Origin: Syntrophobacteraceae bacterium
GTDB lineage: Bacteria > Desulfobacterota > Syntrophobacteria > Syntrophobacterales > Syntrophobacteraceae
Direction: 5' to 3'
Assembly (NCBI GenBank): GCA_031292195.1
Contig: JARLHP010000289.1
Location: 1 to 51,750 of the forward strand
Length of the DNA: 51,750 nt
Shown here: in pieces, positions 1-51,750 of the stretch
Layout of the letters: the number at the start of each line of letters is the position of its first letter
Numbering within the stretch: the first letter of the stretch is position 1
Notes under the pieces: generated by a model
Database searches by the model: none
What the model saw: the letters and a program-made list of their open reading frames with translations, nothing else
Told to the model about the DNA's origin: nothing
Made by a program: the position numbers and the translations under genes

Positions 1-410
1 CACCTTTTCATAGATTTGGGTGTTCCGAGCTAACATGAAGGGCTGTGGTGGGCTCTTATGGTTACCTCTGGCTTTAAAAGAAAATCTACCACTGAGGCAC
101 AGAGGCACAGAGATTGACTCTTTTTTGCCCGGCCGGGAGACGGCGGCCGGGCAAAAGGGCTTCGCCTTCGGCATATAGTCCTGCCCTCCGCAAAGTCCGT
201 CCTTCAGGCGAGCTTTTGCCGGGCCGTCGTCTCCCGGCCCGGCAAAAAACTGTTCCCTCTGTGCCTCTGTGCCTCTGTGGTGGGCTCTTATGGTTGCCTC
301 TGCTCTGAAAAGAAGCGGGAAGCGAGGAGCAGGAAGCAAGAAGAACCGACCCCCGAAACTTTTCATTAAATTGGGTGTTCCGAGGTAACAGGAAGGACTG
401 TGGTTGCAGT
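1..410. repeat. Composite repeat: nested palindrome flanked by direct repeats
   Basis: No convincing gene lies in the first 484 bases. The stretch is built from repeats. Outer inverted arms at 89-112 and 257-283 consist of gaggcacaga-type 9-bp units. Inner inverted arms at 121-157 and 213-249 are GC-rich (gcccggccgggaga and its complement). A pair of direct repeats at about 4-49 and 359-404 (sharing ttgggtgttccgag) and a shorter pair at 47-73 and 279-304 (sharing gggctcttatggtt) frame the palindrome. One arm of the same element recurs at 15353-15424. The small reading frame at 114-308 only translates the palindrome and is not called. Origin as a non-autonomous mobile element or a REP-like hairpin is inference. 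Confidence 0.8.
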
Positions 411-484
411 CGGTTTTCGGCGCGCCGGCGCCCTGAAAATTTTATGCGCTTGCACGCCGCAGCCGCTCTAGGAAGGATTGCAAA

Positions 485-1426
485 TTGGAATGCACATTGA
501 TCGGGACCGGCGGAATGATGCCCATGCCCTACCGAATGCTCTCTTCGATGGCCCTGAGGCTAAACGGCAAGCTATATCTGTTCGATGCCGGGGAAGGCAC
601 CCAGATAAACTGGAAAAAAGCCCGGCTCGGGGTGCGGGGCCTAAAACTCATCGCCCTGACGCACCTGCATGCCGACCACTGCCTGGGGATACCGGGAATG
701 ATGATGCTAAAAGCCCAAATGGAGGACCCCGTCGCCCTCGACATCCTCGGTCCTCCCGGTACGGGGGAGTTCGTCACCCAGTGTCGCAAGATACTCGATT
801 TCAGGCTGAACTATGCGGTAAACATCATCGAGTGGTCCCCCGAGAGCACAGGCCCCGCATTCCGGGACGAGCAGGCCCGGATATGGTGGCAGCCCGTACA
901 GCACTCCCGGTTTTGCCTGGGTTACAGGTTCGAAGAGCTGGACCGGGCCGGAAAATTCAGTCCCGAACGGGCACAGTCGCTGGGAGTTCCGATGGGACCC
1001 CTTTGGGGAAGACTCCAAAAGGGCCAAAGGGTAACGACCCCATCCAACAGGAGCGTTGAGCCCTCCGAAGTGCTCGGACCGCCCAGGAAAGGCAGACATG
1101 TCGCTTTCGTGGTGGACACCAGGCCGACGCCCTCCGTTTATGATCTGTGCCGGCAAGCGGATCTGGCGGTCTTGGAAGGCATGTTTTTGGCCGAGCACGC
1201 CGAACATGCGGAGCAAAAGGGACACATGACGGCTGTGGAAGCCGCCGCGCTCGCCCGAAAATCGGGCGTGGCCAGGGCCGTTTTGACCCACATAAGCCCC
1301 CGGTACGAAAATAGCGACTTAAAACAACTCGAAGAGGAAGCGCGCCGGGAATTCGGCAATCTCAGGGTGGGACGGGATCTCGACACTTTCGAGGTAAACT
1401 ACCCCGAAGAAACAGGAGAGCCTTGA
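485..1426 (+). CDS. rnz: Ribonuclease Z (short form), tRNA 3'-end processing
   Basis: Metallo-beta-lactamase-fold endonuclease that trims 3' trailers from tRNA precursors in the cytoplasm. The 313 residues match the bacterial short form. The Zn-binding signature THLHADH lies at residues 59-65. Further candidate ligands are H140 (PVQHS), D211 (VVDTRP) and H269 (LTHISPRY), and the HMTA segment at 247-250 resembles the family His motif; FDAGEGTQ near residue 34 is also family-typical. The TTG start at 485 is chosen because GGAAGG at 471-476 sits eight bases upstream and the second residue begins the conserved beta strand. It stands alone, with a hairpin just downstream. At least one tRNA here (19382) has no encoded CCA, a usual RNase Z substrate. 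Confidence 0.9.
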   Translation: MECTLIGTGGMMPMPYRMLSSMALRLNGKLYLFDAGEGTQINWKKARLGVRGLKLIALTHLHADHCLGIPGMMMLKAQMEDPVALDILGPPGTGEFVTQCRKILDFRLNYAVNIIEWSPESTGPAFRDEQARIWWQPVQHSRFCLGYRFEELDRAGKFSPERAQSLGVPMGPLWGRLQKGQRVTTPSNRSVEPSEVLGPPRKGRHVAFVVDTRPTPSVYDLCRQADLAVLEGMFLAEHAEHAEQKGHMTAVEAAALARKSGVARAVLTHISPRYENSDLKQLEEEARREFGNLRVGRDLDTFEVNYPEETGEP

Positions 1427-1454
1427 GTTAACGCTTCGAGCCCCCCGCCAAAAC

Positions 1455-1489
1455 GGCAAAAGGCCCTCCGCAAGGAAGGACCTTTTGCC
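1455..1489. terminator. Hairpin between convergent genes
   Basis: A long stem (ggcaaaagg..cctcc at 1455-1469 with its near-complement at 1474-1489, GCAA-like loop) lies 28 bases after the rnz stop. It also lies downstream of the convergent small gene ending at 1544. The 3' arm contains four T but no long T tract follows, so it is probably a bidirectional terminator. Confidence 0.6.
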
Positions 1490-1543
1490 CTGCTTTCCAT
1501 CGAAAACTCGAGCCGCCGAATCTGAACCCCCCCCGGGCGGCCA

Positions 1544-1729
1544 TCAGTCGCCCTTGGCGCCCTCGATCATTTTTTTCAACCGATCCCTGAGAGCGGACGC
1601 TTTTCTAAGCTCGTCGCGAACCTGGGCCCTTTCCAGAGAGCCTTCCGGCAAACCCGCCAGCTTCTTTTCGAGCTCATCTATCTGTTTCATGACCTGATAG
1701 AGCTCGACAGCTAACATCCTAATACTCAT
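1544..1729 (-). CDS. Small charged coiled-coil protein, function unknown
   Basis: A 61-residue acidic/basic protein with a predicted amphipathic helix through most of its length (IDELEKKLAGL, then a Glu/Arg/Lys-rich stretch), so a short helical hairpin or coiled coil is likely. It has no signal peptide, no cysteines and no recognised domain. The start codon has no strong ribosome binding site; a second ATG at codon 5 is equally possible. It lies between rnz (convergent) and a lytic transglycosylase gene that ends 66 bases upstream on the same strand. The heptad-like residue pattern supports real coding, but the call rests on that alone. Confidence 0.55.
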   Translation of the reverse strand: MSIRMLAVELYQVMKQIDELEKKLAGLPEGSLERAQVRDELRKASALRDRLKKMIEGAKGD

Positions 1730-1794
1730 GCGGCCAACTTTTCATTGTGTGAAGACAAGATTTCGTGAGGCGCCATAGTCCCTTTTCTTGGGGT

Positions 1795-2844
1795 TTACCT
1801 TCCGGAGTAGACCTCGTAGGCGAGGTCGAATTTTTCTCTGGTGCCCGGAGGCAAACGCAGTGCAAATCCGGAACTGGGAGGCATCGTATCATGACGCAGC
1901 GACGGATTGAGTTCCTTCAAACGGCTGACGGGCACTTCGATCCATTGGGCCACCTTCTCCAGCGAGAGATTGGCGGTAACCAAAACCGGATCGTAGTCCG
2001 TAGGCCTGCAAAAGTGGGGACCCTTGAATCCGTACTTTTCCGGGTCGCGAAGTATGTTCATCGCGGCCATGACTTTTGAAACGTAAACTGCGGAATACGC
2101 GGGCAACCTTCGCCCATAAAGCTTCCCGTCCTTGACGCGGCATCTTCCGGCCGCATCACAAATCAGCCTGGTTCCCGCGTTGTACGCGGCAATGGCCAAT
2201 ATCCAGGAGTCGTAGTGATCGTGAAGTCTGCTCAGGTATTTGGCGGCAGCTTTGGTCGATTTGACCGGGTCAAACCTTTCATCAACATAGCGGTTGACCC
2301 GCAACCCCATAGTTCTTGCTGTCGCCGGTATCATCTGCCAATAACCACCCGCTCCACGATATGACTCGGAGGTCCCTTTGAAACCGCTTTCCACAAAAAC
2401 GATGGAAACCATTTCTCCGGGGACACCCCGGCTTTCCAATATCTCAGTCATCTCGGGGAGACATTTTGCAGCCTTTGAAAGGGCTGCCGAAAAGGTCGTT
2501 CTACCTTCTCCCTGATAGAAGCGGATGTACTTTTGGACAAGTGGTTCACGGATGGGTATCTGGATTCTGTTTCTCCAGAGCACCGCGGCGGTCCCATCAG
2601 ACGAATCGGCAGGAGCGGGCCGGGTCAGATTCGCCGGGGAAATCCCCCCGTTCAGCGAATCCACTGGCACCGTCAAAGATGCCAGAGCCCCCGGATTTTC
2701 CATATTCTCCGAGCCTGCCTTAGCTGCAAATGGAATAATCACCTGGGATAGTAGAAGCAAGGCGGTTAACTTCACGAAAAATCCGCGAAAGCCCGCCTCG
2801 GTTCCCGCCGCATGGGGCCCGTAGAGGCTTGAATCAGGCGCCAT
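1795..2844 (-). CDS. Membrane-anchored lytic transglycosylase, SLT domain (MltD-like)
   Basis: Periplasmic enzyme that cleaves the MurNAc-GlcNAc bond of peptidoglycan. A hydrophobic segment at about residues 23-42 of 349 serves as signal peptide or anchor. The Goose-lysozyme-like SLT domain spans about 100-240: the catalytic Glu is E152 (FVESGF), followed by GYWQMIPATAR and IAAYNAGT, all family hallmarks. The C-terminal region (about 280-345: SLEKVAQWIEVPVSRLKELN) looks like a degenerate LysM or MltD-type tail. The first ATG is used, although the hydrophobic segment starts some 20 residues in and a later start is possible. It has no operon partner and could act in wall turnover or in passage of the flagellar rod. 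Confidence 0.85.
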   Translation of the reverse strand: MAPDSSLYGPHAAGTEAGFRGFFVKLTALLLLSQVIIPFAAKAGSENMENPGALASLTVPVDSLNGGISPANLTRPAPADSSDGTAAVLWRNRIQIPIREPLVQKYIRFYQGEGRTTFSAALSKAAKCLPEMTEILESRGVPGEMVSIVFVESGFKGTSESYRGAGGYWQMIPATARTMGLRVNRYVDERFDPVKSTKAAAKYLSRLHDHYDSWILAIAAYNAGTRLICDAAGRCRVKDGKLYGRRLPAYSAVYVSKVMAAMNILRDPEKYGFKGPHFCRPTDYDPVLVTANLSLEKVAQWIEVPVSRLKELNPSLRHDTMPPSSGFALRLPPGTREKFDLAYEVYSGR

Positions 2845-3623
2845 ACTGGTTTCTCCTCACATTTTTCAAAGAAGCCCCTATGGCCCTCACGAATCCGCAA
2901 GAGTAATAGGAATTGCATCAAACCTAACAGCATATCGGGAAAATATCAAACCGGGTAATCAGGCATTATCGCTGATTAGACGTGATTAGGCCGAAAATGG
3001 CCCCAGAAACCCGACCCCGTGGAACACTCCGAAAAGATAGACCCGGCTTTGGATCAATTACGACAAACCCGTCCAGCCTTCCACTGAACTGAATCATTTT
3101 ACTGATCGTATTGCAATTAATCGCTTTCTTTTGCACTAATTCGCCATAATGCGTTGTTTTTCGTTTTGCGCCCCGAAACACCTGTGATTACAGTAGATTG
3201 CGGACCGCACCCGCAGGCCAGGCCATCATAGCAGCCCATTTTGCGCCCCCCGGTCCTGCCGGCCTGGCCATATTTGCTTTTTCCTTTTCTGGTTGCCGAC
3301 TCTATTACCGTCTCTATTTGCCGCTTCAGATTGCCGTTTGGCGCCCCGCCCTCCCCCGATGTTAAGATCGCTGCGTCGGCGGCGGGTTTCCGGGTTTTTT
3401 CCGCAGAAAATATAAGCACTTCGCCATGTTGACAAAACGAAGGATTGAAAAATCCCGCAAAAACAGCGTAAAACAGCATGCGGGGTTCACACCGAACATG
3501 TACCCTGGCGCTCGGCGCCCCTCCCCTTTGTCCTTCGGCTTTTCACGGCACAGAAGAGATTGCGCGCCTCCCGGGTTTGATCGCGGTTTCTTGCGATTGC
3601 CCCGGTTTGCCCATCGGGCGGCC
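2845..3623. other. Intergenic region without a convincing gene
   Basis: About 780 bases separate the divergent transglycosylase and fusA genes. Reading frames here are short, rich in Arg/Pro/Ala and lack ribosome binding sites or family resemblance. I see no tRNA, no clear hairpin-plus-T terminator and no repeat shared with the rest of the window. It should hold the transglycosylase promoter. Confidence 0.5.
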
Positions 3624-3652
3624 TTGACTTATCAGGCCCGATTTTCTAAATA
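3624..3652 (+). promoter_or_regulatory. Candidate sigma-70 promoter of fusA
   Basis: TTGACT at 3624-3629 is followed, after 17 bases, by TAAATA at 3647-3652. The start codon is about 80 bases downstream. The -10 box is weak (three of six consensus bases). Confidence 0.35.
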
Positions 3653-3732
3653 TACACTCTTTGTCTGAGGATTGTTGCGTATCTGAGATTTTATTGCGAA
3701 ACCAACATCAAAACAGCGCGGAAGTGAATTTC

Positions 3733-5772
3733 ATGGCCGACCCAAAGCGTTTAAACCTTTTTAGAAACATCGGAATAATAGCTCACATAGACGCCGGGAA
3801 GACCACGCTGACCGAGCGCGTCCTCTTCTATACGGGCCGATCCCACCGGATGGGCGAGGTCCACGACGGCACCGCCGTAATGGACTGGATGGAGCAGGAA
3901 CAGGAACGCGGCATCACCATCACCTCGGCGGTTACCACCTGCCGGTGGCGGGGCCATGAAATCCACCTGATAGACACCCCCGGGCATGTCGATTTCACCA
4001 TGGAAGTGGAACGATCGCTGCGGGTGCTCGACGGGGCCATAGCGGTGTTTTCGGGGGTAGACGGCGTGGAACCGCAGTCCGAGACCGTCTGGCACCAGGC
4101 CGACCGCTATCATGTGCCCAAGGTAGCCTTTGTGAACAAGATGGATCGCATAGGGGCCGATTTCACCAACACCGTGAACCAGATCGAAAACAAGTTCAAG
4201 ACCATCCCGCTGACTTTGCAGCTGCCGATAGGCAGCGAATCGGACTTCAGGGGCGTGCTCGACCTGGTTTCCATGAAGCAGATAATATGGCTGGACGAAA
4301 CCCTGGGGGCGGAATTCACAATCGAGGAAATCGATCCGGCTCTGAGTTCGGCGGCAAACGAGGCCAGGGAGAACCTGGTGGCAAAGCTGGGCGAATTCGA
4401 CGACGAACTGATGGAACGGTATCTGGGCGGCACGGAGATCACCCCCGAACATCTCATTCCGGTAATCAGACGGCTCACCCTGGAACTCAAAGCCGTTCCG
4501 GTTCTTTGCGGAAGCGCGCTGAAAAACAAGGGGGTTCAACCGCTGCTCGAGGCGGTGGTCGATTTTCTGCCCTCCCCGGTCGATGTGCCGCCCATCGAAG
4601 GGACAAACCCGGCTACCGGGGCGGTCGAGCAACGAAAATCCGATGAGAAGGAACCTCTTTCGGCCCTTGCTTTCAAAATCTTCATGGAGCAGGGCAGAAA
4701 GCTCACCTATCTGCGCATTTATTCGGGAGTCCTGCAGGTTGGGACCGACATCCTCAACGTGTCCAAGGGCGCCCGGGAAAAAGTGTCCCGCATTTTCGAA
4801 ATGCACGCCAACAAACGGGAAAGAATCGAAAGGTCGGGGGCCGGCAACCTGGTGGCCGTCCTGGGGCTAAAAACGACCACAACGGGAGATTCCATCTGCG
4901 ATCCCGACAAGCCCTTGCTGCTCGAACCCGTGGATATCTATGAGCCGGTAATCTCGGTATCGGTGGAAGCTCAAACCAGGGCCGACCAGGAAAAGCTTTT
5001 CGACAGCCTGGCCAAGCTCTCCGAAGAAGACCCCACATTCCGGTTCGCCGAAAGCCCCGATACGGGACAGATCATCGTCAGCGGAATGGGCGAACTGCAC
5101 CTGGAGATCGTTCTAAACAGGCTGGCGCGAGATTACCACGTGGGCGTAAACGCCGGGAAACCGCAGGTCGTCTATCGCGAAACGATCAGGACCCGGGCGC
5201 AGGGGACCGGGGTGTTCGACCGTGAAATCGGGGGCACGAGGCACTTCGCCCAGGTCCAGGTGAGTCTTGCCCCCAGGGAGAGAGGCGTTGGCAACCAGGT
5301 TTCCAACAAGGTCCGAGACGGTTCCATCCCGGAAATCTTTTTCCCGGCCATCGAGCAGGGAATTCAGGACGCCGCGGGCAGCGGGACCGTGGCGGGCTAC
5401 CCGGTGGTCGACGTGGAAACGACCCTTTTCAGCGGCCTTTTCCAGGAAGGAATATCGAGTGAGCTCTCTTTCCGCGTGGCCGCCTCCATGGCCTTCCGCA
5501 ACGCTTTCGAACAGGCCGACCCGGTTTTGCTCGAACCCTGCATGCTGGTCGAGATCCTTGCCCCCGAAGAGTCCCTGGGGGTGGTGCTCGATGACATAAA
5601 CATGCGCAAAGGCAAGATCGAAAACATAACGGCTCGCAAAGCCATCCAGGTGGTAAGCGCCGTCGTAGCGCTCTCCAAGATGTTTGGCTATTCCACCGCC
5701 CTGCGTTCATCGACCCAGGGGCGGGCCACCTTCACCATGCATTTTTCCCACTACGACCTCGCCTCGCAGTAG
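3733..5772 (+). CDS. fusA: Elongation factor G, stand-alone copy
   Basis: Translational GTPase of 679 residues that drives tRNA-mRNA translocation or ribosome recycling. The GTPase motifs are all present: G1 AHIDAGKTT near residue 18, G3 DTPGHVD near 80, G4 NKMD near 135 and a G5-like GSALKNKG near 260. The EF-G domains II-V follow to the end. The ATG at 3733 is chosen over an in-frame TTG at 3661 because it has GGAAG eight bases upstream and gives the usual EF-G N-terminus. It is not beside rpsG, rpsL or tuf, so it is not the str-operon copy by position. Several deltaproteobacteria carry two EF-Gs with divided elongation and recycling roles; which role this one has cannot be read from the sequence. 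Confidence 0.93.
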
Positions 5773-5860
5773 GCGGTGAGCCACCGCGGCCGGCCTTGCC
5801 TAGCCCAAGCCACGGACTTTTCGTGGTTTCAAACGAAGTTGCGTTCAAGACGCGTCACAT

Positions 5861-5943
5861 GGATGGGTTTCACTGCGTTTCCCCCATCCGGCAGCCCCTC
5901 TCGACGGGTTGGCGTAGCAAGGATGGGTGGAGCGCAACCCATC
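5861..5943. repeat. GGATGGGT-type palindromic repeats in the fusA-rpsU gap
   Basis: Two copies of a short palindrome, ggatgggt..cccatcc at 5861-5889 and ggatgggt..acccatc at 5921-5943, are separated by 31 bases. They lie in a 485-base stretch (5773-6257) with no supportable gene. Similar GATGGGT/ACCCATC units are scattered in many proteobacterial genomes. The rest of the gap holds only the candidate rpsU promoter. Confidence 0.6.
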
Positions 5944-6138
5944 AGGCAAATCTTGAACGTAATCTGCAGATCGGAACCAAATGGTGTTCAAACAGGAGGG
6001 AAACGCTCGGGGCTTCTTAACTCAACCCCATTGCCGGTGGTCCGGGAGCATGCCATACCGCTCTCTCGGGGACATCACAAAAGTCGGTCGGTCGAGCGGT
6101 ATTTCATGCTGTTGCGCTGTGAACAAGGGCCATTTCCC

Positions 6139-6167
6139 TTGATTTGATCCGCACTCTGGTGTAAATT
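6139..6167 (+). promoter_or_regulatory. Candidate promoter of rpsU
   Basis: TTGATT (6139-6144), 17-base spacer, TAAATT (6162-6167). Both boxes match four of six consensus bases, leaving a leader of about 85 bases before rpsU. Confidence 0.35.
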
Positions 6168-6257
6168 CGTTGACTTCCGGTCGAGTAACAGTTTTACTTC
6201 GGCCGGTTATTTTATTGCCTCAAGCCAGGGGCCGTATTGAAAGGCAGGTGAAATTTA

Positions 6258-6458
6258 TTGGTAAGCAATGAGGCCGAACCGAAAGAAAACATAGAAAAAA
6301 AGATTCGCAAGCTTCGCAAAGATTTCCAGAAAAACGTTCAACCGGTTTTGCGGAGGCACAACTACTACCTCTCCAAGGGTGAGAGAAGGCGAATCAAGAA
6401 GAAAAAAGCGATAAAGCGGATACAGCGCCGGGAACGGCGCATGTTGCGCACGGCATGA
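6258..6458 (+). CDS. rpsU: 30S ribosomal protein S21
   Basis: A 66-residue, strongly basic protein of the small ribosomal subunit, located near the anti-Shine-Dalgarno end of 16S rRNA. The arrangement of an acidic start, a helix (IEKKIRKLRKDFQ), a VLRRHNYY turn and a Lys/Arg-rich tail matches S21. It starts at TTG 6258, seven bases after AGGTG (6246-6250). A terminator follows about 95 bases downstream, so it is a single-gene transcript. S21 sequences vary, so the call rests on length, charge and the helix/turn pattern. Confidence 0.82.
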   Translation: MVSNEAEPKENIEKKIRKLRKDFQKNVQPVLRRHNYYLSKGERRRIKKKKAIKRIQRRERRMLRTA

Positions 6459-6553
6459 TTTGCTTCCGTGGTGCTGCCTTCCATTGGAAACGGGGAAGGC
6501 TTTCCCGCCCGGTGTGCCGATTTTTAAAGCCTGCCCAGGAATAAAGGGTGTGA

Positions 6554-6586
6554 GATCCCGGGTCTAAATCGCCCGGGATTTTTTTA
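6554..6586 (+). terminator. Intrinsic terminator after rpsU
   Basis: A perfect 8-bp stem, atcccggg (6555-6562) with cccgggat (6572-6579), is followed directly by a run of T to 6585. It is the cleanest intrinsic terminator in the first half of the window. It sits between rpsU and the next gene. Confidence 0.9.
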
Positions 6587-6607
6587 TACCCAAAGGAGTG
6601 TGCGCAC

Positions 6608-7063
6608 GTGCAATACAGCGAGGGAAACATCGGTCGCATCTTTGCACTGAAGCTCGAATCCGGGGACCGGCTCCCCGATTCGGTGGTCGAATTTGCCCGC
6701 CAGCACAAGGTCCGGAGCGCCATGGTGATTTATGTAGGGGGGGCGGACGCCACAAGCCGGCTGGTGGTGGGCCCCGAGAAAAACAGGGGAGAGGAGGTCA
6801 TTCCCATAGTTCACGCCCTGGACGGGATCCAGGAGGTCGTGGCCGTGGGAACGCTTTTTCCCGACGAGAAGGGCAATCCCGATCTGCACATGCATGCGGC
6901 CACGGGCCGGGAAGGAAGCGCCACCGTTGGCTGCGTAAGGGCCGGAGTGGACGTGTGGTTGATAGGAGAAGTGATTCTTCTGGAAATCCAGGGAATGCAA
7001 GGCTATCGAAAAAAAGACCCGCACACCGGCTTTCAACTGCTTCAACTCTCGCAGACGGCTTAG
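6608..7063 (+). CDS. DUF296/PPC-domain protein
   Basis: A 151-residue protein made of one PPC (plant and prokaryote conserved, formerly DUF296) domain. The signature DLHMHAATGREG at about 97-108, with a His pair able to bind metal, is followed by TVGCVRAGVDVWLIGEVILLE, the core strand pair of the trimeric fold. Plant homologues are AT-hook DNA-binding proteins; bacterial ones lack the AT hook, as here, and their function is not settled. GTG at 6608 is chosen because AGGAG (6594-6598) lies nine bases upstream. It is followed after 75 bases by a Cys-cluster protein on the same strand. Confidence 0.85.
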   Translation: MQYSEGNIGRIFALKLESGDRLPDSVVEFARQHKVRSAMVIYVGGADATSRLVVGPEKNRGEEVIPIVHALDGIQEVVAVGTLFPDEKGNPDLHMHAATGREGSATVGCVRAGVDVWLIGEVILLEIQGMQGYRKKDPHTGFQLLQLSQTA

Positions 7064-7138
7064 GGAGGGACGCATCCCGCCCTTCAGCAAAACCACGTCC
7101 GAACAAAACAGCAATTTTTTTCCACGCAGGAACAGATT

Positions 7139-8098
7139 ATGACAGAACGCATAGAAGGCCCGTCAGGTTTTTCGATAAACCATCCATCGCTGTGGGATAT
7201 CGAGCAGTTCGAGGCGAACTGGTCGGTCTTTGTCGAAGCCCTCATGAAGGAAGAAGCAAGCCTGCTCATTCCTTCGGCGCGCATCCGCTGGCAAATCGAG
7301 CATTGCGAAACTTTCCTGGAAGTCCATTCGAACTGGGAAAGCATGGACCCAAATAACAGGCTGGACGCCTGGAAGCGGTTGCTCGTGGCCGCGGAAGAAG
7401 CCTGCCAGCGCCTCCTTCCCGTCTGCGTGCGGTGCGGCGAATGCTGCCACATGGGTAGCCCCACCCTTCATGTGGAAGACCTTCCGTTACTAAAAGAGGG
7501 CAAGATTTCCTGGCAACATCTCATTGCCCTGAGGAAAGGCGAACCGGCCAGGTCTCCTTTTGATGGAAAGCCCTTCATTCTTTCCGAGGAAAGAATTAAA
7601 GTGGCGGAAAAGGAGGGGTCGCGCCAATGCGTATTCCTGATCTCCGAGGCCAACCAATGCGCCATCTATTCGGACAGGCCAATTCAATGCCGGGCCCAGG
7701 CATGCTGGGATCCCATGCCCGCCAGGGACACCGCCGAGTTGCCTTTTCTGCTCAGGAGCCACATCTTCGAGGGAATCGATCTGCTGGTGGAGGTAATCGC
7801 GGAGCATGAAAGCCGGTGCGGTTTCGACGCCCTCACCGCAGCCTTCGAGGAACTTGTCCGCAGCGAGGGCAAAAACGTGGAGCCGGTCCTGGGGCTGCTC
7901 TCCTACGAGGATCATTTCCGGCGGTTTGTAAGCGATAAGTTCAACATCCCGCCCCAGTACCTCGATCTGTTGCTGGGCAGAAGCTTTGCCCACATGGCCC
8001 CCCTTTTCGGATTCAGGGTGTTGGAGGAAGAGGACGGCACGCGCCGCCTGGTTGCCGAGCAACCCGGGGCGAAAAACGAGCCATTACCAGAGCAATAG
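7139..8098 (+). CDS. YkgJ-family cysteine-cluster protein
   Basis: A 319-residue cytoplasmic protein with the CxxCxxCC-type cluster of the YkgJ/UPF0153 family, likely a Zn or Fe-S site. The first motif is CVRCGECC (about residues 96-103). The second half of the ligand set is CAIYSDRPIQCRAQAC (about 180-195), which follows the family plan of CxxxxxRPxxCR. The N-terminal 90 residues and the C-terminal 100 residues (largely helical, HFRRFVSDKFNIPPQYL) are extensions beyond the core domain. Its function is unknown. The pairing with the DUF296 gene upstream is seen only as adjacency. ATG 7139 is the natural start. Confidence 0.8.
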   Translation: MTERIEGPSGFSINHPSLWDIEQFEANWSVFVEALMKEEASLLIPSARIRWQIEHCETFLEVHSNWESMDPNNRLDAWKRLLVAAEEACQRLLPVCVRCGECCHMGSPTLHVEDLPLLKEGKISWQHLIALRKGEPARSPFDGKPFILSEERIKVAEKEGSRQCVFLISEANQCAIYSDRPIQCRAQACWDPMPARDTAELPFLLRSHIFEGIDLLVEVIAEHESRCGFDALTAAFEELVRSEGKNVEPVLGLLSYEDHFRRFVSDKFNIPPQYLDLLLGRSFAHMAPLFGFRVLEEEDGTRRLVAEQPGAKNEPLPEQ

Positions 8099-8133
8099 GC
8101 ATCAAAAAAGGCGTGGCCCCCCGGAGCTTGTGC

Positions 8134-8162
8134 TTCACAAGGAGCCATTAAGGATATATAAT
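8134..8162 (+). promoter_or_regulatory. Sigma-70 promoter of tRNA-Leu(UAG)-tig-clpP
   Basis: TTCACA (8134-8139; five of six), a 17-base spacer and TATAAT (8157-8162; six of six) lie about 42 bases before the tRNA. No other promoter or terminator is evident between the tRNA and tig, so the tRNA, trigger factor and clpP may share this transcript. Confidence 0.75.
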
Positions 8163-8203
8163 TGCAAGTTTGAGGGAAAGATCTGCGAACAACCAGCTTC
8201 CCG

Positions 8204-8288
8204 GCGAGAGTGGCGAAATTGGCAGACGCACTGGACTTAGGATCCAGCGGGGCGACCCTTGGGGGTTCAAATCCCCCCTCTCGCACCA
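8204..8288 (+). tRNA. tRNA-Leu, anticodon UAG
   Basis: A class II tRNA with a long variable arm. The acceptor arm gcgagag (8204-8210) pairs with ctctcgc (8278-8284). Discriminator A8285 precedes an encoded CCA (8286-8288). The anticodon stem ctgga/tccag frames the loop cttagga with anticodon TAG at 8238-8240, reading CUA. The T arm gggggttcaaatccccc is intact. It lies directly upstream of tig. Confidence 0.97.
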
Positions 8289-8345
8289 GAAAAGCGGGCT
8301 TTTGCAGGCCCTGAAATTCTTATAATACGAAGAAAGGGAAAAAGA

Positions 8346-9704
8346 GTGGAAATCAATGTTTCCTTAACTGACATCAGCCCGAGTCAAAAGAAGCTCCACG
8401 TGGAGGTCCCCGAGTCCAGAGTCAGCCGGGAGTTGGACAAAAGGTACCGGGATCTGGCCAAACAGGCCAAGGTCAAAGGTTTCCGTCCGGGGAAGGTGCC
8501 TATGAGCATAATCAAATCCTACTATGGCAAAACCATACAGCAGGAGCTTTCCTCCCAGTTCATCAAGGACACCTTCGGGGATGCTCTTAAGGAAGCCGAT
8601 CTTAAGCCTCTGACCCAGGCGGACGTAAGCGACTCGCATTTTGACGACAGCGGCGCCTTCTCCTACACGGCCATGGTCGATGTCTGCCCGCCCTTCGAGC
8701 TGCCCGCCTATAAAGAGATAAAGCTGTTCAAACCGGCGGCTGAAGTGAGCGAGGAGCAAATCCAGGCCGAGCTGGACAAACTTCTTGAAGGCCAGGCCCA
8801 ACTTCGCTCCATCGAGGAGGAGCGTCCCGTACGTCAGGGAGATGTGGTTACCCTCGATTTGACTCCTTATCTGGACGACAAGGTCCTGGAGGCAGGAAAA
8901 GCCGAGCAGTTCATGACCGAGGTGGGCAAGGGGGATTTTCACCCCGACCTCGATGAACAGTTGGTGGGACACAAGCCGGGAGAGACCTTCTCCTTTGAGC
9001 GCAATTACCCGGATAGCGGTTCGCCTCCCGAGTTCGCGGGCAAAAACGTGCGCTTTGACGTAACCGTAAAGGAACTAAAGGAAAAGGAAGTCCCCGAGCT
9101 AAACGATGAGTTTGCCCAGTCCATCGGTTCGGGCCAGTTCGACACCCTGGACGCCCTGAAGGAAAAAATCCGGGAAAACCTGGTCGCCCGCGCCCAGCAA
9201 AGGAACACCCAGATGGTGCACGATCAGATCCTTTCCAAACTGCTGAGCAAGGTCGAGTTCGAGGTTTCCCCAAGAGTGGTCGAAGCCGAAGCCGAAAGGA
9301 TCATCGATAACCTCAAGATGCAGTTTGAAAGCCAGGGGCTAAAATTCGATGCCACTGCTTTCGATAAGGAAGAATACAAAACGGGCGCAAGGCTCCAGGC
9401 CGAACGGGACGTGCGGATGCGGCTCGTGCTGGGAAAAATTGCCGAGGCGGAGACCATAACGCTCGATGCGGACGAAGAAGAGCAGGTCTTCAAGGATATC
9501 GCCTCCATCTATCGGGTCGACCTGGAGAAGGTAAAGCGGGAATTTGCGGACAGCGCCTTGATTGAGCGGGAAAAGGAAAGAAGGATCGAAGACAAGGTGT
9601 TTGCGCTCATCGAAAATCAGGCCGTCCTGGTAGACACGCCTGAACAGACCCTTGAAGCACAAGAGGGACAGGCCGAGGCGGCTCCCAAAGACGAGCAGGC
9701 CTGA
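8346..9704 (+). CDS. tig: Trigger factor, ribosome-associated chaperone and prolyl isomerase
   Basis: A 452-residue chaperone that binds ribosomal protein L23 at the tunnel exit. The N-terminal ribosome-binding domain contains the signature [17 protein letters not shown] (about residues 45-61). The FKBP-type isomerase domain spans about 150-245 ([23 protein letters not shown]) and the helical C-terminal arms follow. The GTG at 8346 is the right start: it is preceded by a purine-rich site (AAAGGGA, about 8333-8339) and gives the typical MEINVS-like beginning. An upstream in-frame TTG lies inside the tRNA-Leu. It is followed after 23 bases by clpP, a conserved order. Confidence 0.95.
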
Positions 9705-9727
9705 TACCCATAGAGGAGGATATTCAC

Positions 9728-10336
9728 GTGGGACTTATTCCAATTGTAATCGAACAGAGCAGCCGCGGCGAGCGGGCATGGGACATTTATTCCAGACTGC
9801 TCCGGGACCGGATTGTTTTCCTGGGCACGGCCATATCAGACGATATTGCAAACGTGATCATCGCCCAGATGCTTTTCCTGGAATCCGAGGACCCGGACAA
9901 GGACATTCATTTCTACATCAACTCGCCCGGGGGGCTTGTTACGGCCGGCCTGGCGATTTACGACACCATGCAGTACATAAAGCCCAAAGTGGAGACCCTG
10001 TGTATGGGGCAGGCCGCCAGCATGGCCGCCATCCTGCTGACCGCCGGGGAGAAGGGCAAAAGGTTCGCCCTGCCCCACACCCGCATAATGCTGCACCAGC
10101 CGATGGGGGGCTTTCAGGGACAGGCCTCCGATGTGGATATCCAGGCCAAGGAAATCCTCAGGCTGCGCGACGAACTCAACCAGATACTGGTCAACCATAC
10201 CGGAAGACCGATGGAACAGATACAGCGGGACACCGACAGAGACTTCTTCATGTCCGGAGCCGAAGCCAAGGCCTATGGACTGGTGGATGAAGTCATTTTG
10301 GAAAGAGGTGCTGATCGGCCTCTTAAGCCGGTTTGA
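9728..10336 (+). CDS. clpP: ATP-dependent Clp protease proteolytic subunit
   Basis: Serine protease of 202 residues that forms a 14-mer and works with ClpX or ClpA. The catalytic triad is S98 (GQAASMAA), H123 (IMLHQPMGG) and D172 ([10 protein letters not shown]). The processing/activation N-terminus is short, as usual. The GTG start at 9728 has AGAGGAGG at 9712-9719. The usual partner clpX does not follow; instead a convergent gene does. So clpX must be elsewhere or the order has been broken here. Confidence 0.97.
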
Positions 10337-10350
10337 TCCTCCGGTGCCCA

Positions 10351-10380
10351 GCCCCCGGCGGCCCATTTGCCGGGGGGGGC
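10351..10380. terminator. GC hairpin after clpP
   Basis: gcccccggc (10351-10359) can pair with gccggggg..c (10369-10380), with three extra G bulged. It lies between the convergent clpP and the next gene. No T tract follows on either strand, so termination is only inferred from position. Confidence 0.4.
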
Positions 10381-10405
10381 AGCGGAGAAAACCGGCGACT
10401 TCCGC

Positions 10406-10969
10406 CTATTTGCCCAGCATCCGCTTTTTAAGGTCTTTTTGAACCGGCTTTTGTCCCAGCCATATCCCGTAGAGGGCCTTTTTGAAATTAACGCCCTGGA
10501 TCACCGATAAGGTCTGGTCGTTTCTGGATACCTGGACGCCCTTACCCGGGATATAGGCCAAGTCATAGATATCGTGGTTGTGAAGCCCCTTGAACGTTGC
10601 CACGAAAGCGTCGATCTGTGGCTTGATGGCAACGGTATTTAGAGTTGAGTTGTTTTTGAAGGCCTCCAGAAAACCGCTCGCCATATTGTCGGAAGTGACC
10701 ATCATGGAGTTGATCTGCAGCCGTACGTCCACCGGCTCGTCAGAACCCACGATCTTTGCCGCATCCGCACTTTTTTGCTTCAGATAGAGCGCTGCGACGT
10801 AGATGCCTATGCCGTAGAAGGTGCGCTTGCCGCCCCCGTTGAAAATAAGAGTCTGCCCGCCGGCCTTTACCTTCCCGGGGAATTTCACCCCTTCCACTTT
10901 CGCCGCCAAGGCCGGCCCGGTCAAAATGCACAGTCCAAACAGCACGGTTGCGAGTTTGCGCCCAACCAT
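10406..10969 (-). CDS. Secreted chalcone-isomerase-like protein
   Basis: A 187-residue protein with a signal peptide (residues 1-22, ending ALAA) followed by a single chalcone-isomerase-like domain. The domain signature is FNGGGKRTFYGIGIYVAALYL (about 43-63), then KIVGSDEPVDVRLQ and a C-terminal GVNFKKALYGIWLG. Bacterial members are periplasmic and are thought to bind fatty acids or similar ligands rather than isomerise chalcones; no flavonoid role is implied. It ends convergently with clpP and starts about 60 bases after the SDR gene, so the two could be co-transcribed. Confidence 0.85.
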   Translation of the reverse strand: MVGRKLATVLFGLCILTGPALAAKVEGVKFPGKVKAGGQTLIFNGGGKRTFYGIGIYVAALYLKQKSADAAKIVGSDEPVDVRLQINSMMVTSDNMASGFLEAFKNNSTLNTVAIKPQIDAFVATFKGLHNHDIYDLAYIPGKGVQVSRNDQTLSVIQGVNFKKALYGIWLGQKPVQKDLKKRMLGK

Positions 10970-11031
10970 AAAATCCTCCTGCTTCGGGTATTTTTACCGG
11001 CGCCGTGGCCAGGAGCGCAAGATCGTTATGC

Positions 11032-11790
11032 TCAGCACAGGTAGCCCCCGTCACAGGTGATACAGGCCCCGGTTGTATAAGAGGAGGCATCGCAGGCGAG
11101 GTAGAGCACCGCCCCGGCCATTTCGGAGGGGTTTGCGTGCCGTCCCATGGGAATTTGATCAATAATCGTTTTATGGACCAGCTCGTTGGTAAAGAGCGCC
11201 GATGCGAAGCGGGTATCGGTAAGGCCGGGCAGCAGCGCATTGACGCGGATTTTGTGTCTGCCCAGCTCCTTGGCCCAGGCCCTGGTCATGGTGATCAAGG
11301 CCCCCTTGGTAATGGAGTAGACCCCCTGAAACATCCCGGGGCGAACACCGTTTACCGACGATACATTCACAATCGAGCCGCCCCCCGCCGCCTTCATGAG
11401 CGCAACGGCGCACTGGATGAGAAAAAAGGGACCCTTCACATTTACCTCCCAGGTCTTATTCCAGGCGGCCTCGTCGACGGACTCCATCTCCCCGAAATAA
11501 GGATTGGCGGCCGCATTGTTGACCAGTATATCCAGGCGGCCGTACTTTTCCTTGATCCCCTCGCACAACTGGTTGACCGCTCCGATATCTCCCATGTGAC
11601 ACACCATGGGAACGGCCTTGGCCCCCGCGCCGCGGATCTCATCGGCCACAGCGCTCAGGCTCTCCATCTTGCGGCTTACAAGGATAACTTCCGCGCCGTG
11701 TTCGGCAAGCGTGTGCGCAATCGCACGACCGATCCCCCGGCTGGCGCCGGTTACCAGGGCGATTTTGCCGTCTAAACGAAATGATGCCAC
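11032..11790 (-). CDS. Short-chain dehydrogenase/reductase
   Basis: A 252-residue NAD(P)-dependent oxidoreductase of the classical SDR family. The nucleotide-binding TGASRGIGR motif is at 14-22 and NNAA at 91-94. The catalytic Ser lies in VNVSS (about 144) and the YxxxK pair is Y158/K162. The C-terminal SYTTGACITCDGGY matches the FabG-like subset. GTG 11790 is chosen because GGAGGTG lies just upstream; a longer frame starting at 11856 would begin inside a repeat. The substrate cannot be told: a 3-oxoacyl reductase or a secondary alcohol dehydrogenase are both possible. It faces away from an inverted repeat element. Confidence 0.85.
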   Translation of the reverse strand: MASFRLDGKIALVTGASRGIGRAIAHTLAEHGAEVILVSRKMESLSAVADEIRGAGAKAVPMVCHMGDIGAVNQLCEGIKEKYGRLDILVNNAAANPYFGEMESVDEAAWNKTWEVNVKGPFFLIQCAVALMKAAGGGSIVNVSSVNGVRPGMFQGVYSITKGALITMTRAWAKELGRHKIRVNALLPGLTDTRFASALFTNELVHKTIIDQIPMGRHANPSEMAGAVLYLACDASSYTTGACITCDGGYLC

Positions 11791-11833
11791 TGCCCACCTC
11801 CATGGGTTACGCTTTTGCTCCACCCAACAAAAA

Positions 11834-11919
11834 TCCACCGCAGAGCCGCAGAGCACGCCGAGAAAAACCTACTGCCTTTGCCGCGCTCTTCTCCGCGCTC
11901 TCTGCGTCTCCGCGGTGGA
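11834..11919. repeat. Inverted repeat element with gcagag units
   Basis: Arms of 31 bases at 11834-11864 and 11889-11919 are near-perfect complements (tccaccgcagag..cgagaa against ttctccgcg..cggtgga) around a 24-base core. Each arm repeats an 8-9 bp cgcagag-like unit. It fills the gap between the SDR gene and the end of the histidine kinase gene. Confidence 0.8.
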
Positions 11920-11993
11920 ACCTATTCGACGCGAGCAAACCGTGAATTTTGACGGGAAACGGCGGTTCATCGATAAGCGGGCAAGCGAATTGC

Positions 11994-13175
11994 TCAGCTC
12001 AAGATCCGGTCCAAGGTAAGCTGGAGAGCTTCCAAATCATAAGGTTTTTTCAAAACGTCGCAAAAACCGCAATCGGCAATATCACTCATAATGGTGGCCG
12101 TCGAGTAGCCGCTGGACACTATCGCCCTGACTTGTGGATTGAGGAGCTTGATCTTCCCCATGGCTTGTCTTCCGCCCATTCCGACCTTTACCGCCAGGTC
12201 GAGAATCACAGCGTCATAGTTACGGCCGGAAGAAAGTGACTGGGAATAAAGTTCCACGGCCCGCTGGCCGTCCAGAGCCGTATCGACTTCGTAGCCCAGG
12301 AGCTGGAGCATGGCCTCTATTAACTCGCGCGGCATTTCTTCATCTTCCATGACAAGTATGCGTTTCCTGGGAGAAGTAAAATCCGGACGAGCGGCAGGGA
12401 TCACCTGACGCCTGAGGTCAGCGGCCGGAATCAGGACGGAAACGGTCGTGCCCCGGCCGGGAAGCGACTCCACTTTAATGCTTCCGTTGTGCTTCTTTAC
12501 CACCGAATGCGCAATGGCCAGCCCGAATCCCATTCCTTTCTGGCATCCGCGATACTTGGTGGAAAAGTAGGGGTCGAATATGCTGGACATATTTTCCGGG
12601 GCAATTCCGATGCCCTCATCCGCAATAAACACTTTCACATAGCGGCCTTCGCCAGGGTCGATCCCCCCCGGCTCCGAACCGTCGATGACCACATTTTCCG
12701 TCCTGATCGAAATAAGCCCCCCCGTGGACATCGCCTCTCCGGCGTTCTCGATCAGGCTGGTAAAAACCTGGCGCATCTGGTTCTCATCCACTTCCACATC
12801 CCACAGGTCCTCGGCCCCCTTGATCTCCCAAGTTGTGGTAGAGCCTCTCAAGACAAGGTCGGCAATACTCGCGACCAGTGTCCCCAGCGAGATGCGGCAT
12901 TTGGCCAACCCGCCGCCCGAAGAAAATGTGATGAACTTCTGGGTCAGGTCCTTGGCGCGAAGACATGCCTTTTCAGCTTCCACCAGGTGCCGTTGCGCCT
13001 GGTGTTCCCGCCCGATTTTGAGTTGCGCCATATTGATGTTGCCCATAATGACAAACAACAGATTGTTGAAATCATGAGCGATGCCACCGGCCAGCACCCC
13101 TATGGCCTCGAGTTTCCTGGAGGTAAAGAGTTCATCTTGGAGCTTCTTGCGATCGTCGTCCGTCATTGGTTCCAT
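11994..13175 (-). CDS. Cytoplasmic hybrid histidine kinase with C-terminal receiver
   Basis: A 393-residue signalling protein. The HisKA domain carries H34 in GGIAHDFNNLL. The HATPase has its N box at ENAGEA (143-148), the G1 box at DEGIGI (186-191) and the G2 box at GFGLAIAH (216-223). A receiver domain (about 272-392) has acidic residues MEDEE, phospho-acceptor D326 (VILDLA) and K377. There is no transmembrane segment or PAS sensor, so the input is unknown; a sensory domain may have been lost, or a partner may supply it. A second ATG at codon 4 is an equally good start. It lies 79 bases after the phosphomannomutase gene on the same strand. No cognate output regulator is nearby. Confidence 0.88.
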   Translation of the reverse strand: MEPMTDDDRKKLQDELFTSRKLEAIGVLAGGIAHDFNNLLFVIMGNINMAQLKIGREHQAQRHLVEAEKACLRAKDLTQKFITFSSGGGLAKCRISLGTLVASIADLVLRGSTTTWEIKGAEDLWDVEVDENQMRQVFTSLIENAGEAMSTGGLISIRTENVVIDGSEPGGIDPGEGRYVKVFIADEGIGIAPENMSSIFDPYFSTKYRGCQKGMGFGLAIAHSVVKKHNGSIKVESLPGRGTTVSVLIPAADLRRQVIPAARPDFTSPRKRILVMEDEEMPRELIEAMLQLLGYEVDTALDGQRAVELYSQSLSSGRNYDAVILDLAVKVGMGGRQAMGKIKLLNPQVRAIVSSGYSTATIMSDIADCGFCDVLKKPYDLEALQLTLDRILS

Positions 13176-13254
13176 CCCGAGAAAATATCGGCGCCCATCC
13201 CCGGTAAGGCAGGAAGCCGGGAGCGGGAAGAAAACCGTCCTTGGTTTTCGATCC

Positions 13255-14616
13255 CTACTTGCAAAATTGCCCTTTTATCCGCCCAATCGTCACTTCGATC
13301 AGCTCGCCGATTTCTTTTAGCCTGTCGGATGTCTCGGCTTCGAACCGCAAGACCAGAACGGGCTGTGTGTTGGAGGCCCGCACCAGACCCCAGCCGTCCG
13401 GAAAATTGATCCTGGCGCCGTCAATATCGATCACTTCCAGGTTTTTCTCTTTGAATTCCCTCTTTGCGCTCTCGACGACCGCAAACTTGATTTCATCGGG
13501 GCACTCGACCCTTATCTCCGGTGTAGAATGCATGGCCGGGACCCCGCTGAGAAGCTCGGGGATCCGTTTGCCACTGCTCGCAAGAATTTCGAGCAGCCTG
13601 CACGAGGCAAATATGCCGTCATCGAATCCGAAATAGCCATCTTTGAAAAACATATGGCCGCTCATCTCGCCAGCCAGTTGGGCGCCGACTTCTTTCATTT
13701 TTTGCTTTATGAGCGAATGGCCGGTTTTCCACATGATGGCCTTTCCGCCGCGCCGTTCGATATCATCGTAGAGGGTTTTGGAACATTTGACTTCGGAGAT
13801 GAAAACCGATCCGGGACGCCGGGACAAAATCTCCCGGGCAAAAATGATCATGAGTTTGTCTCCAAAGACAACTTCGCCCCGATGATCGAGCACCCCCAAC
13901 CGGTCGCTGTCTCCGTCGTAAGCAATGCCCACGTCCAGATTCTCCCGCAAAACGAGCCGGCGCAGGTCATCGAGGTTTTCCATCACCGTAGGGTCAGGTT
14001 CATGATTGGGAAAAGTACCGTCCATGTCACAGTAAATCGGGTGGACTTCACAACCCAGCCTCTCCAGAATGGCGGTAGCCACAGGGCCGCCGGTCCCGTT
14101 GCCCGCATCGACCCCGACTCTCAGCTGTCGAGCGATCCTGACGTTTCCGGTCACAAAGTCAATGTAAGGCCCTATTATATCGCAACAATCCAGCCTTCCG
14201 TCCGCTTCCGCAAATTCTTCCGAACGCATGATTTCGGCCAGTTTCTGGATTTCAGCCCCCGCAATGGTGTCAAAGCCGTTACAAACCTTGAAACCGTTAT
14301 ACTCGGAAGGATTATGGCTGGCGGTAATCATCATGCCGCCTTCGCGGTCAAGATGACGTATGGCGAAGTACAACAGGGGCGTAGGACAGACCCCTATATC
14401 CACAACGTCCATCCCCGAGCGCAGCAACCCTTTGACCAGCAGGTCGCGGAACCGGTCGGAAGTGAGCCGGCAGTCCCTGCCAACCACGATCCGACTTTTG
14501 CCTTCCCGCGCCATATAGGTTCCAAACGCCCTGCCCAGGGTCATTACATCAGAGTCGGTAATTTCAGTACCAGCAATTCCACGAATATCGTATTCTCGAA
14601 AAACTTTTGAAAGCAT
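13255..14616 (-). CDS. Phosphomannomutase/phosphoglucomutase
   Basis: A 453-residue alpha-D-phosphohexomutase that interconverts mannose or glucose 6- and 1-phosphates, feeding GDP-mannose, UDP-glucose and LPS or exopolysaccharide synthesis. The four-domain plan is visible: the N-terminal REYDIRG, catalytic phosphoserine S100 in TASHNP, the Mg-binding loop DGDSDR near 240 and the sugar-binding GEMSGH near 325. The C-terminal phosphate-binding loop RASNTQP follows. This set and length match AlgC/ManB-type enzymes. The ATG at 14616 gives the conserved start; a longer frame to 14685 adds no family sequence. Confidence 0.92.
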   Translation of the reverse strand: MLSKVFREYDIRGIAGTEITDSDVMTLGRAFGTYMAREGKSRIVVGRDCRLTSDRFRDLLVKGLLRSGMDVVDIGVCPTPLLYFAIRHLDREGGMMITASHNPSEYNGFKVCNGFDTIAGAEIQKLAEIMRSEEFAEADGRLDCCDIIGPYIDFVTGNVRIARQLRVGVDAGNGTGGPVATAILERLGCEVHPIYCDMDGTFPNHEPDPTVMENLDDLRRLVLRENLDVGIAYDGDSDRLGVLDHRGEVVFGDKLMIIFAREILSRRPGSVFISEVKCSKTLYDDIERRGGKAIMWKTGHSLIKQKMKEVGAQLAGEMSGHMFFKDGYFGFDDGIFASCRLLEILASSGKRIPELLSGVPAMHSTPEIRVECPDEIKFAVVESAKREFKEKNLEVIDIDGARINFPDGWGLVRASNTQPVLVLRFEAETSDRLKEIGELIEVTIGRIKGQFCK

Positions 14617-14960
14617 GATTCCACACACCCATGAATAAACGGAGACCGGTTCAGCACCGCGATCTAAGTGCGGGGGAAACCTCAATGCAGAGATTTAAGA
14701 GTATTACATGTGAAAAGGCGCTGATCTCGGAACACGAGACCTCACGCCGGGTGCAACTTAGCATGCGGTAGTGACATGGTCAATTGAAAAGGCGCCGCAA
14801 TCCCGGCGGTAAAAGGGGAGCCGACGGTCATAGCCGCGCTAAATAACGAGACGAGTTGAGAGGAGCATGCTTCAGCCCACCGGGGACATAAGGGAAGGCG
14901 CGCCGAGCGCCCCTCCCCCGACGCTTTGATCTCCAGGCCAGTTACAGTGGAAATTTCAGA
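14617..14960. other. Intergenic stretch with GC-rich hairpins, no gene
   Basis: About 340 bases between the mutase start and the rubredoxin stop. There is no plausible protein. It contains several GC-rich complementary segments, for example ggcgccgc..gcggt near 14791-14815 and ggcgcgccgagcgcc near 14896-14910. I could not match it to a known riboswitch or small RNA. Confidence 0.35.
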
Positions 14961-15122
14961 TTATTTCTCTTTTTCAAAGTCTTCCTTGGGCGCCCCACAA
15001 ACCGGACAAACCCAGTCACCAGGCAGGTCCTCGAACTTGGTCCCCGCCGCCGCTCCATTGTCGGGATCCCCCACAGCCGGGTCGTACACGTAGCCGCAGA
15101 CCGAACATACGTATCGATCCAT
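14961..15122 (-). CDS. Rubredoxin
   Basis: A 53-residue one-iron electron carrier. The two ligand pairs are C6/C9 (CSVCGY) and C39/C42 (CPVCGA), and the family-typical YDP, GDW and FE segments are all present. In anaerobes it passes electrons to rubrerythrin, superoxide reductase or rubredoxin:oxygen oxidoreductase; none of those genes is adjacent. The ATG at 15122 directly follows GGAGGAGAA, a very strong ribosome binding site, so the longer frame to 15164 is rejected. Confidence 0.97.
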
Positions 15123-15352
15123 TTCTCCTCCTTTTGCAATTGTAAGTTGTGTCATTGAAGCCAAAGCAGGGGCATATTATAAAAGCCACCGGGAAAAATG
15201 CAATAAGGGGGTCCCAAAACGCCCAAAACAACAGGGGCATTCTGTTCCAACGGAAATTTATTGTGCGCGCGCCAGGTTAAGACTCATTCCGATCCGATGG
15301 CCCCTGCGGCCATGGTTCGGTGTGCCTGCCGCCTATCCGCCGACGGCCTGCC

Positions 15353-15424
15353 CTTTTGACCGGCCGTCGTCTCCCGGCCGGTCAGAAAAAAGAACTCTCT
15401 GTGCCTCTGTGTCTCCGTGGTGGA
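15353..15424. repeat. Single arm of the repeat seen at 1-410
   Basis: The order cttttgaccggccgtcgt..cccggccggtcag (15353-15391), then ctctctgtgcctctgtg..cgtggtgga (15395-15424), matches the right half of the palindrome at 213-283. The inner pairing (ccggccg..cggccgg) is intact. The opposite arm is absent, so this is a solo half element downstream of rubredoxin and copA. Confidence 0.7.
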
Positions 15425-15486
15425 TTTTCCTGTTTTTAGCGTGAGAACAAATTTACCGCGCCCAAAACAATGCGGAAGCACGGGCT

Positions 15487-17976
15487 TCACCCCCGGGAAT
15501 GTTTCCGCCACACCCTTCTCAGGCGCAACGCGTTCGATACGACTGAAACTGAACTCAAAGCCATTGCGGCAGCGGCAAACATCGGGTTGAGCAAAATGCC
15601 GAAAAATGGATACAACGCTCCCGCCGCTATGGGTATGCCCACGGAATTGTAAAAAAACGCCCAGAAAAGGTTTTGCTTTATGATCCGCATGGTGAGCGAG
15701 GAAAGCTTCACGGCCGAGACAACCAGCAAGAGCTCGTCTCTCATCAAAGTGATGTCGCTCGCCTCCATGGCGATGTCGGTACCGGCGCCCATGGCAATTC
15801 CAATGTCCGCCGCCGCCAGAGCGGGAGCGTCATTTATGCCGTCGCCCACCATGGCGGTGATTCTGCCCTCCGACTGGAGCCGGCGAATTTCGACTGCTTT
15901 ATCGCCCGGAAGGACCTCGGAGAGCACCTTTTCGATTCCCGCCTGACGAGCGATTGCTTTGGCCGCCTGAAGCCTGTCGCCGGTAAGCATTATCACCTCG
16001 AGGCCCATCTTTTTGAGAAGAGATACCGCCTCGGCCGCGGAAGGCCTGATGGCATCGGCCAGGGCGATGATCCCGGCGACCCTTCCATCCCTAGCCACAA
16101 ACACGCACGTTTTCCCGGACTCCTCGAACAAACAGGCGTTTTGCTCCAGGCCGCGCGTGTCTACACCCTCCGCCTCCACAAATTTCCTGCTGCCGACAAC
16201 GAGCCGGCTCTCACCTACCCTGGCGCGAGAACCCAGGCCGGCAACGGATTCAAACTCGAGCGCCGCGGCCTGACCGGGGTCCGGACCTGTCCGGCCATTG
16301 GCTGCCGCCCGGACTATCGCCCTTGCCAGCGGATGTTGCGACAAGGCCTCGACCAGGGCGGCCGTACCCAAAACATCGCTCTCCGAAAACAGCCCGGCCG
16401 CTACGACGTCCGTAACTTCAGGCTCGCCCCTGGTTATGGTGCCGGTCTTGTCGAAGACCACGGTATCGAGGTGATGTGCACGCTCCAGGCTTTCACCTCC
16501 CTTGATGAGTATCCCGTTTTCAGCACCAAGACCCGTTCCGACCATGACCGCGGTAGGTGTGGCCAGTCCCATGGCACAGGGACACGAGATTATCAGAACG
16601 GACACAAAATTGAGGATCGCCCGGCTGAGGTCGTGGCCCGGCGCCACAAAATACCAGATGATGAAAGTGAGTGCGGCGATCGAAACAACGACAGGAACAA
16701 AAATGGAAGCGACTTTGTCCGCCAGACGCTGGATCGGGGCTTTAGACCCCTGGGCCTCCTCCACAAGGCTTATTATGCGCGCCAGTGCGGTTTCGGCCCC
16801 CACTCTGGTGGCCCTGAAAATAAAGCTCCCGCTGAGATTGATGGTCCCGGCAAAAACATCGTTTTCCAACTTTTTGGAAACGGGCAGGCTCTCGCCTGTC
16901 AGCATGGATTCGTTTACCGAGGATTCCCCGGAGACCACCGTTCCATCGGTAGGTATCCGGTCGCCCGGCCTGATCACCACGGAATCCCCGCCCAGGACCT
17001 CCTCGACGGGAATGTCCATCTCCTGACCCTCACGAATCACTCGCGCCGTCTTGGGGGCGAGTTTGACCAGCTTTTTAATCGCCTCGGAGGTCCTGCCCCT
17101 GGCCTTGAGTTCCAGAAGCCTCCCCACAAGGACAAGGGTAACGATCATGGCGGCCCCGTCGAAATAGACGAACGGCTTGCCGCCCGGCGCCGCGAACAGA
17201 CTGGGGAAAAAGGTGGCCAGGGCTGAGTAGAGATACGAGGAAAGAGCACCCATGGCAACCAGGGTATTCATATCGGCCGTCTTTTGACGCGCAGCTTTAA
17301 GGGCCCCTGTCATGAAACGGCCGCCAACCCAAAAGACCACAGGGCTGGTCAGAACCAGCAGAACGTAAAGCATCAGTGGACGGGGGACGTCGTTTAAAAA
17401 CGGGAAAAGATGCTGCATGGTGCCGGCCATTACCAGGAGGCTCAGCACGACGCCCGCGGCCACCTTGAGCTTCATTTCGGCGATGTCTTTTATTCGTGCG
17501 GCCTCAGTCGGGTCCTCGGCATCCTCCTGATAGACGCCAAGATATTCATACCCCGCATCTTCGATCGCCGCCCTTATGGCAGACCAGTCCGCAAGCCGCG
17601 GTGAGTAGTCGACCGTCACCCTCGATGTGGCCAGATTTACCGCGGCGTCCTCGACGCCGGGAACTGCTTTGAGCACATTTTCCACTCGCCTGACACAAGC
17701 GGCACAGCTCATGCCGCCAATCAAAACGGCCGTTTTCCTGCGGCCTGTTTGTGGACCGGCTTCCAGTTGCGCCCCATATCCAAGTTCTTCAACCCTTTCT
17801 CGAATCGCTTCCTGATCCAAAACCGTCTCGTCAAATTCGACCAATGCCTTGGCGGTGGCGAAATTGACCGAAGCCGCAGCAACTCCCGGAAGCGATTTCA
17901 ACCCTTCTTCAACTCTTCTGACGCATGCCGCACAACTCAGACCTTCAACCAGAACAGTACGCTTAGCCAAGCTCAT
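15487..17976 (-). CDS. copA: Cu(+)-exporting P1B-type ATPase with two HMA domains
   Basis: An inner-membrane copper-export ATPase of 829 residues. Two heavy-metal-associated domains at the N-terminus carry GLSCAAC (C15/C18) and GMSCAAC (C91/C94). Then come eight predicted membrane segments, the actuator-domain TGES, the CPC metal site in ISCPCAMGLATPTA, the phosphorylation motif DKTGTIT, an HP-containing nucleotide domain (SQHPLARAI) and GDGINDAPAL. The ATG at 17976 lies 14 bases inside the end of copZ, so translation is probably coupled. It is the last gene of a dnaJ-like/copZ/copA operon. Confidence 0.95.
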   Translation of the reverse strand: MSLAKRTVLVEGLSCAACVRRVEEGLKSLPGVAAASVNFATAKALVEFDETVLDQEAIRERVEELGYGAQLEAGPQTGRRKTAVLIGGMSCAACVRRVENVLKAVPGVEDAAVNLATSRVTVDYSPRLADWSAIRAAIEDAGYEYLGVYQEDAEDPTEAARIKDIAEMKLKVAAGVVLSLLVMAGTMQHLFPFLNDVPRPLMLYVLLVLTSPVVFWVGGRFMTGALKAARQKTADMNTLVAMGALSSYLYSALATFFPSLFAAPGGKPFVYFDGAAMIVTLVLVGRLLELKARGRTSEAIKKLVKLAPKTARVIREGQEMDIPVEEVLGGDSVVIRPGDRIPTDGTVVSGESSVNESMLTGESLPVSKKLENDVFAGTINLSGSFIFRATRVGAETALARIISLVEEAQGSKAPIQRLADKVASIFVPVVVSIAALTFIIWYFVAPGHDLSRAILNFVSVLIISCPCAMGLATPTAVMVGTGLGAENGILIKGGESLERAHHLDTVVFDKTGTITRGEPEVTDVVAAGLFSESDVLGTAALVEALSQHPLARAIVRAAANGRTGPDPGQAAALEFESVAGLGSRARVGESRLVVGSRKFVEAEGVDTRGLEQNACLFEESGKTCVFVARDGRVAGIIALADAIRPSAAEAVSLLKKMGLEVIMLTGDRLQAAKAIARQAGIEKVLSEVLPGDKAVEIRRLQSEGRITAMVGDGINDAPALAAADIGIAMGAGTDIAMEASDITLMRDELLLVVSAVKLSSLTMRIIKQNLFWAFFYNSVGIPIAAGALYPFFGILLNPMFAAAAMALSSVSVVSNALRLRRVWRKHSRG

Positions 17977-18160
17977 AACCGGCTTTCTTGATCTTCTCCC
18001 TGAGAAGCTCGTTATCGACCGGACGGGTCTCCTCGAAAGTGGCCTCACCTTTGGCTAGGTCCACGGCCACATTGGCTATTCCGTCAATTTCCTCCAGGGT
18101 CTTTTTCACACTCTTTACACAGTGTTGACAGGACATTCCTTTGATTTTCAACGTCTTCAT
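17963..18160 (-). CDS. copZ: Copper chaperone, single HMA domain
   Basis: A 65-residue cytosolic metallochaperone with one betaalphabetabetaalphabeta HMA fold. The Cu-binding loop GMSCQHC has C11 and C14. The His between the two Cys, in place of the Ala found in the CopA domains, is common in CopZ. The ATG at 18160 follows a GGGGTAGGG stretch; the longer frame to 18229 adds nothing family-like. Its end overlaps copA by 14 bases, which fits delivery of Cu(+) to that pump. Confidence 0.92.
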   Translation of the reverse strand: MKTLKIKGMSCQHCVKSVKKTLEEIDGIANVAVDLAKGEATFEETRPVDNELLREKIKKAGYELG

Positions 18161-18229
18161 CCCTACCCCTTTTGGGAAGATCGGCTCCCGGAAATAGTTG
18201 TTGGGTTTTTCAAAAATCGACCCGGCCAC

Positions 18230-19111
18230 TCAGGCCACTTTCAAAACAATGTACAGGTTGGAGCCGCGAGGATGCTGGTCTGGAAACATGGTTCCAATGT
18301 CTTTGAGCCTCAGCCTGGTTCCGGACTTTACCCCCGGCGGAATGCGCACGGAAATCAGCCTCCCGCCGCCATATTGGGGCAAACTGATTTGCACCGTGTC
18401 GCCTAGAAGCGCCTGGGCAGGCGTGATGCTAAGCTTGTAAGTCATATCCCGGCCGAAAGATTTCCCGCCCCGCCCCGCTACCTGCTGTTGCCCATTGTCA
18501 AGGCCGAAAATCTTCTTCAAGAAATAACCTCCAGCCGCCTTTCCCACTTTTCCAAGAAGGGAAAAGCCGGAAGAAAGCAATTTCCCGGGCTTTAAAGCAT
18601 CCACCTCCGGGTTGCCGGCAGGCCCATAAACATTCTGCTGCCGACCTGGCGGTCTGCGGTAACGGACCACGCGCACCTTGCCCGGTCCGAAGATGAAGCC
18701 CTGGAAAGAAATGTTCTTTCCGCCAAAAAACAAATTATTGATAAAGGCAGGGTCAAACCTGATACCGGCTCGTGCAAACTCTCTTTCCATTTCCTGGAAA
18801 ATATCCTGAGGGCGCCCGCTCCTGAACAAATCCCTTAATATGTCTTCCTGTGAATATCCAAATCCCCGTCCTGCGCCAACTCCGGGCTGATATCCCACCC
18901 GACGGTACTGGTCGTACTGGGACCGTTTGTCACTATCGGAAAGCACGCCGTAGGCTTCATTTATTTTCTTGAAGCGTTCTTCCGCCCCGGCATCGCCTGG
19001 ATTTCTGTCGGGATGAGTCTCCAGGGCAAGCTTTCGATAGGCTTTCTTTATCTCTTCGGGGGAGGCCTCGGGTGAAATGCTCAGTATCTGGTAGTAATCT
19101 AAATTTGACAT
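18230..19111 (-). CDS. DnaJ-type co-chaperone without zinc finger (CbpA-like)
   Basis: A protein of about 293 residues with an N-terminal J domain (HPD at 33-35; DYYQIL start), a Gly/Phe-rich linker ([10 protein letters not shown]) and a C-terminal substrate-binding barrel ([29 protein letters not shown]). The four CxxCxGxG zinc repeats of true DnaJ are missing, so it is a class II, CbpA-like Hsp40. The start is uncertain: ATG 19111 gives the family N-terminus, while GTG 19138 would add nine residues but lies very near the transcription start. It heads the operon with copZ and copA, 69 bases apart; a link to copper-damaged proteins is inference. Confidence 0.85.
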
Positions 19112-19161
19112 CAAGATCTCGATCTCTCTCCTGTTCACCGCTGTTTTGACATATTTATTAA

Positions 19162-19190
19162 AATATAGAACTAAAAAGACAGAATATCAA
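19162..19190 (-). promoter_or_regulatory. Promoter of the dnaJ-like/copZ/copA operon
   Basis: On the minus strand, TTGATA (19190-19185), a 17-base spacer and TATATT (19167-19162) form a strong sigma-70-like promoter in AT-rich DNA. The 17-base spacing is normal. This argues against a CueR-type 19-base promoter. Confidence 0.65.
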
Positions 19191-19341
19191 CAACCAGAAC
19201 GACGCCGCTCAGTTGACCCCGGGGTATCGGGAAACGAGAGGAGCAAGGGTGCGTGGAGCGGTTTTTCCCCGCTCCACGCCGACACAGTCTTCCCGCGTGC
19301 CCCTTGTTCGGTCAAAAAACTGGAAGGGGTCCAAAAGAGGG

Positions 19342-19370
19342 TTGCCAAAACGAGGAGCCTTCTCTATAAT
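19342..19370 (+). promoter_or_regulatory. Promoter of tRNA-Leu(GAG)
   Basis: TTGCCA (19342-19347), a 17-base spacer and a perfect TATAAT (19365-19370) lie 11 bases before the tRNA. The match and position leave little doubt. Confidence 0.85.
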
Positions 19371-19381
19371 GCCCAAACATT

Positions 19382-19464
19382 GCCGAAGTGGTGGAACTTG
19401 GTAGACACGCCATCTTGAGGGGGTGGTGGGGAGACCCGTGCCGGTTCGAGTCCGGCCTTCGGCA
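19382..19464 (+). tRNA. tRNA-Leu, anticodon GAG
   Basis: A class II tRNA. The acceptor gccgaag (19382-19388) pairs with cttcggc (19457-19463), with discriminator A19464. The anticodon stem ccatc/ggtgg encloses the loop ttgaggg with anticodon GAG at 19417-19419, reading CUC and CUU. CCA is not encoded (cttatc follows), in contrast to the tRNA-Leu at 8204. Confidence 0.95.
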
Positions 19465-20070
19465 CTTATCGCGAGTTCCTCAAAAACACGACTGCTTGCC
19501 GTTACAGCTCCAACCCGGATTTAATTCTTTATCACTAAGAGCATTTGCTTGCCGCAAGCTTGCTTCATCGCCATATCCAACAAAAAATTTCAATAATGGG
19601 ACTCCCGACGTCGGAATCGCCCCTTGGTTCCGCTTGCCATCGAATCCCAACGTTTATGAACGTCTGCAGGCGGCATGCAATCGATGCTATGGCTCTGGAG
19701 GAAATCAAGCCCAGTTTGGACGTCCCGAATAGCTGTGATCTGGGGACTCCAAACGACGGCTTGATTTGCATGAGGCTTCCGCGTGGTGAAAAGAGGGTGA
19801 GGCGGCAGGACACATGGCGGCATGGGGCAAGCCCGCGTGTCCGGCCGGATTGTAAGGCTTTCGTAAAGGGATCGCCACCATTCGGGAGGACCGGACACTT
19901 AACAAATCTTCACTTGAATCACGGGCCATTAATGTGCTAAATATGGCCACAGCTTTATGATGGTTGCGGTTTTGGGCGTCTTGCACTCTCTTTAACAGGG
20001 ACAAAATAGCGCACTGCCCAAAATGCCAGTCCAAGTGGGAGAGAAGGCTTTTCACAAATACACATACCCC
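19465..20070. other. Region without a convincing gene downstream of a tRNA
   Basis: About 600 bases follow tRNA-Leu. Frames of up to 131 codons exist on both strands, but they have no ribosome binding sites or recognisable domains and their composition looks random. No integrase fragment and no repeat of the tRNA 3' end is seen, so a tRNA-integrated element is not supported. Confidence 0.45.
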
Positions 20071-20113
20071 GCTGAAATAATGATATATTTTGTGTCACGC
20101 CCATTATTTCGGC
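20071..20113. repeat. Inverted repeat upstream of the secreted protein gene
   Basis: gctgaaataatg (20071-20082) and cattatttcggc (20102-20113) are complementary at 11 of 12 positions around a 19-base AT-rich spacer. It lies 100 bases before the start of the gene at 20213. It could be an operator or an mRNA hairpin. Confidence 0.55.
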
Positions 20114-20212
20114 TTCCATGCAGCTGAGTGTGTATTCAAAATTTCAATTACCCCAATTTTATAAAATGAAGGCAAACCGAGTTCTGTCAACCGTTAAAAG
20201 AGGTCATCGAAA

Positions 20213-20722
20213 ATGAGGAAACTACTAGCACTGCTCGCGACAACTGTTTGCATGTTTTCCTATTGCGGAATGAACGCATTTGGCCAACAGGCCTCCTACT
20301 ACTACTTCGTGGGGGCCACCTCTACCAAGACCACCGGGTTAATCAAGGGCGGTCTGGCTGGTATGAACAACCTGTGCCGCTCGCAGTTTAACAAGGAGAC
20401 GCATATGTGCAGTGCGGACGAGTTTTTCTCATCCGCGCCTACTGCCGCCAATAATAAAGTGGTGGTATGGATCCAGCCGGCTCTTCACGGCTGTGTGTAC
20501 AATGGGTCCGCGATTATGTGTCAAGAGGGCGGTTCATCCTCTTTTGTACCCGCGACCAATGCGGCCTTGGCTTGCCAGAACGGAGGCAACCCGTGGACCT
20601 CAAATTCTGCGACAAACAACGGCACCAGCGCGGCCTTCACTACCGCAACAGGCTTCCAGCTGGATACCTCGACGGCCTGCAACGAGTCTCATCCCGTAGC
20701 GTGCTGCGCTCCGGCCGATTAA
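20213..20722 (+). CDS. Secreted cysteine-rich protein, function unknown
   Basis: A 169-residue protein with a clear signal peptide (MRKLLALLATTVCMFSYCG, cleavage near AFGQQA). The mature part has about nine Cys, including a terminal ACC pair, so several disulfides in the periplasm or outside the cell are likely. The order NLCRSQF..HMCSADEF..W..C..HPVACC resembles a small lectin- or tail-fibre-like module found scattered in proteobacterial exported proteins, but I cannot name the family. A weak ribosome binding site (agaggtcatcgaa) precedes the ATG. It stands alone between tRNA-Leu and selC in AT-richer DNA, with an inverted repeat upstream and a hairpin downstream, which suggests acquisition. 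Confidence 0.75.
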   Translation: MRKLLALLATTVCMFSYCGMNAFGQQASYYYFVGATSTKTTGLIKGGLAGMNNLCRSQFNKETHMCSADEFFSSAPTAANNKVVVWIQPALHGCVYNGSAIMCQEGGSSSFVPATNAALACQNGGNPWTSNSATNNGTSAAFTTATGFQLDTSTACNESHPVACCAPAD

Positions 20723-20781
20723 TGACCATCAACGCAGTGTGAATCCTTATATTTTTGAATCGTGAATCGGGGCCGCCCAAA

Positions 20782-20822
20782 GCCGCCGAGAATGGGTCCG
20801 ATCAAGACCCGTCCGAGGCGGC
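20782..20822 (+). terminator. Hairpin after the secreted protein gene
   Basis: gccgcc..gggtc pairs with gaccc..ggcggc across a cgatcaa loop, 60 bases after the stop codon. A short tttt lies nine bases beyond. The rest of 20723-21126 holds no gene I can support. Confidence 0.5.
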
Positions 20823-21126
20823 CTAAAGCGGCTTTTCAACGCCGGTAAGCCACAAAGATCAACCATTGTTGCCTTGCGCCCGCCAATAGATTTTCCTTCG
20901 GCTTCGCCGAGCCCAATTCTTCGAACCGCTAATCGCGGCGAGCATAACATGTGAAACCGCTGACGGCAAAAGAGAGACCGGTGGAACACTCCGGCCAAGT
21001 TTCGTATTATGCGGATAAAGCGCTTGAGAGCAAACAGAGCGACCTGCGATTAGGACAAAAAGGGCTTCATCCCACATTCGGGGACAGGAAAGGATGCTGG
21101 ACGATTTTGAAAAGTTTTTTTGAAGT

Positions 21127-21225
21127 TGGCGGAAGCGCATGGGAATCGAACCCACCTGGGAACGCCTTCACGCCCCCACACCGGATTTGAAGTCCGGGAG
21201 CCCCACCAGTGAGCTTGGCGCTTCC
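21127..21225 (-). tRNA. selC: Selenocysteine tRNA, anticodon UCA
   Basis: A 96-nt body plus encoded CCA (complement of 21127-21129) and discriminator G. The long acceptor (ggaagcgc with gcgcttcc, 8 bp), the long variable arm and the anticodon loop cttcaaa with anticodon TCA (complement of 21188-21190) are all tRNA-Sec features. The T arm gggttcgattccc is intact. It shows that the host decodes UGA as selenocysteine with SelA, SelB and SelD, which are not in this window. I found no in-frame UGA gene here that is clearly a selenoprotein. Confidence 0.95.
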
Positions 21226-21235
21226 AAAGACGACT

Positions 21236-21264
21236 AATATATATCGACTCGGCTAATTTCACAA
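21236..21264 (-). promoter_or_regulatory. Promoter of selC
   Basis: On the minus strand, TTGTGA (21264-21259), a 17-base spacer and TATATT (21241-21236) lie 11 bases before the tRNA 5' end. Confidence 0.6.
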
Positions 21265-21471
21265 TGATTTGCTTGCCTGCCCTCCAATCATTCTTTCAGT
21301 CCATCCTGAAAGATCCTCTTCAGACCTGGCTCCAGCGCCACTTTGCGAAGAATCAAAATATAACCGCCCGGCTCCGACTTATGTGGAACATCGCTAAGGC
21401 GGAGCGGACCATATCAGTCTCCAGCCGCCATGCTCCGTCGCCTCGCCTAAGACCGACAGCCCCAAGCCGAT

Positions 21472-22392
21472 TTACGAGATTATAGAGGCAAGGTTTAGCT
21501 TATCGAGCAGGGTGGTCACCTGGAGGGCCGCCTGGAAAGCGGTCTGGGCCGTCGAGAGTTTGACGGTGGCCGCAGCGACATCTGTATCCTGGTAGTTGGA
21601 CAGGACCCCTTTCTCGTTGGTCAACATGGTGTTGAGGGCCGTTTGCTGGTTGGTGAGGCCGGACATCGTGGTCCCGATCGTGGTCAGTTGATTGTTGACC
21701 TGGTTGAAATCGTTACCCAGTGTCGTAAAAGAGTTGCCGATCTGCGCGGAATCCCCGCTGCTCAAGGCCTGCTGGAGGTCATAGATGTCCTTGAGCATAT
21801 TGCTGCCGCCGGCGGTTGTGGTGCTGCCGCCGAAAACGGCGTCGCCGGCCAGGTTCACGGCGGTCGTTCCCCCGCCCGAAACGCCGCTCACGCTTGTTTT
21901 GACGCCTATTGCAGACGAGTTTCCGTTGTAGGTGACGTCGCCGGTGGTGGAGTCCATGGAGAACGGCTGCGTATCGGTCGCCGTGCCTGAAAAGATATAC
22001 TGGCCGTTATATTGCGCATTGGCAAGTACCATCGCCTGCTGCAGAATCCCGCCCGCCTCGGAGGCAAACGTCGCGCTTTGGCTCTGTCCCACCGCGCTGG
22101 TGGCCGACTCGGCCACAGACTTCGCCTGGGTGAGCAGGGTGGAAAACTGGCTGAGAGCCGACTCCGTGGCATTGCCCCACCCGGTGGCGAAATTGACGTT
22201 GCTTAGGAACGAGTTGTATTCGCGCAAGGTCTGAGTGGTATTCATGGCCTGGGACCAGGAGTAGGGGTTGTCGGAGGCCGCATTCAGCTGTTTTCCGGAG
22301 GAAATCTGCTGCGAAAGCGTGTTGATCTGGTCCTGCTGGTCGTTCAGGTTCAGCAGGGTCTCATCGGTGCTCATACCCAGGGTGATTCGCAT
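21472..22392 (-). CDS. flgL: Hook-filament junction protein FlgL (HAP3)
   Basis: A 306-residue flagellin-like protein that joins hook-junction protein FlgK to the filament outside the cell. The N-terminal coiled-coil domain (TLSQQISSGKQLNAASDNP, about 27-45) and the C-terminal helix (AQTAFQAALQVTTLLDKLNL) are typical. The middle is Gly/Thr/Ser-rich. It is the last gene of the flgF-to-flgL operon and starts 12 bases after flgK with GGAGAAAACC before the ATG. Confidence 0.95.
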   Translation of the reverse strand: MRITLGMSTDETLLNLNDQQDQINTLSQQISSGKQLNAASDNPYSWSQAMNTTQTLREYNSFLSNVNFATGWGNATESALSQFSTLLTQAKSVAESATSAVGQSQSATFASEAGGILQQAMVLANAQYNGQYIFSGTATDTQPFSMDSTTGDVTYNGNSSAIGVKTSVSGVSGGGTTAVNLAGDAVFGGSTTTAGGSNMLKDIYDLQQALSSGDSAQIGNSFTTLGNDFNQVNNQLTTIGTTMSGLTNQQTALNTMLTNEKGVLSNYQDTDVAAATVKLSTAQTAFQAALQVTTLLDKLNLASIIS

Positions 22393-22404
22393 GGTTTTCT
22401 CCGA

Positions 22405-23703
22405 CTACTGGACCATATTGATAACAGTGTTCATCAGGGTCGAGGTCGTCTGGACGACTTTGGCCGCAGCCTGGTAGATCTGCTGGTACTTCATGATGTT
22501 AACCAGTTCCTCGTCTATGGAAACCCCGGAAAGCGACTGCTGCTGGCTCTGCAATTCCGATTTGAGCGAATCGTAGTATGTCTGGTTGTTGTTCGCATTC
22601 TGGGTATCGGCGCCTATCGTCTGCTGAATGGAGCCAAGGTATTGCTGCAGTGTGGAGGAGGGCTGGCCGGGATCGGTGGTGAACTGGACCGTCTGGTCCT
22701 GGAGCGCGGACATGGACTGCGCGACGCTAGACACTGTATCGGAACTCTGGCCGCTCAAAAAACCGGAATTGGCCGCGATCGTGGATGCGTCGGTCCCGCT
22801 GAAAACATCGGGTAGCGAGGAAGCCGTGGTGACTTTGTTGACCTCGGTTATGAGAGTTCCGGCAAAGTAATCGAACTGGTTCATATAGCCGGCCAGATCG
22901 CTTTGGGCCGTCAAAAGTCCTCCGAGCTGACCGCCGCTGAACCCCGAGCTGTCGGTGATAAGCGTGGGAGGATCCGCACCGTTAATCAGGTTCACCGTGC
23001 TGTTGTTTTGAACAGTGTCGACATTCACGCTCCCGTTGGAATTGGTGGAAAAGGAGACGGGAATGAGCTTTGCCAGACTGTCCATCGCCGCGTATCTTTG
23101 GTCTATCAGATCGTTTGGCTGGGCTACGGCGCTCGATTTGAGGATATCGGTATTGAGCTGGGATATCTGGTTTATGAGCGTGTTGGCCTGGTCGACCGTA
23201 TCGCTGATCTGGCCGGAAAACTGACTGTTGATCTGGCTAAGCTGGGAGTAGGTGGAACTTATGGAGCTTGCCAGGTTTTGGGCCGCGGAGTCGACGCCTG
23301 TCTGCTGGGAGGTCCCCGTGGGGTTTTGAGCCAGTGTGCTCCAGGAATCGAAAAAATTCCCCAGGGCCTGCGAAATCCCGTTGCTGCCCGAATCCGATGC
23401 GGTCGCCTGAATGGAGGTCAGTTGAGAGGCAAGGCTCGTGTACTGCGAATCACTGCCGGTGGCGTTCATCAACTGCTGTTCGAGATAATTGTCCCGCGTC
23501 TGGGTGATGGTTTTGATGGATGCTCCGGCGCCCATCCAGCCGTGTAGAGTGGAGATCGCAGGGTTTTCCACCTGCACCGCGGTCTGCCGCGCATACCCGG
23601 TCGTATTGGCGTTTGAGATATTATTGGAAGCCGTCGCCAGTTCAGTCTGAGTGTTCATCAGGGTCTGTTCGGCGGTATTTAGCACCAGGGCCAGGCTAGC
23701 CAT
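22405..23703 (-). CDS. flgK: Hook-filament junction protein FlgK (HAP1)
   Basis: A 432-residue protein, shorter than the roughly 550 of enteric FlgK because the variable central domain is reduced. The N-terminal rod/hook signature LATASNNISNANTTGYARQ lies at about 22-40. The C-terminal helix contains SIDEELVNIMKYQQIYQAAAKV, also diagnostic. It is exported by the flagellar type III system with the chaperone FlgN, whose gene ends three bases upstream; the flgK ribosome binding site (GGGAGG) lies inside the flgN end. Confidence 0.95.
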   Translation of the reverse strand: MASLALVLNTAEQTLMNTQTELATASNNISNANTTGYARQTAVQVENPAISTLHGWMGAGASIKTITQTRDNYLEQQLMNATGSDSQYTSLASQLTSIQATASDSGSNGISQALGNFFDSWSTLAQNPTGTSQQTGVDSAAQNLASSISSTYSQLSQINSQFSGQISDTVDQANTLINQISQLNTDILKSSAVAQPNDLIDQRYAAMDSLAKLIPVSFSTNSNGSVNVDTVQNNSTVNLINGADPPTLITDSSGFSGGQLGGLLTAQSDLAGYMNQFDYFAGTLITEVNKVTTASSLPDVFSGTDASTIAANSGFLSGQSSDTVSSVAQSMSALQDQTVQFTTDPGQPSSTLQQYLGSIQQTIGADTQNANNNQTYYDSLKSELQSQQQSLSGVSIDEELVNIMKYQQIYQAAAKVVQTTSTLMNTVINMVQ

Positions 23704-23706
23704 CTT

Positions 23707-24156
23707 TCAAACCTCCCGTTGGAAGGTAATTCCGCTTGGAGGCCGCAGGGAGGAGGCCCCCTCCCTGCCGGCCCGACTGTATCCCGCGGGCAATAGGATG
23801 GATTGAAGATCCCGCCAGTAGGATAGAGACCTTTTTATGAAAACTTCATTGGCCGCGTTGAGCCTGCTGATTTCAGCAAGAAGCGTTTTGAAGGAGTCCG
23901 AAACCGTTAAAGAGCCCGGGCCGGCCTCTTTGGCCGATCTCAATTGCCACCCCAATTCGTTTACCAGGTACTCTTTTTTGGGAAGGAGCGCCAGCAGTTC
24001 GGGGGCTGAAAATTTTTTCAGGATTATCTCCTCCGCCCTCAGAGCCTCGAGAAGTTCCCGGGCGGTGGCCAGGAAGTCCGAATCCGGGCGCCCGTTCTCA
24101 CAAGGGGGCGCCCCGGGCTGGATTAGGTTTTGAAATGGCAGAGCGGCCGGTTCCAT
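23707..24156 (-). CDS. flgN: Flagellar export chaperone FlgN
   Basis: A 149-residue, mostly helical cytoplasmic protein predicted to hold FlgK and FlgL before export. The sequence is poorly conserved in this family. The call rests on the helical pattern (LEALRAEEIILKKFSAPEL; LLPKKEYLVNELGW) and on its place directly before flgK. AAGGAG precedes the ATG. The usual neighbour flgM (anti-sigma-28) is not between flgJ and flgN; the gap to flgJ is only about 60 bases. Confidence 0.85.
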   Translation of the reverse strand: MEPAALPFQNLIQPGAPPCENGRPDSDFLATARELLEALRAEEIILKKFSAPELLALLPKKEYLVNELGWQLRSAKEAGPGSLTVSDSFKTLLAEISRLNAANEVFIKRSLSYWRDLQSILLPAGYSRAGREGASSLRPPSGITFQREV

Positions 24157-24214
24157 AACGCTCGACTCCTTATTTTAAAAAAAAACAAGCTCAGCGCAGA
24201 ACCCTCCGAACTTA

Positions 24215-24592
24215 CTATTCGGCGGATTTCTTCGACTTATTTAAAGAGATCTGCGACGAGACGGTTTTTTGCGCTTCAACCGCGGCGCCGGGCTGTTTGC
24301 CGGCCCCATCTTTTTTCTCCATACGGCCCAACTGAGAATAGAGCGAATCCCCGAGCCCCAGGGTGCCGGAGTGTGCGATCACTTTGGACACCTGCTCGTA
24401 GAGCATGTCCTGGTAAACACCGCTCGCCAAACTGGGCTCATCGCCACCCGAGTATCCCTCGCGCATGGTTTTCATCATGTAGGAAATCATTATCCCGGAG
24501 AAATCCTGGCAACTGTCCCGCACCCGTTTTTCCTTCAGATCGGCTTTCCCGGAAGTATCGGCCCCTGAGGCCGCGCTAACCCTGGATTCCAT
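24215..24592 (-). CDS. flgJ: Rod-binding protein, N-terminal FlgJ domain only
   Basis: A protein of about 125 residues with the rod-binding/scaffold domain of FlgJ (KRVRDSCQDFSGIMISYMMK; YQDMLYEQVSKVIA). The muramidase domain of enteric FlgJ is absent, as is common outside gammaproteobacteria, so a separate transglycosylase must open the wall. ATG 24592 has AAAGGGGG before it. An alternative GTG at 24637 overlaps the flgI stop (TAGTG) and would add 15 residues, but it has no clear ribosome binding site. Confidence 0.88.
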   Translation of the reverse strand: MESRVSAASGADTSGKADLKEKRVRDSCQDFSGIMISYMMKTMREGYSGGDEPSLASGVYQDMLYEQVSKVIAHSGTLGLGDSLYSQLGRMEKKDGAGKQPGAAVEAQKTVSSQISLNKSKKSAE

Positions 24593-24636
24593 GAAAACCC
24601 CCTTTACCGCCGCCTCCGGCGCGGCGAGCCGGTTCA

Positions 24637-25752
24637 CTAGATTATCTGCAATTCCGCGCTCATCGCTCCCGAGGCCTTGATTGCCTCCAGGATATTGATA
24701 AGGTCGAGAGGCGTTGCCCCTATGGCGTTCAGACCCGACACCACCTGCCCTATTGTCACGCCCCCGCCGATAACCGCCAGGTGAGCCTTCTGCTGCTGCA
24801 CTTTGATGCCCGTGCGCGGCACGACTGTAGTCTTGCCGTTGCTGAACGGAAGGGGCTGGGAAACGGTGGGTTTTTCCGTAATCTGGACAGTAAGGCTTCC
24901 ATGAGCCACGGCGCAGGGCGCTATCCTGACGTTTTGTCCCATAACGATCGTGCCGGTCCTTTCGTCGATTACCACTTTGGCAATAACGTCCGGGGTCACC
25001 TCCAGGTTCTCCACCTTGGAGATGAGGTTTACCGTATCATTTTGATCCGAGGGCGGCACTTCGAGTCTGATCGTCCCGGCGTCCACCGGCCGCGCCGCCG
25101 CTTGGGGAATGGCCCTGGAAATGGCCTGAGCCATTTTTTGGGCGGTTGTGAAATCGGGAGTCCTGAGCACCAGGTCCAGCGTATGCAAACCATTGTACCT
25201 GACCGAAACTTCCTTTTCGATTGTCCCTCCGCTGGTTATCAACCCGACAGTGGGATGGTTTTGCTGCACGCTGCTCCCGCTCTGGCCGGAGGCCGCAAAG
25301 CCACCGATGGAGAGCGGACCCTGGGCGACGGCGTAAACCTTTCCGTCCGAACCTTTTAGCTGCGTCATGAGAAGGGTTCCCCCTCCCAGGCTGGTGGCGT
25401 CTCCTATGGAGGAAGCCTGTACGTCTATCCTCGAGCCGACCCTGGAAAAAGCCGGCAGCCTGCCGGTCACCATGACGGCCGCCACATTTTTCAGAGTCGT
25501 CTTGGTCGGATCCATCTGGATGCCCATGTTGTTCAACAGGTTCTGCAGGGTGTAGATGGTGAACGGCGTGCTGGTGTCGTCACCGGTATTTTTCAGGCCC
25601 ACGACCAGGCCGTAGCCTATAAGATCGTTGGACCGGTCGCCCAGAAAGTAGGCGATGTCCTTTATCCTGGCCGACCTGGCCGCGCCGGCTGAAAGCAGAA
25701 GCACCAACACCGTGCTCGTTATGACTGCCGCCACTCGTCCCTTGTTTGTCAT
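24637..25752 (-). CDS. flgI: Flagellar P-ring protein FlgI
   Basis: A 371-residue periplasmic protein that polymerises around the rod in the peptidoglycan layer. A signal peptide (VLVLLLSAGAARSA) is followed by the near-invariant RIKDIAYFLGDRSNDLIGYGLVVGL region (about 29-53) and the C-terminal IGATPLDLINILEAIKASGAM. It sits between flgH and flgJ, the usual order. It implies a two-membrane envelope. Confidence 0.97.
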   Translation of the reverse strand: MTNKGRVAAVITSTVLVLLLSAGAARSARIKDIAYFLGDRSNDLIGYGLVVGLKNTGDDTSTPFTIYTLQNLLNNMGIQMDPTKTTLKNVAAVMVTGRLPAFSRVGSRIDVQASSIGDATSLGGGTLLMTQLKGSDGKVYAVAQGPLSIGGFAASGQSGSSVQQNHPTVGLITSGGTIEKEVSVRYNGLHTLDLVLRTPDFTTAQKMAQAISRAIPQAAARPVDAGTIRLEVPPSDQNDTVNLISKVENLEVTPDVIAKVVIDERTGTIVMGQNVRIAPCAVAHGSLTVQITEKPTVSQPLPFSNGKTTVVPRTGIKVQQQKAHLAVIGGGVTIGQVVSGLNAIGATPLDLINILEAIKASGAMSAELQII

Positions 25753-25767
25753 ACGCCCTCGCTACGC

Positions 25768-26577
25768 TCAGAAAGGTGAAATGACGTCCCAGACCTGCTC
25801 AAGCCATCCTGGTTTCTGATGCTGAGAGACCGGACCTTTTCCGAGCATGAAAATCTTGGCCTCAGCCACGTCCTGTGAAAGAACGGTATTGTTGTTTGTA
25901 ATATCTACCGGGCGGACCACCCCTTCGAGCACGATCTGCTGAAGTTCGTCGTTTACCTTCGTCCACCGTGAGCCTCGAATGACAAGGTTGGCGTTGGGCA
26001 AAACAGCCACGACCGTTGCGGTCATGTAGGCCGAAACCGTATCGGTGCGACTGGTCGAACCGTCCCCCTTGAAGGTCTTATTAAATGAAGTGTTGTAAGG
26101 ACCAAAAGAAAACGAGCCCTTGGGGCTGGCGATCCCGGCGGCCCCCACGCCAACCCCTGCAAAGCCGATGCTGCCCTGGGATGTCGAGGCCTTGTTTGCC
26201 GTTGTGGTAGCCGCGTTTGTCCCCGAGGAGTTTTCGCTCACGGTTATGGTCACCAGGTCCCCTACCCTGTGGGCTTTGATGTCTGAAAAAAGCGAGTTGT
26301 CGCCCGAATTCCAAAGAGAACCGGTGGGAGCAAGGGAAGCCGGGGGAGAGCCTGCCGGCGGCAGAGGCTGCGGGCTGGACATGAGTGTTGGAGGCGCAAG
26401 GGGAGACTTGGGCGCCTTTTCGGCCTGCATCGACGCGCAGCCGCAAACAAGCAGGAGGATCATCGCGGCGGCCCCGAAGCGAGCGGCGTAGCGCAACGCA
26501 GTATAGTCCCTCGCGCCAAGACTCGTAAAAATATCCATTCTCATTCTTCTTCCATTCTCAGGCATCTTCGCCCCCAT
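25768..26577 (-). CDS. flgH: Flagellar L-ring lipoprotein FlgH
   Basis: An outer-membrane lipoprotein that forms the L ring. The lipobox is LLVCGC at about residue 45, which is far in, so a later start is likely: ATG codon 12 (26544) has GGAAGAAGA before it. After the lipidated Cys come a Pro-rich linker, the conserved SLFSDIKAHRVGDLVTITV stretch and the C-terminal GVVRPVDITNNNTV segment. It lies 19 bases after flgA. Confidence 0.95.
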   Translation of the reverse strand: MGAKMPENGRRMRMDIFTSLGARDYTALRYAARFGAAAMILLLVCGCASMQAEKAPKSPLAPPTLMSSPQPLPPAGSPPASLAPTGSLWNSGDNSLFSDIKAHRVGDLVTITVSENSSGTNAATTTANKASTSQGSIGFAGVGVGAAGIASPKGSFSFGPYNTSFNKTFKGDGSTSRTDTVSAYMTATVVAVLPNANLVIRGSRWTKVNDELQQIVLEGVVRPVDITNNNTVLSQDVAEAKIFMLGKGPVSQHQKPGWLEQVWDVISPF

Positions 26578-26596
26578 CCCGACCGCTGCCGCCTCG

Positions 26597-27619
26597 CTAG
26601 GGAACCGCCCTCACGGTCTCACTATCCACCACTTTGCAATAAATGGTCTTTGTCGAGGAGGTATTGGTAACAGCAAGCGTGTCTCCGATGCCCGCATCGC
26701 CGTTGGCGCGCCCTTTTGCGCTCACCAAAAGCCCCGGGACCTCGTAGACTATTCTCACCGGGTCTCCCCGCTTGATCACCAGCGGCTTGTCGAGATCGGC
26801 AAGCTGCAATGGTTGATGCACTCCCACTTCGTAGATCACCCGCCGGTTTTGAACCTGGTCGGGCCGGGTGGCGTAACGGTCCAGGGCGTCGGTAACCTTC
26901 ATTCTGCGCACTTCCAGGTCCGTCGTCGTTATCATGTCGTCTCTTTTCAACGGGCGGGCGGCGAAATAGACGTTTTCGAAAACCTGGACCTGTCCCAGCA
27001 CATCCAGGGTGCGCACCATCTCTCCGTCAACGTAGAGATCGACGCTTATGCTCACATTGCCCGTAAAACGCTGCGACGAAGTGACGGGCCTTACCGTGTA
27101 GGTAAGAGTGCCCGTCGGAATGACCGGGATACCCGAGAAGCGCACATTTTCAATGCTTATGTCGTTTGGGTTCCACGGAGTATTTTCCATGATGTATTTT
27201 TTGAACACCTTTTCGAGCCACTCCTGCCCCAAACGGGTCGATTCCCGCATCACCACGATCTTTGGAGGGATAACGAACTTCACGCCATCGGGATTTATCC
27301 CATGGGAGGTGAGCAGCGTCACCAGGAAGGCCCGAAGCTGGGCGGGGTCCACGAACTTTTCAGACCCCACCGGCGGAGCATCCCCGATGTCCTGGGCCCC
27401 CAGGATCGGTTTCCATTTTTCGGGCAGCCTTGCCGCATCGCAGATTTGCAAAAGCGACACGCTTTTATCCCGGACCATGACGTTGCCCAGGATACGGATT
27501 TCCTGAAGAGGCGGGCTTTCCCCCGCGACCCTCACGGCGTCGTTAGCACGCAGCGTTGCGGGCAAAAGTGAAACCAGAGAAAAAAAACCTGTGAGCAGCG
27601 CGACAATAACCGAACGCAT
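26597..27619 (-). CDS. flgA: P-ring assembly chaperone FlgA, long form
   Basis: A 340-residue periplasmic chaperone for FlgI, longer than the roughly 220 residues of enteric FlgA because of an extra N-terminal domain. A signal peptide (VIVALLTGFFSLVSLLPA) opens it, a SAF-like domain follows (YFAARPLKRDDMITTTDLEVR) and the C-terminal domain ends with VKRGDPVRIVYEVPGLLVS-like sequence. ATG 27619 follows GGAGGAATGGC; a longer frame to 27670 is not needed. Confidence 0.9.
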   Translation of the reverse strand: MRSVIVALLTGFFSLVSLLPATLRANDAVRVAGESPPLQEIRILGNVMVRDKSVSLLQICDAARLPEKWKPILGAQDIGDAPPVGSEKFVDPAQLRAFLVTLLTSHGINPDGVKFVIPPKIVVMRESTRLGQEWLEKVFKKYIMENTPWNPNDISIENVRFSGIPVIPTGTLTYTVRPVTSSQRFTGNVSISVDLYVDGEMVRTLDVLGQVQVFENVYFAARPLKRDDMITTTDLEVRRMKVTDALDRYATRPDQVQNRRVIYEVGVHQPLQLADLDKPLVIKRGDPVRIVYEVPGLLVSAKGRANGDAGIGDTLAVTNTSSTKTIYCKVVDSETVRAVP

Positions 27620-27656
27620 GCCATTCCTCCGTACCTGTTCTTGCCGGCCACTTTCA

Positions 27657-28439
27657 TCACGCCACGACATTGTTTGCCATCTGCATCATCTCATCAGCCG
27701 ACTTGATGACCTTGGAATTGGCTTCATAGCTTCGCTGGCTAAGGATCATACTTACCATTTCATTGACCACGTTGGTGTTGGACGCCTCGAGGTAACCCTG
27801 GAGAATGGTGCCGGCCCCTTCGGGCCCTCCCGGCTGAGCCGTACTTACGTTACCCGAGGCGGGCGTCGTGATGTAATAGTTGCTGCCTACGTCCTGGAGT
27901 CCCGCGGGGTTCGGAAAAAGATAGAGCTGCAGATTGGAGGTCTGCACCACGTTTCCCGAGGCGTCGGTGGCGGTAAGAACGCCTGAAGGATCGATACTGA
28001 CGTTTACGGCCGTTTTGGGCACCGAGATTTGAGGCTGCACTTGATAGCCGTTTCCATCCACTATGTTTCCGCTCTGATCGACCTTGAAGCTGCCATCGCG
28101 GGTGTAGGATTCCTGGGTGCCGCGCAGAACCTTGAAAAAACCACGGCCCTGTATCGCCATGTCCAGATTGTTGCCGGTTTGGGTAAAGTTGCCCTGGGTG
28201 AATAGTTTTTCGACCGAACCGGTCTTGACCCCCGTCCCGATCTGAATGCCTGTCGGCACTTGACCGTTGTTGGCGTTGTTCGCCCCGGGGGGCACTATTG
28301 TCTGATACATAAGGTCCGCGAAATTTCCGCGGCTCTCCTTGTAGCCCGTCGTGTTCGCATTGGCGAGGTTGTTGGCGATTATGTCCATGTTGGTCTGCTG
28401 TGCCTCCATCCCGGTGGCGGCGGTCCATAGACATCTCAT
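27657..28439 (-). CDS. flgG: Distal rod protein FlgG
   Basis: A 260-residue axial protein that forms the distal rod. The N-terminal signature MDIIANNLANANTTGYKESR and the C-terminal EMVSMILSQRSYEANSKVIK are diagnostic, and the length equals that of enteric FlgG. AAGGAGG precedes the ATG. Unusually, the gap to flgF upstream is filled by a 170-base repeat element (28461-28606) rather than a few bases. Confidence 0.97.
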   Translation of the reverse strand: MRCLWTAATGMEAQQTNMDIIANNLANANTTGYKESRGNFADLMYQTIVPPGANNANNGQVPTGIQIGTGVKTGSVEKLFTQGNFTQTGNNLDMAIQGRGFFKVLRGTQESYTRDGSFKVDQSGNIVDGNGYQVQPQISVPKTAVNVSIDPSGVLTATDASGNVVQTSNLQLYLFPNPAGLQDVGSNYYITTPASGNVSTAQPGGPEGAGTILQGYLEASNTNVVNEMVSMILSQRSYEANSKVIKSADEMMQMANNVVA

Positions 28440-28460
28440 ACAATTATCCTCCTTTTAAAA

Positions 28461-28606
28461 CCGGTGAGTCGGTGAATGGGTGAATCGGTGAATCGCTCAG
28501 TTGACGCCAATTTCCCCGTTTCCCCGCACCATCTACCCACCCGCTCTTTTAGTTTTTCCCCATTCACCTATTCACCGATTCACCCATTCACCGGCTCTTA
28601 TTCACC
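28461..28606. repeat. GGTGAATC repeat element, copy A
   Basis: The left arm (28461-28495) carries direct copies of the 8-bp ggtgaatc and variants; the right arm (28561-28606) carries the complement (gattcacc, cattcacc). The core between them contains gttgacgccaattt and cttttagtttttcc. The same arms and a related core occur at 49050-49214. The element lies between flgF and flgG inside an operon, starting seven bases after the flgF stop codon. Confidence 0.85.
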
Positions 28607-28611
28607 TGCTC

Positions 28612-29289
28612 CTACCCGCTCGTTTTGGATATCAGTTCCGAGTCGATGTTGGAGCCGCTTTTCAGTGTCTTCTGATAGGATTCGAAGTCTCTGGTTACCT
28701 CGATCAATTTGGCCATTTCCCGGATCTGATTGAAATTGGCCCCCTCCAGCGCGCCCTGTCGGACGGTGCACGTCGTGGCCTGCTGGGGGGAAGTGGCGCC
28801 ACTGGAAGGTTGGAAGTACCCGCCCTTCACTTTTTGCAGGCTGTTTGCCGGGAAGTCGACCAGAGCGAGTTGCCCCACGGGATTGTCTCCGTCAAAAACC
28901 TGACCGGTACTGGTAATGCTCAGTCCCGCGGCCCCGCTGACCTTGATGGGGCTCCCGGCGCTTCCAAGGACCGGCCAGCCATCTTGGGTAACCAACTGGT
29001 TTGAGGTGTCGAGCGTCAGATTTCCCGCCCGGGTGTAGAGGGTCCCACTGTCGGTTTTCACACTTAAAAAGCCGTTTCCCGAAAGAGCAACGTCCAGGTT
29101 GTTGCCTGTTTGTTGGATTGGCCCCTGCGACAGGTCGGTATGGGTGAGTTCCTGCATAACGGCGCTGAAACTGAGGGTGTCCTTTTTGTATCCTGGGGTG
29201 TTGGAATTTGCGATGTTGTTGGCTATAATGTCCAACTGTGTCTGCGCTTCTTGGGACGCGGCTACTGCAAAATAACTTTCGAGCTTCAT
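28612..29289 (-). CDS. flgF: Proximal rod protein FlgF
   Basis: A 225-residue rod protein. The N-terminal LDIIANNIANSNTPGYKKDT and the C-terminal REMAKLIEVTRDFESYQKT helix fit the FlgF/FlgG family, and the shorter length and place before flgG point to FlgF. The ATG at 29289 has AAGAGGAG upstream. It is the first gene of the operon, 29 bases below a sigma-54 promoter. Confidence 0.93.
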   Translation of the reverse strand: MKLESYFAVAASQEAQTQLDIIANNIANSNTPGYKKDTLSFSAVMQELTHTDLSQGPIQQTGNNLDVALSGNGFLSVKTDSGTLYTRAGNLTLDTSNQLVTQDGWPVLGSAGSPIKVSGAAGLSITSTGQVFDGDNPVGQLALVDFPANSLQKVKGGYFQPSSGATSPQQATTCTVRQGALEGANFNQIREMAKLIEVTRDFESYQKTLKSGSNIDSELISKTSG

Positions 29290-29317
29290 GGGATGACTCC
29301 TCTTGCTCTCTACTCGT

Positions 29318-29333
29318 TGCAACGAAGATGCCA
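29318..29333 (-). promoter_or_regulatory. Sigma-54 promoter of the flgF-to-flgL operon
   Basis: Read on the minus strand, the sequence is TGGCATCTTCGTTGCA: a -24 TGGCA and a -12 TTGCA with the required GG-N10-GC spacing. Transcription should start near 29306, 17 bases before the flgF ATG. Such promoters need RpoN and an AAA+ activator of the FlrC/FleR type, not present here. Confidence 0.85.
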
Positions 29334-29647
29334 GCAGGGCGATCCGGGCGGGTGCGCACCGGAAGCCATCTTCGACGTGCTCAATTCCGTGGGTCCAGGA
29401 AAATTTTGCCGGTAAAGGCGGACCCGCATGCTTATTTTCTGACAGAAAGTTCGGCGGGAAGTTTGACGGGTCTTATGTCCGCTGCGATTCGGACGACAAA
29501 ATCCAATTCCTGCCGTTGGTGGAGTGGGTGTCTTTCCATATTTACGGGGAATGACTATTTTATTAGGCGTGATTTGAGTTGAGGCGTGCTGGAACGGGAA
29601 TTTTCGATTCGGCCCTGCACTATCCCTCCTTAAGGGAGAAACGAGGT

Positions 29648-30067
29648 ATGATGAACATTTACGTTGGTAATCTGTCTGCCAAAACCACCGAGCAGGAATT
29701 GCACGAAGCTTTCGAAAAATTCGGCGAAGTCGATTCCGCAAAGATTATTAAGGACAACTTCACCGGCAAATCGAGAGGCTTCGGCTTCGTCGTGATGCCC
29801 AACCAGGAGCAGGCACAAGCGGCGATAGAGGGATTGAACGGCAAGGAATTCGAGGGTTCGACCCTTACGGTCAACGAAGCCAAACCGCGTGAAAACCGTA
29901 GCGGTGGCGGAAGACCGGGTGGCGGCCGATCGGGCGGCGGTCCTGGCGGCGGAGGCCGATCGGGCGGTGGTGGTGGTTTTGGCGGCGGCAGAGACCGGCG
30001 CGGAGGCTCGGGTGGCGGATACGGTGGCGGAGGCGGAGGCGGAGGCGGCGGCAGGCGCTCCTACTAA
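29648..30067 (+). CDS. RRM RNA-binding protein with Gly-rich tail
   Basis: A 139-residue protein with one RNA recognition motif: RNP2 IYVGNL near residue 4 and RNP1 KSRGFGFVVM near 39. A C-terminal tail of Gly, Arg and Ser repeats (GGGRSGGG-like) follows. This layout matches the small cyanobacterial and proteobacterial Rbp proteins, which often respond to cold and may act as RNA chaperones. ATG 29648 is followed by a second ATG at 29651; GGGAG and GAGGT lie upstream. It interrupts the flagellar region on the opposite strand. The tail is encoded by GGTGGCGG-like DNA repeats, so tail length may vary. Confidence 0.92.
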   Translation: MMNIYVGNLSAKTTEQELHEAFEKFGEVDSAKIIKDNFTGKSRGFGFVVMPNQEQAQAAIEGLNGKEFEGSTLTVNEAKPRENRSGGGRPGGGRSGGGPGGGGRSGGGGGFGGGRDRRGGSGGGYGGGGGGGGGGRRSY

Positions 30068-30088
30068 ATAGAAAGAAACAGGATCAGG

Positions 30089-30127
30089 ATTGAGGAACTC
30101 GGGGAGCCAAGACCTCGATTCCTCAAT
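30089..30127. terminator. Bidirectional hairpin
   Basis: attgaggaactcgg at 30089-30102 pairs with cctcgattcctcaat at 30113-30127. It lies between the convergent RRM gene and the DUF2802-type gene. T-rich sequence (tctcttccttt) follows on the plus strand. Confidence 0.65.
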
Positions 30128-30136
30128 TCTCTTCCT

Positions 30137-30631
30137 TTAAGAAGCTATTTTACGCAGGCTCAGTATCAATTCGACTTCCCCGACCGGCCTTTTGATCCGT
30201 TTGGCTATCTCGTCGGCATCTAGTCCCTTGCGCGCGAGAGCCAGCACCTTCTGATGGTCGGAGGTATGGCCCCCGGGGACGGCGTTTGAGGAATGGACGA
30301 TGGCGGCTCTTTCGTTTTCCACCCTGGAAAGATGCTCCAGACGGGCGCAGAGTTGCCGGCCTTCCTGAATGCGCTCGTCGAGTTTGGCTGTTATTTGCTG
30401 CAGCAGTTCCTGCCTTTTTTCCAGATTGGCCTCAAATTTTCGGGATATCTCTGCGGTTTCCTCGATTACTTTTCCCAAGGACTCTACCAGGTCTTCGTCT
30501 TTTGGGGACATTCGTGGCCTTTTCACCCGCAGGACCAGGGCAAGCAGCACCAGGATCACCACGTCCATCCCGATCTGCAAAATAGCGTTGAAGGAAGTCC
30601 GGGCTTCCAGGATCTTCAGGATAGACTCCAT
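30137..30631 (-). CDS. DUF2802-type membrane coiled-coil protein of the flagellar operon
   Basis: A 164-residue protein. One N-terminal membrane segment (MDVVILVLLALVLRV, about 22-36) leads into a long coiled coil (about 50-110). It ends with a small helix-turn-helix-like module, LARKGLDADEIAKRIKRPVGE, typical of DUF2802 proteins next to flagellar genes. The function is not known. It is the last gene of the flhB-to-here operon, 12 bases after the FliL-like gene, and could act in flagellar placement or motor assembly. Confidence 0.75.
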   Translation of the reverse strand: MESILKILEARTSFNAILQIGMDVVILVLLALVLRVKRPRMSPKDEDLVESLGKVIEETAEISRKFEANLEKRQELLQQITAKLDERIQEGRQLCARLEHLSRVENERAAIVHSSNAVPGGHTSDHQKVLALARKGLDADEIAKRIKRPVGEVELILSLRKIAS

Positions 30632-30643
30632 GGCGTCGCCTCT

Positions 30644-31207
30644 CTAGAGATTTTCGATCTGGGTCATGCGTATGATGTCCGGACAGCTATCCGGCAACTT
30701 GACCCGCAGGTAGTCGAGGAGGTTCTGCCCGAAAACCGAACGCCAGGTTTGCGCCGTGTTGTCGGCAGCGTTTTGCTGGAGCAGAAAATTATAAACGGTT
30801 TCCCGGAACAACACCGGATTTTTCTCGAAACTCTTAAACCTCGGCAGACTCCGAAATCCGGCTTCCATTCTCAAGGCGGTGATCATCGCCCGGCCCTGAA
30901 CGTCATAGACCAGGATAAAATCGAGCATTTCCCGGTTGTCGGGCTGAGGAACAGGCCGAACCATCGTGGTGATGTATTTGACTGTTGCGGCGGCAACCGG
31001 AGGGGGGGCAACTCTTTTTGAGGTGATAAAACGCAGGCCGATTGCGACCAGCAACAGGCTCACCAGGAGCGAACACCCCGCAAGGATGATCAAAAACCGG
31101 GGCGAGAGGCCCGATTTATTAACAACCGATTCCCCCCCTTTACTTCCGGAACTCTGCCCATCGCCTGCGGAAGGCGATTTGTCCACGTCCTCAAGATCAT
31201 CTTCCAT
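30644..31207 (-). CDS. FliL-like single-pass membrane protein
   Basis: A 187-residue protein with an acidic cytoplasmic N-terminus, one membrane segment (FLIILAGCSLLVSLLLVAIG, about 38-57) and a periplasmic domain of about 120 residues. The periplasmic part (VLFRETVYNFLLQQN..LLDYLRVKLPDSC) resembles FliL-type domains but is too divergent for certainty. It lies between fliA and the DUF2802 gene. A true fliL is at 43180, so this would be a second, diverged copy. GAGGGG precedes the ATG. Confidence 0.7.
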   Translation of the reverse strand: MEDDLEDVDKSPSAGDGQSSGSKGGESVVNKSGLSPRFLIILAGCSLLVSLLLVAIGLRFITSKRVAPPPVAAATVKYITTMVRPVPQPDNREMLDFILVYDVQGRAMITALRMEAGFRSLPRFKSFEKNPVLFRETVYNFLLQQNAADNTAQTWRSVFGQNLLDYLRVKLPDSCPDIIRMTQIENL

Positions 31208-31324
31208 ACCTGGTTCACCCCTCCCCTACCCTCGGCCTGACCACTCCCGTGCGGTCTTTGTTCTTTTATTTTCATGCCCGCGGCTCTGGTTCAGACCGGC
31301 TGGCCGCTCGTCCCGCCTCACGAC

Positions 31325-32158
31325 CTACCGGAGGCGACCGTTTCCTGCCTGAGCCAATCGAAATTCACCCTGAACAAATTCAGGCATATCGTCGGCCTTG
31401 AGTTTTTTGGTCAACCGGGTCCTAAGCTTCAACATTGCCTTGGTATGGATCTGGGAAATACGCGACTCCGTGTATCCCAGGGTCGCCCCGATTTCCTTCA
31501 TGGTCATCTCTTCATAGTAGTAAAGCGACAGGACGAGTTGTTCCTTTTCCGCCAGACCCGTAATGGCTTCCGCCAGATGACCCCGTATTTCTTCCCGGTA
31601 GGCGGAGTTGAACAGTTCCTCCGAGTCCGAGGAGAACATGTTGGACTCTCTGTTCTCATGGATGATGTCGTGGACGTTTTCAGGCAAAAAGGAAATGCCC
31701 TTTATTTCGTCCATCAATTTATGGAATTCATCCATGCCGAGGTTGAGTTCCTGCGCGATTTCCTCCTTGGTGGGATCACGGCCCAATCTTTGCTCCAGGC
31801 TTATGCAGGCTTTATCTATAACGCTGCTTTTCTGGCGCAACGATCTGGGGACCCAGTCCATGGAGCGGATCTCATCGAGCATTGCCCCTTTTATGCGTAT
31901 CTTGGCATAATGCTCGAACGGAATGCCCTGGGCGGAATCGTATTTTTCGATGGCGTCGATCAAACCGAGCACGCCGGCGCTGATGAGGTCTTCGACGGCG
32001 ATGTGGTCGGGCAGACGCGAGATGAGCCTGAAAGCGATATACTTTACCAGATCGCTATGTTCCATCACAGCTTTGTCCCTTTCAGTCTGCACCGCGAAGG
32101 GATCGGCCGCCTGGCTGCCATATGGGTTCTTTCTGAGCGTACAGGAGCTCTGTTGCAT
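31325..32158 (-). CDS. fliA: Flagellar sigma factor sigma-28
   Basis: A 277-residue RNA polymerase sigma factor for late flagellar genes. Region 2 (LVKYIAFRLISRLPDHIAVEDL..GLIDAIEKYD..FEHYAKIRIKGAMLDEIRSMDWVPR), region 3 and region 4 (EKEQLVLSLYYYEEMTMKEIG..GYTESRISQIHTKAM) are complete. The start is ATG 32158; the frame stays open far upstream by chance through flhG. It is 20 bases after flhG. The anti-sigma FlgM gene is not seen. Confidence 0.96.
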   Translation of the reverse strand: MQQSSCTLRKNPYGSQAADPFAVQTERDKAVMEHSDLVKYIAFRLISRLPDHIAVEDLISAGVLGLIDAIEKYDSAQGIPFEHYAKIRIKGAMLDEIRSMDWVPRSLRQKSSVIDKACISLEQRLGRDPTKEEIAQELNLGMDEFHKLMDEIKGISFLPENVHDIIHENRESNMFSSDSEELFNSAYREEIRGHLAEAITGLAEKEQLVLSLYYYEEMTMKEIGATLGYTESRISQIHTKAMLKLRTRLTKKLKADDMPEFVQGEFRLAQAGNGRLR

Positions 32159-32178
32159 TGGGACCCCCCCCTTTTTTT

Positions 32179-33066
32179 CTAGACGTTTAGGAGACGCTTC
32201 CAGAAGAACTGAATCGTCCCTTGATTGACGTTGGGACGACTCCGGCAAATAGTCTCGGCCACCTGCCTGAAGGCCTTGGACGCCGGCGCATCGGGGAAAG
32301 CCTCCAGCAGGGGTCGCTGCTGGATCACGGACCGGGTTACCGCCGTATCGTGAGGGATGGTCCCCAGGTAATCGAGAGAAATTCCATCCAGGAAGTGATC
32401 GGCAACTTTGCTGAGTTTGGCGTAAATCGATTTCCCCATGGCTTCTCCGGACGCCTGATTTACCAGGATGCGAAAGCTTCGCTCGCCGTGCCTGGAGTAG
32501 AGCACCTTTATGAGGGCGTAGGCATCGGTCAGCGACGTCGGCTCGGGAGTCACCACGATGATTCTCTCGTTGGCCGCCAGGTTGAAATAGAGCACCGTAT
32601 CCGAGATGCCCGCCCCGGTGTCTATGACCAGCATATCCATGTCGGCTTCCAGTCCGTCGAGCAGTTCCAGAAAGAGAAGCTTCTGATCGTCGGTGAGCCT
32701 GGTGAGTTCCTGGACGCCTGAGCTGGCAGGCATTATCCTCACTCCGCCCGGGCCGTCGATAAGTACATCTTCCAGCTTTTTCTGCCCGGCCAGGACATGG
32801 CTCATGTTGTACTTCGGAGTAAGACCGAGAAGCACGTCGATATTGGCAAGCCCCAGGTCGGCGTCCAGGATGAGTGCTCGAAACCCCAGGCGGCACATGG
32901 CGATCGAAAGATTGATCACCACGTTGCTCTTCCCTACCCCTCCCTTGCCACTGCTCACCGTCATTACCCTCACCGGTTTTTGCAGCGTCGAGACGGCGGC
33001 CGGAATTGCACGGTCAACCCCCATTTCGTAGTCTTCCTTTTTTCTGAGTCCCCCCGCCTGATCCAT
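32179..33066 (-). CDS. flhG: MinD-like ATPase FlhG (FleN)
   Basis: A 295-residue ParA/MinD-family ATPase that limits flagellar number and works with FlhF. The deviant Walker A SSGKGGVGKSN is at about 38-48, then LDADLGLANIDVLLG and the switch-II VIDTGAGIS. The N-terminal MDQAGGLRKK resembles the FlhF-stimulating DQAxxLR motif. The C-terminal part includes a membrane-targeting-like stretch. It sits between flhF and fliA as usual. GGGGAG precedes the ATG. Confidence 0.95.
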   Translation of the reverse strand: MDQAGGLRKKEDYEMGVDRAIPAAVSTLQKPVRVMTVSSGKGGVGKSNVVINLSIAMCRLGFRALILDADLGLANIDVLLGLTPKYNMSHVLAGQKKLEDVLIDGPGGVRIMPASSGVQELTRLTDDQKLLFLELLDGLEADMDMLVIDTGAGISDTVLYFNLAANERIIVVTPEPTSLTDAYALIKVLYSRHGERSFRILVNQASGEAMGKSIYAKLSKVADHFLDGISLDYLGTIPHDTAVTRSVIQQRPLLEAFPDAPASKAFRQVAETICRSRPNVNQGTIQFFWKRLLNV

Positions 33067-33078
33067 CTGATCTCCCCT

Positions 33079-34164
33079 CTAGTCTGCCTGATTCCCGGCC
33101 GGGAGCAGGAACGAAAGCAGTCTTTTCTGAGTGGCCGGTTCGATATCTTCCGGCACTCTTTGCCCGGTGCCTAGATAGGAAACCGGGTAGTTGAACCTCA
33201 CCAACTGGTTGACAATGCAGCCGTGGTGAACCGTCTCATCGAGTTTAGTGAAAATGAGGCTATTGATTTCCATTTCTCTGAAATGAACTATGGTCTGCTG
33301 CAGATCTTCATCTTTTGCCGTAGCGCTGAGCACCAGAAAATGAGAGCACCTCCGTCCGTTTTCAAAAAGGGAACGCAAGTGGCGCACATGGTCGCGGTTC
33401 AAGTAGTTTTTACCGGTAGTGTCGACCATGACGGCGTCACAATGGCTGAAATCATCAATGGCGCTGCGCAGCTCGGATTTGCTTTGAGCCACGCTGAACG
33501 GGATTTCCAGGATTTCGGCGTAAGTCTTCAGCTGCTCCACCGCGCCGATGCGGTAGGTGTCGAGCGAAACGATGCCAAGCTCTATCCGGCGCTTTATTTT
33601 TAGATAAGCCGCCAGCTTGGCCAGAGTGGTGGTTTTGCCCACGCCGGTCGGGCCAACAAAGGTGTAGACCGCGGGGCCGCCGGAATTGGAGACCACCCGG
33701 AAAGGCTTGGCGCAACTCACTTTGGTGACCAGCCGTTTGCAGAAGGCGTTGAACATCGCGGACCTGTCGGCCGGTTCCCCGTTGAGGTCCGATACCGCCT
33801 TGCTAAGAAGTATAAAGACCTGTTTTTCGTCAAGGCCGCGAACCAGCAGCGAATGGTACAGCTCGGCCAGCGGCTGGTTGGCCCGCAATTGAGTCAACTG
33901 GTCTTTTGAAGAGATAAGAAGAGACAGAAAGCCTTTTATCTCCTGGAGCTCATTGATCATTTCCGCCGGAACACAGTCGGGGGCCGGCTTTGGCTCGGCG
34001 GTGGAGGCCGGCTGTTCCCGGGCTGCGCTTACCTCTACCCACGACTCTCCCGGCCCCGCGCCGACCTTCCGGGTGCTCAATATAATAGCCTCGGGGCCCA
34101 GTTCCTTTTTGACCTGGGCCAAGGCCTTTTCCACCGTCGGGGCTTTGAAGGTCTTAACTTGCAT
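33079..34164 (-). CDS. flhF: SRP-type GTPase FlhF
   Basis: A 361-residue GTPase that sets the position of flagella, often at the pole. The N-terminal basic domain begins MQVKTFKA; the NG domain has G1 GPTGVGKTTTLAKLA, then LDTYRIGAVEQLKTY, DTTGKN (G3) and TKLDE (G4). Its ATG overlaps the flhA end by 11 bases, which suggests coupled translation. The presence of flhF and flhG together points to one or a few polar or lateral flagella. Confidence 0.96.
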   Translation of the reverse strand: MQVKTFKAPTVEKALAQVKKELGPEAIILSTRKVGAGPGESWVEVSAAREQPASTAEPKPAPDCVPAEMINELQEIKGFLSLLISSKDQLTQLRANQPLAELYHSLLVRGLDEKQVFILLSKAVSDLNGEPADRSAMFNAFCKRLVTKVSCAKPFRVVSNSGGPAVYTFVGPTGVGKTTTLAKLAAYLKIKRRIELGIVSLDTYRIGAVEQLKTYAEILEIPFSVAQSKSELRSAIDDFSHCDAVMVDTTGKNYLNRDHVRHLRSLFENGRRCSHFLVLSATAKDEDLQQTIVHFREMEINSLIFTKLDETVHHGCIVNQLVRFNYPVSYLGTGQRVPEDIEPATQKRLLSFLLPAGNQAD

Positions 34165-36259
34165 GGTCCATCCTGATTATGCCGATTGAACGGATTTCCA
34201 AAGAGTTGCTGAGTTCGTTGTGACTGATGACGGCCACATCAGGCAAAAACCTCTCCAGGAGCTTTCTCAGGTGGCGCCGGACCACCGGGGAACAGAGCAG
34301 GACCGGACGATGTCCCAGGCTGATGGAGCGCTTGACCTCGTCGCTGGTGACCTGGAGAAACTGCTGCAGGAACCCTGGATCGAGGCTGAGGAAGCTGCCG
34401 TGTTCCGATTTCTGGATACCCCGGGTAAGTCTTTCTTCCAACGCCTGCTGGAGCGAAAGCACCGGGAATTTCTGGTCCTCGGTCTCATAGGGCCTGGTAA
34501 TGGTCCTGGCCAGAGCCTGGCGTACATATTCGGTCAGAACATCGGGGTCCTTGGTCATTGGCCCGTAATCGGCCAGAGTTTCGCAGATGGTCTGGAGATC
34601 CCGAACGGTCACCCCTTCCCGGATGAGGTTCTGAAGAACTTTTTGAATTACCCCGGGGGAGAGAATGTTGGGCACCAGTTCATCGAGCAGTTTGGGCTGC
34701 TGGACCGCGAGATTGTCGAGCAACTGCTGCACCGTCTGTCGGGTAAGCATCTGGTCCGCAAACTTTTTGAACAGCTCGGTCAAATGTGTGGCCACAACGG
34801 TGGAAGGGTCTATCACCGTGTAGCCGGCCCTGGAAGCCTCTTCGCGCCTGTTTTCCGGAATCCACACCGCAGGCAGGTCGAAGGCCGGGTCCCTGGTGGG
34901 AATGCCTTTTATTTCCACCGAGTTCTCACCGGTGCTAAGAGCCAGGAAGTGTCCGACCATGATTTCGCCCTTACCCACCGGATTGCCTTTTAGAAGCAAT
35001 TTGTATTCGGAGGGTTTCAACTGCAGGTTGTCTCTGACGTGAAGCGAGGGAACCAGTATCCCGTACTCCAGGGCGAGTTGCTGTCGTATGGCCTTGATCC
35101 GCTGGAGCAGGTCTCCGTTATGCGATTCGTCCACCAGCGGGATGAGCCCGTAGCCAAGCTCCAGTTCGAGTATGTCCAGCGGGGGCGGCAAATCCGAACC
35201 TCCCGAGGGTTTTTGCTTGGCGGGGTCTTCCGCAGGCTCGGGTTTTTCGAGTTCCGCCCTCATCTTTTTGGCTACATGGCGGGCCAGAAGCAACAAGGCC
35301 GATCCCACCAGCACCAGCGGCATGGCCGGAAATCCCGGAACGAGGGCCAAAAAGAACAGCATGACCCCGGTTATGGACAGCGGCTTCGATTGCATGCTGA
35401 ACTGCTTTGCAAACGATTTGCCCATCCCCATTTCCGTAGCGGCGCGACTCACCAGGATGCCGGCCGAAGAGGAAATCACCAGCGCCGGGATCTGTTCGAC
35501 CAGTCCATCCCCCACCGCCAGCAGCGTATAGACCTGGAGGGCTTCGGATATCGGCATGCCTTTTTGAAAGACCCCTATGGCCAGCCCGCCGATAACATTT
35601 ATGATGGCGATAAGAACGCCCGCTATGGCGTCTCCACGGACGAACTTGCTCGCGCCGTCCATCGTGCCGTAGAAATCGGCTTCCTGCCGGATCATTTCAC
35701 GCCGCTTGCGAGCCTGCCGGTCGTCGATCAGTCCGGTGTTCAAATCGGCGTCGATGCTCATCTGTTTTCCGGGCATGGCGTCCAAAGTGAACCGGGCGGC
35801 CACCTCAGAGATGCGCTCGGTGCCCTTGGTGACCACCATGAAATTTACGATCAGCAGTATTATGAATATGACGAAGCCCACCACATAATTGCCGCCCACC
35901 ACGAAATTGCCGAAGGCGTGAATGACCAGGCCCGCGGCTTCGGACCCTTGATCTCCGTGCAGCAGAACCAGCCGTGTGGCGGCCACCGCCAGGGAGATTC
36001 GAAAAAGGGTGGTCACCAGAAGCAGCGAGGGAAATATGGCGAAATCAAGCGGTTTGCTGCTGTATATGGAGGTAAGCAAAATGACGAAGGCTGCCGAAAT
36101 GTTGATGATTAGAAGCACGTCAAGAAACATGCTCGGCAGGGGCAAAAGCATGACGGACAGGATGGCCACCATTCCGATCCCGAGCAGGGCGTCTCCATCC
36201 GAGATCACCTTCAGTCGGTCCTTCCAAAAACTCTGTGATGGGTTCGCAGTATTAGCCAT
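34154..36259 (-). CDS. flhA: Flagellar export gate protein FlhA
   Basis: A 701-residue inner-membrane protein of the type III export gate. About eight membrane segments occupy the first 320 residues. The FHIPEP family signature region (RISEVAARFTLDAMPGKQM) is clear, and the cytoplasmic domain (about 350-701) binds chaperone-substrate complexes. ATG 36259 has GGAAG upstream, one base after the flhB stop; the frame to 36340 is rejected. Confidence 0.96.
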   Translation of the reverse strand: MANTANPSQSFWKDRLKVISDGDALLGIGMVAILSVMLLPLPSMFLDVLLIINISAAFVILLTSIYSSKPLDFAIFPSLLLVTTLFRISLAVAATRLVLLHGDQGSEAAGLVIHAFGNFVVGGNYVVGFVIFIILLIVNFMVVTKGTERISEVAARFTLDAMPGKQMSIDADLNTGLIDDRQARKRREMIRQEADFYGTMDGASKFVRGDAIAGVLIAIINVIGGLAIGVFQKGMPISEALQVYTLLAVGDGLVEQIPALVISSSAGILVSRAATEMGMGKSFAKQFSMQSKPLSITGVMLFFLALVPGFPAMPLVLVGSALLLLARHVAKKMRAELEKPEPAEDPAKQKPSGGSDLPPPLDILELELGYGLIPLVDESHNGDLLQRIKAIRQQLALEYGILVPSLHVRDNLQLKPSEYKLLLKGNPVGKGEIMVGHFLALSTGENSVEIKGIPTRDPAFDLPAVWIPENRREEASRAGYTVIDPSTVVATHLTELFKKFADQMLTRQTVQQLLDNLAVQQPKLLDELVPNILSPGVIQKVLQNLIREGVTVRDLQTICETLADYGPMTKDPDVLTEYVRQALARTITRPYETEDQKFPVLSLQQALEERLTRGIQKSEHGSFLSLDPGFLQQFLQVTSDEVKRSISLGHRPVLLCSPVVRRHLRKLLERFLPDVAVISHNELSNSLEIRSIGIIRMDHAS

Positions 36260-36260
36260 T

Positions 36261-37319
36261 CTACTTCCGTTGTTTCTGCTGATAGATATAAGCCAGTATT
36301 TTTGCCACTGCCCTGTAAAGCTCGGCCGGGATGATTTCATCGAGCTTTACCTGTTTATACAAGGCACGTGCCAAGGGAGGATTGCGCACTATGGAAACTC
36401 CGTGCTTCCTGCCCTCCGCGATGATTTTCAGGGCCAGAAAGTCAATGCCTTTGGCGAGCACCACCGGAGCCTGCATCCCCGGCTCGTAGAGCAGCGCCAC
36501 CGCGAAATGAGTGGGGTTTGTGACAATGACGCTGGCCTTCGGCACTTTGCCAAGCATCCGTTTTCTGGCCATCGCCCTTTGAAGGGAGCGGATCTTTGCC
36601 TTCATCTGCGGGTTGCCTTCGTTCTGCTTGGCCTCCTCCTTGACCTCCTGTTTGGTCATCCTCAGGTCTTTTTTGGTCTGCCACTTCTGGTAACAGAAAT
36701 CCAGGATACTCACGATCAGCATAAAACCGGCCACCCGAAACAAGAGCTTGAGGGCCAGCGTTCCCGTAAAGCTCAAAAAGTCCGGGGCGGATTGCCAGGC
36801 CAAATCCGCCATGGCGCCCCGCTCCGGCCACAATAGGGAGTAGGCCACATACGAAACGATCACCATTTTCAAAATGGCTTTGGCAAATTCGGTGAGGGAG
36901 CGAAGGGAAAACATTTTTTTGAGGCCGCTTAGAGGATTGATGTTATTGAAGCTCACGTGCAAAGCCTCAAAAGATACAATCAACCCTTTCGTTTGGCCCA
37001 GGTTGAGAATCACGGCTGTTAGGACTATGGCAAGGACAACCGGGGCCATCATCGATAAAAGAGAGAGCATGATTGTCAGGAAAAAGCCGGGGGCGAAAAC
37101 CCCCGGGTGAGTGAACGACTCTTTTGACCACAGGTATTCAACGAGCTGCTGAAAACAGCTCAGTATGTGATTGCGGGACAAATAGATAGCCACCCCGCCC
37201 GTTACCAGAACGCTGGTTGAAGTCAGGTCCCGGCTCTTGGGGATCTGGCCCTTCGAACGCGCATCCTCGAGCCGTTTTCCTGAGGGCGCCTCACTTTTAT
37301 CCTGGTTTCCCTGCGCCAA
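36261..37319 (-). CDS. flhB: Export switch protein FlhB, TTG start
   Basis: A 352-residue membrane protein that switches export from rod/hook to filament substrates, in response to FliK. Four membrane segments lie at about 30-210. The self-cleavage motif NPTH is in VIVTNPTHFAVAL near 265. The start is TTG 37319 (AQGNQDKSEAPSGKRLEDAR), preceded by AAAGGAAAGAG at about 37328-37338. Normally fliR would lie directly upstream; here a 2-kb island does, so flhB and the genes below need a separate promoter, which I could not identify. Confidence 0.95.
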   Translation of the reverse strand: MAQGNQDKSEAPSGKRLEDARSKGQIPKSRDLTSTSVLVTGGVAIYLSRNHILSCFQQLVEYLWSKESFTHPGVFAPGFFLTIMLSLLSMMAPVVLAIVLTAVILNLGQTKGLIVSFEALHVSFNNINPLSGLKKMFSLRSLTEFAKAILKMVIVSYVAYSLLWPERGAMADLAWQSAPDFLSFTGTLALKLLFRVAGFMLIVSILDFCYQKWQTKKDLRMTKQEVKEEAKQNEGNPQMKAKIRSLQRAMARKRMLGKVPKASVIVTNPTHFAVALLYEPGMQAPVVLAKGIDFLALKIIAEGRKHGVSIVRNPPLARALYKQVKLDEIIPAELYRAVAKILAYIYQQKQRK

Positions 37320-37482
37320 TTGGCCACTCTTTCCTTTGTCACCGTGAAGGATTCGATCCCAATGGCGGGCATCACCGGAGGGCGGCGGCCAAACTGTCCG
37401 ATGTCAATTAATTGGCCATTCCCGCTGGATGCTCCGCTCCACCCGTTGGAATGCTCAAACCGTTCCAATTCCTTCGTAGGTG

Positions 37483-37611
37483 ATGGCACTCAATGCTCCA
37501 GAATCTTCCCGGATCAAACGGTTCGGCTTTATGGCCGCACAAATCAACGTGCCGGCCGATTTCGACCAGATGGGTGAAGAAATCATAACGATGTTTGAAG
37601 AGGGCGCATGA
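37483..37611 (+). pseudogene. Remnant of a Phd/YefM-type antitoxin (C-terminal part)
   Basis: A 42-codon frame encodes the toxin-binding C-terminus of a Phd-like antitoxin (RFGFMAAQINVPADFDQMGE, then a Met/Phe/Glu tail). The DNA-binding N-terminal half is missing; a stop lies in frame just upstream. It ends in ATGA, overlapping the start of the toxin remnant, the usual TA layout. Confidence 0.6.
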
Positions 37612-37739
37612 AGCTGCTGCTCGACACTCACCTGTTGCCATGGGCGGCACAAGGTCTTGAATATCTGCCGTTGGATGCCCCGGACGGTGATGAGGGGGTC
37701 AAATTTGGCCAAATACGACCCCCTCAAAACAGATTGTAG
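37608..37739 (+). pseudogene. Remnant of a PIN-domain toxin (VapC-like)
   Basis: A 43-codon frame starts MKLLLDTHLLPWAAQ, the classic beginning of VapC PIN-domain ribonucleases with the first catalytic Asp. After about 16 residues the similarity ends and a stop follows, so about two thirds of the toxin is lost. It overlaps the antitoxin remnant by four bases. Confidence 0.65.
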
Positions 37740-37762
37740 AGTTTTCAAACCCTTGCTATTAT
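37734..37762 (+). promoter_or_regulatory. Promoter of the restriction-modification genes
   Basis: TTGTAG (37734-37739), a 17-base spacer and TATTAT (37757-37762; five of six). An interrupted inverted repeat ccctcc..ggaggg spans 37763-37801, over the start of the leader and the ribosome binding site. It may hide that site in a hairpin or serve as an operator. Confidence 0.6.
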
Positions 37763-37808
37763 CCCTCCAAAATCGGGGCTAAAAAAGGTTTTAAGGAGGG
37801 GGAGAGGT

Positions 37809-38405
37809 ATGGCGATCCGCAATTTACCCGCGTTTATAAGGGAGAATTACGAGGTTCACGAGTGGAAACATGCTTCAGCTATTTTAGAGAGTGATTTTCC
37901 GAACGAACTCAATGACATTGCCGAATGTTTGACAAATTTTCGTCTGAAAAAATCAAACATTTTAGCCAGCGGGGGAGGGCTTTCCTCGATATCTCAAAAT
38001 TTCAATCGTTGCTTCAAAGAACATGGTTGGCTCGAAAAATCCTTCGAAACCAAAATCGTGGTCGATAAGAACGTGCTGGAAAGTCCCACGCACAAGGTAG
38101 ATTGTGTGAAAAATGGCATCGCCTTGGAGATTGAATGGAGCAACAAAGATCCTTTTTACGACCGTGATTTGAATAATTTTAGATTACTGTTCGATTTAAG
38201 AGCGATCAGCGTTGGAGTAATAATCACCAAGTCTGATGATCTCAGCATAATTTTTAAAAGTTTAGGTGCTAAGATTTGGGAAAAGTACGGCTGGTCAACC
38301 ACTTGGATGAAAAAATTACTGCCGCGCATTGAGGGTGGTGGCGGTGGTGGTTGCCCAATCTTAGTTTTTGGAATTACGCCTGAATTATATGTCGGGGATG
38401 TCTAA
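37809..38405 (+). CDS. Type II restriction endonuclease, BglII/BstYI family
   Basis: A 198-residue protein of the PD-(D/E)xK superfamily, BglII/BstYI group. The candidate active site is D98 (HKVDCV), E107 and E109 (ALEIEW), with the same spacing as D84, E93 and Q95 of BglII as I recall it, followed by SNKDPFYDRDLNNFRLLFD, a family-typical stretch. Members cut sites containing GATC (AGATCT or RGATCY); specificity here is inference. AGGAGG lies before the ATG. The methyltransferase gene follows one base after the stop. The codon use is AT-richer than in the flagellar genes. Confidence 0.82.
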   Translation: MAIRNLPAFIRENYEVHEWKHASAILESDFPNELNDIAECLTNFRLKKSNILASGGGLSSISQNFNRCFKEHGWLEKSFETKIVVDKNVLESPTHKVDCVKNGIALEIEWSNKDPFYDRDLNNFRLLFDLRAISVGVIITKSDDLSIIFKSLGAKIWEKYGWSTTWMKKLLPRIEGGGGGGCPILVFGITPELYVGDV

Positions 38406-38406
38406 A

Positions 38407-39105
38407 ATGAAAATGGATGCAAAGGAGTTTCCGGCCTCCTTGGACTTGCGGACTGCGTATCTCGGCCAGTTCGGAACGATCTTAGCCGATCCTCCTTGGA
38501 GGTTTTCCAACCGAACCGGCAAAATGGCTCCCGAGCATAAACGTCTTTCCCGATATGGAACCATGACCTTTGAGGAAATAAAAAATCTCCCCGTTCGGGA
38601 GCTGGCATTCCCTCAGTCGCACTTGTACCTCTGGATTCCCAATGCGCTTTTAAAAGAGGGATTGGAAACCATGGCGGCCTGGGGATTTACGTATAAAACC
38701 AATATTGTTTGGTATAAAGTACGCAAAGACGGAGGCCCGGACGGGCGCGGAGTAGGATTCTATTATCGCAACGTTACCGAGCTTATCCTGTTCGGAGTAC
38801 GTGGAAGTTTGCGAACCTTGAAGCCTGGCCGCACTCAGACAAATATTATCCAGACCAGGAAGCGCGAACACTCTCGCAAGCCAGATGAGCTTTATCCGAT
38901 GATCGAAAAATGCAGTTCCGGCCCGTATTTAGAGCTTTTTGCCAGACAACGGCGGGAAAATTGGAAGCAATGGGGCAATGAAATCGAGGGAAGTAATTAT
39001 CCGGTTTACAAGACATATCGTGGTGAAGTTACGAATAATGAGACTACAAGCGAGATTGATTTTAGCGCTGAAGCTTTGAAAATAATTGAAGAAACAAAAT
39101 CATAA
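38407..39105 (+). CDS. MT-A70-family adenine-N6 DNA methyltransferase
   Basis: A methyltransferase of about 232 residues with catalytic DPPW at 28-31 (ILADPPWRF), LYLWIPNALL and the AdoMet-binding C-terminal YLELFARQRRENW. This order of motifs is that of MT-A70/MunI-like enzymes acting on adenine N6. It most likely protects host DNA from the endonuclease just upstream. ATG 38407 is chosen (GGGG nine bases before); starts at 38389 or 38398 would overlap the endonuclease gene. The genuine BglII and BstYI partners are thought to be N4-cytosine methylases, so an adenine enzyme here would be a different pairing. Confidence 0.85.
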   Translation: MKMDAKEFPASLDLRTAYLGQFGTILADPPWRFSNRTGKMAPEHKRLSRYGTMTFEEIKNLPVRELAFPQSHLYLWIPNALLKEGLETMAAWGFTYKTNIVWYKVRKDGGPDGRGVGFYYRNVTELILFGVRGSLRTLKPGRTQTNIIQTRKREHSRKPDELYPMIEKCSSGPYLELFARQRRENWKQWGNEIEGSNYPVYKTYRGEVTNNETTSEIDFSAEALKIIEETKS

Positions 39106-39150
39106 CCTCCTTTCATGCAATGCAGCGAGCAAAGAAGTTTTAAATAGAAA

Positions 39151-39174
39151 AAAGCCTCCGAAGAGGCTTTTTTT
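39151..39174 (+). terminator. Intrinsic terminator of the restriction-modification genes
   Basis: Stem aaagcctc (39151-39158) with gaggcttt (39163-39170), tetraloop cgaa and a T run to 39174. The remaining 127 bases to the fliR stop hold no gene. Confidence 0.9.
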
Positions 39175-39301
39175 AATTCAAGGTTATTCCAGTGTAGGTC
39201 TTAAACCGAAGTAGGATATTTCCTAGTAAAGTTACATCGGCCAAGACTGAGGCTGGAATCGGCCCAAAACCGCAAGACGCAAAGTCGCGGACCGGGGCGG
39301 C

Positions 39302-40072
39302 TTATTGGGAGAAATTTTTAAGAAAATCGAAAAGGAGGGCAAAGGACCTGGCGCCCAGCCCGCCCCAGGAGGCCAGGGTAATGCCGAAGAAAATCATGCC
39401 TACGGTGATGGTCAAAGGAAAGCTGGTAGCCATGATGTTCATCTGGGGGGCGAACTTAGCCATCAGACCAAGGCCGACCTGGGTGAGAATAAGCACGGCC
39501 AGGACCGGTGCGGCCAGCTTTATGGCCAGGACAAAGAGCATGCCCGAAAGCATGACCATCCTTCTAAAGAGGCCGGCGCTCAACGCGAAGGAACCTACGG
39601 GGATGGTCTTGAAGCTGCGCACCAGGACCTCGATGACTATAAGGTGTCCGTTAATGGAGAGGAAAATCATGATCGCGAGCAGTTGGGCAAATGAGGAGAC
39701 CACCGTGTCGTTTGCTTTTCCCAGCGGGGCGACAGTCTGGGCAAAACCGAACCCCATCATGAAGCTGATCAGGTCGCCCGCGTACTGAAAAGCGCTGATT
39801 ATGAGAAGCATCGAAAGAGCAAAGAGCACCCCAAAAATCAACTCGCTCATTACGACCGGACCCAAGGCGGCGGGATCGAAGGAAATCGGCCGGATATACT
39901 GACGGACGACCGGGAAAAGCATCACGGCAAAGGAGATCACCAGCAGGGCCTTGAATGCGGAGGGAACACCGGTCGTATTAAAAATTGGCAGCATGAAAAG
40001 AACGATCCCCAGGCGGATTATGATCGCCAGAAGTATGGCTACGTCGGTTAGATTTACGTTAAAGGTTACCAC
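39302..40072 (-). CDS. fliR: Flagellar export gate protein FliR
   Basis: A 256-residue integral membrane protein with about six membrane segments, part of the FliP5-FliQ4-FliR1 export gate. The N-terminal VAILLAIIIRLGIVLFMLPIF and the conserved MGFGFAQTVAPLG region support the call. The start is GTG 40072 with GGAAAG upstream. It is the last gene of the fliL operon; a repeat element separates it from fliQ. Confidence 0.95.
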   Translation of the reverse strand: MVTFNVNLTDVAILLAIIIRLGIVLFMLPIFNTTGVPSAFKALLVISFAVMLFPVVRQYIRPISFDPAALGPVVMSELIFGVLFALSMLLIISAFQYAGDLISFMMGFGFAQTVAPLGKANDTVVSSFAQLLAIMIFLSINGHLIVIEVLVRSFKTIPVGSFALSAGLFRRMVMLSGMLFVLAIKLAAPVLAVLILTQVGLGLMAKFAPQMNIMATSFPLTITVGMIFFGITLASWGGLGARSFALLFDFLKNFSQ

Positions 40073-40115
40073 AGTCTTTCCATGTTATCTTCGAATCAAC
40101 TCAGATCAAATTCTA

Positions 40116-40205
40116 TCCACTAAGCACACTAAGGAGCCACGAAGGAGCACCAAGCAACAGCCCAAGTTCTGATCTTCCTTAGCGCTCCTTAGTGTGCTTC
40201 GTGGA
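40116..40205. repeat. Inverted repeat element with aaggag units, between fliQ and fliR
   Basis: Arms at 40116-40146 and 40176-40205 are about 85% complementary (tccactaagcacactaagga.. against ..tccttagtgtgcttcgtgga). Short cacgaagga/cactaagga units repeat within them. It lies in the 147-base gap between fliQ and fliR, which are normally a few bases apart. Confidence 0.8.
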
Positions 40206-40219
40206 TCCGCAGCACCGCC

Positions 40220-40489
40220 TCACCCTGAAATAGTCGGAATGCTCACGATGACCTGGTGCAGAAAGGAGGTGAGTTTTGAAAGCATCCAGGAGCCGAAGAT
40301 CAGCAGGGCCAAAAAGGTAACTACTATTTTAGGCACGAAAGTTATCGTCATTTCCTGGACTTGAGTCACCGACTGGAACACGCTTATGGCAACCCCTACC
40401 ACCATGCTGCAGACAAGCACGGGCAGGCTTACCATCAGCATTGTCTCGATGGCCTGCCTTCCAAAAGAGATAATAAACTCAGTACTCAT
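40220..40489 (-). CDS. fliQ: Flagellar export gate protein FliQ
   Basis: An 89-residue protein with two membrane segments and the signature QAIETMLMVSLPVLVCSMVVG followed by SVTQVQEMTITFVPKI. It builds the export gate with FliP and FliR. It begins 70 bases after the fliP stop. Confidence 0.96.
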   Translation of the reverse strand: MSTEFIISFGRQAIETMLMVSLPVLVCSMVVGVAISVFQSVTQVQEMTITFVPKIVVTFLALLIFGSWMLSKLTSFLHQVIVSIPTISG

Positions 40490-40559
40490 ACGCTTTTAAT
40501 CCTTCGGGTCCGTCCGATTCGATCCGCGCGTTCCAAAGCCCCACCACCGCGCTCCCCAT

Positions 40560-41360
40560 TTAGTGGAAGCTCTTTACGAGCGAGCCGATCAGCAGAGACC
40601 AACCGTCAACCATTATGAAAAGCATGAGCTTGAATGGCAGGGAAACCATGACCGGCGGCAGCATCATCATGCCCATTGAAAGCAGAATACTGGCCACTAC
40701 CATATCCACTATTATGAACGGGATGTAGAGCATGAACCCAATCTGGAAAGCCTTTTTCAGCTCGCTGATCACGAAGGCCGGAATCACGGTCCAGATGGAG
40801 AGAGATTCGGCGTTTTTCGGCCTGGTATTGCTGGACATGGAGACGAACAGGGCGAGGTCCTGCTCGCCGGTCTGTCTGAGCATGAAATCCTTAAGAGGCG
40901 CTGTTCCCCGATTGATGAACTCTTCGGTGGAAATGGTGTGCTGCTGGTAAGGCGTTAACGCCTGCCTGTCAATCTTCTGCCACACCGGCTTCATCACGAA
41001 GAAAGTCAAAAAAAGGGACAGGCCGATCAGCACCTGGTTGGGTGGGGCTTGCTGGGTTCCGAGGGCGGTCCTCAAAAATGAAAAAACCACGGCGAAACGG
41101 GTAAAACTGGTCATCAGAATCAGCAGCGCCGGGGCAAGTGAGATTACCGTCAGAAGAAATACGATCTGAAGCGCCCCGGAGACCTGCTCCGGACCTTTGG
41201 CGCCGTCCAGATTCAAATGAACTGCCGGAATGTCGATCCCCTGGGCAAGTGCGCACCACGGGTGGCCCCCGAAGAAAAACGGGGCGAGGAGGCACAGGAG
41301 CCCCAAAACCATGGGTCGGATAAGCGCCGGCTGTAATCTGTTTTTATGAAAAGAATTCAT
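40560..41360 (-). CDS. fliP: Flagellar export gate protein FliP
   Basis: A 266-residue gate protein with a cleavable signal peptide (ending CALAQG) and four membrane segments. The conserved stretch LLTVISLAPALLILMTSFTR and the C-terminal FQIGFMLYIPFIIVDMVVAS are diagnostic. Its ATG overlaps the fliO stop in ATGA. Confidence 0.97.
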   Translation of the reverse strand: MNSFHKNRLQPALIRPMVLGLLCLLAPFFFGGHPWCALAQGIDIPAVHLNLDGAKGPEQVSGALQIVFLLTVISLAPALLILMTSFTRFAVVFSFLRTALGTQQAPPNQVLIGLSLFLTFFVMKPVWQKIDRQALTPYQQHTISTEEFINRGTAPLKDFMLRQTGEQDLALFVSMSSNTRPKNAESLSIWTVIPAFVISELKKAFQIGFMLYIPFIIVDMVVASILLSMGMMMLPPVMVSLPFKLMLFIMVDGWSLLIGSLVKSFH

Positions 41361-41659
41361 ATATTTTCGCCCATGTCACGGGAAGGCGTCCCGCCTTGTG
41401 CGGCCGGGTCGCCGACATAGAGAAGGCTCATGTTCTGGGGCGAGATACCGACCAGGACATTGCGCTCCCCGGAGATTTTGACCATGATCAGGTGGTGGCG
41501 AGGCCCAAACGACTGTCTGGCTAAGACTTCCATTGTCTGTGAAACGGGTCTCCCGGCCAGCTTTCCCCACCGCTTAAGCGCGTATGCAATAGCCAGAAAG
41601 ATGCCTAGAACCAGCGCCAGGGCGCCAATAGTCTTCAAAAACAGCAATCCCGATGTCAT
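41357..41659 (-). CDS. fliO: Flagellar assembly protein FliO
   Basis: A 100-residue protein with one N-terminal membrane segment (TIGALALVLGIFLAIAYALK) and a cytoplasmic FliO domain (RQSFGPRHHLIMVKISGERNVLVGIS). It helps FliP assemble. It overlaps fliP by four bases. Confidence 0.9.
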   Translation of the reverse strand: MTSGLLFLKTIGALALVLGIFLAIAYALKRWGKLAGRPVSQTMEVLARQSFGPRHHLIMVKISGERNVLVGISPQNMSLLYVGDPAAQGGTPSRDMGENI

Positions 41660-41696
41660 TTGACCCAGCTTTCGATAGTGGCCCGGCGGCCGCGCT

Positions 41697-42014
41697 TCAG
41701 CCCAGTTGTTTCACACGTTCGGTGGTACTGACTATATCGGTTATTCTCACACCGAATTTTTCGTTGACCACCACTGCCTCGCCGCGCGCTATGAGTTTCT
41801 GGTTTATCAGGATCTCGAGGGGTTCGCCGGCAAGCTTACTGAGCTCGACAACAGAGCCCTGCCCCAGTTGGAGCAATTCGTTGACTAAAATCTTGGTCCG
41901 ACCGAGTTCGACCGAAATTTCCAGGGGAATGTCCAACAGGAAATCCAGATCCTTCATGCTCTTTTGTCCTTGCCCCTTTTCGAGGTTGGGGAATTGAGCC
42001 TGTTCGTTTTCCAT
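41697..42014 (-). CDS. fliN: Flagellar switch protein FliN
   Basis: A 105-residue C-ring protein with a SpoA domain: LLDIPLEISVELGRTKI, then LGQGSVVELSKLAGEPLEI and ARGEAVVVNEKFGVRITDI. This short form lacks any CheC-like extension. GAGGTG precedes the ATG. The 110 bases between fliM and fliN hold no gene. Confidence 0.96.
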   Translation of the reverse strand: MENEQAQFPNLEKGQGQKSMKDLDFLLDIPLEISVELGRTKILVNELLQLGQGSVVELSKLAGEPLEILINQKLIARGEAVVVNEKFGVRITDIVSTTERVKQLG

Positions 42015-42124
42015 TTTAGTTTCACCTCATAAGTTCGACATATTTTGAACACTTCACCGGGGGGCGCCGCCAGGTTGCTTCCCGCTCCCCGCTTCACCCT
42101 TCTTGCCCCCCCTGTCCCCACTCA

Positions 42125-43105
42125 TCAGTCGTCGCCGCCAACCTCCCCCTCGATCTGGATGGCAAGTTTTCCATGGCAGATTCCAGGGGTCGCAGTCAGT
42201 TTTGGCACTCCCTCCACATTGACAAAAACCGGCCTGGTGGCGTCATTGTCGAGCACAATAACGTCGCCCACCTCCATATTCATCAAATCTTCGCCCTTCA
42301 ACATCGCTCTGCCGAGTTCGGCGCAGATATTGACTGGAACTTCCCCCAGCAGTTTCTTCAACCGAACTATCCATTGCTCGTCGACTTCGAGCTGGTCGCT
42401 TTGAAAGCTCGCATAGAGCTTCGATCTGATCGGTTCGATAGTCGAGTATGGAAGAACGATGGCCATTCGCCCCATCATCCGGTCCATCTCCAGTTCGAAG
42501 CGGACCACGATGACAACGTCGGTGGGCGGGATAATCGTTGCAAACTGCGGATTGATCTCGGATCTGAGGAAAACGAAAGAAACAGGTATGATCGGCTGCC
42601 AAGCCTGGTCGAGATCCGCCAGAACCTGCCTTACCACTTTGTTTATCACCCGGTATTCAATCGAGGTGAAGTCGCGCCCCTCTATCTTGTAGCTGCCCTT
42701 GCCCGTGCCCCCGAAAAAGCAGTCCACCAGGTTGAAAATCAGGCGGCTTTCGATCATGAACAAAGCATGTCCCCTGAGGGGTTCCATCTTCAGGATGTGC
42801 AGACTCGTCGGGACAGGCAGTGTCCGGATGAATTCCCCGAACTTGATCATCTCGGCCTGACATGCGTTTATGTCCAGCATTCTCCGCAGAGAGGACGAAA
42901 TGGAAATACGGTGAATCTTGGTGAACCTGTCGTTAATTATGTCCAGGGTAGGCATTCGTCCGCGCACGATCCGATCCTGATTGGTCAGATCGAACATGCG
43001 GAAGTTTTCCGGCGCTTTAGAGGTTTCTTTGACCCCCTCGATTTCACCGTCGGAGAGTCCCTTCAGCAGGGCGTCGACTTCATCCTGGGAGAGTATCTTT
43101 TCCAT
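42125..43105 (-). CDS. fliM: Flagellar switch protein FliM
   Basis: A 326-residue C-ring protein. The N-terminal LSQDEVDALL at 4-13 is the CheY-P-binding motif, so the motor should answer to chemotaxis. The CheC-like middle domain (LVDCFFGGTGKGSYKIEGRDF) and the C-terminal SpoA domain (GDVIVLDNDATRPVFVNVEG) follow. Confidence 0.97.
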   Translation of the reverse strand: MEKILSQDEVDALLKGLSDGEIEGVKETSKAPENFRMFDLTNQDRIVRGRMPTLDIINDRFTKIHRISISSSLRRMLDINACQAEMIKFGEFIRTLPVPTSLHILKMEPLRGHALFMIESRLIFNLVDCFFGGTGKGSYKIEGRDFTSIEYRVINKVVRQVLADLDQAWQPIIPVSFVFLRSEINPQFATIIPPTDVVIVVRFELEMDRMMGRMAIVLPYSTIEPIRSKLYASFQSDQLEVDEQWIVRLKKLLGEVPVNICAELGRAMLKGEDLMNMEVGDVIVLDNDATRPVFVNVEGVPKLTATPGICHGKLAIQIEGEVGGDD

Positions 43106-43179
43106 AGGGGCGCTGAATTCCTCTTTTTACTGATTATCTCCGACTTTCCACCGACTTTTTTTCCACAGTGGGGATGAGA

Positions 43180-43647
43180 CTACTGTATGAGAAAATCCGT
43201 AAAATAGATTTCAAGAACCTTCCCCTTGGTAATGACGTGATTGAGGGACTCCAGCAGATGTTTTTTCAATCTGAGCTTGTCTTCCGGAGAGACAATATCG
43301 CTCGATTCCTGGCTGCTGAGCACCGTCAATATCAGGTCTTTCAATTGGGAATCGAGCGCTTTGCACTCTTCCTCAGTCGTCTTCGAACTGAGCATCAGGT
43401 CCATCGAGACCTTCAAAAATCGCTTCGACCCGGGGTCGGCAAGGTTCACCAGAAAAGTGGGCATTGTAAGGGAAACCGGCTTCTCTTCCTTCTCCACCGA
43501 AGCCTTTGCCTGCGACGTGTTCATGACCTTCAGGTAGAAAACGGCTCCTCCCGCCCCCAGCAGCACAACCACAGCCAGCACGATGATCAGGAGCATCTTG
43601 GAACCGGACTTCTTTGCCACTTCTTTTGATTCTTCCTCAGTCGACAT
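43180..43647 (-). CDS. fliL: Flagellar basal-body-associated protein FliL
   Basis: A 155-residue protein with a short charged N-terminus, one membrane segment (LLIIVLAVVVLLGAGGAVFYL) and a periplasmic FliL domain (FLVNLADPGSKRFLKVSMDL..EIYFTDFLIQ). It supports stator function. GGAAGG lies upstream of the ATG. It is the first gene of the fliLMNOPQR operon, about 100 bases below a sigma-54 promoter. Confidence 0.96.
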   Translation of the reverse strand: MSTEEESKEVAKKSGSKMLLIIVLAVVVLLGAGGAVFYLKVMNTSQAKASVEKEEKPVSLTMPTFLVNLADPGSKRFLKVSMDLMLSSKTTEEECKALDSQLKDLILTVLSSQESSDIVSPEDKLRLKKHLLESLNHVITKGKVLEIYFTDFLIQ

Positions 43648-43761
43648 TTGCTTATAACCTTCCTCTCATCAACAATGAGCATGAAAATTCAACTTGCGTC
43701 GGCGCGCCAAATGTTTTCCGACGCACCGCCAATTTACTCGCAGCTTCCGCACAAGCTATTG

Positions 43762-43777
43762 AGCAATGAACATGCCA
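43762..43777 (-). promoter_or_regulatory. Sigma-54 promoter of the fliL operon
   Basis: Read on the minus strand, the sequence is TGGCATGTTCATTGCT: -24 TGGCATG and -12 TTGCT with GG-N10-GC spacing. Transcription should begin near 43750, giving a leader of about 100 bases. The 620-base gap 43648-44267 contains this and the divergent promoter at 44164 and no gene I can support. Confidence 0.85.
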
Positions 43778-44163
43778 GGAGCAAGGCATGGGAGATGGCG
43801 GCCTCCCACCCCGCCCAAAGGAACCGCCGAAAACCCGATTTTCAGCATCCCGTCCGTACGAATTTCAAACCTGCACCTTGCTCCGCCTGCTCAAAAGGGC
43901 AACCCGACCCGCAACCCCGCACGGCACACTCGGCGCCACACCGCTCGGAACGATGGTGATTCACCGATTTTCCAGTCAAGCTTTTGACGGAACACTCCTC
44001 CAAACTACCATTCAGGGAGGTTCAAGTCGATCCGGAGCTCCTGAAATCTCCACTGGAAAAATGTGCAGGCCGGTAGGAAAATTTTCCCTGTTATTTTTGG
44101 CCAGGATCCCACATCAAAAATATAAGATGGCGAAATACCAGTACTTTTAAGGAAGCACACTTC

Positions 44164-44179
44164 TGGCCCGACTATTGCT
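44164..44179 (+). promoter_or_regulatory. Sigma-54 promoter of flgD-flgE
   Basis: TGGCCCGACTATTGCT has -24 TGGC.CG and -12 TTGCT with exact GG-N10-GC spacing. It lies about 90 bases before flgD and faces away from the fliL promoter, 390 bases apart, so activator sites between them could serve both. Confidence 0.85.
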
Positions 44180-44267
44180 CAACCGATGACTAACGCACCA
44201 AACCAATGACGGGCACAGCAGGGAGAGCGTCTAAGGCCCCCTCCCGAAGGCCTCCGAGGAGACAGCG

Positions 44268-44969
44268 ATGGCAACAACCAGCACAGTTCAATCGATGCCG
44301 GGTATCGGCTCCAATTACCTTGATTCCACCAATTCCGGCACCGGCTCGACATCGAACAGCCTCAGCCAGCAGAACTTTCTCACGCTGTTCACCACTCAGT
44401 TGCAGAACCAGGACCCGACCAATCCGATGCAGTCCTACGAACTGGCCTCCCAACTTGCCCAGTTCACCACGGTGGAACAACTGACACAGGAAAATTCCCA
44501 GCTGAACACCATCCAGCAGTACGCGGGCGCCATAAACAACGGAGAAATAACATCGCTGGTCGGGAAAAATATTACAGCCCAGGACAGCACCATGACGGTC
44601 AGTTCGGGCAGCCTCACGAACAGCCTCAACTACTCGCTCTCGACGCCCTCAAACGTCACCTACACCATAGCGGATTCCAGCGGCAGCACGATCTATACGG
44701 GAAGCATCAACGCCCAGAAAGCCGGCGCCTACAATGTGCCCTGGACGGGGAAAGACTCCAGCGGGGCCACAGTGGCCGACGGCTCCTATACGGTCACGCT
44801 CACGGCAACCCCCACCGATGGGTCCTCCTCAGCGGCAGCGGTCCTGACCAGCATCCAGGGCCAGATTGCCTCATGCAACCTGAGCGCCAATCCTCCGACA
44901 TACACGCTCTCGGGGACCAACGGGTTGGTGATTCCGGTATCGAGCGTCTTGGGGGTAAGCTCCAATTAG
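44268..44969 (+). CDS. flgD: Hook-capping protein FlgD
   Basis: A 233-residue scaffold that caps the growing hook. The N-terminal FLTLFTTQLQNQDPTNPMQS (about 37-56) and EQLTQENSQL are diagnostic; the C-terminal part has the FlgD Ig-like/Tudor fold (YNVPWTGKDSSGATVADGSY). GAGGAG precedes the ATG. flgE follows 96 bases downstream. Confidence 0.96.
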   Translation: MATTSTVQSMPGIGSNYLDSTNSGTGSTSNSLSQQNFLTLFTTQLQNQDPTNPMQSYELASQLAQFTTVEQLTQENSQLNTIQQYAGAINNGEITSLVGKNITAQDSTMTVSSGSLTNSLNYSLSTPSNVTYTIADSSGSTIYTGSINAQKAGAYNVPWTGKDSSGATVADGSYTVTLTATPTDGSSSAAAVLTSIQGQIASCNLSANPPTYTLSGTNGLVIPVSSVLGVSSN

Positions 44970-45065
44970 TATAGCCCACCGCGGCGCGCAGTCTGCCGAA
45001 CGGTTGAAGATAAGGATTACGATTTCATGATCTGATTTGCACATAATTGATAAAAGGAGAAGCAT

Positions 45066-45860
45066 ATGTCATCCAACATGATGTACACGGCGGTTTCAGG
45101 CCTCGACACTTTCAAAGAAGCGATGTCGGTTGTAAGCAACAACATAGCCAACTCCAATACCACGAGCTATAAATCGCAGACGGTTGATTTCGGCAACCTG
45201 GTGAGCGGATATTTGCCCACCGTATACCCCAACGACACGGCGGACGGTTCGGGTACCGCCATACTCAACACCTCGTCGGACCAAACCACCGGTTCTGAAA
45301 TGACGACCAATACCTGGTCGGATTTGATGATCCAAGGCAATGGGTTCTTCGAAGTCCAAAACACAAACAACAGCGCCGATTACTACACCCGGGACGGATC
45401 ATTCGAGGTCAACGCCACAGGGTATCTTACTGATATGAACGGCAACGATGTGCTCGACACGTCGGGGAAGACCATTCAGATAGAAGCGGACCCCACCAAC
45501 CCGGTTTATGCCAATTATTCCGTGGGCCAATTCGGGGATGTCGTTGGAACCACTTCGACCGGTACCCAGGCGACACTGGGCCAAATCGGCGTGACTACTT
45601 TCTCCAACCCCAACGGTATGATCTCGGTGGGCAACAACCAACTGCTTACAGGCCCCAACTCCGGAATAGGCGTAGTGCAGGCGGCGGGCTCCGGCGCGGC
45701 AGGCTCCATCATATCGGGCGCACTGGAGGCTTCAAACGTCGATCTGACCAAGCAGATGGTGGACATGATCACTTACCAGGCGGACTTCCAGGCAAACTCC
45801 AAATCCATAGCCACCGGCAATACCCTGCTCCAGACCGTGGTAAACCTGATCGCAGGATAA
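45066..45860 (+). CDS. flgE: Hook-type protein, short FlgE
   Basis: A 264-residue axial protein with the rod/hook N-terminus VVSNNIANSNTTSYKSQTVD and C-terminus GALEASNVDLTKQMVDMITY. The place after flgD and the N-terminal YTAVSGL point to hook protein FlgE. However, it is much shorter than the 400 residues of enteric FlgE, close to FlgG in size, so the surface-exposed domains are largely missing. Either the hook is thin-walled or a longer hook protein lies elsewhere. AAAGGAG precedes the ATG, and a strong hairpin ends the unit. Confidence 0.85.
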   Translation: MSSNMMYTAVSGLDTFKEAMSVVSNNIANSNTTSYKSQTVDFGNLVSGYLPTVYPNDTADGSGTAILNTSSDQTTGSEMTTNTWSDLMIQGNGFFEVQNTNNSADYYTRDGSFEVNATGYLTDMNGNDVLDTSGKTIQIEADPTNPVYANYSVGQFGDVVGTTSTGTQATLGQIGVTTFSNPNGMISVGNNQLLTGPNSGIGVVQAAGSGAAGSIISGALEASNVDLTKQMVDMITYQADFQANSKSIATGNTLLQTVVNLIAG

Positions 45861-45882
45861 TTAGACAGCTCCATTAAAGGAG

Positions 45883-45923
45883 GCCGCGGCAAGACCCGAA
45901 CTCTCAACGGGTCTTGCCGCGGC
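45883..45923 (+). terminator. Strong hairpin after flgE
   Basis: A perfect 16-bp stem, gccgcggcaagacccg (45883-45898) with its complement at 45908-45923, nine-base loop. No T tract follows directly (gcggttt), so efficiency is uncertain. Confidence 0.7.
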
Positions 45924-46009
45924 GCGGTTTATGGCCTTTCCTTTCGCCGCCCGAGCTTCCAAAAGCATTTTCTTGCCCGTCCCAAGGTCGGGCCGCGCTA
46001 ATCTTTACA

Positions 46010-46239
46010 TTGACTGGAGCGCCACGGGATGCTATCTGGTAGTTGTTGGAGGGGGAGCGTCAGTCTGCGAGGCGAGCCAATCAAATGAACCCGGCTAAGA
46101 AAGCCGGAGGCCGTCGAGTGCGCCGCCGCCCCTGATTTAATCGATAAAAATCCCGAGACCACGAAGGTCTTTTGTTTTCCACCAAAGTGGAGCAGAGGAA
46201 TTTCGTGGTCTTTTTTTGTGCTTACGGAGAGGATTGGCG
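46010..46239 (+). promoter_or_regulatory. cbiM leader with candidate promoter and attenuator
   Basis: TTGACT (46010-46015), a 17-base spacer and a weak TATCTG (46033-46038) could start a transcript near 46045. The leader of about 195 bases contains a hairpin ccggct/agccgg (46091-46107), GC-rich segments and a terminator-like structure ending about 20 bases before the cbiM start. This is the layout of a riboswitch or attenuator for a metal transporter. I could not match it to the cobalamin or NiCo riboswitch consensus. Confidence 0.4.
46156..46217 (+). terminator. Terminator-like hairpin in front of cbiM
   Basis: agaccacgaa (46156-46165) pairs with ttcgtggtct (46202-46211), with an inner ccac/gtgg hairpin, and is followed by six more T. 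The same agacc can instead pair with ggtct at 46166-46170 to form a short hairpin followed by tttgtttt. The two pairings exclude each other. Confidence 0.7.
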
Positions 46240-47268
46240 ATGCACATTCCCGACGGTTACTTGAGTCCTTCGACATGCGCGGCGCTTGGCGCCGCCATGC
46301 TTCCGGCATGGGCCGGGGCGGTGGGCAGAGTAAAGGGCCGGATCAAGTCCCGGTATGTCCCCCTGATGGCTATCGGGGCGGCTTTTTCCTTCACCATAAT
46401 GATGTACAACGTGCCTATACCCGGGGGAACCACCGCCCATGCGGTGGGAGGTGGATTGCTCGCGGTGGTGCTCGGCCCCTGGGCCGCCATGATTTGTATT
46501 ACCATCGCACTGGCCATCCAGGCACTCCTCTTCGGGGACGGGGGCGTTTGGACTTTCACCGCGAATTGTTTCAACATGGCGCTGGTGCTGCCTTTCGTTG
46601 CCTACGGGGTCTATCGGCTAATCAGCGCAAAGAGTGCGCCGGGTTCAGCGCGCAGGTGGGTGGGCGCGGCGGCCGGCGGGTATGCCGGGCTCTGTGCCGC
46701 CGCCCTGTGCGCGGGAGTGGAACTGGGACTCCAGCCGGTCTTTTTTCATACCGCCGGGGGCGTTCCTCTCTATTGCCCATACCCCCTGAAGGTTTCCATC
46801 CCGGCCATGATGCTTGCCCACCTGGTTGTGGCCGGCCCCCTGGAAGCAGTTGTGACTGGGTTTGTGGTGCGTTACCTGCAATCCTACAACGTGGCGCTGC
46901 TGGACAATCGAGCACTGTCCACGGATTTCCAGCCCTCCGAGGCCGTAAGCTACCGAAAACTGTGGTGGGCGCTGGGCGCAATGGCCATTCTGTCCCCCCT
47001 TGGTTTGCTGGCCGGAGGCGACGCCTGGGGTGAATGGGGAGCTGCAGACCTTCAAAAACTTGTCGGTTTCATTCCGGCGGGATTAAAGCGCATGACCGGC
47101 ACATGGTCCTTCGCTCCTTTCCGCGATTACTCTCTGCCCGGCTTCGATTCGTTTGGGTCTTCGGCCCTCGTCTACATCTTCTGCGCCGTTATAGGCGCCG
47201 GGATCATTTGCCTGTTCACCTATTTTTTCGGACGCTTCCAGGCGCTGGAGAGAAAGGAACGCAACTGA
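46240..47268 (+). CDS. cbiM: ECF-type cobalt/nickel permease S component, CbiM/NikM with C-terminal extension
   Basis: A 342-residue inner-membrane substrate-binding component. The N-terminus MHIPDGYLSP supplies the metal-coordinating amine and His2, a hallmark of CbiM/NikM. About seven membrane segments follow, with the conserved MYNVPIPGGTTAHAVGG and NCFNMALVLPFV. The C-terminal part (WGEWGAADLQKL..DYSLPGF, then a last membrane segment) resembles a fused CbiN/NikN- or PDGLE-type unit, as in NikMN proteins. GGAGAGG lies before ATG 46240. No cobalamin genes are in the window, so cobalt and nickel cannot be separated. Confidence 0.92.
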   Translation: MHIPDGYLSPSTCAALGAAMLPAWAGAVGRVKGRIKSRYVPLMAIGAAFSFTIMMYNVPIPGGTTAHAVGGGLLAVVLGPWAAMICITIALAIQALLFGDGGVWTFTANCFNMALVLPFVAYGVYRLISAKSAPGSARRWVGAAAGGYAGLCAAALCAGVELGLQPVFFHTAGGVPLYCPYPLKVSIPAMMLAHLVVAGPLEAVVTGFVVRYLQSYNVALLDNRALSTDFQPSEAVSYRKLWWALGAMAILSPLGLLAGGDAWGEWGAADLQKLVGFIPAGLKRMTGTWSFAPFRDYSLPGFDSFGSSALVYIFCAVIGAGIICLFTYFFGRFQALERKERN

Positions 47269-47289
47269 AGCCATGGGAGAACTGAATCG

Positions 47290-48240
47290 ATGAGCGAACC
47301 GAGGTGCGTTCCGTCCTGGCTCCAGGAGAAGACTCCCGCGGTCGCGGCCGTGCCGGTGCGCAAACGGAGTTTGAAAGGCGGTTTTGTGGAGAAGACTTTG
47401 CACGCCATCGCGGAAGTGATGAAAAACGAGGTTTTTTCCGAATCGCTGGCAAGCCGGCAGGGTCTTTTACAGGGCTTGGACCCCCGCGCCAAATTGGTGA
47501 GCGTCCTGTTTCTGATAGGGACGGTCGGACTGTTTCACCATATATTTCCCCTGGTCTTGTTCAACTTATGGCTTTTCTGGCTGGCCAAAAGTTCCAGGGT
47601 CCCCCTGGGCGTGTTCACCAAAAGAGTATGGATTGTCGTGCCGCTGTTTACGGGGATACTGGTCTTGCCGGTGCTGTTCAATGTCGTCCGGCCCGGAACG
47701 CCCCTGCTGGTGCTTTTCCATTTGAGCCGCCCGCTCACTCTGGGTTACTGGACAATCCCGGCGGAAGTGGCAATAACCAGGCAGGGGTTGGCGGCGGCCG
47801 CACTTTTGATGCTCAGGGTCGGCGCGTCGGTTTCCCTGGCCGTGCTGCTCACTCTTACCACCCGCTGGAACGCGCTTATCAAAGCCCTTGGCGCATTGCG
47901 CATCCCCGCCATATTTCTTTCGGTATTTGAAATGACTTACCGCTATATTTTTCTGCTGCTAAGCGCCAGCAGCGACATGTTCCTGGCCCGCAGGAGCAGG
48001 CTGGTGGGCAGGGCGGGTCCCCGTGAAGAGCGACGGTTTGTCACTTCGGCCATGGGAAGCCTTTGGTGCAAGACCGCGGCTTTGAGTGAAGAGGTGCACG
48101 GAGCTATGATTTCACGCGGCTATGCCGGAACCCCCCGCTCCATGCTCCGCTTTAAGATGAAGCTCAGCGATTGGGCATGGATTATCCTGGTGATCTTCAC
48201 AGCTATTCTTTTTATTGGAGGTGATCGTGTCCTCGGTTGA
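47290..48240 (+). CDS. cbiQ: ECF transporter T component, CbiQ
   Basis: A 316-residue transmembrane coupling protein. About 65 extra N-terminal residues precede the core LLQGLDPRAKLVSVLF. Four or five membrane segments and the two coupling motifs (TRWNALIKALGALRIP; SEEVHGAMISRGYAG, with the Ala-Arg-Gly type signature) follow. It starts 22 bases after cbiM and overlaps cbiO by 14 bases. Confidence 0.93.
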   Translation: MSEPRCVPSWLQEKTPAVAAVPVRKRSLKGGFVEKTLHAIAEVMKNEVFSESLASRQGLLQGLDPRAKLVSVLFLIGTVGLFHHIFPLVLFNLWLFWLAKSSRVPLGVFTKRVWIVVPLFTGILVLPVLFNVVRPGTPLLVLFHLSRPLTLGYWTIPAEVAITRQGLAAAALLMLRVGASVSLAVLLTLTTRWNALIKALGALRIPAIFLSVFEMTYRYIFLLLSASSDMFLARRSRLVGRAGPREERRFVTSAMGSLWCKTAALSEEVHGAMISRGYAGTPRSMLRFKMKLSDWAWIILVIFTAILFIGGDRVLG

Positions 48241-49048
48241 GACTGCCGGCGCCGCCCCGGTCTTTTTACTGGAAGGAGTGACCTACCGTTATCCTGACGG
48301 GGAAATCGGCGTCAACAACCTGGATCTGAGCGTTGGCGAACGGGAAAGAATTGTCCTGCTTGGTGCTAACGGATCGGGCAAATCGACCCTGCTGAGGATC
48401 CTGGACGGCCTGATTTTCCCAAGCGACGGGCTTGTCCATACCTTCGGCCAGGTGCTGAACGAAAAAAGCCTGAGCGAAGAGGTATTCAATTACGACTTCC
48501 GCAGGCGAGTAGGATTCGTCTTTCAAAACTCCGAGACCCAGCTCTTTTCTTCCACTGTGTGGGATGAGATAGCTTTCGGTCCCCTTCATATGGGAATGGA
48601 GGAACCTGAGATACGGCGGCGAGTCTCGGAAGTCCTCGAACTGGTGGGCATCGAGGCGATCAAGGACCGCCCGCCTTTCAAACTGAGCGGGGGGGAGAAA
48701 AAGAAGGTGGCCCTGGCCGCCGTTCTGGCTACCAACCCGGATGTCCTGCTGCTCGATGAACCTACGGCGGCCCTGGACCCGCGCACCGAGAGGTGGCTGG
48801 TCGACATGCTGATTCAGCTCGGAAAATTTGGCAAAACGATCATCACGGCCACCCATCACCTGGATATTGTGGAAGAGATCTCAGATCGCGTTCTCATCTT
48901 CGGCGAGGACCACCGCGTGGCGGCAACGGGCCCCCCATCCGAACTTCTTTCCGAAAAAGAACTGCTGTTGCATGTGAACCTGATCGATCCCCGGTTCCAC
49001 AAGCACTCCCACGGCGGGGACCACCGCCATTATCACATTCATGATTGA
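48227..49048 (+). CDS. cbiO: ECF transporter ATPase, CbiO
   Basis: A 273-residue ABC ATPase that powers the CbiMQO importer. Walker A GANGSGKST, the Q loop FVFQNSETQLFS, signature LSGGEKKKV, Walker B VLLLDEPTAALD and the switch His in TATHHLD are intact. The C-terminal tail is His-rich (HKHSHGGDHRHYHIH), which could bind the transported metal. GTG 48227 is the likely start because GGAGGTGATC lies directly before it, inside cbiQ. Confidence 0.95.
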   Translation: MSSVETAGAAPVFLLEGVTYRYPDGEIGVNNLDLSVGERERIVLLGANGSGKSTLLRILDGLIFPSDGLVHTFGQVLNEKSLSEEVFNYDFRRRVGFVFQNSETQLFSSTVWDEIAFGPLHMGMEEPEIRRRVSEVLELVGIEAIKDRPPFKLSGGEKKKVALAAVLATNPDVLLLDEPTAALDPRTERWLVDMLIQLGKFGKTIITATHHLDIVEEISDRVLIFGEDHRVAATGPPSELLSEKELLLHVNLIDPRFHKHSHGGDHRHYHIHD

Positions 49049-49049
49049 T

Positions 49050-49214
49050 AAGAGCCGGTGAATAGGTGAATCGGCTAATCGGTCGGTTGACCCCAATTTT
49101 CCGTTTTTTGTCGCCCCATTCACCTATTCATCAGATCTTTGAGTTTTTCCGATTCACCCATTCACCGATTCACCGATTCACCGATTCACCGATTCACCGA
49201 CTCACCGGCTCTTT
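49050..49214. repeat. GGTGAATC repeat element, copy B
   Basis: The left arm (49050-49083) starts aagagccggtgaat; the right arm (49151-49214) has six gattcacc/cattcacc units and ends ccggctctt, the complement of the left end. The core shares gttgac.ccaatttt and ctttgagtttttcc with copy A at 28461-28606. It fills the gap between the convergent cbiO and fliK and may act as a terminator hairpin. Confidence 0.85.
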
Positions 49215-49229
49215 TTCCACCGACTCTTC

Positions 49230-51750
49230 TTACGCAAACAGGCTTATTCGCGACCCGCCTCTCGTTGCAGTGGTCCCGGGAACCGTTTCCGATGTCTGGG
49301 CAGTGCCGGCTTCGGTCGATCTGAACGATCCTCTCCCGCCGCCCTGAGCGCCGGACTGGTTAGTTTCGGCGTTGTGTCCGCCTCCCGACTTCCCACCGTT
49401 AACGTCAACCATGAATTTTCCCAATACGAGGCCCTGGTTCCGCAGATCCTGGCGAAGTTCGACCGAATGACTCATCAGCGTCTGTCTGGCAGATTCGTTT
49501 TGGGTCAGCGCCTCCACCACAATTTCATCCTTTCTGGCCCCGACTTTCAGGTTAATCTTCCCCAGTCCTTCGGACTCCATCTCGAGGACCAACTGGCGCC
49601 CGACGCCGCCTGACATCTGCTCTCGCGCGTTGTTCGCCAGTTCCACCGCACGATAGGGATCGTACGTGGAAAAGCCGTTTTGGGCCGAATTATCGGCAAG
49701 AGGCATATTTATTGGTTGAAGATTCGATGCCGAAGCCTGCGCGACAGCGGTACCAAGGAGCGAATCTTTGCCAACGGCCTGGTCATCGCCCCGCTTTGGA
49801 GCCACCGCCCCCTGCCCTGCAACCACCAACTGTTCGATGGTCGTCAACCTGTCGGTCCCGATCGTTTCTGATACCCTCTCCGTAACGTCTTTCTCGAAAG
49901 ATGAACCTGACTGGCCATCGCCGGATTGTCCGCTTTGGTCCATGAGGTCTGCAGGTGCGCTCACCGCTTCCTGTTGGGCAAGGAACCCGGCTCCAGCCGA
50001 AGCCGTGGAGGACCCATTACCCAAGCCGTTGATCCAGCTCTCAGCGCTACGCCCCGTTTGGCCGCCATCACGGACCCCCGAGGTGGATTTGTCCGAAACC
50101 GCCTGTCCATCGGATTTTGCGCTATTTAAATCACTTCCAATATTGCTCTTATCTGAATCTTTGACCTCTTTGCCGGCGGTCGGCTTGTCAATCCGCCTGG
50201 CGGCAACCGTCCCCCCCTGCCGTCCGAATACCAACTGTTCAATGGCTGCAAACCTGTCGCTCCCGCTCGCTACGGATAGGCTCTCCGTAACGTTGTCCGT
50301 GGAAAGCGAACCGGAACTCTGCGCACTGCCGGATTGTCCGCTCAGTTCCGTAAGGTCGACAGGCGCACTTACCACACTCGGTTGTACAAGGGACCTGGCT
50401 GGAGCTGGAGTTGTGGGAGACATGTCGCCCGAGGCGCTATTTACGGCTCCGGAGTTCTGTCCGGTTTGACCGCCATCACCCGTAACAGTGACCGATTTGT
50501 CTGAACCCGCCTGCCCGTCGGATTTCGCACTTGGAGAAGCACCTTCAACGGAACTCCTGCCGAAATCTTTGATCTCTTCGCTTCCGGCCTGCCCCTCGGT
50601 AGCCTTTGCAGCTCCGGCGCCCGACCACCCTCCGAACACCATCTGTTCAATGGCTGCAAGCCTGTCGGTCCCGCCAGCTACAGATACGCTCTGCGAAACA
50701 TTATTCTCCGAAACGCCACTCTCCGAAATCGCCCCTGCCCTCTGCGGCACACCGCCGGTTTGGGCGCTCTGGCCCGCAAGGTCGCCAGGCGCGCTTACAG
50801 CAACCTGTTGGCCCTGCGACCGGGCCGAAGTCGAAGTCGAAGTTGTGGAAGGGCCGTTACCAGAAACGATATGTCCGGCCACGGAGGTCTTTGCCGTTTG
50901 GCTGCCGTCAACGCCCACCCTGGCAGAATTGTCCGAACCGGTTTGCACGGCGGATTTGGTGCTCCGGTCCGTAAAATCCGAAAACGTGCTCACCGCATCC
51001 TTTTGGCCAACGGACCTGGCTGAAGCCGAAGCCAAAGCCGAAGCCAAAGCCGAAGTCGAAGCCGAAGTCGAAGCCGAAGTCGAAGCCGAAGTCGAAGCCG
51101 AAGTCGAAGCCGAAGTCGAAGCCGAAGTCGAAGGGGAAGTCGAAGGGGAAGTCGAAGGGGAAGTCGAAATTGTGGCAGGGCCGTTACCAGAAACGCTATT
51201 TCCGGCCGCGGAGGTCTTTGCCGTTTGGCTACCGTCAATGCCCACCTTGGCGCCATTGTCCGAGCCGGTCTGCACGGCGGATTTGGCGCTCCGGTCCGTA
51301 AAATCGAAACCCGCGCTCACCGCATCCTTTTGGCCAACGGACCTGGCCGAAGCCGAAGCCAAAGCCGACGCCGAAGTCGAAGTCGAAATTGTGGAAGGGC
51401 CGTCACCGGAAACGCTATTTCCGGCCACGAAGGTCTTTGCCGTTTGGCTACCGTCAATGCCCACCTTGGTGCCATTGTCCGAGCCGGTTAGTCCGGCGGA
51501 TTTGGCGCTCCGGTCCGTAAAATCGGAAACCGTGTTCACAGCATCCTTTTTTCCTAAGTACGTGGTCGAAGCCCAATCCGAAGAAGACGCCACAGTCGAA
51601 TTCCAATTCGAAATTGTGGCAGGGCCGTCACCGGAAACGCTATTTCCGGCCGCGGAGGTCTTTGCCGTTTGGCTACCGTCAATGCCCACCTTGGTGCCAT
51701 TGTCCGAGCCGGTTAGTCCGGCGGATTTGGCGCTCCGGTCCGTAAAATCG
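49230..51750 (-). CDS. fliK: Hook-length control protein FliK, repeat-expanded, 5' end outside the window
   Basis: 839 residues are visible and the frame is still open at the right edge, so the protein is longer and its start is unseen. Export rulers of this type measure hook length and then trigger FlhB to switch substrates. The C-terminal Flg_hook domain is clear (GRQLVLEMESEGLGKINLKV, then VVEALTQNESARQTLMSH and LRNQGLVLGKFMVDV). Upstream, two long modules of about 136-142 residues, each with an IEQ(M/L)VFG motif, are followed toward the N-terminus by at least four short modules of 65-109 residues (DFTDRSAKSA..VGIDGSQTAKT). The long modules' second halves resemble the short module. Enteric FliK has about 400 residues. 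Confidence 0.9.
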   Translation of the reverse strand, partial: DFTDRSAKSAGLTGSDNGTKVGIDGSQTAKTSAAGNSVSGDGPATISNWNSTVASSSDWASTTYLGKKDAVNTVSDFTDRSAKSAGLTGSDNGTKVGIDGSQTAKTFVAGNSVSGDGPSTISTSTSASALASASARSVGQKDAVSAGFDFTDRSAKSAVQTGSDNGAKVGIDGSQTAKTSAAGNSVSGNGPATISTSPSTSPSTSPSTSASTSASTSASTSASTSASTSASTSALASALASASARSVGQKDAVSTFSDFTDRSTKSAVQTGSDNSARVGVDGSQTAKTSVAGHIVSGNGPSTTSTSTSARSQGQQVAVSAPGDLAGQSAQTGGVPQRAGAISESGVSENNVSQSVSVAGGTDRLAAIEQMVFGGWSGAGAAKATEGQAGSEEIKDFGRSSVEGASPSAKSDGQAGSDKSVTVTGDGGQTGQNSGAVNSASGDMSPTTPAPARSLVQPSVVSAPVDLTELSGQSGSAQSSGSLSTDNVTESLSVASGSDRFAAIEQLVFGRQGGTVAARRIDKPTAGKEVKDSDKSNIGSDLNSAKSDGQAVSDKSTSGVRDGGQTGRSAESWINGLGNGSSTASAGAGFLAQQEAVSAPADLMDQSGQSGDGQSGSSFEKDVTERVSETIGTDRLTTIEQLVVAGQGAVAPKRGDDQAVGKDSLLGTAVAQASASNLQPINMPLADNSAQNGFSTYDPYRAVELANNAREQMSGGVGRQLVLEMESEGLGKINLKVGARKDEIVVEALTQNESARQTLMSHSVELRQDLRNQGLVLGKFMVDVNGGKSGGGHNAETNQSGAQGGGRGSFRSTEAGTAQTSETVPGTTATRGGSRISLFA
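50785..51750. repeat. Tandem repeat of about 220 bp inside fliK
   Basis: Units begin (plus-strand view) near cggtccgtaaaatcg at about 50964, 51291 and 51510 and again at the window edge. Distances of about 327, 219 and 225 bases are multiples of three and the units are nearly identical in places. The array continues past the window. Confidence 0.85.
51027..51166. repeat. 12-bp microsatellite in fliK
   Basis: About seven copies of gaagccgaagtc and three of gaaggggaagtc in direct tandem, with related gaagccaaagcc copies beside them. On the coding strand they encode Ser-Thr-Ser-Ala and Ser-Thr-Ser-Pro tetrapeptides. Gain or loss of a unit keeps the frame. Confidence 0.9.

Follow-up and report, generated by a model that had tools for sequence, protein, structure and literature searches.

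A long FliK with nested tandem repeats in its linker from a Syntrophobacteraceae bacterium

FliK of Salmonella is established as both a ruler and a switch, and engineered variants of 363-785 aa gave hooks of 42-135 nm, that is 0.2 nm per residue (PMC6126814). The statement in the initial annotation of the present locus that hook length follows FliK length is therefore correct for Salmonella. Insertions in FliK lengthen the hook and deletions in its linker shorten it (PMC6126814, PMC6972891), the deletions also loosening control (PMC6972891), and over-long hooks make the bacterium swim worse (PMC6126814). It has been demonstrated that contact with FlhB requires the linker beside the switch domain and that a duplication there improved the contact (PMC6972891). 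In 14 of 14 pseudorevertants of one Salmonella mutant the repair consisted of an in-frame duplication of 100 residues within fliK (PMC6972891), and growth of the gene by duplication is thus realistic. In the injectisome of Yersinia the number of repeats in YscP (of 14, 25 and 46 aa) differs between strains and needle length tracks YscP size (PMC3469391). Our search of the literature for tandem repeats in FliK returned nothing relevant, which does not prove that none exists. The present study describes a fliK gene in which such repeats are nested. The DNA analysed, a stretch of 51,750 bp from a Syntrophobacteraceae bacterium, is called the window here.

The fliK gene and its neighbourhood

The window is an entire contig (C195) of a fragmented draft genome of 311 contigs and it stops inside the fliK repeat array. 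The open frame on its minus strand ends with a stop codon at 49230-49232, comprises the last 839 codons of fliK and runs off the right end (Table 1). It matches the Flg_hook profile PF02120 with E=2e-10 (40.8 bits against a cut-off of 29.8), and this domain occurs once in the genome. A position of the missing half downstream of the window was ruled out, since the window is the whole contig; the half was found at the end of contig C225 (L007:10586-12766, + strand). There the frame holds the N-terminal 727 codons, starting with MGLEMLSGQVNASQLLAAFLG, and runs off the contig within the same kind of short modules, of which it contains two full copies and one partial. The two contig ends, compared as the first 134 bp of module S1 and the last 134 bp of C225, are 97.8% alike with 3 mismatches; this was the best overlap and no exact one was found between them, so that the joined length is a minimum. 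FliK would have about 1,518 aa if one and the same module stands at both contig ends and at least 1,563 aa otherwise. Because both contigs were interrupted among near-identical repeats, the number of copies is likewise a minimum.

That the two contigs belong together follows from the single Flg_hook domain, from the congeneric FliKs, which share their N-terminus with the C225 half and their C-terminus with the C195 half, and from conserved synteny. Two congeners (L071, L073) each have, on a single contig, the gene order YkuD transpeptidase, VgrG3-like hydrolase and fliK, followed by cbi genes on the opposite strand; the neighbours were identified from a reading of translations. Both the profile match and the synteny bear out the identity given in the initial annotation. 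That annotation had also called for the full gene, which is now largely recovered with the N-terminal half on C225, leaving a gap in the array between the contigs. Across about 1,500 codons of the two frames there is no stop, and the switch domain is 56-65% identical to those of five congeners (L069-L073). Judged by its sequence, the gene is the single FliK of this organism and apparently an intact and functional one. The predicted layout is an N-terminal exported part, a long and probably unstructured linker, and a C-terminal switch domain acting on FlhB. No Pfam or NCBIfam model matched the N-terminal half, which is conserved in the congeneric FliKs, and a sequence-profile search against solved structures gave no match at E<=1.

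Table 1. Features of fliK and of two flagellar neighbours in the window (residues are numbered within the open frame of the window)
Feature	Position	Strand	Remarks
flhB	36261..37319	-	expected partner of the FliK switch domain; PF01312 E=1.5e-119; NPTH motif present
probable hook protein FlgE	45066..45860	+	264 aa, without FlgE D2 domain
fliK, C-terminal 839 codons plus stop	49230..51749	-	5' end open at contig end
FliK C-terminal switch domain (PF02120, Flg_hook)	49386..49622	-	profile match
third TDR unit	49755..49949	-	residues 601-665; half a long module, fused to and running into the C-terminal switch domain
long module L2	49950..50357	-	residues 465-600, 136 aa; TDR unit 50121-50357, AKS unit 49950-50120
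long module L1	50358..50783	-	residues 323-464, 142 aa; TDR unit 50529-50783, AKS unit 50358-50528
short (AKS) module S4	50784..50978	-	residues 258-322, 65 aa
short (AKS) module S3	50979..51305	-	residues 149-257, 109 aa; lengthened by Ser/Thr/Ala (12-bp) microsatellite
12-bp microsatellite within S3	51022..51168	-	12.2 copies, 96% matches; encodes (Ser-Thr-Ser-Ala/Pro)n
short (AKS) module S2	51306..51524	-	residues 76-148, 73 aa
short (AKS) module S1	51525..51749	-	residues 1-75, 75 aa

The flagellar genes in the window include those for FlhB, FlgD and a probable FlgE, and flagellins are encoded elsewhere in the genome. The FlgE was the sole FlgE-like hook protein found. Its congener orthologues are equally short (frames of 268-285 aa), and in another family of the order FlgE has 389-425 aa (loci compared: L075-L088). 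A pairing of the long FliK with a large hook protein was ruled out as an explanation of the array, because FlgE is about as short in all congeners with an orthologue, the species with shorter FliKs included. A hook built from a FlgE subunit of D0-D1 size is worth a look in itself.

Some further observations concern the surroundings of fliK. The gene directly upstream (L007:9012-10148) carries a VgrG3-like C-terminal domain (PF21277, E=8.5e-34), and a gene with similar size and N-terminus occupies its place in L069-L073; the product is possibly a flagellar peptidoglycan hydrolase. Between flgE and fliK, at 46216-49048, lie genes of a cobalt/nickel-type transporter (cbiM, cbiQ and cbiO-like, from reading their translations). 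Genes like cbi also come after fliK in L071 and L073, and in L069 fliK and flgE are close convergent neighbours. Tandem arrays of the octamer TTCACC[G/C]A are present at 28462-28495, 28559-28592 and 49149-49207, an inverted pair sitting between flgG and flgF and the last array just downstream of the fliK stop. With up to 2 mismatches allowed, the octamer matched 67 times across the genome and a reversed control 0 times. The matches often form inverted pairs with a spacing of about 100-290 bp and look like a dispersed intergenic repeat family.

Architecture and history of the repeats

The frame is strongly self-similar: its best off-diagonal 40-residue window scored 190 as against a maximum of 62 across 200 shuffles of the same residues. 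Two building blocks make up the array. The AKS unit is usually about 73 aa long (57-75 aa, or 103-109 aa with expansion) and follows the pattern AKSxGxxGSDxxxxxxxDGxQTx...VSGxGP...ARSxGQxxAVSxxx. The TDR unit has 65-85 aa and contains TDRLxAIEQLVxG. A long module consists of TDR plus AKS and a short module of AKS alone, so that the order toward the C-terminus is six or seven AKS, TDR-AKS, TDR-AKS, TDR and the switch domain. The layout described in the initial annotation, with long modules beside the switch domain and four short ones lying N-terminal to them, was confirmed. Its claim that every short module is similar to the C-terminal half of a long module was confirmed as well, since a profile built from the short modules only matched L1 at residues 86-126 (E=4e-6) and L2, weakly, at 80-135 (E=0.017), with no match in the first halves of either. 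A third level of repetition is a Ser/Thr/Ala stretch of 8 to 52 residues inside the AKS units. All copies are in frame and without stops, and their DNA identity is 53-98%, which argues that most are distinct and do not represent one copy assembled twice. The array is rich in Ser, Ala, Gly and Thr with few hydrophobic residues. An AlphaFold model of the last 517 aa, made with 6 sequences, showed the array as coil throughout, with no structure for the TDR unit; the model is poor over its whole length (mean pLDDT 33.6) and can serve as an indication only. By composition and with this indication, the modules look disordered.

The copies fall into two age classes. Among the short copies Nb, Nc and S1-S4, dS is 0.03-0.36. 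Na, which is the first of the short copies, and the AKS units within long modules stand at dS of roughly 0.5-1.9 from the others, and pairs of TDR units at 0.60-0.76. As Na is old by this measure, an AKS unit was probably there before the amplification. Values of dN/dS among the young copies are mostly 0.6-1, with an overall range of 0.3-2.1 calculated from short sequences. Such values suit a linker in which the frame is kept and the exact residues are of little import.

Nine congener FliKs, of 680 to about 975 aa (G005 counted from a conserved start), were available for comparison. TDR units were recognised in five: two each in G001, G007, G009 and G010 and one in G005, those of G009 and G010 being weak (E 1e-4 to 3e-8). 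These five have only one or two recognisable AKS units each, a count that rests partly on position and by-eye reading, and they lack the short-module array. In the remaining four neither unit was recognised. An AKS profile made from the copies of the present gene did not find the unit in congeners. Another profile, made from long-module copies with that of G001 among them, recovered the G001 copy; weaker matches in G005, G007 and G009 appeared only when bias correction was left off, a setting at which some shuffled controls score as well. Repeat content thus varies between species from 0 to 3 TDR units and from no recognisable AKS unit to at least 8, the present gene having 3 TDR and at least 8 AKS. 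The TDR unit is the best conserved part of the array across the five congeners. Linker lengths vary widely among congeners through unrelated duplications, such as several 47-aa units in G005. From these data the long unit is old and shared with congeners, and the short amplification is recent and, among the lineages sampled, confined to this one. The growth in two stages proposed in the initial annotation is supported by the two dS classes together with the congeners that have only one or two TDR units, and the sequences support three nested levels of repetition. A tree of the TDR units was set aside as proof; its order fits an old distal/proximal pair with a later extra copy here, with weak support.

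Repeats of other kinds were observed in the FliKs of the phylum. Among 50 frames sampled, some of them cut by locus ends, 11 (about a fifth) have internal repeats scoring more than 1.3 times the shuffle maximum, with sequences unrelated to this array. The unit sizes include 107 aa in G080, 75 and 44 in G033, 61 in G127, 45 in G032 and 111/69 in G028. The 11 also include G011, of the same family and another genus, where two Flg_hook domains lie in one 738-aa frame (L058:698-2911), a duplicated switch domain. These sequences show that growth of FliK by repeats is a recurrent process in the phylum, and repeats in FliK as such are less novel. The present FliK is the longest believable one among the frames listed and checked, the next having up to 1,256 aa (G091). 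A 1,372-aa frame with PF02120 (G181) would be longer but was rejected, for its first half does not resemble FliK and probably runs into other frames upstream.

What the added length could do

The single, apparently functional FliK has had its linker lengthened by nested in-frame duplication, and it could be that the added length is partly read out as a longer hook, a reading to which we give a probability of about 0.52. An old TDR+AKS unit of about 140 aa was duplicated beside the switch domain. The AKS half alone (about 73 aa) was amplified recently, among the sampled lineages only in this one, and the Ser/Thr/Ala microsatellite inside the AKS units slipped to differing lengths. New copies may arise through slippage or unequal recombination, and could be tolerated since insertions in multiples of three leave the reading frame intact and the linker has no need of an exact sequence. 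Less certainly, part of the added length may be read out as in Salmonella FliK and Yersinia YscP, in which case the hooks would exceed 55 nm and also those of the congeners. Extrapolation of the Salmonella slope gives about 278 nm for 1,518 aa, a length far beyond the tested 785 aa, and 110-169 nm for the congeners. By analogy, the unusually long hooks proposed in the initial annotation are plausible in this organism, and hook length may, as it also proposed, be adjusted by repeat number. Several points speak against a read-out of the array. The slope of 0.2 nm per residue has been explained by a helical ruler, whereas the array looks disordered and was modelled as coil at very low confidence. 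The figure of 278 nm comes from extending the line well beyond the lengths covered by experiment, and Salmonella cells whose hooks are over-long swim poorly. The lack of a Pfam or NCBIfam match for the N-terminal half also weighs against this explanation.

The array could instead be slack that is neutral to length, a disordered linker drifting by duplication while hook length is set by the N-terminal part, by hook or cap contacts, or by timing. This is a serious rival, because the modules look disordered, nearly neutral and specific to the lineage, and we hold it tentatively as the second choice. The widely varying congener linkers, the dN/dS among young copies and the unrelated repeats in about a fifth of the sampled FliKs are all in agreement with it. 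However, free slack would depart from the known behaviour of Salmonella FliK, in which insertions and linker deletions change the hook, and a partial read-out as longer hooks is somewhat more likely than pure slack.

It is improbable that the repeats mainly alter switching, either in how readily the switch domain engages FlhB or through the frequency of the ruler test, with the TDR unit as a small interaction site in several copies. Such a role would suit the conservation of the TDR motif beside the switch domain in five congeners, and the improved FlhB contact after duplication in Salmonella. Against it, the TDR unit has no structure in the (poor) model, the recent growth took place in AKS and not in TDR, and the TDR contact is only putative. 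Slightly less probable still is a contingency locus, in which slippage and recombination among near-identical AKS units and in the 12-bp microsatellite would drive changes of FliK length within a population and so yield cells that differ in hook length and in swimming.

An assembly artefact, in which the assembler piled up copies of a single module or the two contig ends are unrelated, is very unlikely. Both contigs of this fragmented draft do end in the array with similar but not exactly matching ends, but most copies have diverged (53-92% DNA identity), in frame and without stops, and the synteny and the unique PF02120 domain link the contigs. Only the precise count of the near-identical short copies could be affected by such an error. 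A decaying gene in a lineage that is losing its flagella is likewise very unlikely, for in spite of the fast evolution of the array and the split of the gene in the assembly, the long frame without stops, the conserved switch domain, the intact flagellar genes in the window and the flagellins elsewhere speak against it.

Comparison with known rulers

FliK here is an extreme variant of a known protein and its main use could be as a natural test of the ruler model. The length series behind that model covers a single species and engineered FliKs no longer than 785 aa (PMC6126814). A genus whose FliKs span 680 to at least 1,518 aa, mostly by way of repeats that look disordered, offers a natural series, in which hook length may depend on the length of the ruler, on the conformation of the chain or on neither of them. 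Should hooks fail to scale there, the simple ruler model would not hold for linkers of this kind; should they scale, hooks of very great length would exist in nature.

Like the Salmonella protein (405 aa), this FliK has one copy of a C-terminal Flg_hook switch domain, the order N-terminal part, linker and C-terminal domain, and a flagellar gene setting with FlhB. It differs in its length of at least 1,518 aa, in a linker of nested tandem repeats and in having no recognised N-terminal ruler profile. The FliKs of five congeners (L069-L073; Deltaproteobacteria bacterium MAGs DX1.bin82, BP9.bin85, WY4.bin13 and BP6.bin57, and Syntrophobacteraceae bacterium MAG_BA129) share the N-terminus, TDR units and AKS traces before the switch domain, and a similar gene neighbourhood. 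However, they have 892-975 aa, one or two TDR and about one or two AKS units, and no short-module array, and that of WY4.bin13 (G005) has expanded its 47-aa unit instead. The other repeat-bearing FliKs of the phylum (G028, G032, G033, G080, G127) resemble it in having internal tandem repeats, of 44-111 aa, but their sequences are unrelated, the copies are fewer and no comparable nesting of two units was seen. YscP, the needle-length ruler of the Yersinia injectisome, is a secreted ruler with repeats, and as in the present FliK the repeat content differs between related genomes, in our case between species. It serves an injectisome and not a flagellum, and its repeats are other and shorter ones, for which both strain variation and an effect on length have been shown (PMC3469391).
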